DNA of 64,000 nt, taken from positions 772,501 through 836,500 of the forward strand of contig NZ_JAHSPD010000001.1 in the NCBI RefSeq assembly GCF_020141465.1, read 5' to 3'. The stretch comes from Roseovarius carneus. GTDB taxonomy: Bacteria > Pseudomonadota > Alphaproteobacteria > Rhodobacterales > Rhodobacteraceae. Below are positions 1-64,000 of the stretch, in pieces. Every line of letters begins with the position of its first letter. Position 1 is the first letter of the stretch. The notes below the pieces were generated by a model, which saw only the letters and a list, made by a program, of their open reading frames with translations, ran no database searches and was not told where the DNA came from. The position numbers and the translations under genes were made by a program.

Positions 1-329
1 CGCTCCTTGGTTCGTCTGGCGTCCCCTTGGTGCATCTCTGCGCCGCCGGTGAAGTGGGTTCTACGGTTTGCCGCTAATACCCGCAACCCCTTTTTTCCCC
101 AAACATGGGTTTTTTTCCAAAATGCCCGTTTTTGCCAATAAAACAGTTATTTAATAGGCAAATTTCTATGGAGACTTTCGCTCAGAGTAATTTTATTGCC
201 CGTATATAGCGCCTGCGTTTCCCCATATTTTGCGCCTGCCGCCGGGACAGCCGCAAGAGCCGTAGAGAATCTATGATTCCCAGCCCCTGCGCGCCGAGGA
301 TTCTTTTTCAAACGCCCAAAGATTCTCTC
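1..329. other. Gene-free left edge
   Basis: No convincing coding frame is seen here. The stretch has runs of T and C and an A/T-rich centre (about 120-210) unlike the flanking genes. A leftward promoter-like sequence is listed separately at 74-102. The rest shows nothing I can name. The nearest gene, msrQ, ends at 330 on the minus strand, and no clear hairpin terminator follows it. Confidence 0.5.
74..102 (-). promoter_or_regulatory. Candidate leftward sigma-70-type promoter, possibly of an rRNA operon leader
   Basis: On the minus strand a TTGGGG hexamer (97-102) and TATTAG (74-79) are separated by exactly 17 bp. Transcription would run left off the window. The G/C-rich sequence downstream (1-70) resembles, from memory, leaders upstream of 16S genes in roseobacters. 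That identity is only inference; the hexamers and spacing are directly visible. Confidence 0.35.
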
Positions 330-935
330 TCATGCGGCCACGCGGCTGCGCTTTGGCACCCGGCGCAGGGCCAAAAGGCCGAGAATCGCCCCCATATAGA
401 GAATCGGCTCCAGCTGAATCCCACGGGTCAGCAACAAGAAGTGCAGCCCCCCTAGAAATGCCACCACGTAGGTAAGCCGATGAAGGGTCCGCCATGTGGG
501 GCCCAGCCTGCGCACAGACCAGTTATTGGAGGTCGCAGCCAGAGGGAGCATCAGCGCAAACGCCACCATCCCCACAGTGATATACGGCCGCTTCACGATA
601 TCCGTCCATATCTGGCTCACGATACCCACATCCAGAAACAGCCAGACCAGCAGATGCAGAAACACATATATAAAGGCGAGCATTCCGAAGGTGCGTCGGA
701 ACTTCATAAAGTTCACACCCAAGAAGCGGCGCAGCGGCGTGATGCACAGACCGATAATCAAAAGCTGAAGAGCAATCTCACCCAGCGCATGTTCCAGGGC
801 CTTGATAGGCTCCCGGCCAAGCCCCCCGGTCTGCCCCTGATAGAGCAGCCAAGGAACCGGAAGCAGACACAGTATATATACTGCCCATGTCGGCACCCGC
901 CGCGCGGTGCCGTTTATAGGATCAACTGGGCTCAA
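330..935 (-). CDS. msrQ: MsrQ, heme-binding membrane subunit of the periplasmic methionine sulfoxide reductase
   Basis: A 201-residue integral membrane protein with about six hydrophobic segments, which fits the ferric-reductase-like MsrQ (YedZ) family. In characterised systems MsrQ takes electrons from the respiratory chain or a flavin reductase and passes them to MsrP, which repairs oxidised methionines in periplasmic proteins. Histidines in the membrane segments (for example in 'LHLLVW' and 'LHRLTYVV') are likely heme ligands. The start overlaps the end of msrP by 4 bp (ATGA), so the two are translationally coupled. Length is normal for the family. Confidence 0.93.
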
Positions 936-1837
936 TTGAACTTCACGAGGTCCATACCCTCGTAGAGCCCGGCCACCTCATCCTCGTATCCGTTGAACAT
1001 CAATGTTGGCTGGCGCTTCGAGAATAACCCGCCGCCCACAACCCGCTCGGTCGCCTGGCTCCAGCGGCGGTGATCCACATTGGGGTTCACATTACTATAG
1101 AAGCCATATTCACGTGGGTTGGATTTGTTCCAGCTTGTCAGCGGTTGTTCATCCATGACGGTGATCCGCACGATCGACTTGATGGATTTGAACCCGTATT
1201 TCCATGGCACCACCAGACGCAGAGGCGCGCCGTTCTGATTGGGGATGTCTTTGCCGTAAATCCCTGTCGCCATAATAGTGAGCGGATGCACCGCCTCATC
1301 CATGCGCAGCCCTTCGACATAGGGCCAGTCCAGAACAGGGCTTGAGACACCCGGCATTTCCTCAGGCCGCAAGAGCGTCTCGAACGCCACATACTTACCG
1401 CCGCTCTGAACCCCCGCCATTTCCAAAAGATCGCGCAGCTCAAAACCGTTCCACGGGATCACCATCGACCACGCCTCGACACAGCGGAAGCGGTAGATGC
1501 GCTCCTCAATGCTCATCTGGGCCATGATATCCTCAAACGCATATGCGCCGGGGCGATCCACCATGCCGTCGATCTGCACCGACCACGGCTCGGTCGTCAG
1601 CATATGAGCATTGCGGGCGGGATCTTCCTTGCCCGTGCCGAACTCATAGAAATTGTTATAGCCAGTGATGTCGTCCCAAGCGCTTGGCTCCAAAACGTCA
1701 CCTTGGGCCTGCGCGGCACCGGTCATCCCCACAAGGCCAAGCCCCGCCACACCCGCCATCAGCTGACGGCGGTTCATATAAACACCCTCTGGCGTCACGT
1801 CATTTTCAGTCAGGGTGTTTTTCCAGCGGTAGGCCAT
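932..1837 (-). CDS. msrP: MsrP, molybdopterin-dependent periplasmic protein-methionine-sulfoxide reductase
   Basis: A 301-residue protein of the sulfite-oxidase-like YedY/MsrP family. It begins with a twin-arginine export signal ('MNRRQLMAG' at residues 21-29, then a hydrophobic stretch ending 'AAQAQG'), so it is exported folded with its molybdenum cofactor. C119 in 'YRFRCVEAW' matches the family's Mo-ligating cysteine. It reduces methionine sulfoxide in periplasmic proteins using electrons from MsrQ, encoded immediately downstream. A GGAGA ribosome site lies 6 nt before ATG 1837. Confidence 0.95.
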
Positions 1838-1908
1838 ATGTCTCTCCGGGTTAAGATGCGTCTTGTTGCCTTAAGAGATGCGCACCTGATCCGTCAAAAC
1901 AAGCAGCC

Positions 1909-3402
1909 TCACGAAGCTGTGCCCGCGTTGTAACTTGGCCGGATCTGGTTGAGCGGGATCGATGTGCCATCCGCCTGCACGATCCGCACATGCCGCCTGC
2001 GCATTTCACGCGGCTCGCCCACACCAACGGAATGCGCGATCATCTCAAGCTCTTTGGTCACCGCTTTGGCATAAAGGGCGACTTTCTTGAACTTATCCTC
2101 AACCACCAAACCCTTCTGAAACCGGGGATCATGCGTGGTGATGCCCGTCGGACAGGTGTTCTTGTTGCACTTGAGCGCCTGAATACAGCCAAGCGAGAAC
2201 ATGAACCCCCGCGCCGAGGTCACGAAATCCGCCCCTGCACAAATCGCCCAGGCCACGTCACCGGGATTAACGAGCTTGCCACTTGCCACAATGCGGATGC
2301 GCTCCTTCAGCCCGGCTCGGTCGCGCAAATCCACCATCCGCACCAATGCATCGCGAATTGACAGACCCACCAGATCCATCAAAGGCATGGGTGCCGCACC
2401 CGTGCCACCCTCGCCGCCATCCACGGTGATGAAATCCGGGGCCGAGGCTGCACCGCGCGCTTTGATCTGCTCAAACAGCGGTGCCCACGCTTCGGTCGCG
2501 CCAACCACAACCTTGATCCCCACGGGCTTGCCGGTCACCTCGCGCACCCGCGCAATCATATCGAGAAGACCGCCAAAATCCTCCACCTCCGCATGGCGGT
2601 TGGGCGACAGGCTGTCGGCCCCCTTCGCGATCCCGCGAATGTGCGCGATCTCATCCGTGATCTTTTCAGCGGGAAGGATGCCGCCTTTGCCCGGCTTGGC
2701 TCCTTGGGCGAGCTTTATCTCGAACATCCGCAGGGTGGGATGCGCAGCCACCTCGTGCAGCTTCTCGTCATTCAAATGCCCGTCCGCGTTGCGCACACCG
2801 TATTTCGCCGTGCCGATCTGAAAGACAAGGTCGCACCCACCCGAAAGGTGATAGGGCGAAAGGCCCCCCTCCCCGGTGTTGAGCCATACACCCGCCTCAG
2901 CCGCACCCCGGCTGAGCGCCTCAACGGCGGGGCGCGAAATGGCACCAAAGCTCATCCCGGATATGTTGAAGATTGAGCGCGCCTCAAAAGGATGCCGGCA
3001 CTGCGGGCCAATCACCATCGGGTCAGTCAACGCCGCCTGACTGTCCAAAGGCGGAAAGGCCGCGGGCACGAAAATCGGCGTACCAGCCAATGTGATGTTG
3101 CGGGTGGACCCAAACGCCACCGTGTTGCCCGCGCCGCTGGCGGCATGGTTGACCCAATCGCGCTGCGCCCGGTTGAAGGGCAGTTCCTCGCGGTCCATCG
3201 CAAAGAAATACTGCCGGAAAAATTCACCCAAGCCGCTAAAGAGCTTCCGAAACCGCCCAATCACAGGATAGTTCCGTCGGATCGCATCCTCAGTCTGCAT
3301 CTTGTCGAAAACAAAGATCACCACAACCGCCAGAGCGATCACCCCAAGCAAAAAGACAAAGCCCAGCGCAAGGCCCTCTAAGGCCGCCATCGCAAAATCC
3401 AT
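1909..3402 (-). CDS. Membrane-anchored FMN-binding glutamate synthase-like protein
   Basis: About 497 residues. One N-terminal transmembrane helix (about residues 8-33) is followed by a domain of the GltS central/FMN-binding type (TIM barrel), with the characteristic 'GGEGGTGAAP' FMN/glutamate loop and a cysteine cluster 'CNKNTCPTGI' near the C-terminus as in the 3Fe-4S region of glutamate synthases. The glutaminase domain of true GltB is missing, so this is the stand-alone family whose substrate is not settled. The start at 3402 is preceded by AGGAG at good spacing; an upstream in-frame start at 3459 has no such site. It lies upstream of msrPQ in the same orientation. Confidence 0.88.
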   Translation of the reverse strand: MDFAMAALEGLALGFVFLLGVIALAVVVIFVFDKMQTEDAIRRNYPVIGRFRKLFSGLGEFFRQYFFAMDREELPFNRAQRDWVNHAASGAGNTVAFGSTRNITLAGTPIFVPAAFPPLDSQAALTDPMVIGPQCRHPFEARSIFNISGMSFGAISRPAVEALSRGAAEAGVWLNTGEGGLSPYHLSGGCDLVFQIGTAKYGVRNADGHLNDEKLHEVAAHPTLRMFEIKLAQGAKPGKGGILPAEKITDEIAHIRGIAKGADSLSPNRHAEVEDFGGLLDMIARVREVTGKPVGIKVVVGATEAWAPLFEQIKARGAASAPDFITVDGGEGGTGAAPMPLMDLVGLSIRDALVRMVDLRDRAGLKERIRIVASGKLVNPGDVAWAICAGADFVTSARGFMFSLGCIQALKCNKNTCPTGITTHDPRFQKGLVVEDKFKKVALYAKAVTKELEMIAHSVGVGEPREMRRRHVRIVQADGTSIPLNQIRPSYNAGTAS

Positions 3403-3679
3403 GGATACCGCTCCTATGTTTACAGCGCTGCGACGATGCGCCGGATCATGGCCTGCCACAAGACATCACAGCCCGATCAAGCGCTAGATTGCTACAGCTT
3501 CCAGTGCTCAGATCACAAGGTGTTTACTGGAAAAGCTCAAAACGTCAGGCTTAGGCCGAATGGGATTTGCGTCAACAGCGATAGGCGGAAAACCCCTGTG
3601 AACCAAAGTGATCCGCTGCGCGTAAGATTGTCGATGCCACAGACGGCATCAGATATTATTCTTCAAATGGGAGAAACAC

Positions 3680-4159
3680 ATGTTTCGTAGAACTTATCTC
3701 GCACTGACAGCAGCAACTGTTCTGGCCGGCACATCCGCCTTCGCCATGGACAAGAAAGACATTGTTGACACAGCCGTTGCAGCGGGCTCCTTCGAGACCC
3801 TCGTCGCCGCCGTTGGCGCCGCCGGTCTGGTCGATACGCTGAAAAGCGAAGGCCCGTTCACAGTCTTCGCCCCAACCGATGAGGCGTTCGCAGCCCTACC
3901 CGAAGGCACGGTTGAATCGCTGCTCCTGCCCGAAAACAAAGATCAACTGGTCTCGATCCTGACCTACCATGTTGTGCCCGGCAAAGTGATGTCCACTGAC
4001 CTGACCAACGGCATGGAAGCAGCCACTGTTCAAGGCGCGAACGTGACCATCATGACCGAAGGCGGCGTGACCGTGAATGGTGCGAACGTCACAACGGCGG
4101 ATGTGGAAACATCCAATGGCGTGATCCACATCATCGACGCCGTGATCCTGCCCGAGTAA
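3680..4159 (+). CDS. Secreted fasciclin (FAS1) domain protein
   Basis: A 159-residue protein with a Sec signal peptide (residues 1-22, ending 'AGTSAFA') and one FAS1 domain. Typical FAS1 motifs are visible: '[15 protein letters not shown]' (H1) and '[13 protein letters not shown]' (H2). Such small periplasmic or secreted FAS1 proteins are linked to adhesion and surface assembly, but specific roles are mostly unknown. A GGGAG ribosome site precedes ATG 3680 and a hairpin terminator follows, so it is a single-gene unit. Confidence 0.93.
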
Positions 4160-4180
4160 GTCACTCTGGTCTGAACGATG

Positions 4181-4213
4181 AAAGGCGGGGCGTATCAAAC
4201 GCCCCGCCTTTTT
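4181..4213 (+). terminator. Rho-independent terminator of the fasciclin gene
   Basis: AAAGGCGGGGCG and CGCCCCGCCTTT form a near-perfect stem around a short loop (TATCAAA), followed by a T-run. It lies 22 nt after the fasciclin stop codon. Confidence 0.9.
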
Positions 4214-4321
4214 CATGTCTATACTCTATGGTGGCTCAAGTGTTTGGCCGTGAACGTCAGGCTCTCACTCAAGGCGAAACCCGCGAAACCGTCATACGCC
4301 GCGTGCGTTTCGCGAAACGCT

Positions 4322-5005
4322 TTAGCGTTTGTGGATCACCGCCACCTGATCCTTGCGGTGTTTTTGGTATTTCACCGGATGCACGATACAAGCCGAAATC
4401 TCGGGGATCAGTGCGTTGAACCCTTCGGCAATCGCAGAATCCGTATGTGAAAACTGCCGCTCATCAATGAACGACCGCAAAAGGGCCGCCGTCTTGGTGA
4501 TACCCTTGACCTCGTAAGGGGGCGGCTGCCAGCGTAAATCCTCAATCACATAAAGCCCGCCGGATTTCAGACGCGGGAAAATCTCCAGAAACGCGTTTTG
4601 CTGGTGATGGCTCGCATGGCTCGCATCATCAATCACGATGTCTGGCGCGGGCATGGAGGCCGCAGCCGCCGCTACCTCATCACGACTGTCCATATCGCAG
4701 CGGTGAAAGCTGAACCGCTCATGCTCAAACCATGAAAAATCCGACACATCCAAGCCCATGATCTGGGCCTTGGGAAAATACTCCAGCCACATGCGGATCG
4801 ACGGCAGATCGGTCGTCTTGCGGTCCTTGTCCACACCATGTTCCGGGCCACCAATCAGCAATCCCATCTCAAGAAAATTGATCTTCCGCTGCCGATAGGG
4901 GTGGAAGAGCATGTGGTAAAGCTCGGTATAGCGGTGCTTGGTTGAGCCTTTATCCGATCCGTATTGATCAGCCAGATCAGTCAGATTAATCGCACTCTTG
5001 CTCAT
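4322..5005 (-). CDS. Class I SAM-dependent methyltransferase
   Basis: A 227-residue protein of the small-molecule or sugar O-methyltransferase type: N-terminal 'YGSDKGSTKHRYTELY', a glycine-poor SAM loop ('FLEMGLLIGG'), an acidic strand end 'IMGLDVSDF', and the 'IVIDDASHASHHQQ' motif often seen in macrocin-O-methyltransferase-like enzymes. ATG 5005 was chosen because AAGGA lies 9 nt upstream; GTG 5032 or ATG 5029 are alternatives that would overlap the upstream gene's stop. It follows a glycosyltransferase gene, which suggests it methylates a surface sugar (inference). Confidence 0.8.
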   Translation of the reverse strand: MSKSAINLTDLADQYGSDKGSTKHRYTELYHMLFHPYRQRKINFLEMGLLIGGPEHGVDKDRKTTDLPSIRMWLEYFPKAQIMGLDVSDFSWFEHERFSFHRCDMDSRDEVAAAAASMPAPDIVIDDASHASHHQQNAFLEIFPRLKSGGLYVIEDLRWQPPPYEVKGITKTAALLRSFIDERQFSHTDSAIAEGFNALIPEISACIVHPVKYQKHRKDQVAVIHKR

Positions 5006-5028
5006 CTTGGTGGGTCCTTGATCCAGCA

Positions 5029-5883
5029 TCACTCAACAGCCTCTTTGTCTTTCTTGGAAATCACCGGCGCGGCTGTGGGGTCAATCCCGTGCTTTTCGCA
5101 AAGCGCATGAATAAGCCCCCCCTCATCCGGCTGGCCATCAGGCCGGCTGGCAAGAAATTCGCGGATACGCCGTCCATAAAGATGGATAGAGGTGGTGTTC
5201 TCGGTCAACTGCGCCTCGGCCGAGGCGCGACGCCCCGCCTTGACCATCCGGCGGCGCATCTCGAACGGGATGGGATAGAGCACCTCGCGCGGGAAGGCAT
5301 ACTTATCCTCTCCGGTTTTCTGCAACCACGCCGTCACGGCATGCGGCCCCCAAACGCCCCAGGGCAGTTCGCTCACATGCACCGGCGTGCCCGCATCAGC
5401 CTGCGCTTGAAGCTTGGTGCGCGCGCCGTCGGAATACCAAAACGGAATGCCAAACTCATCGCCGCTCATCTCCAGGAGACCGGCGAGCGCCTCACTTTCC
5501 GGCGGCAGCCCGAGAACACCACCGTTGATATGATGATTGCTTTCCCAGCCGAAGTAATGCCCGGTCTCCGTCTCGAACGGCTTCATGCAGTAGGCGTCCG
5601 TATCGGCCCAGATCACCCGCTCGGATTTGGTCAGCAGGTGATAGCGGAACACATCGGAGAAAAGAGCAAGGCTCCCCGTGCGGCCATGGGATATGAAATT
5701 GTCGCGCTCAAGGATCACATCCCCATGCAGGACCGTCACCCCCTCAGGCACGTTCGCCACCGGGCCGTAATGATAAAGCGTCACCTCATGGCCCGCATCG
5801 AGGAAGGATTGGGCGCAGAGCTGTTCGACATAGCTTAGCGGGCCTTCGACCCACAGCATGGCGATTGGATAGAGTTTACTCAT
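5029..5883 (-). CDS. Galactosyltransferase-like glycosyltransferase (DXD-containing)
   Basis: A 284-residue protein with a fold and motif order like the glycosyltransferase 'sugar-binding region containing DXD' families (GT32-like): N-terminal strand 'YPIAMLWVEG', then 'LFSDVFRYHLL' and the metal-binding 'VIWADTDAYCMKPF', then 'GGVLGLPPES'. No membrane segment or signal is visible, so it probably acts on the cytoplasmic face. ATG 5883 has a GGGAG site; the longer in-frame extension upstream lacks one. It directly precedes the methyltransferase and is probably co-transcribed with it. Donor and acceptor are unknown. Confidence 0.78.
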   Translation of the reverse strand: MSKLYPIAMLWVEGPLSYVEQLCAQSFLDAGHEVTLYHYGPVANVPEGVTVLHGDVILERDNFISHGRTGSLALFSDVFRYHLLTKSERVIWADTDAYCMKPFETETGHYFGWESNHHINGGVLGLPPESEALAGLLEMSGDEFGIPFWYSDGARTKLQAQADAGTPVHVSELPWGVWGPHAVTAWLQKTGEDKYAFPREVLYPIPFEMRRRMVKAGRRASAEAQLTENTTSIHLYGRRIREFLASRPDGQPDEGGLIHALCEKHGIDPTAAPVISKKDKEAVE

Positions 5884-6103
5884 GACTGGGACTGCTCCCC
5901 CCGTATATGCCCTCAACACGCGCGCGCCCGTTTTCGGGTCTCTGCTGCGAGATATGATAGCCAAAGCCACTCCACCGCGCAATCGCGCAGAGGAATGCGC
6001 CGCAGGATCACGCCCCAAGCGGTGCATTTTCGACATAAAGGCGATTCACGTAGGTGGTAAAAACCGCTAGTCTGGCCAAAATCCCTTGCACAAGCAGACA
6101 GCC

Positions 6104-7195
6104 ATGCGCCTCACGCCCCTTTCCTTCTGCGTCCTGCCCTCCCGCATGACACTACGCAACACGCCCGGCGGGTATGATGATTGGGACAGCGCCGCGCAGC
6201 AGGCCTTTGACGCCAACACCCTCTTTCACGATGTGTTTGCCTCCGAAGAGCCGGGCAAAATCTATGCCGTGGGGCCACCCCTCAAACGTGCGTTCCGAAC
6301 CCTCCTGAAGGCCGCCGATCTGCGCATCGACGGGGTGCCCGCCAAGATGAATGAAATCAGCCAATCGCAACGCGCCTGCGTGGTTGAGATCACAGCGCCC
6401 GTGGACACAGCAAAGGTGTTGGAGATATCGCACCCTTCCATGGCCACGCGGATCGCGGTCAGCCCCTCGGCCCTGGCCCAATACAAAGGCGCGCGGGCAA
6501 TGTTCACGCTCAGCCGGAACAACACGCTGGACTGGGTGCGCGACTGGGCGCACTTTCATGTCGACACCCAAGGCGTGGATGCAATTGTGCTCTTTGACAA
6601 TGCCTCCGACGCTTACGGCGCGGATGCCCTTCTGGAGGTGCTGGCCGGGATCGACGGGCTCAAAACCTTCGACGTGATCCCCGCCCCGTTTCAATACGGC
6701 CCCGTGGGTGATGGGCGCGAGCGGACTTCCGTGCGCTATCTGCAATTCGGGCTTTTCGAGATCATCCGCCTGCGGTTTTTGGGTCAGGCTTACGGCGCGC
6801 TCAACATGGATATCGATGAGATGGCCTACGGGCCGGACGGCTTCACTGTGTTTGACGCGGCCAAGCAAAGCGACGAGGGGTTTCTCACCCTTCCCGGTGG
6901 CTGGCGCTACCCAGCCCCCGGCGCGCCGCCAACCCATGCGGCCCATGTTTTGCGCGCCACAGACGATGCGGAAATGTACCCCAAATGGTGCATCGACCCC
7001 GCGGGGCCCCAAAAAGACAAAAGCTGGCGCACCCACGGGATCAAAAAACTCCCTGATCAACTGCAAGACGGCTTTGGCTTTTTCCACTGCCGGATGATCT
7101 CGGAAAGCTGGCATTACGACCGTTCGGAATATACCGACCTCACGCTTGAGACCGATCCATTGGCGCAGAGCCTTCTGGGCCCCCGCGCGGATTAA
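6104..7195 (+). CDS. Probable GT2/GT92-like glycosyltransferase
   Basis: About 363 residues. The first ~130 residues are unrecognised. From about residue 140 it has the layout shared with other glycosyltransferases in this window: a 'FTLSRNNTLDWVRDWAHFHV' strand-helix, 'AIVLFDNASD', then 'LNMDIDEMAY' as the likely metal-binding acidic motif. ATG 6104 is taken as the start; TTG 6086 is also possible and neither has a strong ribosome site. Its 3' end overlaps the convergent sulfotransferase gene by 4 bp. Assignment to the superfamily is from motifs; specificity is unknown. Confidence 0.65.
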   Translation: MRLTPLSFCVLPSRMTLRNTPGGYDDWDSAAQQAFDANTLFHDVFASEEPGKIYAVGPPLKRAFRTLLKAADLRIDGVPAKMNEISQSQRACVVEITAPVDTAKVLEISHPSMATRIAVSPSALAQYKGARAMFTLSRNNTLDWVRDWAHFHVDTQGVDAIVLFDNASDAYGADALLEVLAGIDGLKTFDVIPAPFQYGPVGDGRERTSVRYLQFGLFEIIRLRFLGQAYGALNMDIDEMAYGPDGFTVFDAAKQSDEGFLTLPGGWRYPAPGAPPTHAAHVLRATDDAEMYPKWCIDPAGPQKDKSWRTHGIKKLPDQLQDGFGFFHCRMISESWHYDRSEYTDLTLETDPLAQSLLGPRAD

Positions 7196-8121
7196 GGCGC
7201 GAGAAACGTCACCTTCTTGCGCATCCTAATCTCGCGGCAGTCGCGCTCATATAGCCGGCCAAGATGCGCCCGCTCGGCGACGCTCCACGGATCATAGCCG
7301 GGATACTGATTCCCCCGCGGGTACCGCTCCTGAATTTCCACCCGGTGCTCCAAAGCCTTATCCGCGCCAAACCTGTCGATCTGCATCAGGATTTCCTGCA
7401 CCGCCTTGTGACTGGCCGATGGCCGCCCCCGTTTGCGTTTGGGCTCAACCAGCGCGCCCGTATCAATATCCGGCCCCACCAAATTGCCGATGATCTCACC
7501 GGACAGGTGGCGAAAATCCTCATGCCGCCAGACAGTCAGCTGCGCGTCCGGGAAACACGAAATCACCAGATCAATGAACCCTGTCCAACTGGGTAGGGTT
7601 GAGAGCACCGCGCGCTTCATCTGCGCCTCGGGAAACACATTCTCCCCCTTGGCCGAGCGCAGAAACTCCACAAAGGTCGAGGCGAAGAAATCACCGTATT
7701 CACGGATCGCCAGATGTACCTCCGTTACGGGATAGGGGATGTTCTGGGCAAAAATCGGAATGAGCGTGTCGCGGCGGTTATACAAATCGCCCGACCGCAC
7801 ACAATGCCCACTATGGCCCGGCATGTTCTCATCCGAGATCACGATCCGCTCACCCGGCCCCGCACCGATCTTGTCAAAAAATTTCGCAGACATCTTGGCA
7901 AGCTTTTCATCCGGCACCTTGGTGCGGTAATTCAGGCCCAGCTTTTCATAACCATTCAGCTGCGTGGGAAAGGTGTATTCCTTGCGCGTGTCACGGTGAT
8001 GGACGTAATGCACGCCGCTTTTGCGCATCCTCCCCGCGTTGCGCTGAAGGATTGCCTGCACATAGCTCGTGGCGGTTTTGTGCACGCCACCATGCACCAC
8101 CACATAAGGGTCCTGGCCCAT
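7192..8121 (-). CDS. Sulfotransferase-fold protein
   Basis: A 309-residue protein whose N-terminus 'VVHGGVHKTATSYVQ' matches the PAPS 5'-phosphosulfate-binding loop of sulfotransferases (GxxKxxTS type). 'LAIREYGDFFAS' fits the 3'-phosphate-binding strand and helix. Members transfer sulfate from PAPS to sugars or other acceptors. It starts 4 nt after the hydrolase-glycosyltransferase fusion gene and is surely co-transcribed with it, which suggests a glycan acceptor (inference). The C-terminus is highly basic. Confidence 0.75.
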   Translation of the reverse strand: MGQDPYVVVHGGVHKTATSYVQAILQRNAGRMRKSGVHYVHHRDTRKEYTFPTQLNGYEKLGLNYRTKVPDEKLAKMSAKFFDKIGAGPGERIVISDENMPGHSGHCVRSGDLYNRRDTLIPIFAQNIPYPVTEVHLAIREYGDFFASTFVEFLRSAKGENVFPEAQMKRAVLSTLPSWTGFIDLVISCFPDAQLTVWRHEDFRHLSGEIIGNLVGPDIDTGALVEPKRKRGRPSASHKAVQEILMQIDRFGADKALEHRVEIQERYPRGNQYPGYDPWSVAERAHLGRLYERDCREIRMRKKVTFLAP

Positions 8122-8125
8122 GTGC

Positions 8126-10165
8126 TCAGCCCTCTTGCAGCTCCGACGCTGCGTTAATCACGGTGATTTGGTCGCGGAACTCGGCCCAGCCGTCGCGCTT
8201 TCGCAGCTCCTCAATCTTGGCGCGGTGCCAATCACAGGCAGCAATATGCAAGCGCGCCAGCTCAGGGTCCCTGAGCAGATCATTCATTGCCTCGCGCAGC
8301 ATCGGCAAGCGGGCGTGGATCGAGGTGTCTTGCTCGGTGTTGTAATTCATGTTGGACCAATAGGTGACACCCTGATCGTCGCCCACATGATTGGTGCGGC
8401 CCCGGTCACGCTTCACAAGAAAGCTGTCGACAGACCGCACCGCATAGTGATGCAGGCGCACATAGTCATGGCTGAACCCCTGATAGGCCTTCCAGCCTTG
8501 GCTTAGATAGAGATCCGGCATCGGTTTGCCGCCCCCATCGACCCACGACACATCGCCCCGGTCCAGATGAAAGGCGGGACGGTGGATGCGCAGCCGCTCG
8601 AACCGCTCGGAATTGCGCACCAGTGTCTTCATGCCCAGCGCGCGGTAATTGGGATATTCTTCCTCCCCACAGGCCCGGTCAAATTGGGAAATAACAAAGT
8701 CTTGATCATAGGCGATCCGGCCCGAATTGCCGAAAAGCTTCCAGCAGACGGAAATTGCATCCGCATCACCAACGGCAGCAAAAAGATCATCCAGCCGCCC
8801 CTCGCCCACGCGGATATTCATAAACTCATCGCAATCCGCACAGATCAGCCAGTCTGCCTCGCCCGCGATGGGCTGCTTCATGGCATCGCGCAGCGCGGCG
8901 CGCTGTGGGCTGCCGTTTTTCTTCATCGGGTTTTGCCGATGCTCAACAATGCCCAACTCCGTCAGCCGCTTGGCAATCAGGTCGGTCCCATCGTCGCAAT
9001 CATTGGTGTAGATAAGGAAATCCGTGAACCCGATGGCGCGGTTATAGGCCACCCATTCCAGCATGAAGGGCCCTTCGTTCTTCATCGTGGTCACGATGAG
9101 CCGCTTGTCACTGCCCTGCTCTTTTGGGGCCACCCTCCCGGCATTTGCAGGTGCCACGATACGTGCATCTGTCGCGCCCGTGGGGGCCGCTTTGGCCGCC
9201 GCTTTGCGCTTGATCGTAGGCTGGGCCGCAACCTCGGGGGCCTGCTCGGCGGGGGCTGTTGTCGCAGCCTCGGCGGCAGCTTCCTCTTCCTTCCGCTTGC
9301 GTTTGCGCAGACGGCGGCGGAAGGCCTTGTCGAAACGGTCGGCAATCTCCTCGCGCCCCTTGTCGCGGAAATACCCAGAGACCGATCCGCGATACCATGG
9401 CAGGTTCCGCCGGTTGCGGTAAAGGGTATAGAACTCCTCCATCGTCAGCTCGTCGAAAATGGCCCGCGTCATCACCGTTTTGAGCGCATCGATCTTGCGC
9501 AGGAACACGGCCGTCTTGTGGGCCGAAAACCAGCATTTGTAGATATGCACGTTGTCGCCATTCAGGCGGTCCACATGTTGCTGGTCCAGCGCGTGATAGG
9601 GGTCGTAGAAAACATTCACCCGGCCCGCGCCCGATGTCAGCGCGGCACCATCCCCCAGAGGCAGCGTCCAATCCTGCCGACGCCCGTTCTCATACCGCGT
9701 CTCCCACGGCACCAGATCAGGATCGAGCGTGCTTTGCGGATTGATCGCGATCACATGCGCGCCGGGCACCACCGACGAAAGCGACAAGGCCGCATAACCG
9801 CCCATGGACACGCCCGCGAACACCACCCGCGCGTAGCCGTCGAAAAACCCGTCGCGCGCGAGGGTTTGGAACCGCGCAATGATATCTGCGTCGCGATACC
9901 AATCGCTGACATGCGCCATCACGCCGAGATGGCTCAGCGCGCTGTCTTGGGCAAATTTGAACCCCCAAGGCTCACGCATGACGCTGTCGTCATTAACGTT
10001 GGAGAGATTGTCGAACGTCACCAAAAGACGGTCACCGGGCCGCTTGATGAACATGAGCGAATGGCGCAGGTTCTTCTCAAAAAACCCCTCACCCTCGGCA
10101 CCGGGCCGAAGGTCATCCAGCCAGCGGGGCGTCTCGGAATCGGGTGCGTCGGGCGTCTCTGCCAT
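8126..10165 (-). CDS. Fusion of an alpha/beta-hydrolase-like domain and a GT2/GT92-like glycosyltransferase
   Basis: About 679 residues in three parts. The N-terminal third has an alpha/beta-hydrolase nucleophile elbow 'GVSMGGYAAL' (Ser near residue 120), a later 'YDPYHALD' acid and 'WFSAHKTA' histidine, in the right order for a Ser-Asp-His triad. A strongly charged, Ala/Lys/Glu-rich linker follows. The C-terminal half carries 'IVTTMKNEGPFMLEWVAYN', 'FLIYTNDCDDGTD' and the acidic 'LICADCDEFMNI', as in the other glycosyltransferases of this window. ATG 10165 is chosen because conserved sequence begins after it; a longer frame to 10228 is possible. A bifunctional role such as glycan transfer plus acyl removal is inference. 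Confidence 0.72.
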   Translation of the reverse strand: MAETPDAPDSETPRWLDDLRPGAEGEGFFEKNLRHSLMFIKRPGDRLLVTFDNLSNVNDDSVMREPWGFKFAQDSALSHLGVMAHVSDWYRDADIIARFQTLARDGFFDGYARVVFAGVSMGGYAALSLSSVVPGAHVIAINPQSTLDPDLVPWETRYENGRRQDWTLPLGDGAALTSGAGRVNVFYDPYHALDQQHVDRLNGDNVHIYKCWFSAHKTAVFLRKIDALKTVMTRAIFDELTMEEFYTLYRNRRNLPWYRGSVSGYFRDKGREEIADRFDKAFRRRLRKRKRKEEEAAAEAATTAPAEQAPEVAAQPTIKRKAAAKAAPTGATDARIVAPANAGRVAPKEQGSDKRLIVTTMKNEGPFMLEWVAYNRAIGFTDFLIYTNDCDDGTDLIAKRLTELGIVEHRQNPMKKNGSPQRAALRDAMKQPIAGEADWLICADCDEFMNIRVGEGRLDDLFAAVGDADAISVCWKLFGNSGRIAYDQDFVISQFDRACGEEEYPNYRALGMKTLVRNSERFERLRIHRPAFHLDRGDVSWVDGGGKPMPDLYLSQGWKAYQGFSHDYVRLHHYAVRSVDSFLVKRDRGRTNHVGDDQGVTYWSNMNYNTEQDTSIHARLPMLREAMNDLLRDPELARLHIAACDWHRAKIEELRKRDGWAEFRDQITVINAASELQEG

Positions 10166-10388
10166 GATGATATCTATGCTCTGCCTGTGCGCGGCGCACC
10201 TTGAACCCTGCTCGGCTGGCGCATCCATTTTAGGCCAGTATAGACCGCAGAGGCGAATCCTCGCAACATATCAATGAAAATGTGGTTATTGCTTCCGAAA
10301 TGGGGATCGTTGAGCGACAGGCACCGGCGGTCCGCTCAAAGGACAACGCGGTCACTGGATCAGGCAATGAGGTGACGGTGACCCCGTT

Positions 10389-10928
10389 TCACCAAATCGC
10401 CGGATCGTTCAGGGCTGTTACACAAGTGCTGTTGCCTTGAAGAGGGTGCAGCGGCTCATCAGTGAGAGATTGGCCGACCCACCCCTCAGGAAAGCTGAGC
10501 GGCAAGGGCGGCGCGGCAGCCGCTTCGTCAAGTGGCCGGAACCCGACCTTGGCGTAGAACCGAGGGGCACCATAGGTCAAAGCCACCTCTACCGCGTTAT
10601 CGCGCAGCGCGGATAATGCATTGGTCAGAAGAGCCTGCCCGACGCCTTTCCCTTGCATTTTTGTCATAACCGCCATCGGAGAGAGGATGAAGACAGAGCG
10701 AGGATCGTCCGCAAAGGTCAAACGCGAAAAAATTGCGCCGCCAATGACCCTCCCATTTTCGAGAGCGGTGAAAACGAAGATATCCTTTTCGGCTGTGCTG
10801 CCCAGCAGATTGCTCACGAGGGTGCCGATCACGGCACCTTCATCCGCGCCCTCGGATGCGGTGAAGGTCGATGCAAAGAGATCGATAATCTCCTCCACCA
10901 AACCATCGCTTTTGTCATGAAACTCCAC
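10389..10928 (-). CDS. GNAT-family N-acetyltransferase
   Basis: A 179-residue protein with the GNAT acetyl-CoA-binding segment: strand 'FILSPMAVMTKMQGKGVGQALL' (the Q/RxxGxG/A pyrophosphate loop is 'MQGKGVG') and a following 'FYAKVGFRPL' segment typical of YhbS-like members. It starts with GTG at 10928; no in-frame ATG lies nearby. The substrate is not predictable. It stands alone between two non-coding stretches (10166-10388 and 10929-11164) in which I see only the clpB terminator. Confidence 0.85.
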   Translation of the reverse strand: MEFHDKSDGLVEEIIDLFASTFTASEGADEGAVIGTLVSNLLGSTAEKDIFVFTALENGRVIGGAIFSRLTFADDPRSVFILSPMAVMTKMQGKGVGQALLTNALSALRDNAVEVALTYGAPRFYAKVGFRPLDEAAAAPPLPLSFPEGWVGQSLTDEPLHPLQGNSTCVTALNDPAIW

Positions 10929-11109
10929 TCGCCGAACCCCTTCCAGTTCATCAATTCAGTGTGCCGGCACGTCGCGCTTTCGCCATGCGTTTGTCAAGAT
11001 TGCTTCCGTCACTCTGCCTGATCCGGGCTCTGAAGGAGACAGTTGCGCACACTCCCTCTCGCCCGGACCTTTCAACACCAAATCATCGTTCGGTCCACCC
11101 GACCCATTG

Positions 11110-11141
11110 AAAAAGCGCGCGACCCGAGGCCACGCGCTTTC
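11110..11141 (-). terminator. Rho-independent terminator of clpB
   Basis: Read on the minus strand, AAAGCGCG pairs with CGCGCGCTTT around a G/C-rich loop, then a run of Ts follows. It begins about 24 nt after the clpB stop. Confidence 0.8.
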
Positions 11142-11164
11142 AGTCAGCCAGTTATCACCCGCGC

Positions 11165-13783
11165 TCAGTGCACCACGGCATCGCCCGGTTTGGGCGCGCT
11201 TGTGGCCCCCACGCGGTCACCGATGATCAGGCCTTCGGTGCCCGCGCTGATCGGGATCACGGAACCGTCCGTCACGCCACCTGCCAGAAGCATCTCGGCC
11301 AGCGGGTCCTGCACCGCCCGCTGAATGACCCGCTTCAAGGGCCGCGCGCCGAAGACCGGATCATAGCCCTCATCGGCCAGCCATTTGCGCGCGCCCTCGT
11401 CCAACTCAAGCGTGATCTTGCGCGCCATGAGACGGCGCGCCAGCCGGGCCAGCTGAATATCGACGATGCCATCCATATCAGCGCGCGCGAGGCGGTCAAA
11501 GATCACCGTCTCGTCCAGACGGTTGAGGAACTCGGGCCGGAAATGCGCCCGCACCGCCTCCATCACACCGCGCCGCGCATCGGCGGCGTCGGCCCCCTCG
11601 GGCAATTGGCTGAGCGCTTGTGACCCAAGGTTGGAGGTGAGCACGATCAGCGTCTGCTTGAAGTCCACAGTCCGCCCTTGGCCGTCTGTCAGCACCCCGT
11701 CATCCAAGACCTGCAACAGCACGTTGAACACATCCGGATGCGCCTTTTCGACCTCATCAAAGAGGATCACCTGATAGGGCCTGCGCCGCACGGCCTCGGT
11801 CAGCACCCCGCCCTCGTCATATCCGACATAGCCGGGAGGCGCGCCGATCAGACGCGCGACTGCGTGTTTCTCCATGAACTCAGACATATCGATGCGCACC
11901 ATCGCGCTGTCATCGTCAAAGAGAAACTCGGCCACAGCCTTGGTCAGCTCGGTCTTACCCACGCCCGTGGGACCCAGAAAGAGGAACGACCCCAAAGGCC
12001 GGTTCTCGTCATTGAGACCCGCACGCGCCCGGCGCACAGCATTGGCCACGGCCTTCACCGCTTGGTTCTGGCCGATGATCCGCTTGTGCAGACCGTCCTC
12101 CATGCCCAGCAGCTTCTCACGCTCGCCCTCAAGCATCCGCGCTGTCGGGATGCCGGTCCAACGCTCGACGACTTGCGCGATCTGCTCCGGCCGCACGGCC
12201 TCTTCGACCATCACGCCCTCATCCTCGGCCTGCTCGGCCTCGGCAAGCTGCTTTTCCAGCCCAGGAATAACACCATAGGAAAGCTCTCCGGCCTTGGCGA
12301 GGTTGCCCTCGCGCTTGGCAGCATCAAGCTCGATCCGCGCGCGGTCCAACTTCTCCTTGAGGTCGCGCGCACCGGCCAGCTTATCGCGCTCGGCCTGCCA
12401 TTTCGCTGTCATCTCCGCGCTGCGCTCTCCCAGATCGGCAAGCTCACGCTCCAGCTTTTCCAGACGGTCCTTGGACGCCGCATCATCCTCACGCCGCAGC
12501 GCCTCCGCCTCAATCTGCTTTTGCAGTATCTCGCGGTCAAGCGCGTCAAGCTCCTCGGGTTTGCTGTCCACCTCCATCCGCAGACGCGAGGCCGCCTCAT
12601 CCATCAGGTCAATCGCCTTGTCGGGCAGGAACCTGTCGGTGATGTAGCGATGGCTGAGCGTGGCGGCTGTGACCAGCGCACTGTCGGAAATCCGCACACC
12701 GTGGTGAAGCTCATACTTCTCCTTGATGCCGCGCAGGATGGAGATCGTGTCCTCCACCGTCGGCTCTTCGACCACGATGGGTTGAAACCGGCGGGCAAGG
12801 GCTGCGTCTTTCTCCACATGTTTGCGGTATTCATCCAGCGTGGTGGCCCCGATACAGTGCAACTCCCCGCGCGCAAGCGCCGGCTTGATCAGGTTCGCCG
12901 CATCCATGGCGCCGTCACCCTTGCCCGCGCCGATCAGCGTGTGCATCTCGTCGATGAAAAGGATGATCTCACCGGCCGCAGAGGTGACCTCGCTCAGAAC
13001 CGCCTTGAGGCGCTCTTCGAACTCCCCGCGATATTTCGCCCCGGCAATCAGAGCCCCCATATCGAGGCTCAGCAGACGCTTGTTCGCAAGACTCTCGGGC
13101 ACGTCGCCATTGACGATGCGCAGGGCCAGACCTTCGGCAATCGCGGTTTTACCCACCCCCGGCTCCCCGATCAGAACGGGGTTGTTCTTGGTCCGGCGGC
13201 TCAAGACCTGCATGGCGCGGCGGATCTCGTCATCGCGCCCTATGATAGGATCAATCTTGCCCTCGGCAGCGGCGGCTGTGAGGTCGGAGGCGTATTTTTC
13301 GAGCGCCTCGAACGTGTCCTCCGCACTCGCCGTGTCGGCGGTGCGGCCCTTGCGGACATCGTTGATGGCCTCGTTGAGCTTCTGCGCGCTGACATCGCCC
13401 GCCTCAAGCGCGGTCTTGGCCTCGGATTTCACCATGGCAAGCGCGGTGAGGATCCGCTCCACCGGCACGAAACTGTCCTTGGCTTTCTCGGCCAGTTTCT
13501 CCGCCTCGCTCAGAACCTTCACGGTCTGCTGATCGAGATAGGTCTGCCCCGCATCGCCGCTGACCACGGGGATCTTGCCCATGGCCAGATCAAGCGCCTG
13601 CACAACGCGCGCAGGGTCACCCCCAGCGCGCTTGATGAGATTCGAGGCAAGCCCTTCGCCATCATCCATCAACGCTTTGAGAATATGTTCGGGCGCCAGC
13701 TTCTGGTGGCTCTCCCGCATCGCGATCGTCTGAGCGGCTTGCACAAAGCCGCGCGACCGCTCGGTGAACTTGGTTAAGTCCAT
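11165..13783 (-). CDS. clpB: ClpB, AAA+ protein disaggregase
   Basis: An 872-residue Hsp100 chaperone that works with DnaK to pull apart aggregated proteins in the cytoplasm. Visible in order: the N-terminal substrate domain ('[18 protein letters not shown]'), first AAA+ module with Walker A 'GEPGVGKTA' and Walker B '[10 protein letters not shown]', a long coiled-coil middle domain (about 400-530), and second AAA+ module with 'GPTGVGKTE' and '[11 protein letters not shown]'. Length is normal. Start ATG 13783 has a strong AAGGAGA site. A sigma-32-type promoter lies 80-110 nt upstream (see 13867-13893), as expected for a heat-shock gene. Confidence 0.98.
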
Positions 13784-13866
13784 CTGAGGTCTCCTTCATG
13801 ATAAGCGGCCCATTTTGCGCACCCTGAAATAGGCATACGCGGCTCCGGGCCCTTGGTGATTAAAAA

Positions 13867-13893
13867 ATGGGCAGGCGAGGTGGTTGCTTCAAG
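13867..13893 (-). promoter_or_regulatory. Sigma-32 (RpoH)-type heat-shock promoter of clpB
   Basis: On the minus strand CTTGAA (888-893) and GCCCAT followed by a T-run (867-872) are separated by 15 bp, close to the RpoH consensus CTTGAAA-N-CCCATNT. It points toward clpB. I found no competing sigma-70 hexamers of similar quality in 13784-14041. Confidence 0.7.
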
Positions 13894-14041
13894 ACCCCAG
13901 CGACGATTTTCCGCCGCGATTGGCCCTGATCGAGCGCTCGGTTGCCGTTTGCCCTACGGCCACATTGGAATTCTGCCAAAACGCTTGACGCCTCCACGCG
14001 GCCCCGCAACAAGGGCGGAACCCTGACCCGGAGGCCGCAAA

Positions 14042-14737
14042 ATGACCCCACCTGATGACCGTCTTATCGTTGCTCTCGATGTGCCCGATGCCCTTCGCGG
14101 GCTTGAGCTTGCCGAACGGCTGGGCAATTCCGTGAGTTTCTACAAGATCGGCTTGGGGATGCTGACCGGCGGCGGGCTTGCCCTTGCCAATGAGTTGAAG
14201 GGCGAGCATGGCAAACGGATATTCATGGACCTGAAGCTTTTTGATATCGGCGCCACGATTGAAGCCGCCGTGCGCGGGCTCGCGCAGTTTGATCTGGATT
14301 TTCTGACCGTGCATGGCGACCCGCATGTGGTGCACGCCGCCAAAGAGGGCGTGGGCGGTAAGGACACCAAGATCCTCGCCGTGACCGTGCTGACCTCTCT
14401 GGATCGCACCGATCTTGATGCCTGCCTGATCCAGCCCGGTGATATCGCAGATCTGGTCACCACCCGCGCCGCCCGCGCGTTTGAAGCTGGCGCAGACGGG
14501 GTGATCGCATCACCCAATGAGGCCGCTGCCATCCGCGCCCTGCCGCAGGCGGCGGGCAAGCTCATCGTCACCCCCGGTGTGCGCCCCGAGGGCAGCGACA
14601 AGGGCGATCAAAAACGCGTCGCCACCCCGGCCCAAGCGATTGCGAATGGCGCAGATCATATCGTGGTTGGCCGCCCCATCTGGGCCGCACCCAATCCCGC
14701 CGCCGCCGCGCAGAGCATCCTTTCCTCGTTGCGATAA
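14042..14737 (+). CDS. pyrF: Orotidine 5'-phosphate decarboxylase
   Basis: A 231-residue TIM-barrel enzyme for the last step of UMP synthesis (OMP to UMP plus CO2). The catalytic Asp-Lys-Asp motif 'DLKLFD' is present (D63, K65, D68), as are N-terminal 'LIVALDVPD' and the phosphate loops 'VTPGVRPEGSDKGDQKRVATP' and 'HIVVGRPIW'. GGAGG lies 8 nt before ATG 14042. It is divergent from clpB. Downstream is a short intergenic element and then dinB. Confidence 0.97.
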   Translation: MTPPDDRLIVALDVPDALRGLELAERLGNSVSFYKIGLGMLTGGGLALANELKGEHGKRIFMDLKLFDIGATIEAAVRGLAQFDLDFLTVHGDPHVVHAAKEGVGGKDTKILAVTVLTSLDRTDLDACLIQPGDIADLVTTRAARAFEAGADGVIASPNEAAAIRALPQAAGKLIVTPGVRPEGSDKGDQKRVATPAQAIANGADHIVVGRPIWAAPNPAAAAQSILSSLR

Positions 14738-14875
14738 GGCCCCCGCCTGCCAAAGAGAAGAATGCCTTCGGCGAGGATATTTTAAGCAAGAAGAAGGGCG
14801 GGGTCTTTTTGCGTTTTGTTTCGGTGCAGGCCGGAATCAGTGTAGGCTGCGCCGCACCCAAGCCACAGGACATCC
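14738..14875 (+). other. pyrF-dinB intergenic element with a possible terminator
   Basis: The sequence at about 14762-14795 (a TGCCTTCGGCGAGGATATTTT core followed by an A/G-rich stretch) resembles a repeat I remember after genes in many Rhodobacteraceae. GCCCCCGCC at 14741 and GGCGGGGTC at about 14807 could pair, with a T-run after the second arm, so it may terminate pyrF transcription. Only one copy was noticed in this window. Confidence 0.35.
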
Positions 14876-16132
14876 ATGCCCGCCTTCTGTCGTGATTGCC
14901 TTTTTGAGACGGACCCGGATCAGCGCCGCTGCACGGCCTGCAACAGCCCGCGCGTGCTGTCTCATCCGGAGCTTTTCGATCTCGGCATCGCGCATATGGA
15001 TTGCGACGCGTTCTATGCCTCGGTCGAGAAGCGCGACAACCCAGAGCTGAGGGACAAACCCGTGATCATCGGCGGCGGGCGGCGCGGCGTTGTCTCGACC
15101 GCGTGCTATATCGCGCGTATTCGTGGCGTGCGCTCGGCCATGCCAATGTTCAAGGCGCTCAAGCTTTGCCCCGATGCGGTAATTATCAAGCCACGCATGG
15201 ATCATTACGTGGCCGTCTCGCGCCAAATCCGCGCGATGATGGAGGACATGACGCCTGCGATTGAGCCTTTGTCGCTGGATGAGGCGTTTCTTGATTTGAC
15301 CGGCACGGCCAAGCTACATGGCGCGCCCCCCGCTATCATGCTGGCCCAGCTCGTGAAGCGTATGTCAGCCGAGTTGGGCGTCACCGGCTCCATCGGCCTC
15401 AGCCATAACAAGTTTCTGGCCAAGATCGCCTCGGATCTGGATAAACCACGCGGATTTTCCGTGATCGGCGCAGGCGAGACGGCGGCGTTTCTTGATGGGC
15501 AGCCTGTGCGGCTGATCTGGGGTGTCGGTCAGGCGGCGCAGGCGCAGCTGACGGCGGCGGGCATCCACACATTCGCCGATCTTTTGCGGTGGGACCGGGC
15601 CGAGCTTGGGGCGCGGTTTGGCTCCATGGGCGACCGGCTCTGGCATCTTGCGCGCGGGCAGGACCGGCGCCGCGTGAACCCGCGTGCGCCGGTGAAATCC
15701 ATCTCCAACGAGACGACATTTCACGAGGACACGCGCGATCTTGATATTCTCGACGGCCATCTTTGGCGTTTGTCGGAGAAAGTGTCAGACCGCGCCAAAG
15801 CCCGCGATCTGGCGGGTCGCGTCGTGATACTCAAGCTCAAACGCGGTGATTTCACGTTGATCTCGCGGCGTGTGGCCCTGCGCGATGCAACGCAACTGGC
15901 CGACACGATTTATCGCACCGCAAGTGGGCTGATGGAAAGCGTTGTGCAAAAAGCGCCCTTTCGGCTCATCGGTGTGGGGCTCTCGGACCTGATCGATGCG
16001 TCCGGGGCGGACCGTTCGGGCGATCTGCTTGACCCCGGCGCGGCAAAACGCAGCGAGGCGGAGCGGGCAAGTGACGCGATCCGCGCGAAATTTGGTGACA
16101 ATGCAATCCTGAAGGGCCGTGCCCTGCGTTAG
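14876..16132 (+). CDS. dinB: Y-family DNA polymerase IV with an N-terminal zinc-finger-like knuckle
   Basis: A 418-residue translesion polymerase. Catalytic acidic residues are visible: D42 in 'HMDCDAFYASVE' and D135/E136 in 'SLDEAFLD'. The helix-hairpin-helix region 'LIWGVGQAAQAQLTAAG' and the little-finger domain follow. Ahead of the palm lies an extension with C5-x2-C8 and C19-x2-C22, which looks like a small metal-binding knuckle that E. coli DinB lacks. AGGA precedes ATG 14876. No alphaproteobacterial LexA box (GTTC-N7-GTTC) was seen upstream. Confidence 0.95.
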   Translation: MPAFCRDCLFETDPDQRRCTACNSPRVLSHPELFDLGIAHMDCDAFYASVEKRDNPELRDKPVIIGGGRRGVVSTACYIARIRGVRSAMPMFKALKLCPDAVIIKPRMDHYVAVSRQIRAMMEDMTPAIEPLSLDEAFLDLTGTAKLHGAPPAIMLAQLVKRMSAELGVTGSIGLSHNKFLAKIASDLDKPRGFSVIGAGETAAFLDGQPVRLIWGVGQAAQAQLTAAGIHTFADLLRWDRAELGARFGSMGDRLWHLARGQDRRRVNPRAPVKSISNETTFHEDTRDLDILDGHLWRLSEKVSDRAKARDLAGRVVILKLKRGDFTLISRRVALRDATQLADTIYRTASGLMESVVQKAPFRLIGVGLSDLIDASGADRSGDLLDPGAAKRSEAERASDAIRAKFGDNAILKGRALR

Positions 16133-16135
16133 CAG

Positions 16136-16999
16136 CTATTCCGCCGCCAAAGGCATCTGCGCGGGCCGACCGATTTCGGCAATCTGAGCCACCACGCCGC
16201 TGATCACGACGCGGAATTCATCAAAATGCGGATGCGGCGTGAGCGTGGCCTCATCCATGTAAAGCGCACGGTCAATCTCGACCTGAACCGCATGTCGCCC
16301 GTACTTGGGTCGTCCGTAATGCTGTGTGATATAAGCCCCTGCGAAGGGCGTGTTGCGCGCCACCACGAGGCCCGCCCCGCGAAATGCCGCCTCGATGCGA
16401 TCCACCACAGCCGCGCTGGCCGAGGCCCCGAACCGGTCGCCCAGAACCACTTCGGGCCGCCGCCCGCCAGCCCGCGCGACCGAATCCATCGCCTCGTTCG
16501 GCATGGAATGACAATCGATCAGAATCGCCTCGCCAAACTGGGCAAAAGCCTGATCCATCTGAGCCAAAAGCGCTGCATGATAGGGCCGCCAGAACGTGTC
16601 GATCCGATCCTGCGCCTCACTCAAAGCCATCTTGCCCTTATAAATTGCGCGCCCATTGGCCACGACACGCGGGATCACACCAAGCCCGGAGGCGATGCGC
16701 GGGTTATGCCCCGTGGGCCGCACCCCTTCGATCAATCCCGGATCAAGCTCATCGGCGCTGCGGTTGAGATCCACAAAAGCGCGCGGTGCACCTGCCTGTA
16801 AAAACGGAGCACCCATTTGCGGCGCCGCAGAGAAAAGCCGGTCCACATACGCATCTTCCGAGCTGCGCACCGTCATACCATCGAGCTGCGTGCGATCCAT
16901 GAACCACTGTGGATAATCCCGCCCGCTATGAGGCGAGGCAAACACGACGCTTGTCGTGCGGCGCTTGGGATAGATCAGATGGAAGGCGGTTTTGGGCAT
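16136..16999 (-). CDS. N-formylglutamate amidohydrolase family protein
   Basis: A 287-residue protein of the FGase fold (zinc-dependent hydrolase). Motifs visible: 'FASPHSGRDYP' near the N-terminus, 'FVDLNRSADELDP', 'ILIDCHSMP' and 'VQVEIDRALYMDE', as in enzymes that release formate or glutamate from N-formylglutamate in histidine degradation. No other hut genes are nearby, so the true substrate is uncertain. ATG 16999 has an AGGAG site at good spacing. It converges with dinB, 3 nt apart. Confidence 0.88.
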   Translation of the reverse strand: MPKTAFHLIYPKRRTTSVVFASPHSGRDYPQWFMDRTQLDGMTVRSSEDAYVDRLFSAAPQMGAPFLQAGAPRAFVDLNRSADELDPGLIEGVRPTGHNPRIASGLGVIPRVVANGRAIYKGKMALSEAQDRIDTFWRPYHAALLAQMDQAFAQFGEAILIDCHSMPNEAMDSVARAGGRRPEVVLGDRFGASASAAVVDRIEAAFRGAGLVVARNTPFAGAYITQHYGRPKYGRHAVQVEIDRALYMDEATLTPHPHFDEFRVVISGVVAQIAEIGRPAQMPLAAE

Positions 17000-17150
17000 T
17001 TTTACTCCTGCTCGCGGGATGATAGCGCGTTTCATGCGCAAACCAAAAGCCCTTGAAACGCCCATCGACTCCTTTTATAGACCAGCGAACTGGCGCGGGA
17101 TTCCGCGCCCCTTATCTTTTTGGGGCACGGGCCACCGATCCGGTATTCAT

Positions 17151-17225
17151 GGGCGATTAGCTCAGCGGTAGAGCACTTCGTTGACATCGAAGGGGTCACA
17201 AGTTCGAACCTTGTATCGCCCACCA
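17151..17225 (+). tRNA. tRNA-Val (anticodon GAC)
   Basis: A 75-nt cloverleaf: acceptor GGGCGAT/ATCGCCC, D-arm 'GCTCAGCGGTAGAGC', anticodon stem CTTCG/CGAAG with loop TTGACAT (anticodon GAC), T-loop TTCGAAC, and encoded CCA at 17223-17225. It reads GUC and GUU valine codons. Confidence 0.97.
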
Positions 17226-17304
17226 TGAATTCACTGGCCTCCCCGGGGGCCGCCCGCAAACCTCAAGGCGCTGGCCCGCGCCGCGACAGAAAAAGGAGAT
17301 GACG

Positions 17305-17430
17305 ATGAAAGTCCGTAACTCGCTTCGTTCGCTCAAGAACCGGCACCGCGATTGCCGTGTCGTGCGCCGCAAAGGCCGCGTCTACGTGATCAACAAAACA
17401 CAGCGCCGTTTTAAGGCCCGTCAGGGCTGA
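17305..17430 (+). CDS. rpmJ: 50S ribosomal protein bL36
   Basis: A 41-residue, very basic protein beginning '[20 protein letters not shown]' and ending 'RRFKARQG', the long (C-minus type) form of bL36 found in many proteobacteria. Only one cysteine remains, so the zinc-binding CxxC/H set of the canonical form is absent. AGGAG lies 8 nt before ATG 17305. It sits 79 nt after tRNA-Val and is followed by a small hairpin and a strong terminator. Confidence 0.97.
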
Positions 17431-17467
17431 GTGTGCTGCCACCTTTCGGGGTGGTGCAGAGATTGGG

Positions 17468-17505
17468 AACCCTGCCTTGGCAACAAGGCGGGGTTTTTCT
17501 TTTTG
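17468..17505 (+). terminator. Rho-independent terminator of rpmJ
   Basis: AACCCTGCCTTG pairs with CAAGGCGGGGTT around a GCAA loop, followed by TTTCTTTTT. A second, smaller hairpin (CTGCCACC/GGTGGTGCAG) precedes it at about 17434-17459. Confidence 0.93.
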
Positions 17506-17515
17506 GTCTTACGCT

Positions 17516-17640
17516 TACTGCTGTGCAGCCAGCCCCATGACCACCGCCACCAGACGCGACACCGCGATGGCACTGATGCCGTCCACATCCGCCTCGGGCA
17601 CGAATTCGGCGAAATCCACGGCACTGATCCCCCCACGCGA
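17516..17640 (-). pseudogene. Remnant of an arginase/agmatinase-family (ureohydrolase) C-terminus
   Basis: On the minus strand about 35 codons read 'ISAVDFAEFVPEADVDG' then 'ISAIAVSRLVAVVMG' and a TAA stop at 17516. This resembles the last strand and helix of ureohydrolases ('...D-x-V-E-F-x-P-...-G-x-x-A-x-x-A-x-R-x-x'). The frame is closed upstream by a stop, and a run of six Gs (about 17628-17633) separates it from another frame that could continue it. The rest of the gene is missing. Identification is from motif memory only. Confidence 0.35.
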
Positions 17641-17726
17641 TCAATCAGCGCAACGAGAAACGCCTGCTTGCCGGGGCGCACCCGCTCTGATTAGGGTTGC
17701 GAAGCGCAGTAATAGGAGCCGCCCCA

Positions 17727-18968
17727 ATGCCCCCCAAACATGTTGTCGTCATCGGTGCGGGCATCTGCGGGCTCTCGTCTGCCATATGGCTGCGCCGCGC
17801 AGGCGCGGAGGTCACGCTGATCGACCGGGCGGGGCCGGGCGCGGGCGCGTCCTATGGTAACGCAGGCCTCTTGGCGGAATGGGGTGTCGCCCCGGTAAAC
17901 ACGCCGGGCATCCAGAAGACCGCGCTCAAATACATGCTCTCGCCCTCCAGCCCGCTTTTCATGCAGTGGCGGCACATGCCCCGCCTGATCCCGTGGCTGC
18001 GCGCGTTTGTGCAAAACTCGACCGATACGCGCGTCCGCGATATCTCCACCAACCTCGCCCTCCTGCTCCATGACAGCAGCGATCAACACCGCGCGCTGGT
18101 GCGTGGCACGAGGGCCGAGAAATGGCTGGCGACAAGCGATTTCGCCTATGTCTACAAATCCCGCGCCGCGTTTGAGGTCGACCGCTATGGCTGGGAGCTG
18201 CGCCGCCCGGCGGGATTCGTGCCCGAGCTGATAGAGGGGCGCGCGGTGCAGGAGTTTGAACCGATGCTGGGGCCTAAGGCCAATCTGATCGCGCTGACCC
18301 GCAATCACGGCCATATCCTCAATCCCGGCGCCTATATGACTGATCTGGCGCAGGTGTTTCAGGACGAGGGCGGGACCCTGCAGATTGCCGATGTCCGCGA
18401 CGTGACCCTGACCGAGGGGCGCATCACCCAAGTGATCACCGACCAAGGCCAGATAGAATGTGATGCGGCCGTGATCTCGGCCGGGATCTGGTCAAAACCC
18501 TTGATGAAAAAGCTGGGGCTTAACGTGCCGCTGGAGGCCGAGCGCGGCTATCACCTGCACCTGAAAAACCCCTCGCAAAGGCCCAAAACACCGATGATGA
18601 TCGGTTGGGGCAAATTCGCCGTGACGCCGATGGAGGGCGCTGTGCGCTGTGCCGGGATGGTGGAGCTTGGCAGCATAAAAGAGCCGCCCTCAAAGCAGCC
18701 CATTGCCCTGATGCACCGCTTTATCGCTGAGGCGTTTCCCGATCTGCAATGGGAAGAGGTCGAGGAATGGCTGGGCTTTCGCCCCTCCACCCCCGACGCC
18801 CTGCCGCTTATCGGCGAAGTGGGCACCACGGGCGTCCATGCCGCCTTTGGGCATCAGCATGTGGGTCTCACCGGCGGCCCAAAGACAGGCCGCTGGGTGG
18901 CCGAAATGATCACTGGGAAAGGCCCAAATGCCGATCTCAGCGCTTTCGACGCCCAGCGGTTCAACTGA
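17727..18968 (+). CDS. FAD-dependent D-amino-acid dehydrogenase-like oxidoreductase
   Basis: A 413-residue DadA/DAO-type flavoprotein. The N-terminal Rossmann motif is 'VVVIGAGICGLSSAIWLRRAG', with acidic 'VTLIDRAGPGAGASYGNAG' next; the C-terminal flavin segment is 'GHQHVGLTGGPKTGRWVAEM'. Such enzymes oxidise D-amino acids or secondary amines and feed electrons to the respiratory chain. AGGAG lies 8 nt before ATG 17727. No alanine racemase is adjacent, so calling it dadA would go beyond the evidence. It converges with the NAD(P)H-FMN reductase gene. Confidence 0.9.
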   Translation: MPPKHVVVIGAGICGLSSAIWLRRAGAEVTLIDRAGPGAGASYGNAGLLAEWGVAPVNTPGIQKTALKYMLSPSSPLFMQWRHMPRLIPWLRAFVQNSTDTRVRDISTNLALLLHDSSDQHRALVRGTRAEKWLATSDFAYVYKSRAAFEVDRYGWELRRPAGFVPELIEGRAVQEFEPMLGPKANLIALTRNHGHILNPGAYMTDLAQVFQDEGGTLQIADVRDVTLTEGRITQVITDQGQIECDAAVISAGIWSKPLMKKLGLNVPLEAERGYHLHLKNPSQRPKTPMMIGWGKFAVTPMEGAVRCAGMVELGSIKEPPSKQPIALMHRFIAEAFPDLQWEEVEEWLGFRPSTPDALPLIGEVGTTGVHAAFGHQHVGLTGGPKTGRWVAEMITGKGPNADLSAFDAQRFN

Positions 18969-18971
18969 AGA

Positions 18972-19505
18972 TCACACCAGCGCGCGCAGCCGCTCCATCC
19001 GCGCCTTGATCTGCGTTTGCAGGAATTCATTGGGCAGCGATCCATCCGCGCCAAACTCATCATGTGCTGCGGCCACAAGGATCAGCGGGCCATGCACGAC
19101 CTGCATCTGCAACTGCGCAAGGATGCTCATCGTCTGAAACTGCGCCGTCTCGCCCCCGGTGCGTCCGGCAGTGGCGGACATGGTGGCGACCGGCTTGTCT
19201 TTCAGCACCGAGGGCGACGGGCGGCTCAGCCAATCAAGTGCGTTTTTCAACACACCGGAATAGCCCTTGTTGTATTCCGGCCCGGAAATCACCACCGCAT
19301 CCGCGCGCGCCATCTGCGCGCACAGGTGCGTGACGGCCTCGGGCACGCCCGCATCCTCGACATCCCCGTCATAGAGCGGCAGGTTCAGATCTCCCTCGAT
19401 CACCTCGGCCTCACCAAAGGCGGCAACGGCCTGCGCCAGAAGCATCCGGTTATATGATCCGCGACGCAGCGAGCCTGACATGGTCAGCAATACGGGTTTG
19501 GTCAT
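18972..19505 (-). CDS. NADPH-dependent FMN reductase
   Basis: A 177-residue flavodoxin-like protein. The FMN phosphate loop 'SGSLRRGSYNRML' is at the N-terminus and the 'GPEYNKGYSGVLKNALDWLSRP' signature of the NADPH-dependent FMN/chromate/azo reductase family is clear. It likely reduces flavins or quinones in the cytoplasm. ATG 19505 follows AAGGTG by a reasonable distance. It lies downstream of a LysR gene on the same strand but is separated from it by a strong terminator. Confidence 0.93.
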   Translation of the reverse strand: MTKPVLLTMSGSLRRGSYNRMLLAQAVAAFGEAEVIEGDLNLPLYDGDVEDAGVPEAVTHLCAQMARADAVVISGPEYNKGYSGVLKNALDWLSRPSPSVLKDKPVATMSATAGRTGGETAQFQTMSILAQLQMQVVHGPLILVAAAHDEFGADGSLPNEFLQTQIKARMERLRALV

Positions 19506-19631
19506 GAAGAGCACCTTTTTGATTTGTTACGGCATTGGCATGTGATGTGGCGCGCAGCCCCCAAGAAGGCAAGCCCGCGGCACGCACACCCCCTGTGCAG
19601 CACCTGTGCAGCAAGCCATCAGCCCCCCCTG

Positions 19632-19670
19632 AAAAGAAAAAGCCCCGGATGCGGGGAAAGCATCCGGGGC
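19632..19670 (-). terminator. Rho-independent terminator of the LysR gene
   Basis: GCCCCGGATGC and GCATCCGGGGC form a perfect 11-bp stem (19642-19670). On the minus strand it is followed by TTTTTCTTTTC, so it ends transcription from the LysR gene, whose stop is 40 nt upstream. Confidence 0.93.
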
Positions 19671-19709
19671 AGGTAGCCCTTGGGGACAAGGGCGGGGAGG
19701 AAAGTCAGA

Positions 19710-20615
19710 TCACCACTCAGTCGGGCCTTTGTCGACAAAGGAGTGGACGAGGAAATCAATGAACGCGCGCACTTTGGGCTGCGTGAAACGGCCTGGTGGG
19801 TAGACCGCATAGATGCCTTGCGTCTCCACCGGCAGATCGGGGATCACATCCTCAATCAGGCCTTTGCTCATCGCATCGGCATAAAGAAAACTGGGCAAAT
19901 AGGCGATGCCGAGCCCGGAAATGGCGGCGTTGAGGAGCGACTGCCCGTCATTGACCGACAAGCCCCCGGCTGTGCGCACCTGACGCTTTTCGCCCGAAGG
20001 TGCGGTCAGCTTCCAGACCGATCCACCAGACTGGCTGGAGTAATGCAGGAGTTTATGTTCGTTCAGATCATCAATCTTCATAGGCCGGCCATATTTCTCG
20101 ATATAACCCGGCGACGCGATCATGCGTTTCGTGGTCTCGGTCAGTTTGCGGGCGCGCAGGGTGCTGTCTTCCAACTCGCCTATGCGGATCGCCATGTCGA
20201 ACCCTTCGGAAATTAGCTCCACATAGCGGTTGTTGAGCACCATATTGACGGTGATATCCGGGAACTCATCAAGAAACGTGCCCAAAACCGGGCTGAGGTG
20301 ATTGACGCCGAAATCAGTCGCCACCGAGATACGCAAGAGGCCCGAAGGATCACTCTGCATAGAACTGACAAGCGCGTCGGCCTCCCCGGCATCGTTCAGA
20401 ACACGCAAGGCGCGGTCATAATAGGCAAGGCCGATCTCCGTCGGGCTCACCCGCCGTGTCGTCCGGTTGAGCAAACGCGCACCCAGCCGCGCCTCCAGCG
20501 ACGAGACGTGTTTGGAGACGGCCGATTTGGAAATCCCCATCTTGCGGGCTGCGTCGGTGAAGCCGCCTTGATCCACAACGGTGGCAAAGGCTTCCATCTC
20601 GGTCAGACGATCCAT
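19710..20615 (-). CDS. LysR-family transcriptional regulator
   Basis: A 301-residue protein. The N-terminal winged helix-turn-helix is clear ('MEAFATVVDQGGFTDAARKM', then 'SKSAVSKHVSSLEARLGARL', 'NRTTRRVSPTEIG'), followed by a periplasmic-binding-protein-like effector domain. The sequence style (short DNA-binding domain with 'DRLTEMEAF') fits the CrgA/DsdC-like subgroup that often controls oxidoreductases or efflux. The start at 20615 has AGAGG upstream; the longer open frame to 20792 is not needed. The target is not evident from neighbours. Confidence 0.93.
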   Translation of the reverse strand: MDRLTEMEAFATVVDQGGFTDAARKMGISKSAVSKHVSSLEARLGARLLNRTTRRVSPTEIGLAYYDRALRVLNDAGEADALVSSMQSDPSGLLRISVATDFGVNHLSPVLGTFLDEFPDITVNMVLNNRYVELISEGFDMAIRIGELEDSTLRARKLTETTKRMIASPGYIEKYGRPMKIDDLNEHKLLHYSSQSGGSVWKLTAPSGEKRQVRTAGGLSVNDGQSLLNAAISGLGIAYLPSFLYADAMSKGLIEDVIPDLPVETQGIYAVYPPGRFTQPKVRAFIDFLVHSFVDKGPTEW

Positions 20616-20825
20616 CGTTACAGTACCTCTTTCTCTGTCAGGATCGCTTTTGATCGCCAAAAGGGGCCGAAGCATGGCGCGCATCGGACAATATCGGGGT
20701 TTTGTCTGGAATCGTTCATGGCACAGAAACAGCGAGACAGACGTTTCCACAAGAGGTTCACAGGGCCAAAACGCATAAGAATAGGGCGGCATAGGTCCGT
20801 GCCTATCCCGTTTACGCCTACCGCG

Positions 20826-22382
20826 TCAGAACAAACTGCCCTGGTCCGACGCGTCTCTCGAAGGCTTTGCCGGGGCACGCGCCGGTGTGGCGCCCGCGCC
20901 CACCGTCAGCCGCCCATCGGCAAACTCGATCTCAAGGTTTGTGGCCTTTTTCGCAGCCCCCTTGCGAGTGACCAGATCACCATCCCCCCGCACCACGGCA
21001 TAACCCCGCTCAAGCGTCGCCTTATAGCCCAGCGTCTCGCGCAACCGGTCAAGGCCCCGCAATGCCTCGCTCAGGCCGCGCATTTGCCGCGCGCCTGCGG
21101 CACTCAATCTTGCCCCTGCCCCCTCAAACGCGCTGCGCCGTTGGGCAAGCCCCGCCTCGGGCGAGCGGAGCGCCAGCCGCGCGCTCAGCGCCTCAAGCCG
21201 TCCGGCGCGCTCGGCCACGCTGCGCAAGAGCGCAGGCTGAAGCCGCTCAGACCGCCCGGCAAGCCGCTGTGCATCGCTGGTCACGAGCCGCCGCAAGGCG
21301 GAAGGCCGCAAGGCGCCCGCCACCTCCGACAGACGCACCCGGCGCATCTGCACGCCGCGCACCAACCCGGTATCAAGCCGCCCCGCCACCAGATCAAGCT
21401 TCTGCTGCGGCCCTTCATAGAGCGTCTCGGCCCGTGGCAAGGCCCGCGCCAAATCCCGCAAGCGCTGCCCGCGCAGCCGCACACCATTGCTCAGCGATTG
21501 CGTAAGCCGCGCCTCCGCCCCCTCCAGCCACGCCAAAAGCTCCATTCGCACGGGCACCGCAAGCTCCGCCGCCGCCGTGGGCGTGGGCGCGCGCTTGTCC
21601 GAGGCATAATCAATCAGCGTCGTATCCGTCTCATGCCCCACAGCGGAGATAAGTGGGATTTCGGAGGCCGCAGCGGCGCGCACGACGCTTTCCTCATTGA
21701 ACCCCCACAGGTCCTCAATCGACCCGCCCCCACGCGCGACAATGATGAGATCGGGCCGGGGCAGGCTGCCACCGGGCGTCATTGCGTTGAAACCTTCAAT
21801 CGCCCGCGTCACCTCGGGCGCGCATTTCTCGCCCTGCACCGCCACGGGCCAAACGAGCACTTTGCGCGGAAACCTGTCGCGCAGACGGTGCAGAATATCG
21901 CGGATCACAGCACCCGAGGGCGAGGTCACAACCCCAATCACCTCCGGAAGGTAAGGCAGCGGGCGCTTCAGTTCGGCCGCGAACAGCCCCTCCGCCGAAA
22001 GCTGCGCCTTGCGCTTCTCCAGCATCGCCATAAGCGCGCCCATGCCGGCGGGGCGAATATCCTCAATAATGATCTGATAGCGCGATTGGCCGGGGAATGT
22101 GGTCATACGGCCCGTGGCCACGACCTCCATCCCCTCTTCGGGCTGCACGGCGAGACGCCCTGCCACGCCTTTCCAGATGATCCCGGCAATCACCGCACGA
22201 TCATCCTTGAGGTCCATATAGACATGCCCCGATTTGGGCCGCGACACGCGCCCAATCTCGCCCTTGACGCGCACGCGGGCAAATTCGCCCTCGATCACAC
22301 GTTTCAGCGCCCCGGAAAGCTCCGATACGGAAAATTCCGGGGCATTCTCGCCCGGACCGGCATCATCAATAAGGTCTGACAT
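20826..22382 (-). CDS. xseA: Exodeoxyribonuclease VII large subunit
   Basis: A 518-residue XseA: N-terminal OB-fold ('FSVSELSGALKRVIEGEF', 'VRVKGEIGRVSRPKSGHVYMDL'), catalytic domain with 'GVVTSPSGAVIRDILHRL', 'IIVARGGGSIEDLWGFNEE', 'PLISAVGHETDTTLIDYASDKRAPTPTAAAE', and a long coiled-coil C-terminal half rich in Arg, Ala and Leu. With XseB it degrades single-stranded DNA into oligonucleotides. xseB is not in this window. It is divergent from purD. Confidence 0.96.
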   Translation of the reverse strand: MSDLIDDAGPGENAPEFSVSELSGALKRVIEGEFARVRVKGEIGRVSRPKSGHVYMDLKDDRAVIAGIIWKGVAGRLAVQPEEGMEVVATGRMTTFPGQSRYQIIIEDIRPAGMGALMAMLEKRKAQLSAEGLFAAELKRPLPYLPEVIGVVTSPSGAVIRDILHRLRDRFPRKVLVWPVAVQGEKCAPEVTRAIEGFNAMTPGGSLPRPDLIIVARGGGSIEDLWGFNEESVVRAAAASEIPLISAVGHETDTTLIDYASDKRAPTPTAAAELAVPVRMELLAWLEGAEARLTQSLSNGVRLRGQRLRDLARALPRAETLYEGPQQKLDLVAGRLDTGLVRGVQMRRVRLSEVAGALRPSALRRLVTSDAQRLAGRSERLQPALLRSVAERAGRLEALSARLALRSPEAGLAQRRSAFEGAGARLSAAGARQMRGLSEALRGLDRLRETLGYKATLERGYAVVRGDGDLVTRKGAAKKATNLEIEFADGRLTVGAGATPARAPAKPSRDASDQGSLF

Positions 22383-22501
22383 TCCCCATCAATGCCCGAT
22401 CCACGCGCGCTTGAAAAGCCCGCGCAGGGCGCACGCGCCTTGCACGCCTGCCCCCCGCGTCCTATGCAAGCGGCCAGCGGATCGGAACCAAGGAGAGCGC
22501 C

Positions 22502-23764
22502 ATGAACATCCTCATTCTGGGCAGCGGCGGGCGCGAACACGCCCTCGCATGGGCTGTGTTGCAAAACCCCAAATGCGACCGTCTGATCGTGGCACCGGGC
22601 AATGCCGGGATCGCGATGATCGCCGAATGTGCAGCACTTGATATCATGGATGGCGGCGCGGTGGCGACATTCGCCGCTGATGAGGCGATTGATTTCGTTA
22701 TCATCGGCCCCGAGGCCCCTCTGGCGGCAGGTGTGGCCGACAGGCTGCGCGAGGCGGGTATCCTGACCTTTGGGCCGTCTGCGGCGGCGGCGCAACTTGA
22801 GGCGTCGAAAAGCTTCACCAAGCAAATCTGCGATGCTGCAAAGGCTCCCACCGCCGCTTACGGCCATTTCACCGATGCCGCCTCTGCGCGCACCCATGTA
22901 GCCAAAACCGGCGCGCCCTGCGTGGTCAAGGCCGACGGTCTGGCGGCGGGCAAGGGCGTGATTATCGCAATGTCCGAGCCCGAGGCCGTGGCGGCCATCA
23001 ACGATATGTTTTCGGGCGCATTCGGCGGTGCCGGGGCCGAGGTGGTGATCGAGGAATTCATGGAGGGCGAGGAGGCCTCACTTTTCGTTCTTTGCGACGG
23101 CACCGATATCCTGTCCATCGGCAGCGCGCAGGACCACAAGCGCGTGGGCGAGGCCGACACAGGGCCCAATACCGGCGGCATGGGGGCCTATTCCCCCGCG
23201 CCCGTGCTCACGCGCGAGATTGAGGCAAAAGCGATGAACGACATCATCCGCCCTTGCGTGGACGAGATGGCCGCGCGGGGCATGCCGTTTCAGGGCGTGC
23301 TTTACGCGGGCCTGATGATCAAGGACGGCCAGCCGCGCCTTGTGGAATACAACGTCCGTTTTGGCGATCCCGAGTGTCAGGCGTTGATGATGCGCCTCGG
23401 CGCACAGGCGCTGGACCTGATGCACGCCGCCGCCGAAGGGCGCTTGAAAGACGCCCAGGTAACGTGGGCCGATGATCACGCTTTGACCGTGGTTCTGGCT
23501 GCCAAGGGCTATCCCGGCGACTATGCCAAGGGCAGCGTGATTAAAGGGCTGGAGACCTGCGCCGAGGACAGCTTCCACATGGTCTACCACGCGGGCACTA
23601 CGCTGAAGGACGGTCAGATCACCGCGTCTGGTGGCAGGGTTCTGGGCGTCACCGCGCGTGGCACGAGCTTGCAAGAGGCCGCCACCCGCGCCTACGGCAT
23701 GGTGGACCAAATCGACTGGCCCGAAGGGTTTTGCCGCCGCGATATCGGATGGCGCGCGCTGTGA
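22502..23764 (+). CDS. purD: Phosphoribosylamine-glycine ligase (GARS)
   Basis: A 420-residue ATP-grasp enzyme of purine synthesis that joins glycine to phosphoribosylamine. Motifs: N-terminal 'ILILGSGGREHALAWA', 'FGPSAAAAQLEASKSFTKQI', 'VVKADGLAAGKGVI', 'HKRVGEADTGPNTGGMGAYSPAP' and 'YNVRFGDPECQALMMRL'. Length is normal. AAGGAGA lies 7 nt before ATG 22502. It is divergent from xseA across 119 bp. Confidence 0.97.
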   Translation: MNILILGSGGREHALAWAVLQNPKCDRLIVAPGNAGIAMIAECAALDIMDGGAVATFAADEAIDFVIIGPEAPLAAGVADRLREAGILTFGPSAAAAQLEASKSFTKQICDAAKAPTAAYGHFTDAASARTHVAKTGAPCVVKADGLAAGKGVIIAMSEPEAVAAINDMFSGAFGGAGAEVVIEEFMEGEEASLFVLCDGTDILSIGSAQDHKRVGEADTGPNTGGMGAYSPAPVLTREIEAKAMNDIIRPCVDEMAARGMPFQGVLYAGLMIKDGQPRLVEYNVRFGDPECQALMMRLGAQALDLMHAAAEGRLKDAQVTWADDHALTVVLAAKGYPGDYAKGSVIKGLETCAEDSFHMVYHAGTTLKDGQITASGGRVLGVTARGTSLQEAATRAYGMVDQIDWPEGFCRRDIGWRAL

Positions 23765-23783
23765 AGTGCGTTGCCTGTAGCCT

Positions 23784-24485
23784 CTAAGGACAGCTCAGCG
23801 CCGCCTCAAGCGTATCCGGCCCGCCGTAGCGGCCAATCTCGCGTGCCGTCAAAACGCCGCCTTCCAGCCGCGTGGCCATCACACGCACCCAATCGCTATC
23901 GGCGGTAATCATCTCTGGCCCGGAGCCACAATCACGCAAGCCCCCAGCAATGAAATCCCACCCGATCTCGTGATTTGTGAGACCCACCAGATCAGCCACA
24001 TGGCCCAGCGCACCTTGCGCAACCGTGCCGTTGAAACGCCACACGCGCAGGCGCTTGGCCAGATGGGGCCGGTCGATATAGGCGATCTCAATCACGCCGT
24101 CCCCGTCCATATCCGCAGCACCGATTGGGGCCAACCATCGATTGGGCGTGCCGATATAGGGCGTTGCGGCGACCAAGCCTTGCGCATGGTATATGGCCAA
24201 CCGCGCACCGAAATCACGGTGGCTCTCTACCACCAGTGCCGCCATGCCACCGGGCAGAGACACCATACGCGGCGCGATATCCTCAAACACCCGCGCGTCG
24301 GGCAAGGTGATGCGCGTCTCGCGGCCATCGTGGCTCAGCACGAGGTCGCCCCACTCAACCGCATCGCCCAAAACGCCATGCGCATACCGCGTGGTCGGCG
24401 CGTCATAACGCGCAGACGCTATGTCGGCCCACGCAGGGCCGATGGCAAAGACAAGCAGCGCCGCAAGAACCGCGCGTACGCGCAT
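23784..24485 (-). CDS. Secreted FG-GAP/VCBS-repeat protein
   Basis: A 233-residue protein with a Sec signal peptide ('MRVRAVLAALLVFAIGPAWA'). A calcium-binding FG-GAP type motif 'GAADMDGDGVIEIAYID' lies in the middle. The fold is presumably a small beta-propeller fragment in the periplasm. It begins 5 nt after the ferredoxin stop, so the two are probably co-transcribed; whether they share a function is unknown. Confidence 0.75.
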   Translation of the reverse strand: MRVRAVLAALLVFAIGPAWADIASARYDAPTTRYAHGVLGDAVEWGDLVLSHDGRETRITLPDARVFEDIAPRMVSLPGGMAALVVESHRDFGARLAIYHAQGLVAATPYIGTPNRWLAPIGAADMDGDGVIEIAYIDRPHLAKRLRVWRFNGTVAQGALGHVADLVGLTNHEIGWDFIAGGLRDCGSGPEMITADSDWVRVMATRLEGGVLTAREIGRYGGPDTLEAALSCP

Positions 24486-24490
24486 CGTGC

Positions 24491-24865
<375 letters not shown>

Positions 24866-25091
24866 CTAGGGCTGACCAGCCCAATTTGCGAGCTTGCCGG
24901 AAAAGAGTTGCACGAACTGCTCTATGTTCTCATTTTGTTTGCATCGCTGGAAAAATATGCCTGGGCTCTTTTGCCCGTACCTTAAAATATCCGCATCCGC
25001 TCGGCCTGGCGGGGATCATCGCCCCGCTTCCCCGCCACAGCAAAATCCGTTAGGTTACAAGAATAACTTCGCGGCTGAGGGCCTCTGAGCA

Positions 25092-25619
25092 TTGTTCACA
25101 CGCACGACCCTGATCCCTCTGCTGTGCGCCGCACTGCTGGCCGGATGCGACGCCCCCTTGCCCGGCGCGTCCGAGCCCAATTTGGTGCAGACTCTGGCCG
25201 AAGCCCCGCCCGGCGCGGCCCCCGGCACCTGTTGGGGCAAGGTGGTCACACCCGCCGTGATAGAGACCGTGACCGACCAGATCATCCTGCAACCAGCCGA
25301 GGTCCTGAGTGACGGCACGGTGACAAGCCCCGCCGTGTTCAAGACCGAGACCCGCCAAGCCATTGTGCAAGAGCGCAAGGTGACATGGTTTGAGACCCCT
25401 TGCGCCGCCGACCTCACGCCGGAATTTGTGGCCACGGTGCAACGTGCCTTACAAGCGCGCGGCTTCTTTCGCGGCGGCATCACCGGCTTGATGGACACAC
25501 GCACCCGCGCCGCAATCCGCCGCTTCCAAGCACCCGAAGGCCTTGATAGCGGCATCCTGTCACTCGCCGCGGCCCGCAGCCTCGGCCTTGTCGCGGTGGA
25601 GCGTACTGACGGGTCCTAG
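25092..25619 (+). CDS. Peptidoglycan-binding-domain lipoprotein
   Basis: A 175-residue protein with a lipoprotein signal ending in the lipobox 'LLAGC' (Cys19). A C-terminal PG_binding_1-type helical domain follows: 'VATVQRALQARGFFRGGITGLM' then 'DTRTRAAIRRFQ'. It probably anchors in a membrane and touches cell wall. The middle segment (about 45-110) is unrecognised. The start is a TTG at 25092, the only one that includes the whole signal peptide. Neighbours give no clue to its partner. Confidence 0.8.
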   Translation: MFTRTTLIPLLCAALLAGCDAPLPGASEPNLVQTLAEAPPGAAPGTCWGKVVTPAVIETVTDQIILQPAEVLSDGTVTSPAVFKTETRQAIVQERKVTWFETPCAADLTPEFVATVQRALQARGFFRGGITGLMDTRTRAAIRRFQAPEGLDSGILSLAAARSLGLVAVERTDGS

Positions 25620-25639
25620 GCGAGACCTGAAGGCGCGGC

Positions 25640-26047
25640 TCAGGCAGGTGCCACCATCCGCGCGATCCAAACCCCCGCCATGGCCGAAAACCCGGTGAGC
25701 AGGGTGCCCCATGTGAGGTCCGTCGCCACCATCCGCCATGTCCAACCCTTGAGCGTGGCCAGATTGGTGAACTCATAGGTGCCATAAGCCATCGCCCCGA
25801 TCAAAGCGCCGGTGCCGAACACCCAGAGCAGCGAATGGCCCTGCAAAACCGCAGGCCAGCTGACGAACCACAAAAGACAGCCCACGTAAAACGCATAGAA
25901 CATCACCGCAGGCCCGATGCGGGGGCTATCAAGGATCAGCGATGGGATATCACGCTCGAATACCGGCTTCACGATATAGCTGAGCCCGAAGTAATCTATG
26001 CCCAGAAAAACCACGAATGTGGCGATGTAGAGAATGGCAAGCGTCAT
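25640..26047 (-). CDS. DUF2177 family integral membrane protein
   Basis: A 135-residue protein with four predicted membrane helices, matching the DUF2177 family by its 'FLGIDYFGLSYIVKPVF' start and 'GYGTYEFTNLATLKGW'-like central motif (here 'MAYGTYEFTNLATLKGW'). Function unknown. AGGAGG lies 6 nt before ATG 26047. Confidence 0.85.
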   Translation of the reverse strand: MTLAILYIATFVVFLGIDYFGLSYIVKPVFERDIPSLILDSPRIGPAVMFYAFYVGCLLWFVSWPAVLQGHSLLWVFGTGALIGAMAYGTYEFTNLATLKGWTWRMVATDLTWGTLLTGFSAMAGVWIARMVAPA

Positions 26048-26490
26048 GGCGGCCTCCTGAATTGCGCAAGACCCTAACGCGCGGGGTGCATTTTGGTTGC
26101 GAGGGCTGGATGCGCGGGCGAAAGATGAGCCCCCTCACGAATCACTTTTCGGCACTCGGGTCCAGCCTCTTGCGGTGGCTGGACCCACCCCGGCTTAGGC
26201 CTCACACCCTCGCCCCATCCCACTCCTGCCCGATCTCTGCGCAGGGCTGCTGCATTACGCCGCAGCTTTTGTGCGAAGGGCGAGGCCAGCCCCTTGCCCA
26301 GACCGCTCCCGCCCAAAAAATACCCTGTTTGCTTAACCTTAGGGCAAGCACACCCATGCAATTTCTGCATGGCAGCATTGAGGCGGAAGGGTATTGTGCA
26401 GGTGCAGCATAATCCTAGATACTGATCACAAACGAACAGACGGGACCCGCCAAATCGGGCGCTGGGTCCGAAAATGCAAAGGAACAGGCG
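26048..26490. other. Gene-free stretch upstream of the DUF1127/CcsR unit
   Basis: No coding frame is convincing here. It contains a perfect inverted repeat (26158-26186) and two weak promoter candidates pointing right: CTTAAC-N14-ACCCAT (26332-26357), which vaguely resembles the RpoH promoter of clpB, and TTGTGC-N16-TAGATA (26394-26421). A small dyad ATGCAATTTCTGCAT lies at about 26356-26370. Known DUF1127/CcsR units in Rhodobacter are transcribed from stress sigma promoters, so a promoter in this stretch is expected. Confidence 0.4.
26158..26186. repeat. Perfect 10-bp inverted repeat
   Basis: GGGTCCAGCC (26158-26167) and GGCTGGACCC (26177-26186) flank a 9-nt loop. There is no T-run on either side, so it is not a standard terminator. 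It could be part of an untranslated RNA or an operator. Confidence 0.6.
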
Positions 26491-26712
26491 ATGACAATCG
26501 CGACACACACATATGCCAGCCGCACGGCGCGCACCAACACGCTCATCGCGATGATGCACGCGTGGCAGGACAAGTGGTCCAAGCGGCGCGCCTATCTGCG
26601 CACCGTGGACGAGTTGAGCATGCTCAGCGACCGCGAGTTGGCCGATCTCGGGATAAACCGTTCCGTGATCACACAGACAGCCGAAGCCGCCGTGGATATC
26701 ACCCGCGGCTGA
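26491..26712 (+). CDS. Small DUF1127 protein (CcaF1-like)
   Basis: A 73-residue basic protein with the DUF1127 motif near its C-terminus: 'RTVDELSMLSDRELADLGINRSVI'. In Rhodobacter sphaeroides a DUF1127 protein heads an operon with the CcsR small RNAs and acts as an RNA-binding protein affecting RNA turnover; the same layout is seen here, with four CCUCCUCCC hairpins directly downstream. A role in stress adaptation is therefore likely by analogy. GGAACAGG precedes ATG 26491. Confidence 0.9.
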   Translation: MTIATHTYASRTARTNTLIAMMHAWQDKWSKRRAYLRTVDELSMLSDRELADLGINRSVITQTAEAAVDITRG

Positions 26713-26759
26713 GGCAGACCAGATCAGGCACCCTCCTCCTCCCAGAGGGGCTGTCTGTA
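26713..26759 (+). ncRNA. CcsR-like small RNA hairpin 1
   Basis: Directly after the DUF1127 stop. CAGAC (26714-26718) pairs with GTCTG (26753-26757), and CCTCCTCCC lies at 26735-26743 inside the enclosed region. It matches the CcsR/'cuckoo' layout: a stem exposing an anti-Shine-Dalgarno-like CCUCCUCCC. The outer stem is the weakest of the four. Confidence 0.65.
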
Positions 26760-26765
26760 CCCGCC

Positions 26766-26794
26766 GCGGCCTTCTCCTCCCAAATTGGGGTCGC
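26766..26794 (+). ncRNA. CcsR-like small RNA hairpin 2
   Basis: GCGGC (26766-26770) pairs with GTCGC (26790-26794, one G-U). CTCCTCCC is at 26774-26781 in the loop. Confidence 0.6.
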
Positions 26795-26834
26795 AGCACA
26801 AAGACCGGGGGCAAAACGCCTCCGCAAATTACGG

Positions 26835-26867
26835 CCCCGGATCGCTCCTCCCAAACTGATCCCGGGG
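26835..26867 (+). ncRNA. CcsR-like small RNA hairpin 3
   Basis: CCCCGGATC (26835-26843) pairs with GAT-C-CCGGGG (26858-26867) with a single bulged C. The 14-nt loop carries CTCCTCCC at 26845-26852. Confidence 0.75.
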
Positions 26868-26876
26868 ACGCCTTGA

Positions 26877-26918
26877 ACGGCGGTGCCCTCCTCCCATCTG
26901 GCACCGCCGTTTCATTTT
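26877..26918 (+). ncRNA. CcsR-like small RNA hairpin 4, also the unit's terminator
   Basis: ACGGCGGTGCC (26877-26887) and GGCACCGCCGT (26900-26910) form a perfect 11-bp stem; the loop CTCCTCCCATCT exposes the motif at 26888-26895. A U-rich tail (TTCATTTT) follows, so this hairpin should also end transcription of the whole DUF1127/CcsR unit. Confidence 0.8.
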
Positions 26919-26934
26919 ACCCCAGCCCTATCCG

Positions 26935-27894
26935 CTAGACTACGCCAGTGCGCAGCACATCATGGATGTGCACCAACCCGCGCAGCGTGCCGTCCCCATC
27001 CACCACAAAAAGCGCCGAGATCTTGGCCGCGTTCATCACGCCCAGCGCCTCCGAGATCAGCACCTCAGGCCGTGTGGTGCGCGGATCGCGCGTGGCGATC
27101 TCACCCGCTGTGCGGTCCATCAAACTCGCAAGGTTGCGCCGCAAATCCCCATCGGTGATCACACCCGCAAGCCTGCCATCCGTCACAACGGCGGCCACAC
27201 CAAATCCCTTGGCCGTCATCTCCAAAAGCGTCTCGCCCATATCCGTGTCCTCCGACACGATAGGCAGGGCAGCCCCTGAATGCATGACCGCGCGCACCTG
27301 TAAAAGTTGCGCCCCCAGCGTGCCACCGGGATGAAAGGCCAGAAAATTCTCCCGCTCGAACCCCCGAAGCCGCATCAGGGCCACCGCCAGAGCATCGCCC
27401 AGCGCCAATGTGCAGGTCGTGCTGGTCGTAGGGGCCATGCCGATCCCGCAGGCTTCGGGCGCATCGGGCAGGGGCAGGAGATGATCCGCCTGCACCGCCA
27501 GCGCCGATCCTACATTGCGCGTGATCGCAATCAGCGGAATCGCAAAGCGCCGCGTATGCGCGATGATATCGGCCAATTCCCGCGTCTCGCCGGAATTGGA
27601 GATCAGGATCACCGCATCCGCACCCGTGATCATGCCCAGATCACCATGGCTCGCCTCACCGGGATGTACCGCTTGCGCAGGCGTGCCCGTGCTGGCCATC
27701 GTGGCCGCAATCTTGTGCGCGATATGGCCCGATTTCCCCATTCCTGAGACAATCACCCGCCCCTGCACTTTCAGCAGCAACGCCACCACCGCGTCAAAGC
27801 TATCTGGCAGCGCATCGCGCATCTGCGCCAATGCATCACTTTCGATCCTGAGAACCTCGCGGGCGATCTCGGACGGGCTAGGGGTCTGGGTCAT
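26935..27894 (-). CDS. kdsD: Arabinose-5-phosphate isomerase (KdsD/KpsF)
   Basis: A 319-residue enzyme: N-terminal SIS domain ('GRVIVSGMGKSGHIAHKIAATMASTGTPA', 'VILISNSGETREL') followed by two CBS domains. It turns ribulose-5-phosphate into arabinose-5-phosphate, the first step toward Kdo for LPS. ATG 27894 is taken because GGAG lies 6 nt upstream; an ATG 3 nt earlier is also possible. It is divergent from ugd. kdsB lies 5 kb away in the same region. Whether it is the LPS (kdsD) or a capsule (kpsF) paralog cannot be told from the sequence. Confidence 0.94.
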   Translation of the reverse strand: MTQTPSPSEIAREVLRIESDALAQMRDALPDSFDAVVALLLKVQGRVIVSGMGKSGHIAHKIAATMASTGTPAQAVHPGEASHGDLGMITGADAVILISNSGETRELADIIAHTRRFAIPLIAITRNVGSALAVQADHLLPLPDAPEACGIGMAPTTSTTCTLALGDALAVALMRLRGFERENFLAFHPGGTLGAQLLQVRAVMHSGAALPIVSEDTDMGETLLEMTAKGFGVAAVVTDGRLAGVITDGDLRRNLASLMDRTAGEIATRDPRTTRPEVLISEALGVMNAAKISALFVVDGDGTLRGLVHIHDVLRTGVV

Positions 27895-28075
27895 CATGCG
27901 CTCCGGCAGGGGATTTGTGCCCCCGAATACCGCGCCCCCCGCCCCAAGGGAAGGGGCGCGCATGATGCAGCAAGGGCGCAAACCCACCAAAAGCCACGCG
28001 GCCTGCGTTGACTTGGAGGTAAGGCTTGGCCAGTAATCAGGGAAAAAAGAGCAGTCGAGCATAAAGGGCAGCACC

Positions 28076-29407
28076 ATGAAAATCGCGATGATCGGCACGG
28101 GTTATGTCGGCCTTGTCTCCGGGGTGTGTTTTTCGGATTTCGGTCATGATGTGATCTGTGTGGACCGCGATCCCGCCAAGATTGCCATGCTGGAAGCAGG
28201 CGAGGTGCCGATCTTCGAGCCGGGGCTGGACACGCTGATGAACAAAAATGTCGAGGCCGGGCGGCTGTCGTTCACCACCGATCTGAAAACGGCTGTCGAG
28301 GGTGCCGAGGCCGTATTTATCGCCGTGGGCACGCCCACACGGCGCGGTGACGGGCACGCCGATCTCAGCTATGTCATGGCCGCAGCCGAAGAGATTGCCA
28401 TGGCCGCCAGTGATTATCTGGTCATTGTGACCAAATCCACCGTGCCGGTGGGGACCAACCGACAGGTCAAGCAGGTGGTCAAGAAGGCCCGGCCCGATCT
28501 GGAGTTCGATGTGGCCTCCAACCCCGAATTCCTGCGCGAAGGGGCCGCGATTGATGACTTCATGAAACCCGACCGCATTGTCGTCGGCGTGCAGACCGAG
28601 CGCGCGGGCGAGGTGATGGCCGACATTTACCGGCCACTATATTTGCGCGATTTCCCGATCCTGACGACCGATCTGGAATCAGCCGAGATGATCAAATATG
28701 CAGCCAACGCGTTTCTGGCGATGAAGATCACCTTCATCAACGAAATCGCGGCGCTCTGTGAGCGCACCGGCGCGGATGTGAAGCGGGTGAGCCACGGCAT
28801 CGGCCTTGACGGGCGCATTGGCAACAAGTTCCTGCACGCAGGCCCCGGCTATGGCGGAAGCTGTTTTCCCAAAGATACCAAGGCGCTGGCGCGGATCGGC
28901 CAAGAGCATGGATTGCCCATGCAGATCACCGAAAAGGTGATCACCGTGAACGAGGAAATCAAACGCCGGATGACTGAGAAACTGCGCGATCTGTGCGATG
29001 GCAGCTTTAACGGCAAGACGATTGCGGTGCTGGGCGTAACGTTCAAACCCAACACCGACGATATGCGCGACGCGCCGTCGCTGACCATCGTGCCCGCCCT
29101 TGTGGGCGGCGGTGCAAAAGTGCGCGTGGTGGACCCCCAAGGGCGGCGCGAGGGCGAGGCCCTGCTTCCGGGCGTGTCGTGGCATGATGACCCTTACAAG
29201 GCCGCAAACAATGCCGATCTGATCGTGCTTTTGACCGAGTGGAACGAATTTCGCGCGCTTGATCTCAAGCGTCTGGCCAAGAAGATGGCGACCCCCCGCA
29301 TGGCCGATCTGCGCAACATTTATGACCCCAAAGATGCCAGGCGCGCCGGGTTTGAGGCATATGAACCCGTTGGCCGCGCGGGCTACGGCCCCACGCCCGA
29401 GGCGTAG
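28076..29407 (+). CDS. ugd: UDP-glucose 6-dehydrogenase
   Basis: A 443-residue UDP-sugar dehydrogenase with Rossmann motif 'MIGTGYVGLVSGVCF', the catalytic cysteine C263 in 'GPGYGGSCFPKDT', and the C-terminal 'VLGVTFKPNTDDMRDAPSL' domain. It oxidises UDP-glucose to UDP-glucuronate with two NAD+, providing uronic acid for surface polysaccharides. galU and galE, which supply and epimerise related UDP-sugars, lie in the same 10-kb region. GDP-mannose specificity is unlikely but not excluded. Confidence 0.94.
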   Translation: MKIAMIGTGYVGLVSGVCFSDFGHDVICVDRDPAKIAMLEAGEVPIFEPGLDTLMNKNVEAGRLSFTTDLKTAVEGAEAVFIAVGTPTRRGDGHADLSYVMAAAEEIAMAASDYLVIVTKSTVPVGTNRQVKQVVKKARPDLEFDVASNPEFLREGAAIDDFMKPDRIVVGVQTERAGEVMADIYRPLYLRDFPILTTDLESAEMIKYAANAFLAMKITFINEIAALCERTGADVKRVSHGIGLDGRIGNKFLHAGPGYGGSCFPKDTKALARIGQEHGLPMQITEKVITVNEEIKRRMTEKLRDLCDGSFNGKTIAVLGVTFKPNTDDMRDAPSLTIVPALVGGGAKVRVVDPQGRREGEALLPGVSWHDDPYKAANNADLIVLLTEWNEFRALDLKRLAKKMATPRMADLRNIYDPKDARRAGFEAYEPVGRAGYGPTPEA

Positions 29408-29428
29408 GCACCCGGTCAGTCGCCGGGA

Positions 29429-30343
29429 TCAGTCGCCGGGGATGTTCAGCATATGACGTTCGCCGCGCGCGGCGGATAGGGCGATCTGCTTTTGCCGCTC
29501 GCGGAAGCGGTTCTTATCGTCCTCGCTCGTCTCCGCAACGCAGTGATGACAGGACACGCCCTCCTCAAACTCCGGGCGCGCCTCGTCCTCGGGCAGGATT
29601 GGACGGCGGCAGGCATGGCAGAGCCGGTGCGGGCCGGGTCTCAGCCCATGACCCACGGACACGCGCCCATCAAAGACAAAGCACTCGCCCTGCCATGTGC
29701 TGTCGTCCTCCGGCACCTCTTCGAGATATTTCAGGATGCCGCCCTTGAGGTGATACACCTCCTGCGCCCCCTGCCCGAGCAGGAAGTTGGTGGATTTTTC
29801 GCAGCGGATGCCCCCGGTGCAGAACATCGCGATGCGCTTGCCCTCAAACCGCTCCTTGTTGGCGGCCCACCACGCGGGGAAATCGCGAAAACTGTCGGTC
29901 TTGGGGTCCACGGCCCCCTCAAACGTGCCGATGGCCACCTCGTAATCGTTGCGCGTGTCGATCACGGCCACATCAGGGCTGGTGATGAGCGCGTTCCAAT
30001 CGGCGGGCTCCACGTAACGCCCGGTCCCGCTCAAAGGGTCCACATCGGGCTGACCCATCGTCACGATCTCAGCCTTCACGCGGACGCGGAGCCTGCCAAA
30101 GGGCTGCTGCTCTGCGGTGCTTTCCTTATGGATCAGACCCTCGCAACCCGGAAGGGCGCGCAGATGCGCCAGCACCGCATCGACGCCTGTGCGCGGCCCG
30201 GCGATGGTGCCGTTGATCCCCTCGGGCGCGAGCAGAAGAATGCCCGTAATCCCTTCCTCCGCGCAGAGAGCCGCCAGCGGCGCGCGCAGCGCATCCGGGT
30301 CCTCAAAGCGGGTGAAGTGGTAAAGCGCTGCAATTGTATACAT
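29429..30343 (-). CDS. trhO: tRNA uridine-34 oxygenase (rhodanese-like)
   Basis: A 304-residue protein of the YceA/TrhO family: N-terminal 'LLLAPEGINGTIAGP' ferredoxin-like domain, a central rhodanese domain with active cysteines C175 and C181 in 'MFCTGGIRCEKS', and a C-terminal cysteine-rich tail ('CHACRRP', 'SCHHC') typical of long members. It hydroxylates U34 of certain tRNAs using oxygen. Start ATG 30343 is where family homology begins; a longer open frame runs on upstream. It is divergent from pncA. Confidence 0.93.
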   Translation of the reverse strand: MYTIAALYHFTRFEDPDALRAPLAALCAEEGITGILLLAPEGINGTIAGPRTGVDAVLAHLRALPGCEGLIHKESTAEQQPFGRLRVRVKAEIVTMGQPDVDPLSGTGRYVEPADWNALITSPDVAVIDTRNDYEVAIGTFEGAVDPKTDSFRDFPAWWAANKERFEGKRIAMFCTGGIRCEKSTNFLLGQGAQEVYHLKGGILKYLEEVPEDDSTWQGECFVFDGRVSVGHGLRPGPHRLCHACRRPILPEDEARPEFEEGVSCHHCVAETSEDDKNRFRERQKQIALSAARGERHMLNIPGD

Positions 30344-30461
30344 AGGCCGGGTCTTTAGGCCTTCGCGCGCGGTGGGGCAAGGGGGGCGGCAAGAGGCGCA
30401 GTTGACGGCGGGCGCGCGCCTGCCTACCCCTTGGGGCGTGCGATGCCCAAGGAGAGATACC

Positions 30462-31058
30462 ATGACCAAGGCCCTGATCGTGATAGATGTGCAAAACGAT
30501 TTCTGCCCCGGCGGCGCATTGGCGGTGACCGGAGGGGACGTGATCGTGCCGGGCATCAACGCCGCGATGACGGAGTTTCGCACCGTGGTTCTGACGCAGG
30601 ACTGGCACCCGGCGGGACATTCCTCCTTCGCCTCGTCGCATCCCGGACGCGCGCCCATGGAAATGGCCGAGATGTCCTACGGCCCGCAAGTCCTGTGGCC
30701 CGATCATTGCGTGCAGGGCAGCGCGGGCGCGGAATTTCACGCAGGCCTGAACGTGACCCGCGCCGATCTGATCATCCGCAAGGGCTATAACCCCGCGATC
30801 GACAGCTATTCCACGTTTTTTGAGAATGACCAAAGCACGCCCACGGGGCTGCACGGATATTTGACCGAGCGGGGGATTACGGATCTGACGATGGTCGGCC
30901 TCGCCACGGATTTTTGCGTGAATTACTCGGCGGTGGATGCAGCCCGGCTGGGATATGCCGTGCGGGTGGAGACCACGCTCTGCCGGGGGATAGATATGGA
31001 CGGATCGCTGGCAGCCGCCGAGGCCGGGATGCGCGGCGCGGGCGTCACCCTCGCTTGA
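30462..31058 (+). CDS. pncA: Nicotinamidase
   Basis: A 198-residue isochorismatase-fold enzyme. Catalytic D9 ('IVIDVQNDFCPGGAL'), metal ligands in 'TQDWHPAGHSSF', Lys in 'IIRKGYNPAIDSYS' and the nucleophilic Cys in 'GLATDFCVNYSA' are all visible. It hydrolyses nicotinamide to nicotinate for NAD salvage. AGGAGA precedes ATG 30462. Its last 14 bp overlap the end of the convergent VanZ-like gene. Confidence 0.96.
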   Translation: MTKALIVIDVQNDFCPGGALAVTGGDVIVPGINAAMTEFRTVVLTQDWHPAGHSSFASSHPGRAPMEMAEMSYGPQVLWPDHCVQGSAGAEFHAGLNVTRADLIIRKGYNPAIDSYSTFFENDQSTPTGLHGYLTERGITDLTMVGLATDFCVNYSAVDAARLGYAVRVETTLCRGIDMDGSLAAAEAGMRGAGVTLA

Positions 31059-31392
31059 GCCGGGCCAGAAGCACACCTGCCACCGCGCCCGCAAAAGCGC
31101 CCACCACATCGGCCAGAAGGTCCAGACCCTCCCGCGCGCGGCCAAAGGCGGGCTGAACAAGCTCAATCCCCGCCCCAAAGACCACGGCGACCGCCACGAT
31201 AAAGGCCCAGCGCGCCGGTAGCGCCCATGACAACGGCAGGGTCAGAAGGGCAAAGGCGATTGCATGGGCCAGCTTATCATTGATTGGAAGTGGCGCGCCT
31301 CCCGAGGGCACGCTCAGCGTGAACCGCAAGATGAGCAGGATGACCAACACGGTTAAACACGATGCAAGGCCCAGCCGAGCCACACGCGGCAT
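31045..31392 (-). CDS. VanZ-like small membrane protein
   Basis: A 115-residue protein with four hydrophobic helices and the VanZ-like motifs 'INDKLAHAIAFALL' and 'GIELVQPAFGRAREGLDLLADVVGA'. In polysaccharide loci such proteins are common but their role is unclear; there is no van cluster here, so teicoplanin resistance is not implied. Its ATG overlaps the stop of the ABC permease gene (TGATG), so the two are co-translated. Confidence 0.88.
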   Translation of the reverse strand: MPRVARLGLASCLTVLVILLILRFTLSVPSGGAPLPINDKLAHAIAFALLTLPLSWALPARWAFIVAVAVVFGAGIELVQPAFGRAREGLDLLADVVGAFAGAVAGVLLARLKRG

Positions 31393-32213
31393 CAGCGGCG
31401 CGCATCCCAACTGCTTGATGCGCGTTGCCGTGTGTAGAACTCACCCATCAGGCCGAGCATGACAAGGACCAGCGCCACGTATAGCGGATATTCCACGGAC
31501 GAATTGCGCGGAACATAATTCACGAAGACATATCCACGCGCCTGATCAATGCAGTGAAACAGCGGGTTCCAGTCAAACATCGCCAGCATGTAGGACGGCA
31601 GCGCATTGGCCACAAACATCTTGCCCGAGGCGATCATATTGGCGCGCTGATAGACCGTGGCGAACGTGCTGGTGAAGGTTGGGAACCACGGCTTGATCGC
31701 GAGAAGAACAAGGCCAATCGCGAACCCTGTGAACCACGCAAGCAAGAACATCCCAAACGCCGCGAACGGGTATTCGATCTCAAACGGGGTGAAGGCCACG
31801 TGATAGACAAACAAGATGATGACCAGCGTGAGCACCTGAATATAGAGCGCGCTCATCGCCGCTGCCATGATCGCAATCGCCGTGTTCATCGGCGCGTGCT
31901 TCATCATCGGTGACGATGGCCCCTCGGCCCCGGACACGGCCCCAATCGTCTTGATATGCGTGAGGAAAAGGAAAATCCCAGACATGATGTACAATAGGAA
32001 ATCACCACGAAGCGCCGCCCCCCGCAGACCCAAAAGTGAGAACATGACGTAGAACGCGGCTATAAAAACCACCGCCTGAAGAATGTTCAGCGCCAGCGCC
32101 ATAAGCGCGTTGCCATGCCCTTTGCGCACATCACGCACCGTGGCGTGATAGATCAGCTCAAGGATCGAAACCGCCGTGTGCAGGGTTGATTTGGGTTTTA
32201 CCTGTTGAAACAT
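31392..32213 (-). CDS. ABC-2 type polysaccharide-export permease (KpsM/Wzm-like)
   Basis: A 273-residue protein with six hydrophobic segments and the ABC-2 membrane pattern: N-terminal cytoplasmic helix 'LELIYHATVRDVRKGHGNAL', 'FLTHIKTIGAVSGAEGPSSP' and the C-terminal 'NPLFHCIDQARGYVF' seen in capsule/O-antigen permeases. It would move a finished glycan across the inner membrane with an ATPase partner. No ATPase (KpsT/Wzt) or periplasmic adaptor (KpsE) gene is present here. ATG 32213 follows GAGTGAGG. Confidence 0.87.
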   Translation of the reverse strand: MFQQVKPKSTLHTAVSILELIYHATVRDVRKGHGNALMALALNILQAVVFIAAFYVMFSLLGLRGAALRGDFLLYIMSGIFLFLTHIKTIGAVSGAEGPSSPMMKHAPMNTAIAIMAAAMSALYIQVLTLVIILFVYHVAFTPFEIEYPFAAFGMFLLAWFTGFAIGLVLLAIKPWFPTFTSTFATVYQRANMIASGKMFVANALPSYMLAMFDWNPLFHCIDQARGYVFVNYVPRNSSVEYPLYVALVLVMLGLMGEFYTRQRASSSWDARR

Positions 32214-32342
32214 AGCCTCACTCTGCGCCGCTCTGCCCGGATGGATGACACGGAATTCTTGCTGTCCCGTTAGCGCCGCAGCATAAGGAGGGCGACGCGT
32301 TGCCGCAATAGACTTGGCCCGCCCCGAAAAGGAGCCCTTGAT

Positions 32343-33140
32343 TTGGACTATGCCCGACTGACCGATGTGATGCGCCGCCTGGCCCTTGAGGCGGGCGATG
32401 TGATCATGGAAATTTATGCCCGCGACGATTTCGACGTGAAGGCCAAGTCCGATGACAGCCCCGTCACCGCCGCCGATGAGGCCGCAGACGCGCTGATCTC
32501 CGCCGGGCTGCGCGCGGCCTTTCCGGATGTCCTTCTGGTGACCGAGGAACAAGCCGCCTCACACACCAAACAGGCCGATACATTCCTCATCGTGGATCCG
32601 CTCGACGGGACCAAGGAATTCATCAACCGGCGCGGCGATTTCACCGTGAACATCGCCTATGTCGAGAACGGTGCGCCGACGCGCGGTGTGGTCTATGCCC
32701 CTGCGCGGGGCCGTATGTTCTACACTTTGGCGGATGGCAGCGCGGTTGAAGAAACCGGCGCGCTTGATAAGGCCGCCCCCGGCACCCAAGAGCCGATCCG
32801 CGTGAGCACGCCGGACAATGCGGCCTTGATGATCGTCGCCTCCAAATCGCACCGGGATCAGGCGACGGATGACTACATCAACAAATACGCCGCCAAGGAT
32901 ATGAAAAGCGCAGGCTCCTCGCTCAAATTCTGCCTTGTAGCAACGGGCGAGGCGGACATCTATCCCCGCGTGGGCCGCACAATGGAATGGGACACAGCGG
33001 CGGGCCATGCGGTGCTGTCGGGCGCTGGTGGGGCCGTGATCCGCTTTGATGATCACACCCCCCTGACATACGGCAAGGATGGCTACGCCAACCCGTTTTT
33101 CATTGCCCACGCCCCCGGTGTGGAGCTTAAAAAACCATGA
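32343..33140 (+). CDS. cysQ: 3'(2'),5'-bisphosphate nucleotidase (CysQ)
   Basis: A 265-residue inositol-monophosphatase-fold enzyme. Metal-binding motifs 'SPVTAADEAAD', 'LLVTEEQ', 'FLIVDPLDGTKEFINRRGDFT' and 'MEWDTAAGHAVLSGAGG' are all present. CysQ removes PAP, the by-product of PAPS-dependent sulfation and sulfate assimilation, preventing inhibition of sulfotransferases. The start is TTG 32343 with AGGAG 9 nt upstream. It overlaps kdsB by 4 bp (ATGA). Two sulfotransferase genes lie in the same window, so PAP clearance may serve them (inference). Confidence 0.93.
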   Translation: MDYARLTDVMRRLALEAGDVIMEIYARDDFDVKAKSDDSPVTAADEAADALISAGLRAAFPDVLLVTEEQAASHTKQADTFLIVDPLDGTKEFINRRGDFTVNIAYVENGAPTRGVVYAPARGRMFYTLADGSAVEETGALDKAAPGTQEPIRVSTPDNAALMIVASKSHRDQATDDYINKYAAKDMKSAGSSLKFCLVATGEADIYPRVGRTMEWDTAAGHAVLSGAGGAVIRFDDHTPLTYGKDGYANPFFIAHAPGVELKKP

Positions 33141-33937
33141 GCGTTCTGATAGCAATTCCTGCCCGTTTCGCCTCCACCCGCTTTCCTGGCAAGCCTTTGC
33201 ACATGCTCACAGGAGCCTCGGGCGTGGCCAAATCCCTCGTTCAGCGCTCGTGGGAGGCCGCGCGCGCCGTGGCCGGTGATCACCGTATCGTCGTGGCCAC
33301 CGATGACGCGCGCATCAAGGCGGCGTCAGAGGCGTTTGGCGCCGAGGTGGTGATGACCTCGGAGCATTGCGCCAACGGGACCGAGCGCTGCGCCGAAGCC
33401 GCAGAAACGCTGGGCGGTGGTTTCGAGATGATCGTGAACCTGCAAGGCGATGCGCCGCTCACACCCCATTGGTTCGTTGCGGACCTGATCGAGGGGCTGC
33501 GCAACGACCCCTCTGCGGATGTAGCGACACCAGTGCTACGCTGTGATGGTCGCGCGCTCACCGGCTTTATCGAGGACCGCAAAGAGGGTCGCGTGGGCGG
33601 AACCACAGCCGTCTTCGCCGCCAATCACCACGCGATGTATTTCTCCAAGGAAGTCGTCCCCTATACCGGCCAAACCTATGGCGAGGACGCAGAAACACCC
33701 GTCTTCCACCATGTTGGCGTCTACGCCTATCGCCCCGATGCGCTCAAAGCCTACCCAAGATACACGACCGGCCCGCTGGAGACGCTCGAAGGGCTGGAAC
33801 AGCTGCGATTCATGGAAAACGGACGGCCCGTGCTCTGTGTCGAGGTCGCGGCACAAGACCGTCAGTTCTGGGAGCTGAACAACCCATCAGACGCGCCCCG
33901 CATTGAGCAGATGATGCGCGAGATGGGGATGGACTAA
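33137..33937 (+). CDS. kdsB: CMP-Kdo synthetase (3-deoxy-manno-octulosonate cytidylyltransferase)
   Basis: A 266-residue enzyme that activates Kdo with CTP for LPS inner-core synthesis. 'IPARFASTRFPGKPL' (CTP loop), 'VVATDDARI', 'CANGTERCAEA', 'MIVNLQGDAPL' and 'FHHVGVYAYRPDAL' are family hallmarks. Compared with E. coli the motif 'QGDEP' is 'QGDAP', which is seen in some alphaproteobacterial members. It is translationally coupled to cysQ and converges with the MATE gene (4-bp overlap). Confidence 0.92.
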   Translation: MSVLIAIPARFASTRFPGKPLHMLTGASGVAKSLVQRSWEAARAVAGDHRIVVATDDARIKAASEAFGAEVVMTSEHCANGTERCAEAAETLGGGFEMIVNLQGDAPLTPHWFVADLIEGLRNDPSADVATPVLRCDGRALTGFIEDRKEGRVGGTTAVFAANHHAMYFSKEVVPYTGQTYGEDAETPVFHHVGVYAYRPDALKAYPRYTTGPLETLEGLEQLRFMENGRPVLCVEVAAQDRQFWELNNPSDAPRIEQMMREMGMD

Positions 33938-35301
33938 GCGCGTGCGCGCCTGAAGAACCGCCACGTCAGCAGCACCGCAGCAAGGCCAAGCCCGAGCCCA
34001 TAGCCAATCCAGACGCCGTAAGGGCCCATCTCGAACGTGAAGCCCAGAACATAGCCAACCGGCAGCGCCAGGATCCAATAGCACACCAGCGTGATCATGA
34101 CCGGCACGCGGTTATCCGTCATACCCCGCGACGCACCCAGCATCGCGCCCTGTACCCCGTCCGCGATCTGCAAGACTGCGACAATCACGAAGAGCCCCGC
34201 CGCAAGCGTCACCACCTCCGGATCGTCTGAGAGGCTCTGCGCAATCGCACCACCCGCGGCCAAAAGCGCCAGCGTCACAAGGCTCATCCAGCCGATAATG
34301 ACCAAAAGCCCCGCTTTGCCGATCAGCACAAGCCGCTCACGCTCGCCTGCACCAATAGCCTGCGCCACCCGGATCGACACAGCGACCGATACGCCCAGCG
34401 GCACCATGTAAAGCACCGCCGCGACCGATCCCACGATCTGATTGGCCGCCAGCGCCGCCGCACCAAACCACCCCATCATCAGGCCGACCACTGCATAGGC
34501 GCCACCCTCACCCACATATCCGGCGGCGATAATGCTACCCTCGCGCACCTGCACGCCCATCTCGCGGCGGACACGCCGTGCCGGCACCCGCGCAGCCTGC
34601 GTCATCTTGGCTCGCCGCCAGATGATCAGCGCCAGTATCAGCGACACCAACTCCGACAAAAGGCTCGCCAGACCCGCCCCCAAAAGGCCAAGCCCCTCCC
34701 AACCACCGATCCCGTGGATCAACACCCAATTCGCAGGCACGTTCAACGCGACCGCCACAAAAGCAAGGCCCACGCCGACCCACGGCTTGTCGATCGCATC
34801 AAAGAGAGCTTTGAGCGCATAAAAAAGCGTGAAGGGGATCATCATCGCGCTCATCGCCAGCCAATAGCCGTCCAAGGCCGCGACCACCTCGGGGGGCTGG
34901 CCAATCTCGCCCATCACACCCTTTAGCAGGGCCATCGCAATGGCCCCCAGCGCGCCGACCACACCCGCAACAATCAGCCCGGTGCGCACGGTGGCCGATA
35001 GCTCCGTGTCGCTGCCACGCCCGTGCGCCTGCGCAAAGCGCACACCAATGGCGGAGACAAACCCGTAAAGCCCTGAATAAAAAATCATGACTGCCGCCAT
35101 AGTCAGCGAGACCGCAGCCAAAGGCACCGTGCCCAAAGGCGCGACCATGATTGTGTCCACAACGCCAATCAGGCTTGCCGCAGCCAGCGACACCGCGATT
35201 GGAAATGCCAAAATCGCCAGACGGCGCACCTCGCGCAGGATACGGATATAGGTCGGCGGGGTCGCTCCACCCTGCGGCACCTCGGGCTGGATCACAGACA
35301 T
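33934..35301 (-). CDS. MATE-family multidrug efflux transporter (NorM-like)
   Basis: A 455-residue protein with about twelve hydrophobic helices and the MATE layout of two six-helix halves ('AFPIAVSLAAASLIGVVDTIMVAPLG' type opening, and 'GYVGEGGAYAVVGLMMGWFG' opening the second half). It probably exports organic cations by Na+ or H+ antiport. ATG 35301 has AAGGA at 9 nt. Substrates are unknown. Confidence 0.93.
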   Translation of the reverse strand: MSVIQPEVPQGGATPPTYIRILREVRRLAILAFPIAVSLAAASLIGVVDTIMVAPLGTVPLAAVSLTMAAVMIFYSGLYGFVSAIGVRFAQAHGRGSDTELSATVRTGLIVAGVVGALGAIAMALLKGVMGEIGQPPEVVAALDGYWLAMSAMMIPFTLFYALKALFDAIDKPWVGVGLAFVAVALNVPANWVLIHGIGGWEGLGLLGAGLASLLSELVSLILALIIWRRAKMTQAARVPARRVRREMGVQVREGSIIAAGYVGEGGAYAVVGLMMGWFGAAALAANQIVGSVAAVLYMVPLGVSVAVSIRVAQAIGAGERERLVLIGKAGLLVIIGWMSLVTLALLAAGGAIAQSLSDDPEVVTLAAGLFVIVAVLQIADGVQGAMLGASRGMTDNRVPVMITLVCYWILALPVGYVLGFTFEMGPYGVWIGYGLGLGLAAVLLTWRFFRRARA

Positions 35302-35456
35302 GTTTTGCATCCTTCGCCCCGCATCATCCGCCATTGGGTCCGAAGGCCATTTGATAAGTCAAGCGCCGCTCTATACCCCGCCACAACTCAAGCGCGAAGG
35401 GGAGGCTTTAAGGTCACTTTTTATTAAAATGTCCAAATTCCAACGGGCTCTTTTCA

Positions 35457-35487
35457 TATCTTATGTAATTATTTTGTATCTTATGTA
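35457..35487 (+). repeat. Two 11-bp direct repeats upstream of galU
   Basis: TATCTTATGTA occurs at 35457-35467 and again at 35477-35487, a 20-bp period (about two helical turns), in a strikingly A/T-rich stretch just before galU. The spacing suggests a dimeric regulator binding one face of DNA. There is no other copy noticed in the window. Confidence 0.7.
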
Positions 35488-35528
35488 GGTTCGCGTGTAA
35501 AAAAGAATACGATTTGGGGAACGATCAA

Positions 35529-36422
35529 ATGCGCAGTAAAGTAACCAAGGCTATTTTTCCAGTTGCCGGTATGGGCACCCGCTTTCTCCCTGCGACCAAA
35601 TCAGTGCCAAAAGAAATCATGACCCTCGTGGACCGCCCCCTTGTGCAATACGCGATTGACGAGGCGCGCGCGGCAGGGATCAAGGAATTCATCTTTGTCA
35701 CCTCGCGCGGCAAAGGTGCGCTTGAGGATTATTTCGACAACGCCCCACAGCTTGAGCAAGAGCTGCGCAAAAAGGGCAAGACGGAACTTCTGGATATCCT
35801 GAAATCCACTAATATGGACTCGGGCGAGATTGCGTATATGCGCCAACACAAGCCCCTCGGCCTTGGCCATGCCGTCTGGTGCGCGCGCCGTCTGATCGGG
35901 AATGAGCCGTTTGCCGTGATCCTCCCCGACGATGTGATTGCCGCCGAAAAGCCCTGCCTTGAGCAGATGGTAGAAGCATTTGAAGAAACCCAAGGCAATA
36001 TCGTGGCCGCCATGGAAGTGCCGGATGACAAGGCATCCTCCTATGGCGTGCTGGACATCAAGGAAGACATGGGCGCGCTGGTCTCGACCAAAGGCATGGT
36101 CGAAAAACCTGCGCCCGGCACCGCCCCATCGAACCTTGCCGTGATCGGCCGCTATATCCTGTCGCCGACTGTGCTCAAGATGCTCAACAAGAAAAAACCC
36201 GGCGCAGGCGGTGAAATTCAGCTGACAGATGCCATCGCGGATGCCCGCGACGAGGGTGAGGAAGTCTATGGCTTCCGCTTTCGGGGCCAACGGTTCGATT
36301 GCGGCTCCAAAGCGGGCTTCTTGCAGGCAACCGTGTCCTTCGCCCTCGCGCGCGATGATTTGCGCGACGATTTGCGGAACTTCCTTTACGACACACTCAA
36401 CGCTGATAGGGCTGCGCAATAG
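35529..36422 (+). CDS. galU: UTP-glucose-1-phosphate uridylyltransferase
   Basis: A 297-residue nucleotidyltransferase making UDP-glucose. 'AIFPVAGMGTRFLPATKSVPKEI' carries the nucleotide loop, and 'VILPDDVIAAE', 'VEKPAPGTAPSNLAVIGRYIL' and 'FDCGSKAGFLQA' are the other family motifs. ATG 35529 has GGGGA upstream. UDP-glucose feeds ugd (UDP-glucuronate) and galE (UDP-galactose), the latter 27 bp downstream and probably co-transcribed. Confidence 0.96.
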   Translation: MRSKVTKAIFPVAGMGTRFLPATKSVPKEIMTLVDRPLVQYAIDEARAAGIKEFIFVTSRGKGALEDYFDNAPQLEQELRKKGKTELLDILKSTNMDSGEIAYMRQHKPLGLGHAVWCARRLIGNEPFAVILPDDVIAAEKPCLEQMVEAFEETQGNIVAAMEVPDDKASSYGVLDIKEDMGALVSTKGMVEKPAPGTAPSNLAVIGRYILSPTVLKMLNKKKPGAGGEIQLTDAIADARDEGEEVYGFRFRGQRFDCGSKAGFLQATVSFALARDDLRDDLRNFLYDTLNADRAAQ

Positions 36423-36449
36423 TTCTGAACGACTAAAGGCGGATTTCGC

Positions 36450-37433
36450 GTGACCAACATTCTTGTAACCGGCGGCGCGGGCTATATCGGAAGCCATGCC
36501 TGCAAGGCGCTCAAGGCCGCAGGCTATATGCCCGTTACCTACGATAACCTGATCACAGGCTGGGTCGATGCGGTAAAGTTCGGCCCTTTCGAGCAGGGTG
36601 ATCTCAACGACCGCGAGCGTCTGGATCAGGTCTTTGCCGCCTACCAACCCGCCGCCGTGATGCATTTCGCGGGCCTCAGCCAAGTGGGCGAAAGCACCCG
36701 CATCCCGGAGACGTATTGGCAGACCAATGTTTGCGGCTCGCTCACGCTGATGCAGGCCGCCGTTACCGCAGGCTGCCTTGATTTCGTGTTCAGCTCTACC
36801 TGCGCCACCTACGGCGATCAGGACAATGTCGTGCTCGACGAGACCTGCGTGCAGATGCCGATCAACCCCTATGCGTCATCCAAGCGCGCCATTGAGGACA
36901 TGCTGCGCGATTTTGAGGCCGCCCACGGGCTGCGCCATGTGATCTTTCGGTATTTCAACGTGGCTGGCGCCGACCCCGAGGCAGAGGTCGGCGAGCAACA
37001 CCAGCCAGAGACGCATCTTGTGCCCCTGATGCTCGATGCGCTCGACGGCACGCGGGGTGCGCTCACCATCTTCGGCACGGATTACGACACACCCGATGGC
37101 ACCTGTATCCGGGATTACGTGCATGTGTGCGATCTGGTGGATGCGCATATCCTCGGCCTCAAATGGCTGGAGGACAGTAAGCCAAGCCGTGTCTTCAACC
37201 TCGGCACCGGTGATGGGTTCTCCGTCCGCGAGGTGATCGCGCAGGCGGGTCATGTGACCAACCGCGACGTGCCTGTGATCGAGGGTCCAAGGCGCGAGGG
37301 CGATTGCACGAAGCTTGTCTCCGGCTCCACCCGCGCCGAGGCCGAGCTGGGCTGGACGCCCACGCGGTCGTCTATGGCGCAGATGATCGGCGATGCGTGG
37401 CGCTGGCATCAATCTGGACATTTTGAGAAATAA
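36450..37433 (+). CDS. galE: UDP-glucose 4-epimerase
   Basis: A 327-residue SDR enzyme. NAD loop 'VTGGAGYIGSHACKAL', catalytic 'SSTCATYG' and Y-x3-K in 'NPYASSKRAIE', and 'DGTCIRDYVHVCDL' are present. It interconverts UDP-glucose and UDP-galactose (or UDP-uronates). It starts with GTG 36450 behind an AAAGGCGGA site and lies between galU and the glycosyltransferases. Confidence 0.95.
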   Translation: MTNILVTGGAGYIGSHACKALKAAGYMPVTYDNLITGWVDAVKFGPFEQGDLNDRERLDQVFAAYQPAAVMHFAGLSQVGESTRIPETYWQTNVCGSLTLMQAAVTAGCLDFVFSSTCATYGDQDNVVLDETCVQMPINPYASSKRAIEDMLRDFEAAHGLRHVIFRYFNVAGADPEAEVGEQHQPETHLVPLMLDALDGTRGALTIFGTDYDTPDGTCIRDYVHVCDLVDAHILGLKWLEDSKPSRVFNLGTGDGFSVREVIAQAGHVTNRDVPVIEGPRREGDCTKLVSGSTRAEAELGWTPTRSSMAQMIGDAWRWHQSGHFEK

Positions 37434-37490
37434 CGGCAATCCTGCCCCGACACGGCCCGCGCCAAATGACGGGCTGGCCACGAGGTGCAG

Positions 37491-38534
37491 ATGACGGGCA
37501 AGACCACTCTCTGGGACCAACTGAGCGAGGCGAAGCTCGCCTACCGGCTCCGCTGGAAACGGCGCAGGCTGCTTTTGCGCGCATGGCGCAAACGGCAGCA
37601 GCTCCGCGCTGTGCGCGACAGGACCAAGGCGATCAAACCCGGCGCGATCCTGTGTTTCTCCACCGTGCGCAATGAGGCGATCCGCCTGCCTTACTTTCTC
37701 GATCATCACCGCGCGCTCGGCGTCGATCATTTCCTGTTCGTGGACAATGGCAGCAGCGATGACACCGCCGAGATGCTTTCCGAGCAGCCCGATTGCTCCG
37801 TCTGGAGCACCGCCCACAGCTACCGTTTGAGCCGCTTTGGCGTCGATTGGCTGACATGGTTGCAAATCCAGCACGGCCATGGCCATTGGTGCCTGACCTT
37901 GGATGCGGATGAGATCCTGATCTACCCCTTCCACGACACGCGGCCCCTGCCCGCCCTGACAAACTGGCTCGATATGAAGGGTCTGCCGTCGTTTGGCGCG
38001 CTGATGCTGGACCTCTACCCACGTGGGCGGCTGACCGAGACCCCCTATGAGGCGGGCCACGATCCAGCGGAAACCCTGCAATGGTTTGATGCGGGTAACT
38101 ATATGATCCAAAGAAAGAAAGACTTGCAAAACCTCTGGATACAGGGCGGCCCGCGCGCCCGTGCTTTCTTTGCCAAAGAACCCCGCCGCGCACCAACGAT
38201 GGGCAAAATTCCCCTGATCAAATGGGATCGCCGCTACGCCTATGTCAGCTCCACCCACTCCGCCCTGCCGCGGCGGCTCAACCAGACCTATGACGTCACG
38301 GGGGGGGAGGCCGCGTGCGGCGTGCTTCTGCACACCAAATTCCTGCACACCATCGCCGAGAAGTCGGCGGAGGAAAAACAGCGCGGTGAGCACTTCGCCA
38401 ACTCCACCCTCTACGAGGCCTATTACGATCAGTTGACCGAAGACCCGGTCCTGTGGTGCCCCACCTCCACGAAACTCACCGGGTGGCGACAGTTGGAGGC
38501 GCTGGGCCTGATGAGCCGCGGGACATGGCTGTGA
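37491..38534 (+). CDS. GT2/GT92-like glycosyltransferase, copy 1 of a tandem pair
   Basis: A 347-residue protein. After a very basic N-terminal segment (Arg/Lys-rich, about 15-40) come 'LCFSTVRNEAIRLPYFLDHH', 'HFLFVDNGSSDDT', then the acidic 'LTLDADEILIY' that should bind the metal and nucleotide. 'WIQGGPRARAFF' and 'RYAYVSSTH' are shared with copy 2. ATG 37491 sits 5 nt after GAGG. Predicted cytoplasmic; donor and acceptor unknown. Confidence 0.82.
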   Translation: MTGKTTLWDQLSEAKLAYRLRWKRRRLLLRAWRKRQQLRAVRDRTKAIKPGAILCFSTVRNEAIRLPYFLDHHRALGVDHFLFVDNGSSDDTAEMLSEQPDCSVWSTAHSYRLSRFGVDWLTWLQIQHGHGHWCLTLDADEILIYPFHDTRPLPALTNWLDMKGLPSFGALMLDLYPRGRLTETPYEAGHDPAETLQWFDAGNYMIQRKKDLQNLWIQGGPRARAFFAKEPRRAPTMGKIPLIKWDRRYAYVSSTHSALPRRLNQTYDVTGGEAACGVLLHTKFLHTIAEKSAEEKQRGEHFANSTLYEAYYDQLTEDPVLWCPTSTKLTGWRQLEALGLMSRGTWL

Positions 38535-38637
38535 GGATGGAAAACCGTTTACCCAAGCGTGACAAGGCTTTATCGTTTCGCAAAGCCGCAGATGCGGATC
38601 ATGGTCGGCGGCAATATTCCCTTAAGCCCGCCGCGCT

Positions 38638-39687
38638 ATGGTCACTCCGATGCGGCAAAACCAAAGGGCGGCGCGCGTGAAATTCTGGCAATCATATCGC
38701 ATGCGGTGGCGGCGCAAATGGGCCAAGATGCGCGCTTGGCACAAGCATTTTGGCATGTCGCCTGTGGTTGATCGCACCGCCGCGATCAAACCCGGCGATG
38801 TGCTCTTGTTCTCCACCCTGCGGGACGAGCATATCCGCCTGCCTTATTTCCTGAAATATTACCGAGAAATGGGCGTCGATCATTTCCTGATCGTGGACAA
38901 TGACAGCACCGATGGCAGCGGCGACTACCTCGCGGATCAGCCTGATGTTTCGCTCTGGCACACGAGGGCGAGCTATAAACGCGCGCGCTTTGGCGTGGAT
39001 TGGCTGAACTGGCTTCAACGGCAATACGCACACGGGCACTGGACGCTGACCGTCGATCCTGATGAGCTTTTCGTCTATCCGTTTTGCGACACACGCCCCA
39101 TTCGCGCCCTCACAGATTGGCTCGATGGCTCCAACGTGCGCAGCTTTGGGGCGATGCTTCTGGATATGTATCCCAAGGGACGGCTCGATGCCGTTCCATA
39201 CCGCCGGGGGCAAAACCCGATCGAGATCGCCTCATGGTTCGATCCCGGCAATTACATGATCGAGAAGAATCGCAAATTCGGCAATCTGTGGATTCAGGGC
39301 GGCCCACGTGCCCGTGTCTTTTTCCCCGATGCGCCGAAAAAAGCGCCCGCGCTGAACAAGATCCCTTTGGTGAAATGGAACCGCCGCTACGCCTATGTCA
39401 GCTCCACCCACATGCTGCTGCCGCGCGGCCTGAACCTTGTCTATGACGAATGGGGCGGGGAGACGGCAAGCGGCGTCCTGCTGCACGCAAAATTCCTCGA
39501 CACATTCACCACCAAGGCCGAGGAGGAGATGGAGCGCCAACAGCATTACCGCGCCTCTCTGGAATACAAAGCCTATGTGGAAAATCTCGAAAAGACACCA
39601 GAGCTTTGGTGCAAATGGTCGGAAAAATATATAAACTGGCGTCAATTGGAGATCCTCGGGCTTATGTCCAAGGGCAACTGGGCATGA
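38638..39687 (+). CDS. GT2/GT92-like glycosyltransferase, copy 2 of a tandem pair
   Basis: A 349-residue paralog of the preceding gene. The two align end to end without large gaps; shared blocks include 'IRLPYFL', 'GVDHFL', 'RFGVDWL', 'WIQGGPRAR' and 'RRYAYVSSTH'. The acidic motif here is 'LTVDPDELFVY', with a proline where copy 1 has alanine. Start is uncertain: ATG 38638, ATG 38650 and GTG 38677 are all possible and none has a strong ribosome site. It is followed 19 nt later by the GT14-like gene. Confidence 0.8.
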   Translation: MVTPMRQNQRAARVKFWQSYRMRWRRKWAKMRAWHKHFGMSPVVDRTAAIKPGDVLLFSTLRDEHIRLPYFLKYYREMGVDHFLIVDNDSTDGSGDYLADQPDVSLWHTRASYKRARFGVDWLNWLQRQYAHGHWTLTVDPDELFVYPFCDTRPIRALTDWLDGSNVRSFGAMLLDMYPKGRLDAVPYRRGQNPIEIASWFDPGNYMIEKNRKFGNLWIQGGPRARVFFPDAPKKAPALNKIPLVKWNRRYAYVSSTHMLLPRGLNLVYDEWGGETASGVLLHAKFLDTFTTKAEEEMERQQHYRASLEYKAYVENLEKTPELWCKWSEKYINWRQLEILGLMSKGNWA

Positions 39688-39706
39688 GCAGGAAGGCAAA
39701 ACGCAG

Positions 39707-41407
39707 GTGAGTGTCGGCATTGTCATGCTCGTCCACACGGCCCTCGGCCGCGCCGAACAGGTGGCGCGCCACTGGTCTTCTGCGGGCTGTCCATTGGTGA
39801 TCCACGCCGATCTGTCCGTGCCTGCCAAGACATTCAAGGCCTTCCGCGAGGCGCTTTCAGATCTTCCAGACGTGCGATTTTCCAAGAGACACCGCTGCGA
39901 ATGGGGCACGTGGAGGCTTGTCTCGGCTTCACAATCAGCGGCACAGACCATGCTTGATGATTTTCCCGATGTGCGTCACGTCTATCTCGCGTCGGGCTCC
40001 TGCCTGCCGCTGCGCCCGGTGACGGAGCTGATTGATTACCTGACCGAGCGCCCACACACCGATTTCATCGAAAGTGCGACGACCGCCGATGTCCCGTGGA
40101 CCATTGGCGGACTGGACGAGGAACGCTTCACCCTGCGCTTTCCGTTCTCATGGCGCAAGAACCGGTTTTTGTTCGATAAATATGTGGCCCTGCAACGCGC
40201 CTTCGGCCTCAAGCGCCGCATCCCGAACGGTATCGTCCCGCATATGGGAAGCCAGTGGTGGTGCCTCACGCGCCAGACCCTCTCGGCCATCCTGACCGAC
40301 CCCGAGCGCGCCAAATATGACGCCTATTTTCGGCAGGTCTGGATCCCGGATGAGAGCTATTTCCAAACCCTCGCCCGGCAATATTCGCGCAATATCGAAA
40401 GCCGCTCTCTCACGCTGAGCAAGTTCGATTATCAGGGCAAGCCGCATATTTTCTACGATGACCACCTCCAATTGCTGCGCCGCTCCGATTGCTTTGTGGC
40501 GCGCAAAATCTGGCCGCACGCGCATAAACTTTATGATGCTTTCCTCACCGATGCGGCCCATGCGATGAAAAAGACCGAGCCCAATCCCGGCAAGATCGAC
40601 CGGATCTTCAGCAAAGCCGTGGAGCGGCGCACGCGGGGCCGCACCGGCCTCTATATGCAAAGCCGCTTCCCGGTTGAGACGCGCGAAAATGGGCTCACCT
40701 CGGCGCAATATTCCGTTTTTCAGGGTTTCTCAGCCCTTTTCGAGAATTTTGAGACATGGCTTGCCCGCGCCACCGGAACGCGGGTTCACGGCCATCTTTT
40801 TGCGCCCGGACGAGCGGAGTTTTCGGAGGGGCAGACGGTTATGAACGGCGCGCTCTCTGACAGCGCGAAACTGCGCGATTACAACCCGCGCGCCTTCCTC
40901 GCCTCGCTCATCTGGAACACCCGCGGGGAGCGGCAGTGTTTTCAGTTCAGCCCCGCCGACAATCAGGCCATCAACTGGGACATCGCCAAAGACCCCAACG
41001 CGCAAATCTCCGTCATCTCCGGCGCATGGGCGGTCCCGCTTTTCAAATCCAACCAGAATTTCTCCGATATCCGCCGCGAGGCCGCCCGCCTGCAACAGGT
41101 TGAGAGCAAACATCTGGAGATCCTGCGCTCGTCCTGGACCAAGGCGCGCGTGCGCATTTGGACCATGGCCGAGTTTATCGAGGCACCGATGGAGCCTTTG
41201 CAAACCATCATCGACGAAATCGGCCCGATGCAGAACACGCGCGGGCTGAGTGAAGTGCCGAAAATGGCCGACCTGACCGGCTTTGGCCAATTCCTGCAAA
41301 ACCTGAAAAACCAGGGGATGCACCCCTACCTCATGGGCAATTTTCCCGTGGCGCATGAGCTGCATGAGGCTCAGACAAGCTCGCGCAAACCCTATCTTGT
41401 TCGGTAA
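39707..41407 (+). CDS. GT14-like (core-2/I-branching type) glycosyltransferase with a long C-terminal extension
   Basis: A 566-residue protein. Residues 1-300 follow the bacterial beta-1,6-N-acetylglucosaminyltransferase (GT14) pattern: 'IVMLVHTALGRAEQVARHW', 'RCEWGTWRLVSASQSA', 'HVYLASGSCLPLRP', 'GSQWWCLTRQTL' and 'WIPDESYFQTLAR'. Residues about 330-566 form a second domain that I do not recognise beyond its frequent pairing with this family. It starts with GTG 39707 behind GGAAGG and runs into the sulfotransferase gene 6 bp later. Confidence 0.82.
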   Translation: MSVGIVMLVHTALGRAEQVARHWSSAGCPLVIHADLSVPAKTFKAFREALSDLPDVRFSKRHRCEWGTWRLVSASQSAAQTMLDDFPDVRHVYLASGSCLPLRPVTELIDYLTERPHTDFIESATTADVPWTIGGLDEERFTLRFPFSWRKNRFLFDKYVALQRAFGLKRRIPNGIVPHMGSQWWCLTRQTLSAILTDPERAKYDAYFRQVWIPDESYFQTLARQYSRNIESRSLTLSKFDYQGKPHIFYDDHLQLLRRSDCFVARKIWPHAHKLYDAFLTDAAHAMKKTEPNPGKIDRIFSKAVERRTRGRTGLYMQSRFPVETRENGLTSAQYSVFQGFSALFENFETWLARATGTRVHGHLFAPGRAEFSEGQTVMNGALSDSAKLRDYNPRAFLASLIWNTRGERQCFQFSPADNQAINWDIAKDPNAQISVISGAWAVPLFKSNQNFSDIRREAARLQQVESKHLEILRSSWTKARVRIWTMAEFIEAPMEPLQTIIDEIGPMQNTRGLSEVPKMADLTGFGQFLQNLKNQGMHPYLMGNFPVAHELHEAQTSSRKPYLVR

Positions 41408-41413
41408 AATCTA

Positions 41414-42841
41414 ATGCCCCAGTTCGATTACTTCGTCGTCTTTGCCGAAATGCGCACAGGCTCCAACCTGCTGGAGGCGAACCTGAACGCATTTGAAAGC
41501 TTTGAGTGCCACGGCGAGGCCTTCAACCCCGCCTTCATTGGCTACCCGAACAGGACCGAAATCCTCGGCATCACCCAAGCCATGCGCGAAGGCGATCCCG
41601 CCCGTCTGATCGACACGATCAAGACCCAAAGCACCGGCATGGGGGGGTTTCGCTTTTTCCATGATCACGATCTGCGCGCGCTTGAGATCGCCACCGCCGA
41701 CCCGCGCTGTGCCAAGATCATCCTCACCCGCAACCCCGCCGAAAGCTATGTCAGCTGGAAGATCGCTCAGGAAACTGGGCAATGGAAGCTGACCAACGTG
41801 AAGCGACGCAAGGAGGCCAAGGCCCGCTTTGACGCCGCCGAGTTCGAGGATCACATCGCGCGGCTTCAGACCTTTCAGGTGTTCTTGATGAACACACTAC
41901 AGAAGACCGGGCAGACGGCGTTTTATCTGGATTACGAAGATCTAAACAATCTTGAGGTAATGAACGGCCTCGCTCGCTTTCTCGGCAGCGACGAGCGGCT
42001 GGAGGCGCTGGACGACAAGCTGAAAATCCAGAACCCCCAGACGCTTGAGGATAAGGTCGCCAATTTTGACGAGATGACCGCAGCGCTGGCCGGGATCGAC
42101 AGGTTCAACCTCACCCGCACGCCCAATTTTGAGCCGCGCCGCGGGGCCGCCGTGCCCGCCCATGTTGTGGGTGTCAAAGCACCGCTTCTCTTCATGCCCA
42201 TCCGCTCTGGCCCCGAGGACGAGGTGCGCAGATGGCTCGCCGCGCTCGACGGGACCACACACGACGCGCTCTATACCAATTTGAACCAAAAGCTTCTGCG
42301 CCAATGGCAGCACGGCACGCCCGGCCATCGCAGCTTTACCGTGCTGCGCCATCCACTGGCGCGCGCGCACACGGCGTTTTGCACCCGTATCCTCAGCCGC
42401 GGCCCCGGCTGTCTCGGCGAAATCCGCCGCATCTTGCGCAATTTTCACAAACTACCGATCCCCGGCCCCGGCCCTGACGAGACCTATGACCGGCGCGCAC
42501 ATCACACCGCCTTCACCGCGTTTTTGCAATTCCTCAAGGCCAATCTGCGCGGTCAGACTTCGGTGCGCGTCGATGCCAATTGGGCCACGCAATCGGCCGT
42601 CCTGCAAGGCATGGCGCAGGTCTGCTTGCCCGATTTGATCCTACGCGAGGACGAAATGCAGCTGCACTTGGGCGCGCTCGCCAAACAGGTGGGCTATCCT
42701 GGTGCCACGCCCATTGAGGCCGCGCCCAAGGACACTCCCTTTGCGCTGGCCGATATCTATGATGACACGTTAGAGGCGCTGGCCGCTGACATTTACCAGC
42801 GCGATTACGAAGCCTTCGGATTTGGGGCGTGGAAGGCCTGA
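41414..42841 (+). CDS. Sulfotransferase-like protein with two related domains
   Basis: A 475-residue protein. The N-terminal half is a sulfotransferase: PAPS loop 'FAEMRTGSNLLEANL' and the 3'-phosphate strand 'IILTRNPAESYVSWK'. The C-terminal half (from about 250) has a second strand-helix 'TVLRHPLARAHTAFCTRIL', typical of the same fold, but before it I see no clear PAPS loop. The second domain may thus be a catalytically weak copy or bind the acceptor. It directly follows the GT14-like gene, so a glycan acceptor is likely (inference). Confidence 0.75.
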   Translation: MPQFDYFVVFAEMRTGSNLLEANLNAFESFECHGEAFNPAFIGYPNRTEILGITQAMREGDPARLIDTIKTQSTGMGGFRFFHDHDLRALEIATADPRCAKIILTRNPAESYVSWKIAQETGQWKLTNVKRRKEAKARFDAAEFEDHIARLQTFQVFLMNTLQKTGQTAFYLDYEDLNNLEVMNGLARFLGSDERLEALDDKLKIQNPQTLEDKVANFDEMTAALAGIDRFNLTRTPNFEPRRGAAVPAHVVGVKAPLLFMPIRSGPEDEVRRWLAALDGTTHDALYTNLNQKLLRQWQHGTPGHRSFTVLRHPLARAHTAFCTRILSRGPGCLGEIRRILRNFHKLPIPGPGPDETYDRRAHHTAFTAFLQFLKANLRGQTSVRVDANWATQSAVLQGMAQVCLPDLILREDEMQLHLGALAKQVGYPGATPIEAAPKDTPFALADIYDDTLEALAADIYQRDYEAFGFGAWKA

Positions 42842-42866
42842 AAGCCGCTTCCGTAGCCGGGCTCGA

Positions 42867-43331
42867 TTAGGCAGCGATAGAGCGCTGTGCCTCGGTCAGT
42901 ATCGTATAGATCGTCCCCGCATCCGGGTTTGCGCGCAGTTTTGCACAAAGATCACTATCCCTGAGCGTCCGCGACACGAGCGCAAGCGCCTTGAGATGCT
43001 CGACCCCTGCTTCCAACGGCGCGAAGAGAGCAAAGGCCAGATCCACCGGCTGCCGGTCAACCGCGTCAAAATCGATGGGGCGCTCCAGCAAGATCAGCGC
43101 GCCCACGACCTCTCCAAGCCCGTCAAGCCGCGCATGGGGCAAGGCGACACCATTCCCGACACCCGTTGGCCCAAGCGCCTCACGCTCCAGCAAGGCCTCG
43201 ACTGCCCGCGCAGCGGGCAGACCGTATGCGGATTCGGAAATATCGCCCAGCTCATGCATCAAACGCTTCTTGCTTGATGCAGAAGACAAGACGCGCACAG
43301 CCTCTGGTTTGAGGATCATGGAAATGTCCAT
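42867..43331 (-). CDS. ptsN: PTS IIA-Ntr protein (EIIA-nitrogen)
   Basis: A 154-residue regulatory phosphocarrier. The phosphorylated His is H66 in 'VALPHARLDGL', in the EIIA mannitol/nitrogen fold. In proteobacteria it is phosphorylated by PtsP and controls potassium transport, stress and envelope functions. It is the last gene of the rnd-lptC-lptA-lptB-hpf-ptsN series. A 53-bp gap separates it from hpf. Confidence 0.95.
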   Translation of the reverse strand: MDISMILKPEAVRVLSSASSKKRLMHELGDISESAYGLPAARAVEALLEREALGPTGVGNGVALPHARLDGLGEVVGALILLERPIDFDAVDRQPVDLAFALFAPLEAGVEHLKALALVSRTLRDSDLCAKLRANPDAGTIYTILTEAQRSIAA

Positions 43332-43384
43332 TCTTTGCTCCGACCGTTCATGAGCGGCGGCGCTGCGCCCTCAAACCTCAGTGT

Positions 43385-43948
43385 TTACGGGTCGATCCAC
43401 CCTATATTGCCATCGTCGCGGCGATATACAACGTTCAGCCCGCCTTTTGCCTCGTTCCGAAATACCAGCACTGGCGCTCCAGCAAGCTCCATCTGCATCA
43501 CTGCCTCCCCAACGGAGAGGGCCTGAATCTTCGCCTCCATTTCGGCGACGATAATAGGCTGAAGGCTTTCCGGTTCCGATTCCGAGTTTTCGCTTTCAGA
43601 GGCGAGGATATACGAGGCCCCCCCGGAAAGTTCAACCGGCTGGTGCCGGTCTTTATGGTGATCTTTCAAGCGGCGTTTGTAGCGGCGCAGCTGCTTGTCC
43701 ATTTTTTCAAGGCTCGCATCGAAAGCGGCATAGATTTCATGGGCCTTTCCCTTGGCTTGCACGGTAAGGCCCGTGGAAAGGTGAACCACACTCTCGCAAA
43801 CAAATTCGCTGGCGCTTTTGGAGAAAACCACGGTCGCGTCGGTCGGTCGCTTGGCATATTTTTCCACCGCAGCGCCTAGTTCGGTCTTCACATGGGTCTG
43901 AAGCGCCTCACCAATGTCGATCTGTTTGCCGGAAATTTGATAGCGCAT
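43385..43948 (-). CDS. hpf: Ribosome hibernation-promoting factor, long form
   Basis: A 187-residue protein: N-terminal HPF/RaiA domain starting 'MRYQISGKQIDIGEALQTHV' and a C-terminal dimerisation domain ('AGAPVLVFRNEAKGGLNVVYRRDDGNIGWIDP'). Long HPFs join 70S ribosomes into 100S dimers in stationary phase. ATG 43948 has AAGGAGA. The 241-bp gap to lptB upstream may hold its own promoter; in many alphaproteobacteria rpoN occupies this spot and it is absent here. Confidence 0.95.
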   Translation of the reverse strand: MRYQISGKQIDIGEALQTHVKTELGAAVEKYAKRPTDATVVFSKSASEFVCESVVHLSTGLTVQAKGKAHEIYAAFDASLEKMDKQLRRYKRRLKDHHKDRHQPVELSGGASYILASESENSESEPESLQPIIVAEMEAKIQALSVGEAVMQMELAGAPVLVFRNEAKGGLNVVYRRDDGNIGWIDP

Positions 43949-44189
43949 GGTCTCTCCTTCATGTTGTCGCAGGCGGGCGTGCCGAGGAACACAGGGAATG
44001 TAGGTCCGGCTCAGATCCGCTTGCGGGAAAATGGCGTGAGGAGGGGCTGTGCGCGGTCCGCCCAATCAGATTTGGGGCGCGATACGGCAAGCTCGAAACT
44101 CCTATCGTCCATAGGTTGATTGACGCGTTTATCCGGCCTCTTGTCAATGCGCATTGCGGCGGCGAGAGCCAAATTCTGCCCAAAATAGA

Positions 44190-44948
44190 TTAAGAAATGC
44201 GAAAATTCTCGCCGAGATATACGCGCCGGACATTCTCGTTCTCGACCACTTCAGCAGGCGTGCCGGACATCAGGACCTTGCCGTCATGCAAGATATAGGC
44301 GCGATCCACAATCTCCAATGTTTCCCGGACATTATGGTCAGTGATCAGCACGCCGATGCCGCGTTTTTTGAGGTCCGCAACCAAATGGCGAATATCGCCC
44401 ACGCTGATCGGATCGACCCCAGCAAAAGGCTCATCAAGCAGCAAATATTTTGGATTCGCCGCCAAACAACGCGCGATTTCGACCCGCCGCCGCTCGCCCC
44501 CCGACAGGGCCAGCGCGGGCGCGCGCCGCAAATGCTCCACCGAGAAATCCGAGAGCAGCTCTTCCAGCCGCTCGCGCCGTTTATGGCCATCGCTTACGGC
44601 GATATCGAGGATCGCCATGATGTTATCCTCAACCGATAGCCCGCGAAAAATCGACATTTCCTGGGGCAAATACCCAATACCAAGCTTCGCCCGGCGATAC
44701 ATCGGCAGGTTGGTCACATCGCGCCCTTCAATCTCCACGCGCCCGCCCTCGGGATAGATCAAACCGGCTATGGAATAAAAAGTGGTCGTCTTGCCCGACC
44801 CGTTGGGACCCAAAAGGGCCGCAACCTCGCCTTGGCGCAGTTGCAACGACACATCCCGGATCACCACGCGCTTTTTATAGCTTTTGCGCAGGTTGCTGAC
44901 AGTCAGCCCGCCTCTTTCCGAGGCGACATGAAGCTGCGGTTTGCTCAT
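44190..44948 (-). CDS. lptB: LptB, ATPase of the LPS transport complex
   Basis: A 252-residue ABC ATPase: Walker A 'GPNGSGKTT' (47-55), Q-loop 'YLPQEMSIF', signature 'LSGGERRRVEIAR' and Walker B 'YLLLDEPFAG'. With LptFG it extracts LPS from the inner membrane and pushes it onto LptC and LptA. It overlaps lptA by 4 bp and lies downstream of lptC. Confidence 0.97.
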   Translation of the reverse strand: MSKPQLHVASERGGLTVSNLRKSYKKRVVIRDVSLQLRQGEVAALLGPNGSGKTTTFYSIAGLIYPEGGRVEIEGRDVTNLPMYRRAKLGIGYLPQEMSIFRGLSVEDNIMAILDIAVSDGHKRRERLEELLSDFSVEHLRRAPALALSGGERRRVEIARCLAANPKYLLLDEPFAGVDPISVGDIRHLVADLKKRGIGVLITDHNVRETLEIVDRAYILHDGKVLMSGTPAEVVENENVRRVYLGENFRIS

Positions 44949-45433
44949 TCCTGCGGCTCGGAGGATTGCAGCACGGTCTTGACCCGCCCGTTCATCCGCG
45001 CGGTCCCGGCGGCGGTGTCCACATACATCTTGTCAGCCGTAAGTGCGCTCGCCCCCTGCACCAACAGAACATCACCCTCCATCTCGATCATGCCGGTCTG
45101 CACGTTGTAATTGGCGCGGGCCGCTTCCGCTGCGTCCGGTCCGCTCACAAGGGTCACACCACCCGTCGCCTGAAGCCGCTCGATCCCGGTCTGATCCGCA
45201 AGGTAGACGACAAGAACCCGCGGGGCCGCGAGACGCATCTCGCCCTGACCGATCACCACATTGCCTGTGAAAATTGCCGTGCCATCGGTCTGGTTGACGT
45301 TGAGATTGTCGGAGGTGACCTCAACCGGGAGGCTGCTGTCCTGAGCCACGGTGCCAAAGGCGACCTGCGTTCCCTGCGCCTGCGCCATCCCGGCGAACGC
45401 CATAAGCGCGAGCATATATGTGTAACGAGCCAC
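44945..45433 (-). CDS. lptA: LptA, periplasmic LPS bridge protein
   Basis: A 162-residue protein with a signal peptide ('YMLALMAFAGMAQAQG') and an OstA-type beta-jellyroll ('VEVTSDNLNVNQTDGTAIFTGNVVIGQGEMRL'). It forms the bridge carrying LPS across the periplasm to LptDE. The start is GTG 45433, 5 bp after lptC; an internal ATG at 45415 is a less likely alternative. Its end overlaps lptB. Confidence 0.93.
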   Translation of the reverse strand: MARYTYMLALMAFAGMAQAQGTQVAFGTVAQDSSLPVEVTSDNLNVNQTDGTAIFTGNVVIGQGEMRLAAPRVLVVYLADQTGIERLQATGGVTLVSGPDAAEAARANYNVQTGMIEMEGDVLLVQGASALTADKMYVDTAAGTARMNGRVKTVLQSSEPQE

Positions 45434-45438
45434 GTGGG

Positions 45439-46053
45439 TCAGTCCTTTGTCTCTCGCGGGAGGTATATCAGTTTGACCCCATCCGTGAACAATAAATCGG
45501 CATCACCCACCTCGCCGCCTGTTGTGAGCACCATCCGGCCCGCTTGCAGATCGCCGGGCGGGCCTGTGGCCGTCACCGGGCCGGGGCTTTCGGCATAGAC
45601 CGTATCAAACTGCGCATCCAGACGTTCTGTTCGGATATCATAGCCCGTGGTCAACAGGACCCGGACGTCGCCGGTCAATTGCGCCGTCAGGGCAAGTTGA
45701 TCACTCTCGCCGTTCGCGGCCTCGATATTCATCACCGTGCCGCCCAGCAGGTTGACCTGCGCGCGCACCTGATCGGCTAGCATTTTCTCGGGGTTTGTGG
45801 GGTCTGGCCGCACCGTGTCTGCGATAAAGCTGACCTCCTCACCGCCTGTCGCCACCCCGGCAAAGCGCGGATTGGTAGCCCCTTGGTCCTGCGCGCGCTG
45901 TTCCAGATCAATAGTGCTGTAGGGGATCGTGCCGGACACATCCACCGTTCGCGACAGCAAAAAGAGCGTCGACAAAAGGCCCAGCGCCAAAATCGGCAGA
46001 ATGATCTTGGCCCAAGCGACAAAGCGCGAGTGGAAGTTCTCGCCCAGCACCAT
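45439..46053 (-). CDS. lptC: LptC, inner-membrane LPS transport protein
   Basis: A 204-residue protein with one N-terminal transmembrane helix (about 14-34, 'WAKIILPILALGLLSTLFLL') and a periplasmic LptC/YrbK domain with 'ITATGPPGDLQAGRMVLTTG'-like motif (seen here as 'VTATGPPGDLQAGRMVL'). It docks LptB2FG to LptA. It starts immediately after the rnd stop (1-bp gap in coordinates), so the two are co-transcribed. Confidence 0.9.
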   Translation of the reverse strand: MVLGENFHSRFVAWAKIILPILALGLLSTLFLLSRTVDVSGTIPYSTIDLEQRAQDQGATNPRFAGVATGGEEVSFIADTVRPDPTNPEKMLADQVRAQVNLLGGTVMNIEAANGESDQLALTAQLTGDVRVLLTTGYDIRTERLDAQFDTVYAESPGPVTATGPPGDLQAGRMVLTTGGEVGDADLLFTDGVKLIYLPRETKD

Positions 46054-46665
46054 CTAATGCGAGAAAATATCTTGATCAGGCCAACCCGCCAGATCGAGCC
46101 CTGCGCGCATGGGCAGAAAATCAAAGCAGGCCTGCGCCATTTCCATCCGCCCCTCGCGCACAAGGCGCGTGTTCAACTCCTCGCGCAAGCGGTGCAGATA
46201 GAGCACGTCCGAGGCGGCATAATCAATCTGCGCGCGGCTCAGCTCAGGCGCGCCCCAATCCGAGCTTTGTTGCTGCTTGGAGATATCCACGCCCAGCAAT
46301 TCCTGAAGTAGGTATTTCAGGCCATGCCGGTCCGTATAGGTGCGGATCAGCTTGCTCGCGATCTTGGTGCAATAGACCGGCGCTGTGACCGCGCCAAAGG
46401 CATTTTGCATCGCGGCAATGTCAAAGCGCCCAAAATGGAAGAGCTTGAGCACATCCGGGTTCGTCAACATCGCACACAGGTTCGGCGCGTCAGTCTGGCC
46501 TTTGGCGACCTGCACAAGATGCGCATTCCCGTCCCCGCCCGACATCTGAATAACGCACAGCCGGTCGCGATGCGGATGCAGACCCATCGTCTCGCAATCA
46601 ATCGCCACGACCGGACCAAGGTCCAGCCCATCGGGAAGATCACCCTGATACAAATGGTTCGCCAT
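46054..46665 (-). CDS. rnd: Ribonuclease D-like 3'-5' exonuclease
   Basis: A 203-residue DEDDy exonuclease, shorter than E. coli RNase D because the HRDC domains are absent. Catalytic residues: D23/E25 in 'AIDCETMGL', Asp in 'HFGRFDIAAM' and the tyrosine motif 'QIDYAASDVLYLH'. Such short forms are usual in alphaproteobacteria and trim structured RNAs. GGAGG precedes ATG 46665. It heads the lpt operon. Confidence 0.93.
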   Translation of the reverse strand: MANHLYQGDLPDGLDLGPVVAIDCETMGLHPHRDRLCVIQMSGGDGNAHLVQVAKGQTDAPNLCAMLTNPDVLKLFHFGRFDIAAMQNAFGAVTAPVYCTKIASKLIRTYTDRHGLKYLLQELLGVDISKQQQSSDWGAPELSRAQIDYAASDVLYLHRLREELNTRLVREGRMEMAQACFDFLPMRAGLDLAGWPDQDIFSH

Positions 46666-46771
46666 GCTCTACCTCCGCGCGCTGTGCGCCTCCGGGTCTA
46701 TATAGGAACGCGAGCAGGGGCCACCAAGAATTGCCCAAGCCCTGCCACGCGAAAGCACGCCGTGGGCTTCC

Positions 46772-47191
46772 TCACTCAGGATCAACCGACCCCCGCAAAG
46801 CCTTCACCTCACCGCGCACCTTTTTTGCCTTCAGCCGTCGTTTCTTTGATCCCAGCGTGGGCTTAGTTGCCACCCGCCGCTTGGGCACCTCAAGCGCAGA
46901 CCGGATCAACGCCACCAACCGCTCGCGTGCAATATCGCGGTTGCGGGCCTGATGGCGGGTCTCGTCGCATTGAATGATCACCGCGCCTTCTTTGGTCCAG
47001 CGCCGCCCCGCCAGCCGTTTGAGCCGCCGCTTCACCGCATCAGACAGGGCGGGCGACCGCTCCGCCTCGAATCTGAGCTCAACCGCACTCGCCACCTTGT
47101 TGACGTTCTGACCGCCCGGCCCGCTTGCGCGGACGAATTGCTCCGTCAGCTCCCAATCCTCGATGCTGATGTGATCATTAACCTTGAGCAT
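46772..47191 (-). CDS. arfB: ArfB (YaeJ) alternative ribosome-rescue hydrolase
   Basis: A 139-residue release-factor-like protein with the GGQ motif at 26-28 ('ASGPGGQNVNKVA') and a basic C-terminal tail ('GSKKRRLKAKKVRG') that enters the empty mRNA channel. It frees ribosomes stalled on non-stop mRNAs. It lies about 60 nt downstream of the terminator of the small transcription unit at 47251-47440. Confidence 0.95.
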   Translation of the reverse strand: MLKVNDHISIEDWELTEQFVRASGPGGQNVNKVASAVELRFEAERSPALSDAVKRRLKRLAGRRWTKEGAVIIQCDETRHQARNRDIARERLVALIRSALEVPKRRVATKPTLGSKKRRLKAKKVRGEVKALRGSVDPE

Positions 47192-47250
47192 AGCCGCCTT
47201 TTTCGCACCAAATCATCGTCGAGGCCATACGGACCACCCATAAGCATACC

Positions 47251-47280
47251 AAAAGGGCCGCCCCGATCAGGGACGGCCCT
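47251..47280 (-). terminator. Minus-strand rho-independent terminator between mepA and arfB
   Basis: On the minus strand AGGGCCGTCCC pairs with GGGGCGGCCCT around a short loop and is followed by TTTT. It ends transcription from the mepA side or from the small unit just upstream. Confidence 0.85.
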
Positions 47281-47440
47281 CTAGAAGATTGCGGAGGCGG
47301 GGTCGGTTAGACACGCGCCAATCTGGATGCTTTCGCACCTAAGGTCTGCCCTAGATGCTCGTCCCCCAAACTGTTCCGACACCTCTCTCCAATACCTCTA
47401 TAGACACTGGATCACCTCCTTTCAGTTGTTAAAATCACCC
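47281..47440 (-). ncRNA. Small structured transcript with an extreme Shine-Dalgarno, candidate sRNA or leader-peptide RNA
   Basis: The minus strand between mepA and arfB has a TTGACA (47465-47470), then a 17-nt run (47407-47423) complementary to the expected 3' end of Rhodobacterales 16S rRNA. Next come a tiny open frame (listed separately), possible hairpins including GGTGC-GAAA-GCATC (GNRA-type loop, about 47318-47331), and a strong terminator. No good -10 hexamer was found. The boundaries are estimates. This could be a ribosome-binding RNA, a short leader ORF, or both. Confidence 0.45.
47351..47407 (-). CDS. Hypothetical 18-residue peptide with perfect Shine-Dalgarno
   Basis: GTG 47407 lies 7 nt after GGAGG. 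It encodes 'MSIEVLERGVGTVWGTSI' and ends with TAG. A second open run of about 23 codons (starting GTG near 47338) reaches into the terminator stem. Neither resembles a known protein to me. Coding status rests only on the ribosome site and the complete start-stop frame. Confidence 0.3.
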   Translation of the reverse strand: MSIEVLERGVGTVWGTSI

Positions 47441-47507
47441 TCAGCCTGCCACAAATTTTGCGTTTGTCAAAACAAAATGCAGGGTCCAAGGCACAAAATC
47501 ATACCAC

Positions 47508-48398
47508 CTATTGCGATTGGGCAATCGCTGCACATTGTTCGGGCAGGTCGGCCATGGTCAGCTCGCGTCGTGGTTTGGGCGGCGGTGCATTGGGGTCGGG
47601 GGGCGGCGGGTTGAGGATGTTGTTGACCCACTCTTGCGCATCCGCGCAACCATCGCCCGGCGGCGGTGCGGCCTGATCCACACAGTCACGCGCGCCGCGA
47701 GGGCAGCTCAGCCGCACATGGAAATGATAGTGATGCCCAAACCACGGCCGGACCTTGCGCAGCCACGCGCGGTTGCCGGTCTCATCCTTGCACATCTGCA
47801 CCTTGGCACCGGGAAACACAAAAATCCGCGCGGTGCGGCGATCCTGCGCCGCGGCCTTGATGATCTCGTGATGCGCAGGCGTCCACAGGTCATTCACAAA
47901 CGCCCCTTGGGACCGCCGCATGGAGATGGACGATATATTCTCACGACCCCGGCGGGTGAGGTTCATCTGCCTGCCGGGCAGCATCCAGATATCTACATCC
48001 AGCCCGATTTGATGCGAGCGGTGCCCGGTCAACATCGGCCCGCCGCGCGGCTGGCTGATATCGCCGATATAGAGCCCATTCCACCCCGGTTGCTGCGCGG
48101 CCTTTGCCGACAGCTTCTCGACAAAATCAATCACCTCCGGATGGCCCCAATTACGGTTGCGGCTCAGGCGCATCGCCTGCCATGTCGGCCCCGTCTCGGG
48201 CAGTTGCACACCCCCGGCAAGGCACCCTTTGGCATAGCTTCCAAAGGGCATAGCCTTTTGGCTGGAGCCGTTGCTGAACGCGCCAAACACCTGCTTGGCT
48301 TGCTTGGTCTGCGACGACACAACAGGCGCACCCAGATCCTGAGCGGCGGCAGGCGCACTCATCAGCGCAGCACAGAGGACGGCAATCAGGTGTCTCAT
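47508..48398 (-). CDS. mepA: Penicillin-insensitive murein endopeptidase
   Basis: A 296-residue LAS-type zinc peptidase with a signal peptide ('MRHLIAVLCAALMSAPAAAQ'). The zinc motif 'GHRSHQIGLDVDIWML' and later 'WFGHHYHFHVRLSCP' are typical of MepA. It cuts D-Ala-mDAP cross-links in peptidoglycan in the periplasm. ATG 48398 has AGGAGA and overlaps the MFS stop (ATGA). Confidence 0.94.
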   Translation of the reverse strand: MRHLIAVLCAALMSAPAAAQDLGAPVVSSQTKQAKQVFGAFSNGSSQKAMPFGSYAKGCLAGGVQLPETGPTWQAMRLSRNRNWGHPEVIDFVEKLSAKAAQQPGWNGLYIGDISQPRGGPMLTGHRSHQIGLDVDIWMLPGRQMNLTRRGRENISSISMRRSQGAFVNDLWTPAHHEIIKAAAQDRRTARIFVFPGAKVQMCKDETGNRAWLRKVRPWFGHHYHFHVRLSCPRGARDCVDQAAPPPGDGCADAQEWVNNILNPPPPDPNAPPPKPRRELTMADLPEQCAAIAQSQ

Positions 48399-49729
48399 CT
48401 CGGGTCTCCTTCCGGCTTCACCCATGCTAACAAAATCAATCCGATGAGGAAGAGCCCAATCAGCGGCGTCACCCCGATCTGCTGGCTGCCGCTGATTGCG
48501 GTGACCACGCCGACGAGGAAGGGCGCGAGAAACGACGTGGCCTTACCCGCCAGCCCATAAAGCCCGAACGCCTCGGCCATGTGACCGGGACGGGCCTGCT
48601 GCACCATCATCGTGCGGCTGGCTGATTGGATCACGCCCCCAGCCGCACCGATTAACGCGCCCAGCACGTAAAACGCAGTATCGGGCAGGGTCGATTCCGG
48701 GCCAACGGCAATGCCATAAACACTGCTTCGGGATACGAAAACGATGCTGATCGACACGAAAGTCAGCACGGCGATGCAGACCATGACCACAGGTTTGGAG
48801 CCGAACCGCGCATCCGCGAACCCGCCCAGCCACGCAAAGATTGTGCCCGACAAGATCGCGATGATGCCGAAAATGCCGGTATCCACCACGCTCCATTCCA
48901 ACACGCCCGCGGCGTAAATGCCGCCAAACACATACATCCCGTTGAGCGCGTCACGGTAAAACATCGACGCCCCAAGGAAGGAGAAAAGCGACGGTGTCTG
49001 GGGCAGCCGGCGCACCGTCTGCCAGACGCGGCTCAGCGCTGCCTTGACCGCACCGGGGGCCGCGCGTCCGGGGCGCGGATCGCGCACCCACAGGAAAAAG
49101 GGCACCATGAAGAGGAGGAACCAGAATCCGGTCAGCGGCCCGACAAAGCGTGTCCCCTCCCGCGCCTCTGCGTCCAATCCAAAAGGCGGCTCCAGCCCGA
49201 TAAACGTCCGGCCCGTAGCACCGCTTTCGGCAAAGAATGCCAGCATGATCACCAGTGCCAAAAGCCCGCCGAGATAACCAAACGCCCAGCCTGAGCCAGA
49301 TATTTTCGCGATCTCCGCGCGCGTGCCCAGATCGGGCAGCATGGAATTGGTGAAGATCGTGGCAAGTTCCATCCCCACCATGCCGACCACGAAAAACAGC
49401 AAGATCATCATAAGGTTGAAATCACCCGGAATGGCCCACCACAGACCAAAGGCCCCGACGACATACATCACCGAAAACCCCTTGATCCACTGCATCCGGT
49501 TGCCGGTCTGGTCCGCCATCGCCCCGAGGATCGGCGCAAGTGCTGCAATGATCAGCCCTGCCGCCGCCACGCCAAAGGCCCATGCCGTCTGCGCCTCAAC
49601 CCCGTCGCCGATAAGCTCTTTGACGTAAGGCGCGAAAATGAAGGTGATAATGAGCGTGTTATACGGTTGGCTGGCCCAATCGAAAAAGAACCAACCCCAG
49701 ATGCGCTTGCGATGCGTCGCGGCTTTCAT
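48395..49729 (-). CDS. MFS transporter of the UMF1/Atg22-like family
   Basis: A 444-residue protein with about twelve membrane helices. The opening 'RIWGWFFFDWASQPYNTLIITFIFAPY' and 'QTGNRMQWIKGF' loop are typical of UMF1 (Atg22-like) permeases, possibly amino-acid effluxers. It is translationally coupled to mepA, so the pair may act together in cell-wall recycling (inference). Confidence 0.9.
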   Translation of the reverse strand: MKAATHRKRIWGWFFFDWASQPYNTLIITFIFAPYVKELIGDGVEAQTAWAFGVAAAGLIIAALAPILGAMADQTGNRMQWIKGFSVMYVVGAFGLWWAIPGDFNLMMILLFFVVGMVGMELATIFTNSMLPDLGTRAEIAKISGSGWAFGYLGGLLALVIMLAFFAESGATGRTFIGLEPPFGLDAEAREGTRFVGPLTGFWFLLFMVPFFLWVRDPRPGRAAPGAVKAALSRVWQTVRRLPQTPSLFSFLGASMFYRDALNGMYVFGGIYAAGVLEWSVVDTGIFGIIAILSGTIFAWLGGFADARFGSKPVVMVCIAVLTFVSISIVFVSRSSVYGIAVGPESTLPDTAFYVLGALIGAAGGVIQSASRTMMVQQARPGHMAEAFGLYGLAGKATSFLAPFLVGVVTAISGSQQIGVTPLIGLFLIGLILLAWVKPEGDPR

Positions 49730-49788
49730 CCACCTGCCCCCAATGGCTTATGCGCTCGATATGACAGGCCGCAAGGCGCCGGGGCAAG

Positions 49789-50337
49789 CTATTGTTTGGG
49801 CGCGTCCTGCATGGGTGGCCAAGCGCGCTGATCCTCGGCGGCAAGCCATCCCTGAACCCAAACAGGGAGCACGGGCGACGGCGCGCTACGCCCCAGCGCG
49901 TCCATCACTTCGGCGGGCGGCACAATGCCTTTTGCACCCGTCACGGCCCCGCGATAGACAATATGGCTCGCACATTCCCCGTTCGCCTTCCACATGGATT
50001 GCTCCAGATACATGAAGCGCGCGTCCCAGCCGATCGCCCGACTGCGCATCTCGATCTTCTCGAACATCCGCACCCGGCGGCGATAGCGCACAGCCGCCCC
50101 CGCCATGGCCAGGCCCCAGCCGTGCCGCTTCAAGAGTGGCAGAAGCCCAACACGCGCCGCCAAAGGGATACGGCCCAAATCATAGATCGTGAGGGTCCGG
50201 CCATTGTTCAGCTCCCTCCACACATCAATGTCCTGAGGCAGGCAGTAATGCTGCGAGACATGCGTACCCGTCAGCGGCAGGGGCGCATCCTTGCGATGCT
50301 TGAAAAGCTGCCATGCGAGGCGAATGATGGGATACAT
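49789..50337 (-). CDS. Acyl-CoA thioesterase-like protein (hot-dog fold, THEM6-like)
   Basis: A 182-residue protein with the 'DIDVWRELNNGRTLTIYDLGR' pattern and 'RRRVRMFEKIEMRSRAIGWDARFMYLEQ' beta-sheet of the 4HBT/THEM6-like family. It probably hydrolyses acyl-CoA thioesters. AGGAG is 8 nt before ATG 50337. It diverges from yggT. Confidence 0.82.
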   Translation of the reverse strand: MYPIIRLAWQLFKHRKDAPLPLTGTHVSQHYCLPQDIDVWRELNNGRTLTIYDLGRIPLAARVGLLPLLKRHGWGLAMAGAAVRYRRRVRMFEKIEMRSRAIGWDARFMYLEQSMWKANGECASHIVYRGAVTGAKGIVPPAEVMDALGRSAPSPVLPVWVQGWLAAEDQRAWPPMQDAPKQ

Positions 50338-50463
50338 GAGGCGGCTCCTTTCGCCGTTATCTGTGCCCAGTTTACGCTAACGTCAACCACTACCCGGCGT
50401 AAACCTTGCGCTTTCCCAAGGCTCGGCATACCTGTGGGGCAGATTGGCAAAAGGAGCCGCGCA

Positions 50464-50751
50464 ATGCTCGCAATTTACGGACCACTGCAACTTATCCTCG
50501 GCGTGGTGTATTTCGTGATGATCGTCCACATCATCATGAGCTGGCTGATCAATTTTCAGGTCCTGAACCTGCACCAACCCTTCGTGCGACAGGTCTGGGA
50601 CGGGCTCAACCGCCTGCTCGAGCCGATCTACAGCCCCCTGCGCCGCATTCTGCCCGACACACGCCCGCTTGATCTGGCACCCTTGGCCGCGCTGATCATC
50701 GTGATCTCGCTGCGCGCCTATGTCCTTCCGGTAATATTCGGCTTCGCCTGA
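50464..50751 (+). CDS. YggT family membrane protein
   Basis: A 95-residue protein with two hydrophobic segments and the YggT motif 'NRLLEPIYSPLRRILPDTRPLDLAPL'. The family is linked to osmotic shock resistance and cell division placement in various bacteria. AAAAGGAG precedes ATG 50464. recQ follows 80 bp later. Confidence 0.92.
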   Translation: MLAIYGPLQLILGVVYFVMIVHIIMSWLINFQVLNLHQPFVRQVWDGLNRLLEPIYSPLRRILPDTRPLDLAPLAALIIVISLRAYVLPVIFGFA

Positions 50752-50831
50752 GGCATACTTGCCCTTGCTGCGCGATTCCTAATCTGTGAGGATTACCCCT
50801 CACGGACATCACATCGGTTTGGGACAAAGCC

Positions 50832-52871
50832 ATGACGGGCGCGCACACGCATCTCAGGGATATCTTCGGCTATGACGCCTTCCGCCCCGGCCAAGAAGAG
50901 ATCGTGGCCGCCGTAGCAAGCGGTCAGAACGTGCTGGCCATCATGCCCACAGGTGGCGGCAAATCGCTTTGTTTTCAGCTTCCCGCACTAATGCGCGAAG
51001 GGGTTACGTTGGTCATTTCGCCGCTCATCGCGCTAATGCGCGATCAGGTCCGCGCGCTGAAGGCCGCAGGGGTGGAGGCGGCGGCCCTCACCTCGGGCAA
51101 TACCGAGGAAGAAACCAACGAGGTCTGGGACGCGCTGGAAGAGGGGCGGCTGAAGCTGCTCTATATCGCGCCCGAACGGCTGGCGGCAGGCTCTGCCGTT
51201 GGCATGTTACGCCGCATCGGGGTCAGCCTCATTGCCGTGGATGAGGCGCATTGCGTCAGCCAGTGGGGTCATGATTTCCGCCCCGATTACCTGCGTATCG
51301 GGGAGCTGCGCCGCACGCTGGGTGTGCCGCTTGCGGCCTTTACCGCCACCGCCGATTCCGAGACCCAAGACGAGATCATCGAAAAGCTCTTCGATGGGGC
51401 CGCGCCTGCGAAGTTTCTCCACGGTTTTGATCGTCCCAACATCCACCTCGCCTTCGCGGCCAAGGACGGGCCACGCCGCCAGATTCTCGACTTTGCCGCT
51501 GCCCGCAAAGGGCAATCCGGCATCGTCTATTGCGGCACCCGCGCCAAGACCGAAACCCTGTCGCAGGCTCTGGGCGAGGCGGGCCACACCGCCGCCTTCT
51601 ATCACGGCGGCATGGACCCTGATCAGCGCCGCTATGTGGAGCACAGGTTCAGCACCGAGGACGGGCTGATCGTGGTTGCCACGGTCGCCTTCGGGATGGG
51701 TGTGGACAAGCCCGACATCCGCTGGGTTGCCCATGCGGACCTCCCCAAATCCATCGAGGCCTATTATCAGGAAATCGGCCGTTCGGGGCGTGATGGCGCG
51801 CCTGCCGAGACGCTCACGCTTTATGGCCCCGACGATATCCGTCTGCGCCGCAGCCAGATTGACGAAGGCCTCGCACCCGCCGAGCGGCGCAGCGCGGATC
51901 ACGCGCGACTCAACGCGCTCTTGGGTCTGGCCGAGGCGCTAAAATGCCGCCGGGTGCAGCTTTTGGGCTATTTCGGGGAGGAGGCCACACCCTGCGGCAA
52001 TTGTGACCTCTGCGATTCCCCGCCCGCCACGTTCGACGGGACCGAGGCGGTGCGCAAAGCCCTCTCGGCAATCCTGCGCACGGGCGAGTATTTCGGCGCG
52101 GGCCATCTCATCGACATCCTCACCGGCAATGCCACAGAAAAAGTCCGCGAGCGCGGCCATGATAGCCTGCCAACCTTTGGCGTGGGAAAAGACGTGGACA
52201 AACGCCGCTGGCAGGGGATTTTTCGCCAGATGCAAGGGCACGATTTGATCCGCCCCGACCCCGAGCGGCACGGCGCACTGCGCATGACCGACCCGGCGGT
52301 GCCGATCCTGAAGGGCGAGGCGGAAATCACCCTGCGCCAAGACACCCTCGGCACCAAAGAGCGCCGCCCGGCGCCCAAGGCGCTCGTCTCGGATGAGGAC
52401 GCGCCGCTTTTGTCGGCGCTCAAGGCCAAGCGCCGGGCGTTTTCCGAGACGCAGCGCGTGCCCGCTTACGTCGTCTTCAACGACCGCACCCTGATTGAGA
52501 TGGCCGAAACCCGGCCCCAGAGCCTTGATGACATGGCGCGCATTGGCGGCGTGGGCGCGAAGAAGCTGGAGCAATATGGCGCGGCCTTTCTGGAGGTGAT
52601 CACTGGCGAGGCGGCGGCCATGCACCCGACGCGCCGCAAACTCGCCGGGCGCGAGGCAGGCACGCTCTATGATCGGCTGGTTGAGGTGCAGACAGCGCTC
52701 GCCAACGGGCCGGACGGGCATGACAAACCACTCAGCTGTTCGTCGTCCCAAATCACCAAGATCGCCCAAATGCGCCCGCGGGACGCCGCCGCCATGGCCC
52801 GCCTTCTGGACGAAAAACGCGCCGAGCGTTTCACCGCCGCCTTTCTGGAAGTTCTGGCCGAAGAGCGCTAG
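50832..52871 (+). CDS. recQ: RecQ ATP-dependent DNA helicase
   Basis: A 679-residue helicase: Walker A 'MPTGGGKSLCFQLPAL' (K44), DEAH box 'AVDEAHCVSQWGHDFRPDY', motif VI 'YYQEIGRSGRDGAPA', RecQ-Ct zinc cysteines 'CRRVQLLGYFGEEATPCGNC', winged helix, and an HRDC domain (about 520-600). A second HRDC-like segment may occupy the C-terminus. It unwinds DNA in recombination and repair. Confidence 0.97.
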   Translation: MTGAHTHLRDIFGYDAFRPGQEEIVAAVASGQNVLAIMPTGGGKSLCFQLPALMREGVTLVISPLIALMRDQVRALKAAGVEAAALTSGNTEEETNEVWDALEEGRLKLLYIAPERLAAGSAVGMLRRIGVSLIAVDEAHCVSQWGHDFRPDYLRIGELRRTLGVPLAAFTATADSETQDEIIEKLFDGAAPAKFLHGFDRPNIHLAFAAKDGPRRQILDFAAARKGQSGIVYCGTRAKTETLSQALGEAGHTAAFYHGGMDPDQRRYVEHRFSTEDGLIVVATVAFGMGVDKPDIRWVAHADLPKSIEAYYQEIGRSGRDGAPAETLTLYGPDDIRLRRSQIDEGLAPAERRSADHARLNALLGLAEALKCRRVQLLGYFGEEATPCGNCDLCDSPPATFDGTEAVRKALSAILRTGEYFGAGHLIDILTGNATEKVRERGHDSLPTFGVGKDVDKRRWQGIFRQMQGHDLIRPDPERHGALRMTDPAVPILKGEAEITLRQDTLGTKERRPAPKALVSDEDAPLLSALKAKRRAFSETQRVPAYVVFNDRTLIEMAETRPQSLDDMARIGGVGAKKLEQYGAAFLEVITGEAAAMHPTRRKLAGREAGTLYDRLVEVQTALANGPDGHDKPLSCSSSQITKIAQMRPRDAAAMARLLDEKRAERFTAAFLEVLAEER

Positions 52872-52903
52872 GTTACTTCTGACGTCACCAAGGAGACATG
52901 CAC

Positions 52904-53680
52904 ATGCTCGTCGTTGTATCGCCCGCCAAGAAACTTGACATGAGCGCCGTGGACGCGCCCACGCCCAGCGCGCCGCACTTCGCTGATGAAGCCAACGCAC
53001 TTGCCGAAGTGGCGAAAGATCTCAGCGAGGCGGACCTGCAAAAGCTGATGAAAATCAGCGCACCTCTGGCCAAGCTCAACGCCGAGCGGTTCGCGAATTT
53101 CGGCCATCAAGACACCAAACAAGCCGCTTTGGCCTTTGCCGGAGACACCTACCAGGGGCTTGAGGCCGGCACGCTCGACGCCGATGAAATGGCATGGGCG
53201 CAGGATCATTTTCGGATTCTGTCAGGGCTTTACGGCCTGTTGCGCCCCCTCGATGCGATGGAACCTTACCGCCTTGAGATGGGCAGCCGCCTGAAAACCG
53301 CCCGAGGCAAATCGCTCTATGACTGGTGGGGCGACCGGATCGCGACCGCGCTCAATGCGCAGGCCGAAACGGTGGGTACCGACACCTTGATCAATTGCGC
53401 GAGCCAGGAATATTTTGGCGCGGTGGACCCCAAGGCGCTGAAGCTTGACGTGATCACGCCCGTCTTCATGGAAGAGCGCGCAGGCACGCCCAAGATCATC
53501 AGCTTTTATGCCAAAAAAGCGCGCGGCGCGATGGCCCGCTTCGTGATCCAGAACCGCCTGACCACGGCTGAGGGCCTCAAGGATTTCGACAGCGGCGGCT
53601 ATGCGTTCGACGCCAAAGCCTCCGTGCCCGGCAAGCTGGTCTTCATCCGGCCTGAGGCGGCGCAAAAAGACGCGGCCTGA
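52904..53680 (+). CDS. yaaA: YaaA family peroxide-stress protein
   Basis: A 258-residue DUF328/YaaA protein: 'MLVVVSPAKKLDMS', 'YQGLEAGTLDADEMAWAQDHFRILSGLYGLLRPLD', 'LINCASQEYFGAVDPKAL' and 'KKARGAMARFVIQN'. E. coli YaaA lowers free iron under H2O2 stress. ATG 52904 has AGGAG at 8 nt; ATG 52898 is too close. It converges with the hybrid kinase. Confidence 0.95.
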   Translation: MLVVVSPAKKLDMSAVDAPTPSAPHFADEANALAEVAKDLSEADLQKLMKISAPLAKLNAERFANFGHQDTKQAALAFAGDTYQGLEAGTLDADEMAWAQDHFRILSGLYGLLRPLDAMEPYRLEMGSRLKTARGKSLYDWWGDRIATALNAQAETVGTDTLINCASQEYFGAVDPKALKLDVITPVFMEERAGTPKIISFYAKKARGAMARFVIQNRLTTAEGLKDFDSGGYAFDAKASVPGKLVFIRPEAAQKDAA

Positions 53681-53684
53681 GGGG

Positions 53685-55880
53685 TCAGCCCGCTTCGGCC
53701 ACAGAGGGCAAGGGCGGGCGCACATCATCAGAACAGGCGTTCTCAATCCGCTCATGGATCGCGGCCTTGCGCAGCGGTTTGGTCAGATAATAATCAAGCC
53801 CCGCCGCAAGGATGCCTTTGTCGTCGCCTTCCATCGCATGGGCCGTCATAGCCACAATCGGCACATGACGCCCCGTTCCCTCCTCGATCGTGCGAATGCT
53901 GCGCGTGGCCTCCTTGCCGTCCATCTTGGGCATGGAAATATCCATGAAGACGATGTCGGGATCAAAGCTTTGATACATTTCCACCGCTTCGATTCCGTTG
54001 ACGGCGAATTTCAGATCAATATCCAGCGTCTTCACCATCTTTGAAAACACCAACTGATTGGTCTTGTTGTCCTCCGCCGCCAAAACCCTGAGGGCACGCG
54101 CTTGCGACACCACCGGACGGGTCGGTTCAGGCGTGAGCGGCGGCGTCTCAGGCATGGCGTCCCCGAGATCCGCCAGCATTGCGAAGAGATCACTGCGCGG
54201 CACAGGCTTTTGCAACATGGCGCAGAGAAACCTGCGCGCCGGGTCCTGCTCGGCGTAGCCAGTATTCCCGCTCAGCAGCACAATGGGCACGCTGTGCCCC
54301 GCGCCGCGCAACGCCTCGGCCAGCTCAAGCCCATCCATCTCGGCCATGTTATGATCCGTCAGGACCAGATCAATCTCGGGGGCCATCTGCGCCAGCGCTT
54401 CGGCCCCGCTGTGACATTCCACTGTCTCGACCCCCATCAAGCTCAGCTGTTTGGCGAGGATGGAACGATTGGCGTCCTGCGCATCCACGACCATCGCGCG
54501 GCGGACCCCTTTTGGCGGCGCGATCACCTCTTGAGCAGCCCCATCGCCCAACGGCAGGGTGATCTTGAACCCAAAGGTAGAGCCCTGCCCCTCCACACTC
54601 TCGACCCAGATATTGCCACCCATCAGCCGGATCAGCTGCTGCGAGATGGCGAGGCCAAGCCCGGTGCCCTCAAACTGCCGGTTTTGCGCCTCATCGACCT
54701 GGTTGAACTCGCCAAACACATGATCGACCTTGCCACCCGGAATGCCGATCCCGGTATCCTCGACCGTGATGTGGATCTGGGCGCAGCCGGGGGGCGAATC
54801 CTTCACACCCACCACGCGGATCAGGACATGCCCCTCCAGCGTGAATTTCACCGCATTACCAATGAGATTGGTCAAAACCTGCCGTAAGCGCCCCGGATCG
54901 CCCACAAACTGCGTTGGCAAAAAGAGATCGTAGTCGAGGAAAATCTCCAAGCCCTGATCGCGCGCCTTGGGCTGCATCAGCATAATCAACTCATGCAGGC
55001 ACAACTCCAGATCAAAAGGCTCTGGGTGCAGGAGCAGCTTTTCCGCCTCGATCTTGGAATAATCCAGCACATCGTTGATGATCACCAAAAGCGCCTCGCC
55101 GGAGTTTTTGATCGTATTGGCATAGAGCAATTGCTCCTCGTTCAGCTCAGTATCCTTGAGCAGATCGGCCATGCCAACGACCCCGTTCATCGGCGTGCGG
55201 ATCTCATGGCTCATATTAGCAAGGAAGGACGATTTTGCCCGGTTCGCCGATTCCGCCCGGCGACGCGCCTCTTTCAGCTGCTCTTCATAACGCACCGTCT
55301 CGGTGATGTTCAGCGCAAGGCTGACCACATCCCCGCCATGGCCGCGCTGATCGATCAGCTTGATGTATTCCCCGCTCCAAAGGCGGATCACCTCAGGCTC
55401 GGGGGTCAGGCCCTGCCAGCGGTCCAGCATGTTCTCACGCCAGGCCGCCGGGCTTTGATCCCCGATATTCACGATCCCCTCCTCGGTACAAAGCTGCAAA
55501 ATCTCCACATAAGAAATGCCCGGCGCAATCAGCTCCAGCCCGTCAAAAACCGAGATATAGGCCGGGTTGGCCGCGATCATCCGGCTATCGGCATCGAAAA
55601 AGGCGAACCCGTCCTGAATGGTCTCGATCGAATGCCAAAGCCGCCGCTCGGCGATCTCGACCTTCTCATTGGCCACATGCAGGTCTGATTTAACCCGCTG
55701 ATTCTCGCTCTCGACCGTCTCGACCTTTGCACGGGTCTCCACGATCTCATCCGAGAGGGCGCGCGCATGTTTGCCCAGCTTACGGTTGGCCGCATGAAGC
55801 TCCGCTTGCTTTTGTTCCAGCAGCCGTTCGGCGGCAAGCCGCGCCCGCCGTTCCTGTGAAAGTTTGTTGGCAAGGCTCAT
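53685..55880 (-). CDS. Hybrid sensor histidine kinase with PAS, kinase core and two receiver domains
   Basis: A 731-residue cytoplasmic protein without membrane segments. In order: an N-terminal coiled coil (about 1-85), a PAS domain ('SIETIQDGFAFFDADSRMIAANPAY'), HisKA with H225 in 'MSHEIRTPMNGVVGM', HATPase ('LTNLIGNAVKFT', 'VEDTGIGIPGG', 'EGTGLGLAISQQLIRLMGG'), a first receiver ('VVDAQDANRSILAK' ... 'LVLTDHNMAEMDG'), and a second receiver ('LAAEDNKTNQLVF' ... 'IVFMDISMPKMDG'). The first receiver keeps the phospho-acceptor but has a weakened acidic pair (D-A). ATG 55880 has GGAGG at 6 nt. Confidence 0.93.
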   Translation of the reverse strand: MSLANKLSQERRARLAAERLLEQKQAELHAANRKLGKHARALSDEIVETRAKVETVESENQRVKSDLHVANEKVEIAERRLWHSIETIQDGFAFFDADSRMIAANPAYISVFDGLELIAPGISYVEILQLCTEEGIVNIGDQSPAAWRENMLDRWQGLTPEPEVIRLWSGEYIKLIDQRGHGGDVVSLALNITETVRYEEQLKEARRRAESANRAKSSFLANMSHEIRTPMNGVVGMADLLKDTELNEEQLLYANTIKNSGEALLVIINDVLDYSKIEAEKLLLHPEPFDLELCLHELIMLMQPKARDQGLEIFLDYDLFLPTQFVGDPGRLRQVLTNLIGNAVKFTLEGHVLIRVVGVKDSPPGCAQIHITVEDTGIGIPGGKVDHVFGEFNQVDEAQNRQFEGTGLGLAISQQLIRLMGGNIWVESVEGQGSTFGFKITLPLGDGAAQEVIAPPKGVRRAMVVDAQDANRSILAKQLSLMGVETVECHSGAEALAQMAPEIDLVLTDHNMAEMDGLELAEALRGAGHSVPIVLLSGNTGYAEQDPARRFLCAMLQKPVPRSDLFAMLADLGDAMPETPPLTPEPTRPVVSQARALRVLAAEDNKTNQLVFSKMVKTLDIDLKFAVNGIEAVEMYQSFDPDIVFMDISMPKMDGKEATRSIRTIEEGTGRHVPIVAMTAHAMEGDDKGILAAGLDYYLTKPLRKAAIHERIENACSDDVRPPLPSVAEAG

Positions 55881-56023
55881 GCCCATCCTCCGCCGCGCCG
55901 GACCCTTTGTTGACGCAGACGATGGGGGCACAAGGTGAACAAGTGTTTAAGAGCCGCCCTTGAATCATTGCCACACGCGCGCCTCCGTGCAAGCATCGGG
56001 GGAGGTCCATTCAGGAGGGCGCC

Positions 56024-59000
56024 ATGTTTCACCGCGCATTTTTTATCGTCTTTTCAATCGCTTTCGCGGCCCAAACCATTGGCGAAGCCACCGCGCAATC
56101 CGGCCTGCCCGACCGCCGCGCGGTGCTGACAAACAATATCGACCATTACGGCGCGGACCTCACACCGCTTTTCGACACCAGCTTTGACGCGTGCCGCACC
56201 GCGTGTCTGACGAATCCCGCGTGCCGCGCCTTCACATACAACACCCGCTCCAACGCCTGCTTCCCCAAGAGCAGTGTGAGTGATGAAGTCCCCTATGACG
56301 GCGCGCAATCAGCCCGCATCCTGCCCACCGATGCGAGCGTGCTATCCCAAGCGGACGCGCGCGAAAATGACCTGAGCTTTCTGGGCGAGGCCACAATGAC
56401 CGCCGCGCATGATCTCGCGATCCGCATTGGCGGGTTGCACAATGCGGGCACCTGGCCGGTTGAGCAGATGCTGAACGCGAGCCGCGACCGCATGGGCGAG
56501 GGTGATCCCCTGAACGCGATGCGCTGGATGGGCGCGGCTGTGTCGCTCACAGATGCGGCGGATCAATGGGTGGAATATGCGCGGCTCTTGATGCTGCAAC
56601 CCGACGACACCAATCGCTACACCGCCCGCGCCATATCCGCCGCCACCAACGGCTATCTGCGTGCCCAAGGCAGAGGCGGGCAGGTCTCATCGCTGATGAT
56701 GCTGGCCGAGACGCTGGAGGCGAACGGACGGGGCCGCGATACTGTGGCCGCCCTGCGCCTCGCCAATGCGCTCTCACCACGCGATGACGTGGTGGCCGCA
56801 TTGGAGTCCGCCACGGCGAAGTACGGCTTTCGGATCACCGAAAACACCGCCGATAACGATGCCGCGAACCCGCGCCTATGTGCGATCTTCTCCGAGGATC
56901 TGATCCAGACGGGCACGGATTACACGCCCTTCGTGCAGCTGCCTGATGCGGGGCTTGTCGTGCAGGTGGAGGGGCGGCAGCTTTGCATCGACGGGCTCAG
57001 CCATGGTGCGCGCTACAGCGTGACGTTCCGCTCAGGCCTGCCTGCGGCCAATGGTGAGGCGCTGCTGAAGGATGTGCAGATCACGCAATATATCCGCGAC
57101 CGCGCGCCGTCGGTGGTGTTTCCGGGCCGCGCCTATGTGCTGCCGCGCGCCGCCGATGCAGCCCTGCCCATCGAGACGGTGAACCTCGCCGAGGTCGATC
57201 TGACCCTGCGCCGGGTGAGTGACCGCAACCTCCTGCGCGCCATTCAGGATGACTATTTCGGACGCCCCCTGACCGATTATGAGCTGTCGGAGTTTTCCGA
57301 GGAGATCGCGACTGATATCTGGACCGGGGTGGGCGAGGTGCAGAACCAGCTCAACCAGACCATGACGACCCGCCTGCCGATGGGGGAGGTTCTCGCCGAT
57401 CAGCCGCCGGGCATCTATGCACTGACCGCGCGGATCGAGGGCATGCCGCTTTACGATGATCCGGGGGCAACACAATGGTTCGTGCTGAGCGATCTGGGGC
57501 TGACCACGCTCAAGGGCACAGACGGGCTGCATGTGTTTGCGCGCGGGCTTGGGGATGCGCGCAGCATTGAGGGCGCTGAGATCACGCTTTTGTCGCGCGC
57601 GAACGAGGTTCTGGGCACCGCGATGACAGACGACATGGGCCATGCGATCTTCGCGCCGGGCCTCACACGCGGCACCGGAGGTGCGGCCCCTGCGATGGTT
57701 CTGGTGGAGACTGATGCAGGCGAGGATATGGCCTTCCTGTCGCTCACGGACCCTGCGTTTGATCTGTCGGATCGCGGCGTTGAGGGCCGACCGCCCGCAC
57801 CACCTGTTGATGTGTTTCTGGCCACTGATCGCGGGGCCTACCGCGCGGGCGAGGTGATCCACGCCACCGCACTTGCGCGCGATACGCTGGCCCGCGCGAT
57901 CCCCGGCCTGCCGCTTACCGCGATCCTGATGCGGCCCGATGGTGTGGAATATTCCCGCCACCTTTCGGCCGAAGATCGCGCGGGCGGTCACGTCTTTGCC
58001 CTGCCCATCACCGAGACCGCGCCGCGCGGGACATGGGCGCTGGAAATCCGCGCCGATATGGATGCGCCCGCATTGGCGAGCACACGGCTTCTGGTCGAGG
58101 ATTTCCTGCCCGAGCGGATTGATTTTGACCTCACCCTGCCTGATGGAATGCTGCGGCGCGACGCACCCGGCGCAGAGGGGAGCGCAATCGGGATCGACGC
58201 GCGCTATCTCTTTGGCGCGCCCGGTGCGGGGCTCAAGGCGGATGGCAGCATGACTCTCACGCCGCAGCGGCGTCTGCCAGACTTCCCCGGATTCGCGTTT
58301 GGTCGCCATGATGCGCCGGGCACTGCACGTGTGAGCTATCTTGAGACGGTCACCACAGGGCCGGACGGGGCGGCCTCCCTGCCTCTCACCCTGCCAGACA
58401 CAGGCGAAAGCACCCTGCCACAAGAGGCCCGCGCGACCATCGCGGTGCGCGAAGGATCAGGCCGCCCGGTGGAGCGCGGTATCACCCGCCTCCTCGCCCC
58501 CTCCGGGCCGTTTCTCGGTATCAAACCCGCCCAAAACGGCGTGATCCCCGAAGGCGGCACAGCCACATTCGATGTGATCGCCCTTGGCACAGATTTGGAG
58601 CCAATGGCGATGGAGGTGGATTGGTCTCTCTCGCGCGTCACCACGACCTATCAATGGTACCAGCAATGGGGCAACTGGAACTGGGAACCCATCACGCGGC
58701 GCGAGCGTGTGGCGAACGGTACGCTCACCTTGGACGGTGCGCAAACCATCTCGGCCCCGGTCGGATGGGGCGAATATGAGCTGAGCGTGGAGCGGACGGA
58801 CGGCACCTATACCGCCGCCAGCACGACATTCTATGCAGGCTGGTATACCCCCGCAGATGCCACAAGCACGCCCGATACGCTGGAGCTGTCGCTGGACAAA
58901 CCCGCCTATGCCACGGGCGAGACGGCCCAGCTGCGCCTTGTGCCGCGCTATGCGGGCACCGCGCTGATCACCGTCCTGTCGAACCGGGTGATTGATATGC

Positions 59001-60835
59001 AGGCGGTGGAGGTCAGCGCGGGCGCGTATGTCACCGCCCAAATCATCCGCCCCATGGATGTGGCCATAGGGCAGAACCCAGCGCGCAGCCTCGGCCTCGC
59101 CCATGCCATGATAGACCCCGGCGCACGCACGCTGAGTGTTGAAATCGCAGCGCCCGAAACGTCAGACCCGCGCGGACCGCTAGAGGCAGTCGTGACCGTG
59201 GATGGCCTCAACGGGGCCGATGGCTTTGTCACGCTGGCCGCTGTGGATCTGGGTATCCTCAACCTCACAGGATTCGCCACACCCGACCCCGAGGCGCATT
59301 ACTTCGGCCAGCGCCGCCTTGGCGTGGAAATCCGCGATATCTATGGCCGCCTCACCCAGGCTGAGGCGGCGCTTCTTGTGGCCCTGCCGCAATCGCCCGA
59401 AACCCGCCGCCCGGACCGGCACCACGCCGCCGCCACAGCCGCCCGCGCCCGTGTTCTGGGCCGGATGGAGGCCGCGGGCGTGCTGAGCACTGAGGCCGCC
59501 ACCGCCGCTCTATTCGACCCTGTTCCGGCCCAAAGACGTGCTTTTCCGGCCCTCGCCCCGCATCTCACCGACCGTGCTCTGGCCGAAGCATCCGACAAGC
59601 GTCTGCACGCCCTCACCATCGACGCGGTCCTGCAATCGCGGATTGAGACCCTTGCCGCCACCCGATTGCGCGACCTGCCCGAAACGGTCTCTATCGCTAT
59701 CGTGATTGCCGATCACCAGACGGGCGCGATCCGCGCCTCCCTCGGCTCGGCGGGCTACGCGCCGGGCGCGCGGGCGGGTTTCGTGGACATGACACAGGCC
59801 CTCCGGTCGCCCGGCTCCACGCTCAAACCTCTCATCTATGGGATGGGTTTTGATCGCGGCCTCGCCCATCCCCAGACCCTGATCCGCGACGCGCCCGTGC
59901 AGTTCGGCAGCTACGCGCCGCAAAACTTCGATGGACGTTTCCGGGGCGACGTCACCGTGCAATCGGCGCTGCGCCAATCGCTCAACATCCCCGTGGTTCT
60001 GCTGATGGATGAGATCGGCCCCGCACATCTTATGGATACATTGCGCCGCGCAGGTATCCACGCCGAGGTGCCGGGCGGGCGCGCAGGTCTGGCCGTGGCG
60101 CTGGGCGGGGTGGGCATGAGCCTCGAAGGGCTGGTGCAACTTTATGGCGGCATCGCACGCGGCGGAGACGCCCTCGCGCTCCATCACCGCGCGGGCGACA
60201 CCCCGGCCTCCGCACGCATCCTCAGTCCATCCGCCGCGTGGCATATCAGCGATATCCTCGCAGGGCTCGCCCCGCCACCCGGCGCACCCGCGCGCAGTCT
60301 GGCCTACAAGACCGGCACCTCTTACGGCCACCGTGATGCGTGGGCCATCGGCTATGACGGGCGGCATGTGGCAGGCGTCTGGATCGGGCGGCCCGATGGG
60401 ACACCTCTGCCCGGCGCGTTTGGCGGTGACCTTGCGGCCCCGCTGCTCTTTGAGGCGTTCCAGAGATTGGAGACCGCGCGCACCCCGCTGCCCGCACCAC
60501 CGGCTGAGACCCTGCTTCTGAGCACACAAGAGCTGCCCCGGCCCCTGCGCCGCTTTGCCGGGCGCGAGACGGTTTTCGCCCCCGCCGCCGATGCGCCCAA
60601 GCTGATTTTTCCACCGGACGGGGCGGAATTGATGGCCGACGGACCCCTCACCATAAAACTGCGCGATGGCAAGCCGCCCTTCACGCTGATGGCCAATGGT
60701 GCGCCGGTGCTGACCGGGCTTTATCGCCGCGATGCGGAATTGGCCACGCTCGGCACGGGCTTCTCGGACCTTACGGTGATTGATGCTTTGGGGCGCACCG
60801 CCCATGTCACGGTGCGGCTGCGCGACACGCCTTAA
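56024..60835 (+). CDS. Chimera: alpha-2-macroglobulin N-terminal two thirds fused in frame to a penicillin-binding protein 1C lacking its glycosyltransferase domain
   Basis: A 1603-residue protein. It opens with a signal peptide (1-25, no lipobox), a PAN/Apple-like cysteine domain (about 38-95) and then bacterial alpha-2-macroglobulin (YfhM-type) MG domains ('DVFLATDRGAYRAGEVI', 'AAVDLGILNLTGFATP', 'HYFGQRRLGVEIRDIYGRL'). At residue 1110 it switches to PBP1C sequence beginning 'LTQAEAALLVALPQSPE', the end of the glycosyltransferase domain, then a transpeptidase with S1265-T-L-K1268, S1319-L-N and K1429-T-G, and a C-terminal BiPBP domain. Missing are the A2M thioester/receptor half and the PBP1C transmembrane anchor plus most of its glycosyltransferase. 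In Proteobacteria these are two adjacent genes. AGGAGG precedes ATG 56024. Confidence 0.9.
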   Translation: MFHRAFFIVFSIAFAAQTIGEATAQSGLPDRRAVLTNNIDHYGADLTPLFDTSFDACRTACLTNPACRAFTYNTRSNACFPKSSVSDEVPYDGAQSARILPTDASVLSQADARENDLSFLGEATMTAAHDLAIRIGGLHNAGTWPVEQMLNASRDRMGEGDPLNAMRWMGAAVSLTDAADQWVEYARLLMLQPDDTNRYTARAISAATNGYLRAQGRGGQVSSLMMLAETLEANGRGRDTVAALRLANALSPRDDVVAALESATAKYGFRITENTADNDAANPRLCAIFSEDLIQTGTDYTPFVQLPDAGLVVQVEGRQLCIDGLSHGARYSVTFRSGLPAANGEALLKDVQITQYIRDRAPSVVFPGRAYVLPRAADAALPIETVNLAEVDLTLRRVSDRNLLRAIQDDYFGRPLTDYELSEFSEEIATDIWTGVGEVQNQLNQTMTTRLPMGEVLADQPPGIYALTARIEGMPLYDDPGATQWFVLSDLGLTTLKGTDGLHVFARGLGDARSIEGAEITLLSRANEVLGTAMTDDMGHAIFAPGLTRGTGGAAPAMVLVETDAGEDMAFLSLTDPAFDLSDRGVEGRPPAPPVDVFLATDRGAYRAGEVIHATALARDTLARAIPGLPLTAILMRPDGVEYSRHLSAEDRAGGHVFALPITETAPRGTWALEIRADMDAPALASTRLLVEDFLPERIDFDLTLPDGMLRRDAPGAEGSAIGIDARYLFGAPGAGLKADGSMTLTPQRRLPDFPGFAFGRHDAPGTARVSYLETVTTGPDGAASLPLTLPDTGESTLPQEARATIAVREGSGRPVERGITRLLAPSGPFLGIKPAQNGVIPEGGTATFDVIALGTDLEPMAMEVDWSLSRVTTTYQWYQQWGNWNWEPITRRERVANGTLTLDGAQTISAPVGWGEYELSVERTDGTYTAASTTFYAGWYTPADATSTPDTLELSLDKPAYATGETAQLRLVPRYAGTALITVLSNRVIDMQAVEVSAGAYVTAQIIRPMDVAIGQNPARSLGLAHAMIDPGARTLSVEIAAPETSDPRGPLEAVVTVDGLNGADGFVTLAAVDLGILNLTGFATPDPEAHYFGQRRLGVEIRDIYGRLTQAEAALLVALPQSPETRRPDRHHAAATAARARVLGRMEAAGVLSTEAATAALFDPVPAQRRAFPALAPHLTDRALAEASDKRLHALTIDAVLQSRIETLAATRLRDLPETVSIAIVIADHQTGAIRASLGSAGYAPGARAGFVDMTQALRSPGSTLKPLIYGMGFDRGLAHPQTLIRDAPVQFGSYAPQNFDGRFRGDVTVQSALRQSLNIPVVLLMDEIGPAHLMDTLRRAGIHAEVPGGRAGLAVALGGVGMSLEGLVQLYGGIARGGDALALHHRAGDTPASARILSPSAAWHISDILAGLAPPPGAPARSLAYKTGTSYGHRDAWAIGYDGRHVAGVWIGRPDGTPLPGAFGGDLAAPLLFEAFQRLETARTPLPAPPAETLLLSTQELPRPLRRFAGRETVFAPAADAPKLIFPPDGAELMADGPLTIKLRDGKPPFTLMANGAPVLTGLYRRDAELATLGTGFSDLTVIDALGRTAHVTVRLRDTP

Positions 60836-60851
60836 TGCGCAAGGTTAGAGC

Positions 60852-61538
60852 CTAAACCGCCTCAGCAGCCGCCCGAATGGCGCGGATATTATCACCATAA
60901 GGCGCTGGGTTCTCGACACTTCCGCCCTTGAACACGGCAGAGCCCGCCACCAGAACATCCGCCCCCGCCGCCGCCATCAAAGGCGCTGTCTCGGGCGTGA
61001 TGCCACCGTCGCTCTCGATATGAATGGGCCGGTCGCCGATCATGGCGCGCAGAGAGCGGACCTTCTCAATCTGGCTATGGATGAATTTCTGCCCGCCATA
61101 GCCGGGGTTCACCGTCATCACACAGACCAGATCAATCATATCCAGCAAATGCCCCACATCATCCAGCCCCGTGCCCGGATTAAGCGCCAGCCCCGCCTTG
61201 CACCCCGCCCCGCGTATCGCCTGAAGCGTGCGGTGAATATGCGGCCCCGCCTCAAGATGCGCGGTCAGGATATCGGCCCCTGCATCGGCAAAGGCGTCGA
61301 TATAGGGATCAACCGGCGCGATCATCAGATGCACGTCCATCACCGTCTTGATATGTGGGCGGATCGCCTTGACCAATGGCGGCCCGAAGGTGAGGTTCGG
61401 CACGAAATGCCCGTCCATCACATCCACATGGACCCAATCACAGCCCTCATCCTCAATGGCGCGGATCTCCGCACCGAAATTGGCGAAATCAGCCGAAAGG
61501 ATCGACGGGGCGATCTTGATCTGGCGGGAAAAGGACAT
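60852..61538 (-). CDS. rpe: Ribulose-phosphate 3-epimerase
   Basis: A 228-residue TIM-barrel enzyme: 'KIAPSILSADFANFGAEI', 'DWVHVDVMDGHFVPNLTFGP', 'DVHLMIAPVDPY', 'VMTVNPGYGGQKFI' and 'ESDGGITPETAPLM' are all family motifs. It interconverts ribulose-5-P and xylulose-5-P in the pentose phosphate and Calvin pathways. ATG 61538 has AGGAG at 8 nt. It converges with the 1603-codon gene, 16 bp apart. Confidence 0.97.
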   Translation of the reverse strand: MSFSRQIKIAPSILSADFANFGAEIRAIEDEGCDWVHVDVMDGHFVPNLTFGPPLVKAIRPHIKTVMDVHLMIAPVDPYIDAFADAGADILTAHLEAGPHIHRTLQAIRGAGCKAGLALNPGTGLDDVGHLLDMIDLVCVMTVNPGYGGQKFIHSQIEKVRSLRAMIGDRPIHIESDGGITPETAPLMAAAGADVLVAGSAVFKGGSVENPAPYGDNIRAIRAAAEAV

Positions 61539-61683
61539 CTGGCAGCTCCTCTTGGCGTCTCCCACCGCTTTTGCGGCCCGCGCCCCGCCTCGTCAAGCCC
61601 TAGGCCCGCCCGATTGCAGCCCAAGCCGGATTGTGCAACCGTTCTGGTGCGCATGCTGCGCGCAAAAACATGAGAGTCCACTT

Positions 61684-62127
61684 ATGACAGATGAGGCCCT
61701 TTCGCGTTGGTTTGAGGTGGATCAGACCCGCATCGACGCGTTTGCAGCCGCCACGGGTGATGCGCAATTCATCCATACCGATCCCACTCGCGCGGCCCAA
61801 ACACCCTTTGGCGGGACAATCGCGCACGGGTTCCTGACACTCTCGCTTCTGTCCGCGATGTATCTGGACGCGCTTCCCACGCCGCCCGGTGTGGCGCATT
61901 CGATCAACTATGGCTTTGACAAGCTGCGCTTCATGGCCCCAGTGCCTGCGGGCAGCCATCTGCGCGGCGCCTTCCGGCTGATCCACGCCGAAACCCGCGT
62001 GCCGGGCCAGATCAGCAACACATGGGCCGTGCGGGTCGAGATCAAAGGCGGCGAGAAACCGGCCCTCATGGCGCGCTGGCTGACACGGCAATATCTCGGC
62101 CAAACCCCGGCGGGAGAGGGCGCATGA
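61684..62127 (+). CDS. MaoC-like hot-dog-fold dehydratase
   Basis: A 147-residue R-hydratase-type protein. Catalytic D-x4-H is in 'DAQFIHTDPTRAAQTPFGGTIAHGFLTLSLL'. Such enzymes hydrate trans-2-enoyl-CoA in beta-oxidation or PHA supply. The start follows a poor ribosome site (no clear SD), but homology begins at ATG 61684. It overlaps the next gene by 4 bp (ATGA). Confidence 0.93.
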   Translation: MTDEALSRWFEVDQTRIDAFAAATGDAQFIHTDPTRAAQTPFGGTIAHGFLTLSLLSAMYLDALPTPPGVAHSINYGFDKLRFMAPVPAGSHLRGAFRLIHAETRVPGQISNTWAVRVEIKGGEKPALMARWLTRQYLGQTPAGEGA

Positions 62128-62531
62128 GTATAGACCCCGCATTGCTGGAGGAAGCCTATCCGCTTCAAAGCCATCTCGGCTTTCGCCTGACCGGCTGGCG
62201 CGCGGATTTCGCACAGGTGGAAATGCCTCTGGCGCCGTTCATGATGAACCGACAGGGCCTGCCCCATGGCGGTATCCACGCCACGCTTCTCGACACAGCG
62301 ATGGGGTTTGCGGGCTGCTATACCGGCGATCCTGCGGTGCGGCAGATGGCGCTCACACTGTCGCTGACGGTCAATTACCTCGCACAGGCGGAGGGCGACA
62401 CACTGATCGCAAAGGGCTGGCGCACGGGCGGTGGGCGCAAGACCTATTTCGCCGAAGGACGCATAGAGGATATGCACGGTACCCGCATCGCCACCGCCTC
62501 GGGTGTGTTTCGCTATCGTAGCCCCTCTTGA
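62124..62531 (+). CDS. PaaI-type hot-dog thioesterase
   Basis: A 135-residue protein with the PaaI/4HBT signature 'NRQGLPHGGIHATLLDTAMGFAG' and 'LSLTVNYLAQAEGDTLIAKGWRTGGGRKT'. It probably hydrolyses aryl- or acyl-CoA thioesters. It is translationally coupled to the MaoC-like gene, so the pair likely handles CoA intermediates. It precedes copA by 54 bp. Confidence 0.93.
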   Translation: MSIDPALLEEAYPLQSHLGFRLTGWRADFAQVEMPLAPFMMNRQGLPHGGIHATLLDTAMGFAGCYTGDPAVRQMALTLSLTVNYLAQAEGDTLIAKGWRTGGGRKTYFAEGRIEDMHGTRIATASGVFRYRSPS

Positions 62532-62585
62532 CCTTCCCGTCACCGGAACCCTTATGTATTGCGTGAGCCGCGCGAAGGACACGCA

Positions 62586-64000
<1,415 letters not shown>

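What the first reader, a model, noticed from the sequence alone, without database searches (positions are those of the whole stretch)
56024..60835. In-frame alpha-2-macroglobulin / PBP1C chimera that drops the thioester half and the glycosyltransferase
The N-terminal 1110 residues are bacterial A2M up to the motif ending 'EIRDIYGRL'; the next residue begins the 'LTQAEAALLVALPQSPE' end of a PBP1C glycosyltransferase domain. The transpeptidase triad (S1265-x2-K1268, S1319-x-N, K1429-T-G) and BiPBP tail are intact. yfhM (A2M) and pbpC are normally separate neighbouring genes thought to work together: A2M traps proteases that enter after damage, PBP1C mends the wall. The join, near 59345-59356, lies in a G/C-rich stretch shared in pattern by both parents (GGCCGCCTC-like), which fits a microhomology deletion of several kb. 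It yields a soluble periplasmic transpeptidase on an A2M scaffold, with no membrane anchor. It is either a real novel protein or an assembly/engineered deletion.
Basis: partly seen in the sequence, partly recalled or inferred. Interest (0 to 1): 0.87.

Follow-up and report, generated by a model that had tools for sequence, protein, structure and literature searches.

The report
Deletion-fused macroglobulin and cell-wall gene
One bacterial strain has lost the DNA between two neighbouring genes, joining the front of a protease-trap protein to the back of a cell-wall enzyme; this looks like the recent loss of both functions rather than a new working protein.

Summary
ORF 56024-60835 (1603 aa) is bacterial A2M to residue 1110, then in frame the end of PBP1C: a 41-position remnant of the glycosyltransferase, an intact transpeptidase and BiPBP_C. 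The nearest relative (G017, 89-91% aa identity) has the two parts as separate genes. The join sits on 8 bp (CCGCCTCA, 59347-59354) present in both parent genes; about 2.6 kb is gone. The tested missing A2M C-terminus (453 aa of it) is not found elsewhere in this genome. Of 84 genomes examined in the genus, 53 match at E<=1e-60 and only this one is fused; 31 have no match, so the pair is dispensable. New here: the A2M half also carries a private in-frame 15-residue deletion in the bait-region domain and a 4-residue insertion; the transpeptidase half and four control genes show no private indel where aligned. Substitution counts allow at most about 9% of the lineage's time without constraint, so the lesions are recent or the protein is still constrained. 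Most likely: a recent microhomology deletion that ended A2M trapping and PBP1C glycan polymerisation, a snapshot of an operon being lost. A working soluble transpeptidase is not excluded. An assembly error is unlikely but could not be tested without reads.

The parts
56024..60835 (+). fused ORF, 1603 aa: A2M residues 1-1110 joined to the C-terminal part of PBP1C
56024..56098 (+). signal-peptide-like start (about residues 1-25), no lipobox cysteine
   Evidence: read by eye from the translation; same look in relatives whose N-terminus was shown; no signal-peptide predictor was available
56138..56287 (+). PAN domain, about residues 39-88
   Evidence: PF00024, PF14295; also in L037
57119..57424 (+). 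A2M bMG2 domain, residues 366-467
57485..57793 (+). bMG3, residues 488-590
57809..58096 (+). MG2, residues 596-691
58112..58501 (+). bMG5, residues 697-826; holds a private 4-residue insertion after about residue 713-715
58517..58843 (+). bMG6, residues 832-940
58880..59266 (+). A2M bait-region domain, residues 953-1081, damaged (36.8 bits against 67.3 in intact L037)
59014..59015 (+). site of a private in-frame 45-nt (15-residue) deletion, between residues 997 and 998
   Evidence: present without a gap in G017 and the 9 outgroups
59347..59354 (+). deletion join: CCGCCTCA, also found in the A2M and the pbpC of G017
59347..59369 (+). perfect 8-bp inverted repeat with a 7-nt loop at the join; a 7-bp form (CCGCCTC/GAGGCGG) is in the pbpC of G017
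   Evidence: G017
59345..59467 (+). remnant of the PBP1C glycosyltransferase, residues 1108-1148 (profile 137-177 of 178)
59696..60328 (+). transpeptidase domain, residues 1225-1435, with S1265xxK, S1319xN and K1429TG
60581..60811 (+). BiPBP_C domain, residues 1520-1596

Best explanation
A spontaneous deletion of about 2.6 kb between two 8-bp copies of CCGCCTCA, one in the A2M gene and one in the adjacent pbpC, removed the A2M MG7-TED-MG10 half, the gene border, and the PBP1C membrane anchor and most of its glycosyltransferase. The two frames happened to match, so one 1603-codon frame remains. Shown: the fused frame, the 8-bp identity in the parent genes of a close relative, the absence of a second A2M thioester half or second PBP1C in the genome. 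Inferred: slippage or annealing at GC-rich repeats, helped by a hairpin-capable sequence at the pbpC end. The product can no longer trap proteases (no thioester domain, damaged bait domain) or polymerise glycan. It is best read as a recent loss-of-function allele of a dispensable A2M/PBP1C pair; a transpeptidase fold may remain as a residue.
For: Separate genes in the fetched relatives of the genus on one contig (e.g. L037, L039) and in G017 on two contigs. 8-bp join. PF00207 absent from the genome; a 453-residue A2M C-terminus from G017 has no match in G000; remaining Transgly matches belong to other proteins. Only fused case among 53 matching genomes of 84 in the genus; 50 have both genes, 2 fragmentary assemblies show one, 31 show neither. 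Two further private indels, both in the A2M half; 4 of 5 substitutions at outgroup-invariant A2M sites lie in residues 940-1010 around the 15-residue deletion, binomial p 0.0004 with the window chosen after seeing the data. A2M is also split over frames in G054, G064 and G077 with pbpC whole.
Against: The frame has no stop or frameshift, and all three private length changes (fusion, -45 nt, +12 nt) keep the frame, which has chance 1/27 if frames were random. Substitution counts show no clear relaxation: strict 10 against 7 in G017 (controls 7 against 9, one-sided p 0.30), loose 39 against 29 (controls 25 against 35, one-sided p 0.055, two-sided 0.11). The transpeptidase motifs are intact and that part folds well in AlphaFold2 (mean pLDDT 79). 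No expression data.
Confidence: 0.74

Rival explanations
1. The fused protein is kept by selection as an exported, soluble transpeptidase on an A2M scaffold.
For: Open 4.8-kb frame, three of three length changes in frame, transpeptidase motifs intact, no private indel in the PBP half, dN/dS between this genome and G017 low at 0.094 in the PBP half and 0.130 in the A2M half, close to the histidine kinase control at 0.117 (most of that divergence may precede the fusion).
Against: Found in one genome only (with cut-off lists in 33). The A2M half is losing conserved structure. The role PMC6131605 suggests for PBP1C is extra glycosyltransferase activity (passage), the part that is lost.
Confidence: 0.13
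2. Assembly error or a deletion that arose in the sequenced culture only.
For: One genome, no reads available; the A2M/pbpC region is GC-rich.
Against: The assembly has 3 contigs, 99.99% completeness and 0 contamination by the tool's figures. An 8-bp match is too short for usual assembly overlaps (general knowledge). The 15-residue deletion in the same gene is a separate private event. A deletion fixed only in the culture cannot be excluded.
Confidence: 0.1
3. Deliberate engineering of the strain.
For: None beyond the frame being kept.
Against: Join on natural 8-bp identity spanning two genes, no scar or marker seen in the sequence read around the join, plus an unrelated private deletion.
Confidence: 0.02

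Closest known systems
Type I bacterial alpha-2-macroglobulin (E. coli YfhM/ECAM, PDB 4RTD)
   Same: MG-domain scaffold up to the bait-region domain; phmmer of the G017 orthologue matches 4rtd_A over 333-1120
   Different: here the thioester domain, PF00207 domain and MG10 are missing and the bait-region domain lacks 15 residues; signal-like start without lipobox
Penicillin-binding protein 1C (PbpC, TIGR02073)
   Same: best NCBIfam match, transpeptidase and BiPBP_C parts kept
   Different: 411 bits, below the 494.2 cut-off; only 41 of 178 glycosyltransferase positions and no N-terminal anchor; intact L037 scores 661
A2M-pbpC gene pair described in E. coli and others (PMC4498604, PMC5764988; passages seen)
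   Same: same two neighbouring genes, proposed trap-and-repair pair
   Different: here merged by deletion; neither paper's text holds the words fused or fusion

Membership tests
Type I bacterial A2M | CxEQ thioester motif and TED domain | tested here: not met
   no TED or PF00207 domain in the ORF; motif lies in the deleted part in G017 (YGCTEQ)
Type I bacterial A2M | MG scaffold with bait-region domain | tested here: met
   bMG2, bMG3, MG2, bMG5, bMG6 and BRD over cut-off, but the BRD is 15 residues short
Type I bacterial A2M | protease trapping | not testable with these tools
   needs protein work
PBP1C / class A PBP | complete glycosyltransferase domain | tested here: not met
   profile 137-177 of 178, 20.1 bits against cut-off 27; G017 and L037 have it whole
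PBP1C / class A PBP | transpeptidase motifs SxxK, SxN, KTG | tested here: met
PBP1C / class A PBP | TIGR02073 score over its cut-off | tested here: not met
   411.4 against 494.2
PBP1C / class A PBP | N-terminal membrane anchor | tested here: not met
   PBP1C N-terminus deleted; by alignment, no topology predictor used
established A2M-PBP1C fusion family | same architecture in several species | tested here: not met
   1 of 53 matching genus genomes; no other fusion seen among listed family and class matches, 8 of 13 listed PBP1C open frames over 1000 aa inspected and all separate genes

The most novel reading that the evidence does not exclude
The deletion created a new secreted, unanchored D,D-transpeptidase carried on an A2M scaffold whose bait region, if cut by an invading protease, could release or alter the transpeptidase: a one-protein version of the proposed trap-and-repair pair, still under selection.
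Probability: 0.07. Interest if true: 0.75.

Novelty: new variant of a known kind. Interest (0 to 1): 0.27.

Why it matters
If the main reading is right, it catches a two-gene envelope system in the act of being lost, and it fits a pair that is kept or lost together: 50 of 84 genus genomes match both genes, 31 match neither, and the 2 with only one are fragmentary assemblies. If the rival were right, it would be a natural test of whether the two proteins work as one device. Practically, annotation would call this gene a macroglobulin or a PBP1C, and it is probably neither in function.

Tried and rejected
Natural full-length A2M-PBP1C fusions: long open frames in other genomes were fetched and read. 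From the A2M list: G334, G345, G469, G440, G233. From the PBP1C lists: G704, G540, G315, G788, G409, G569, G655, G601. All 13 are separate genes, in different frames or with a stop between. Five more listed PBP1C frames over 1000 aa (G135, G302, G452, G457, G614) were not inspected. The family lists were cut off.

Translocation of the missing half: a 453-residue piece of it was not found in G000. The about 225 residues between the join and the G017 contig break were not searched for separately.

Empty-site comparison: in genomes lacking the pair the flanking kinase is present in 8 of 8 asked, but rpe was not found within the fetched stretch beside it in 6 of 6, so no clean empty site was seen.

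Structure: the A2M-side model (residues 820-1151) is good for bMG6 and poor for the bait domain (mean pLDDT 63). A joint alignment (A1) mixed the two halves and was dropped.

Papers: no A2M-PBP1C fusion showed up in the listings of searches (67 had no hits). Budd et al. 2004, the key paper on the pair, is not held.

Full report
What is there. The ORF 56024-60835 (+) is open for 1603 codons. Pfam finds PAN, bMG2, bMG3, MG2, bMG5, bMG6 and the A2M bait-region domain up to residue 1081, then the tail of Transgly (1108-1148), Transpeptidase (1225-1435) and BiPBP_C (1520-1596). An intact A2M from a relative (L037, 1825 aa as a stop-to-stop frame) also has PF00207, TED and bMG10, and its pbpC has the whole Transgly. 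NCBIfam names the second half PBP1C, but below the family's cut-off (411.4 against 494.2 bits). The transpeptidase residues S1265, K1268, S1319, N1321 and K1429-T-G are present and invariant in 20 aligned sequences.

Where it comes from. The window is G000:C1:772501-836500 in a genome of 3,050,628 bases in 3 contigs. Two contigs of its relatives have the same lengths as public records: G017:C40 (5083 bases) matches CALGEH010000040.1, an uncultured Pelagicola sp. MAG, and G018:C324 (19775 bases) matches SLDH01000251.1, a Roseovarius sp. MAG. The genus is therefore probably Roseovarius in the GTDB sense (inference).

The join. G017 is 86% identical in DNA on both sides (window 54066-59354 and 59344-62505) and has A2M and pbpC apart. 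Its A2M reads TATGGCCGCCTCATCGAC and its pbpC CCTGCCCGCCTCACCCCC; the window reads TATGGCCGCCTCACCCAG. The shared run is CCGCCTCA, window 59347-59354. Runs of 8 or more make up 7.2e-5 of possible junction classes between the two genes. The ancestral sequence of this strain is not known, so the true run may have been a little longer or shorter. In G017 the span is 2618 bases if its two contigs, which break inside the missing stretch and end and begin with the same three bases, abut. In the other fetched relatives it is about 2.6-3.2 kb. The join also lies on a perfect 8-bp inverted repeat with a 7-base loop (59347-59369), of which a 7-bp form exists in the pbpC of G017. Hairpins are known to favour deletions between short repeats (general knowledge). 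CCGCCTCA occurs 17 times in the window against 4.3 expected, so it is a common word here.

Is the missing part elsewhere? PF00207 has no match in the genome. A 453-residue piece of the A2M C-terminus of G017, with the thioester motif, has no match in G000, and finds G017 and G011. The genome's other Transgly matches are in frames of 859, 733 and 342 aa; the two that align to the query's PBP half do so at about 31-40% identity, so they are not a second PBP1C.

How common is it? In the genus, 84 genomes were searched. 53 match at E<=1e-60: this one fused, 50 with both genes, and G081 and G088 (81% and 72% complete) with one each; 31 have no match, 26 of these from genomes at least 90% complete and at most 5% contaminated. 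In the family sample 220 of 394 match the PBP half and in the class sample 75 of 385, each count including G000. The family list was cut off, so open frames were seen only for the listed rows. Among listed rows other than G000, 13 PBP1C frames exceed 1000 aa; 8 were fetched, and all 8 are separate genes with overlapping open frames. Five long A2M frames were also separate genes. Independently, A2M is split over frames in G054, G064 and G077 while pbpC is whole; sequencing error is possible there.

A second lesion. Compared with G017 and the other relatives, the A2M half lacks 15 residues between 997 and 998 (45 nt), in a stretch of constant length in the 14 relatives shown; in the wider alignment A3 three of its columns are nearly invariant. 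The left flank of the deletion resembles G003 (GTCAGCGCGGGCG), whose sequence suggests another deletion between short GC-rich repeats (inference). There is also a private 4-residue insertion after about residue 713-715. The PBP half and four control genes (kinase, rpe, and the genes at 11165-13783 and 50832-52871) show no private indel in either genome where aligned; for the kinase only columns 17-390 could be compared.

Selection. Changes private to this genome against changes private to G017, at sites invariant in the outgroups: fused gene 10 against 7, controls 7 against 9 (one-sided p 0.30). On a looser count: 39 against 29, controls 25 against 35 (one-sided p 0.055, two-sided 0.11). Four of the five strict A2M changes fall in residues 940-1010, which hold 43 of 445 invariant sites (p 0.0004, window chosen after seeing the data). 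From dS and the loose counts, the share of the branch spent without constraint is about 0.04 (upper bound 0.094) for the A2M half and 0.02 (upper 0.081) for the PBP half. The same formula gives -0.064 for the kinase and 0.024 for rpe, so the estimate has a scatter of several per cent. The lesions are therefore recent, or the protein remains constrained; the data do not separate these. In favour of constraint: the frame is open and all three length changes keep the frame.

Structure. The PBP part (residues 1085-1603) is predicted with mean pLDDT 79.2 and pTM 0.71; within the transpeptidase domain most blocks of ten are near 80 or above, one at 62. The A2M side (820-1151) has a good bMG6 and a poor bait domain (mean 63.0), without a control.

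What it does. A2M trapping needs the thioester domain and an intact bait domain; PBP1C glycan synthesis needs the glycosyltransferase and membrane. Both are gone. PMC6131605 suggests a role of PBP1C where extra glycosyltransferase activity is needed (passage), and PMC4498604 and PMC5764988 describe the proposed trap-and-repair pairing (passages). What could remain is a soluble exported transpeptidase. In this genus the A2M itself has no lipobox in the relatives whose start was shown, so the lost anchor is that of PBP1C.

Verdict. A real, single-genome, in-frame deletion fusion, most likely a recent loss of both functions. Interesting as a snapshot of loss, not as a new protein family.

Noticed in passing
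window 59014/59015: Private 45-nt in-frame deletion in the A2M bait-region domain, separate from the fusion.
   Followed up: yes
window about 58163-58174: Private 4-residue insertion in bMG5.
   Followed up: partly
window 1-64000: CCGCCTCA occurs 17 times against 4.3 expected from dinucleotide shuffles.
   Followed up: no
L051, L052, L053: A2M split over reading frames in G054, G077 and G064 while pbpC stays whole: either other decaying copies or sequencing errors.
   Followed up: partly
L035/L036 contig ends: The two G017 contigs break inside the stretch deleted in the window; they share only three bases at their ends, so continuity is inferred.
   Followed up: partly
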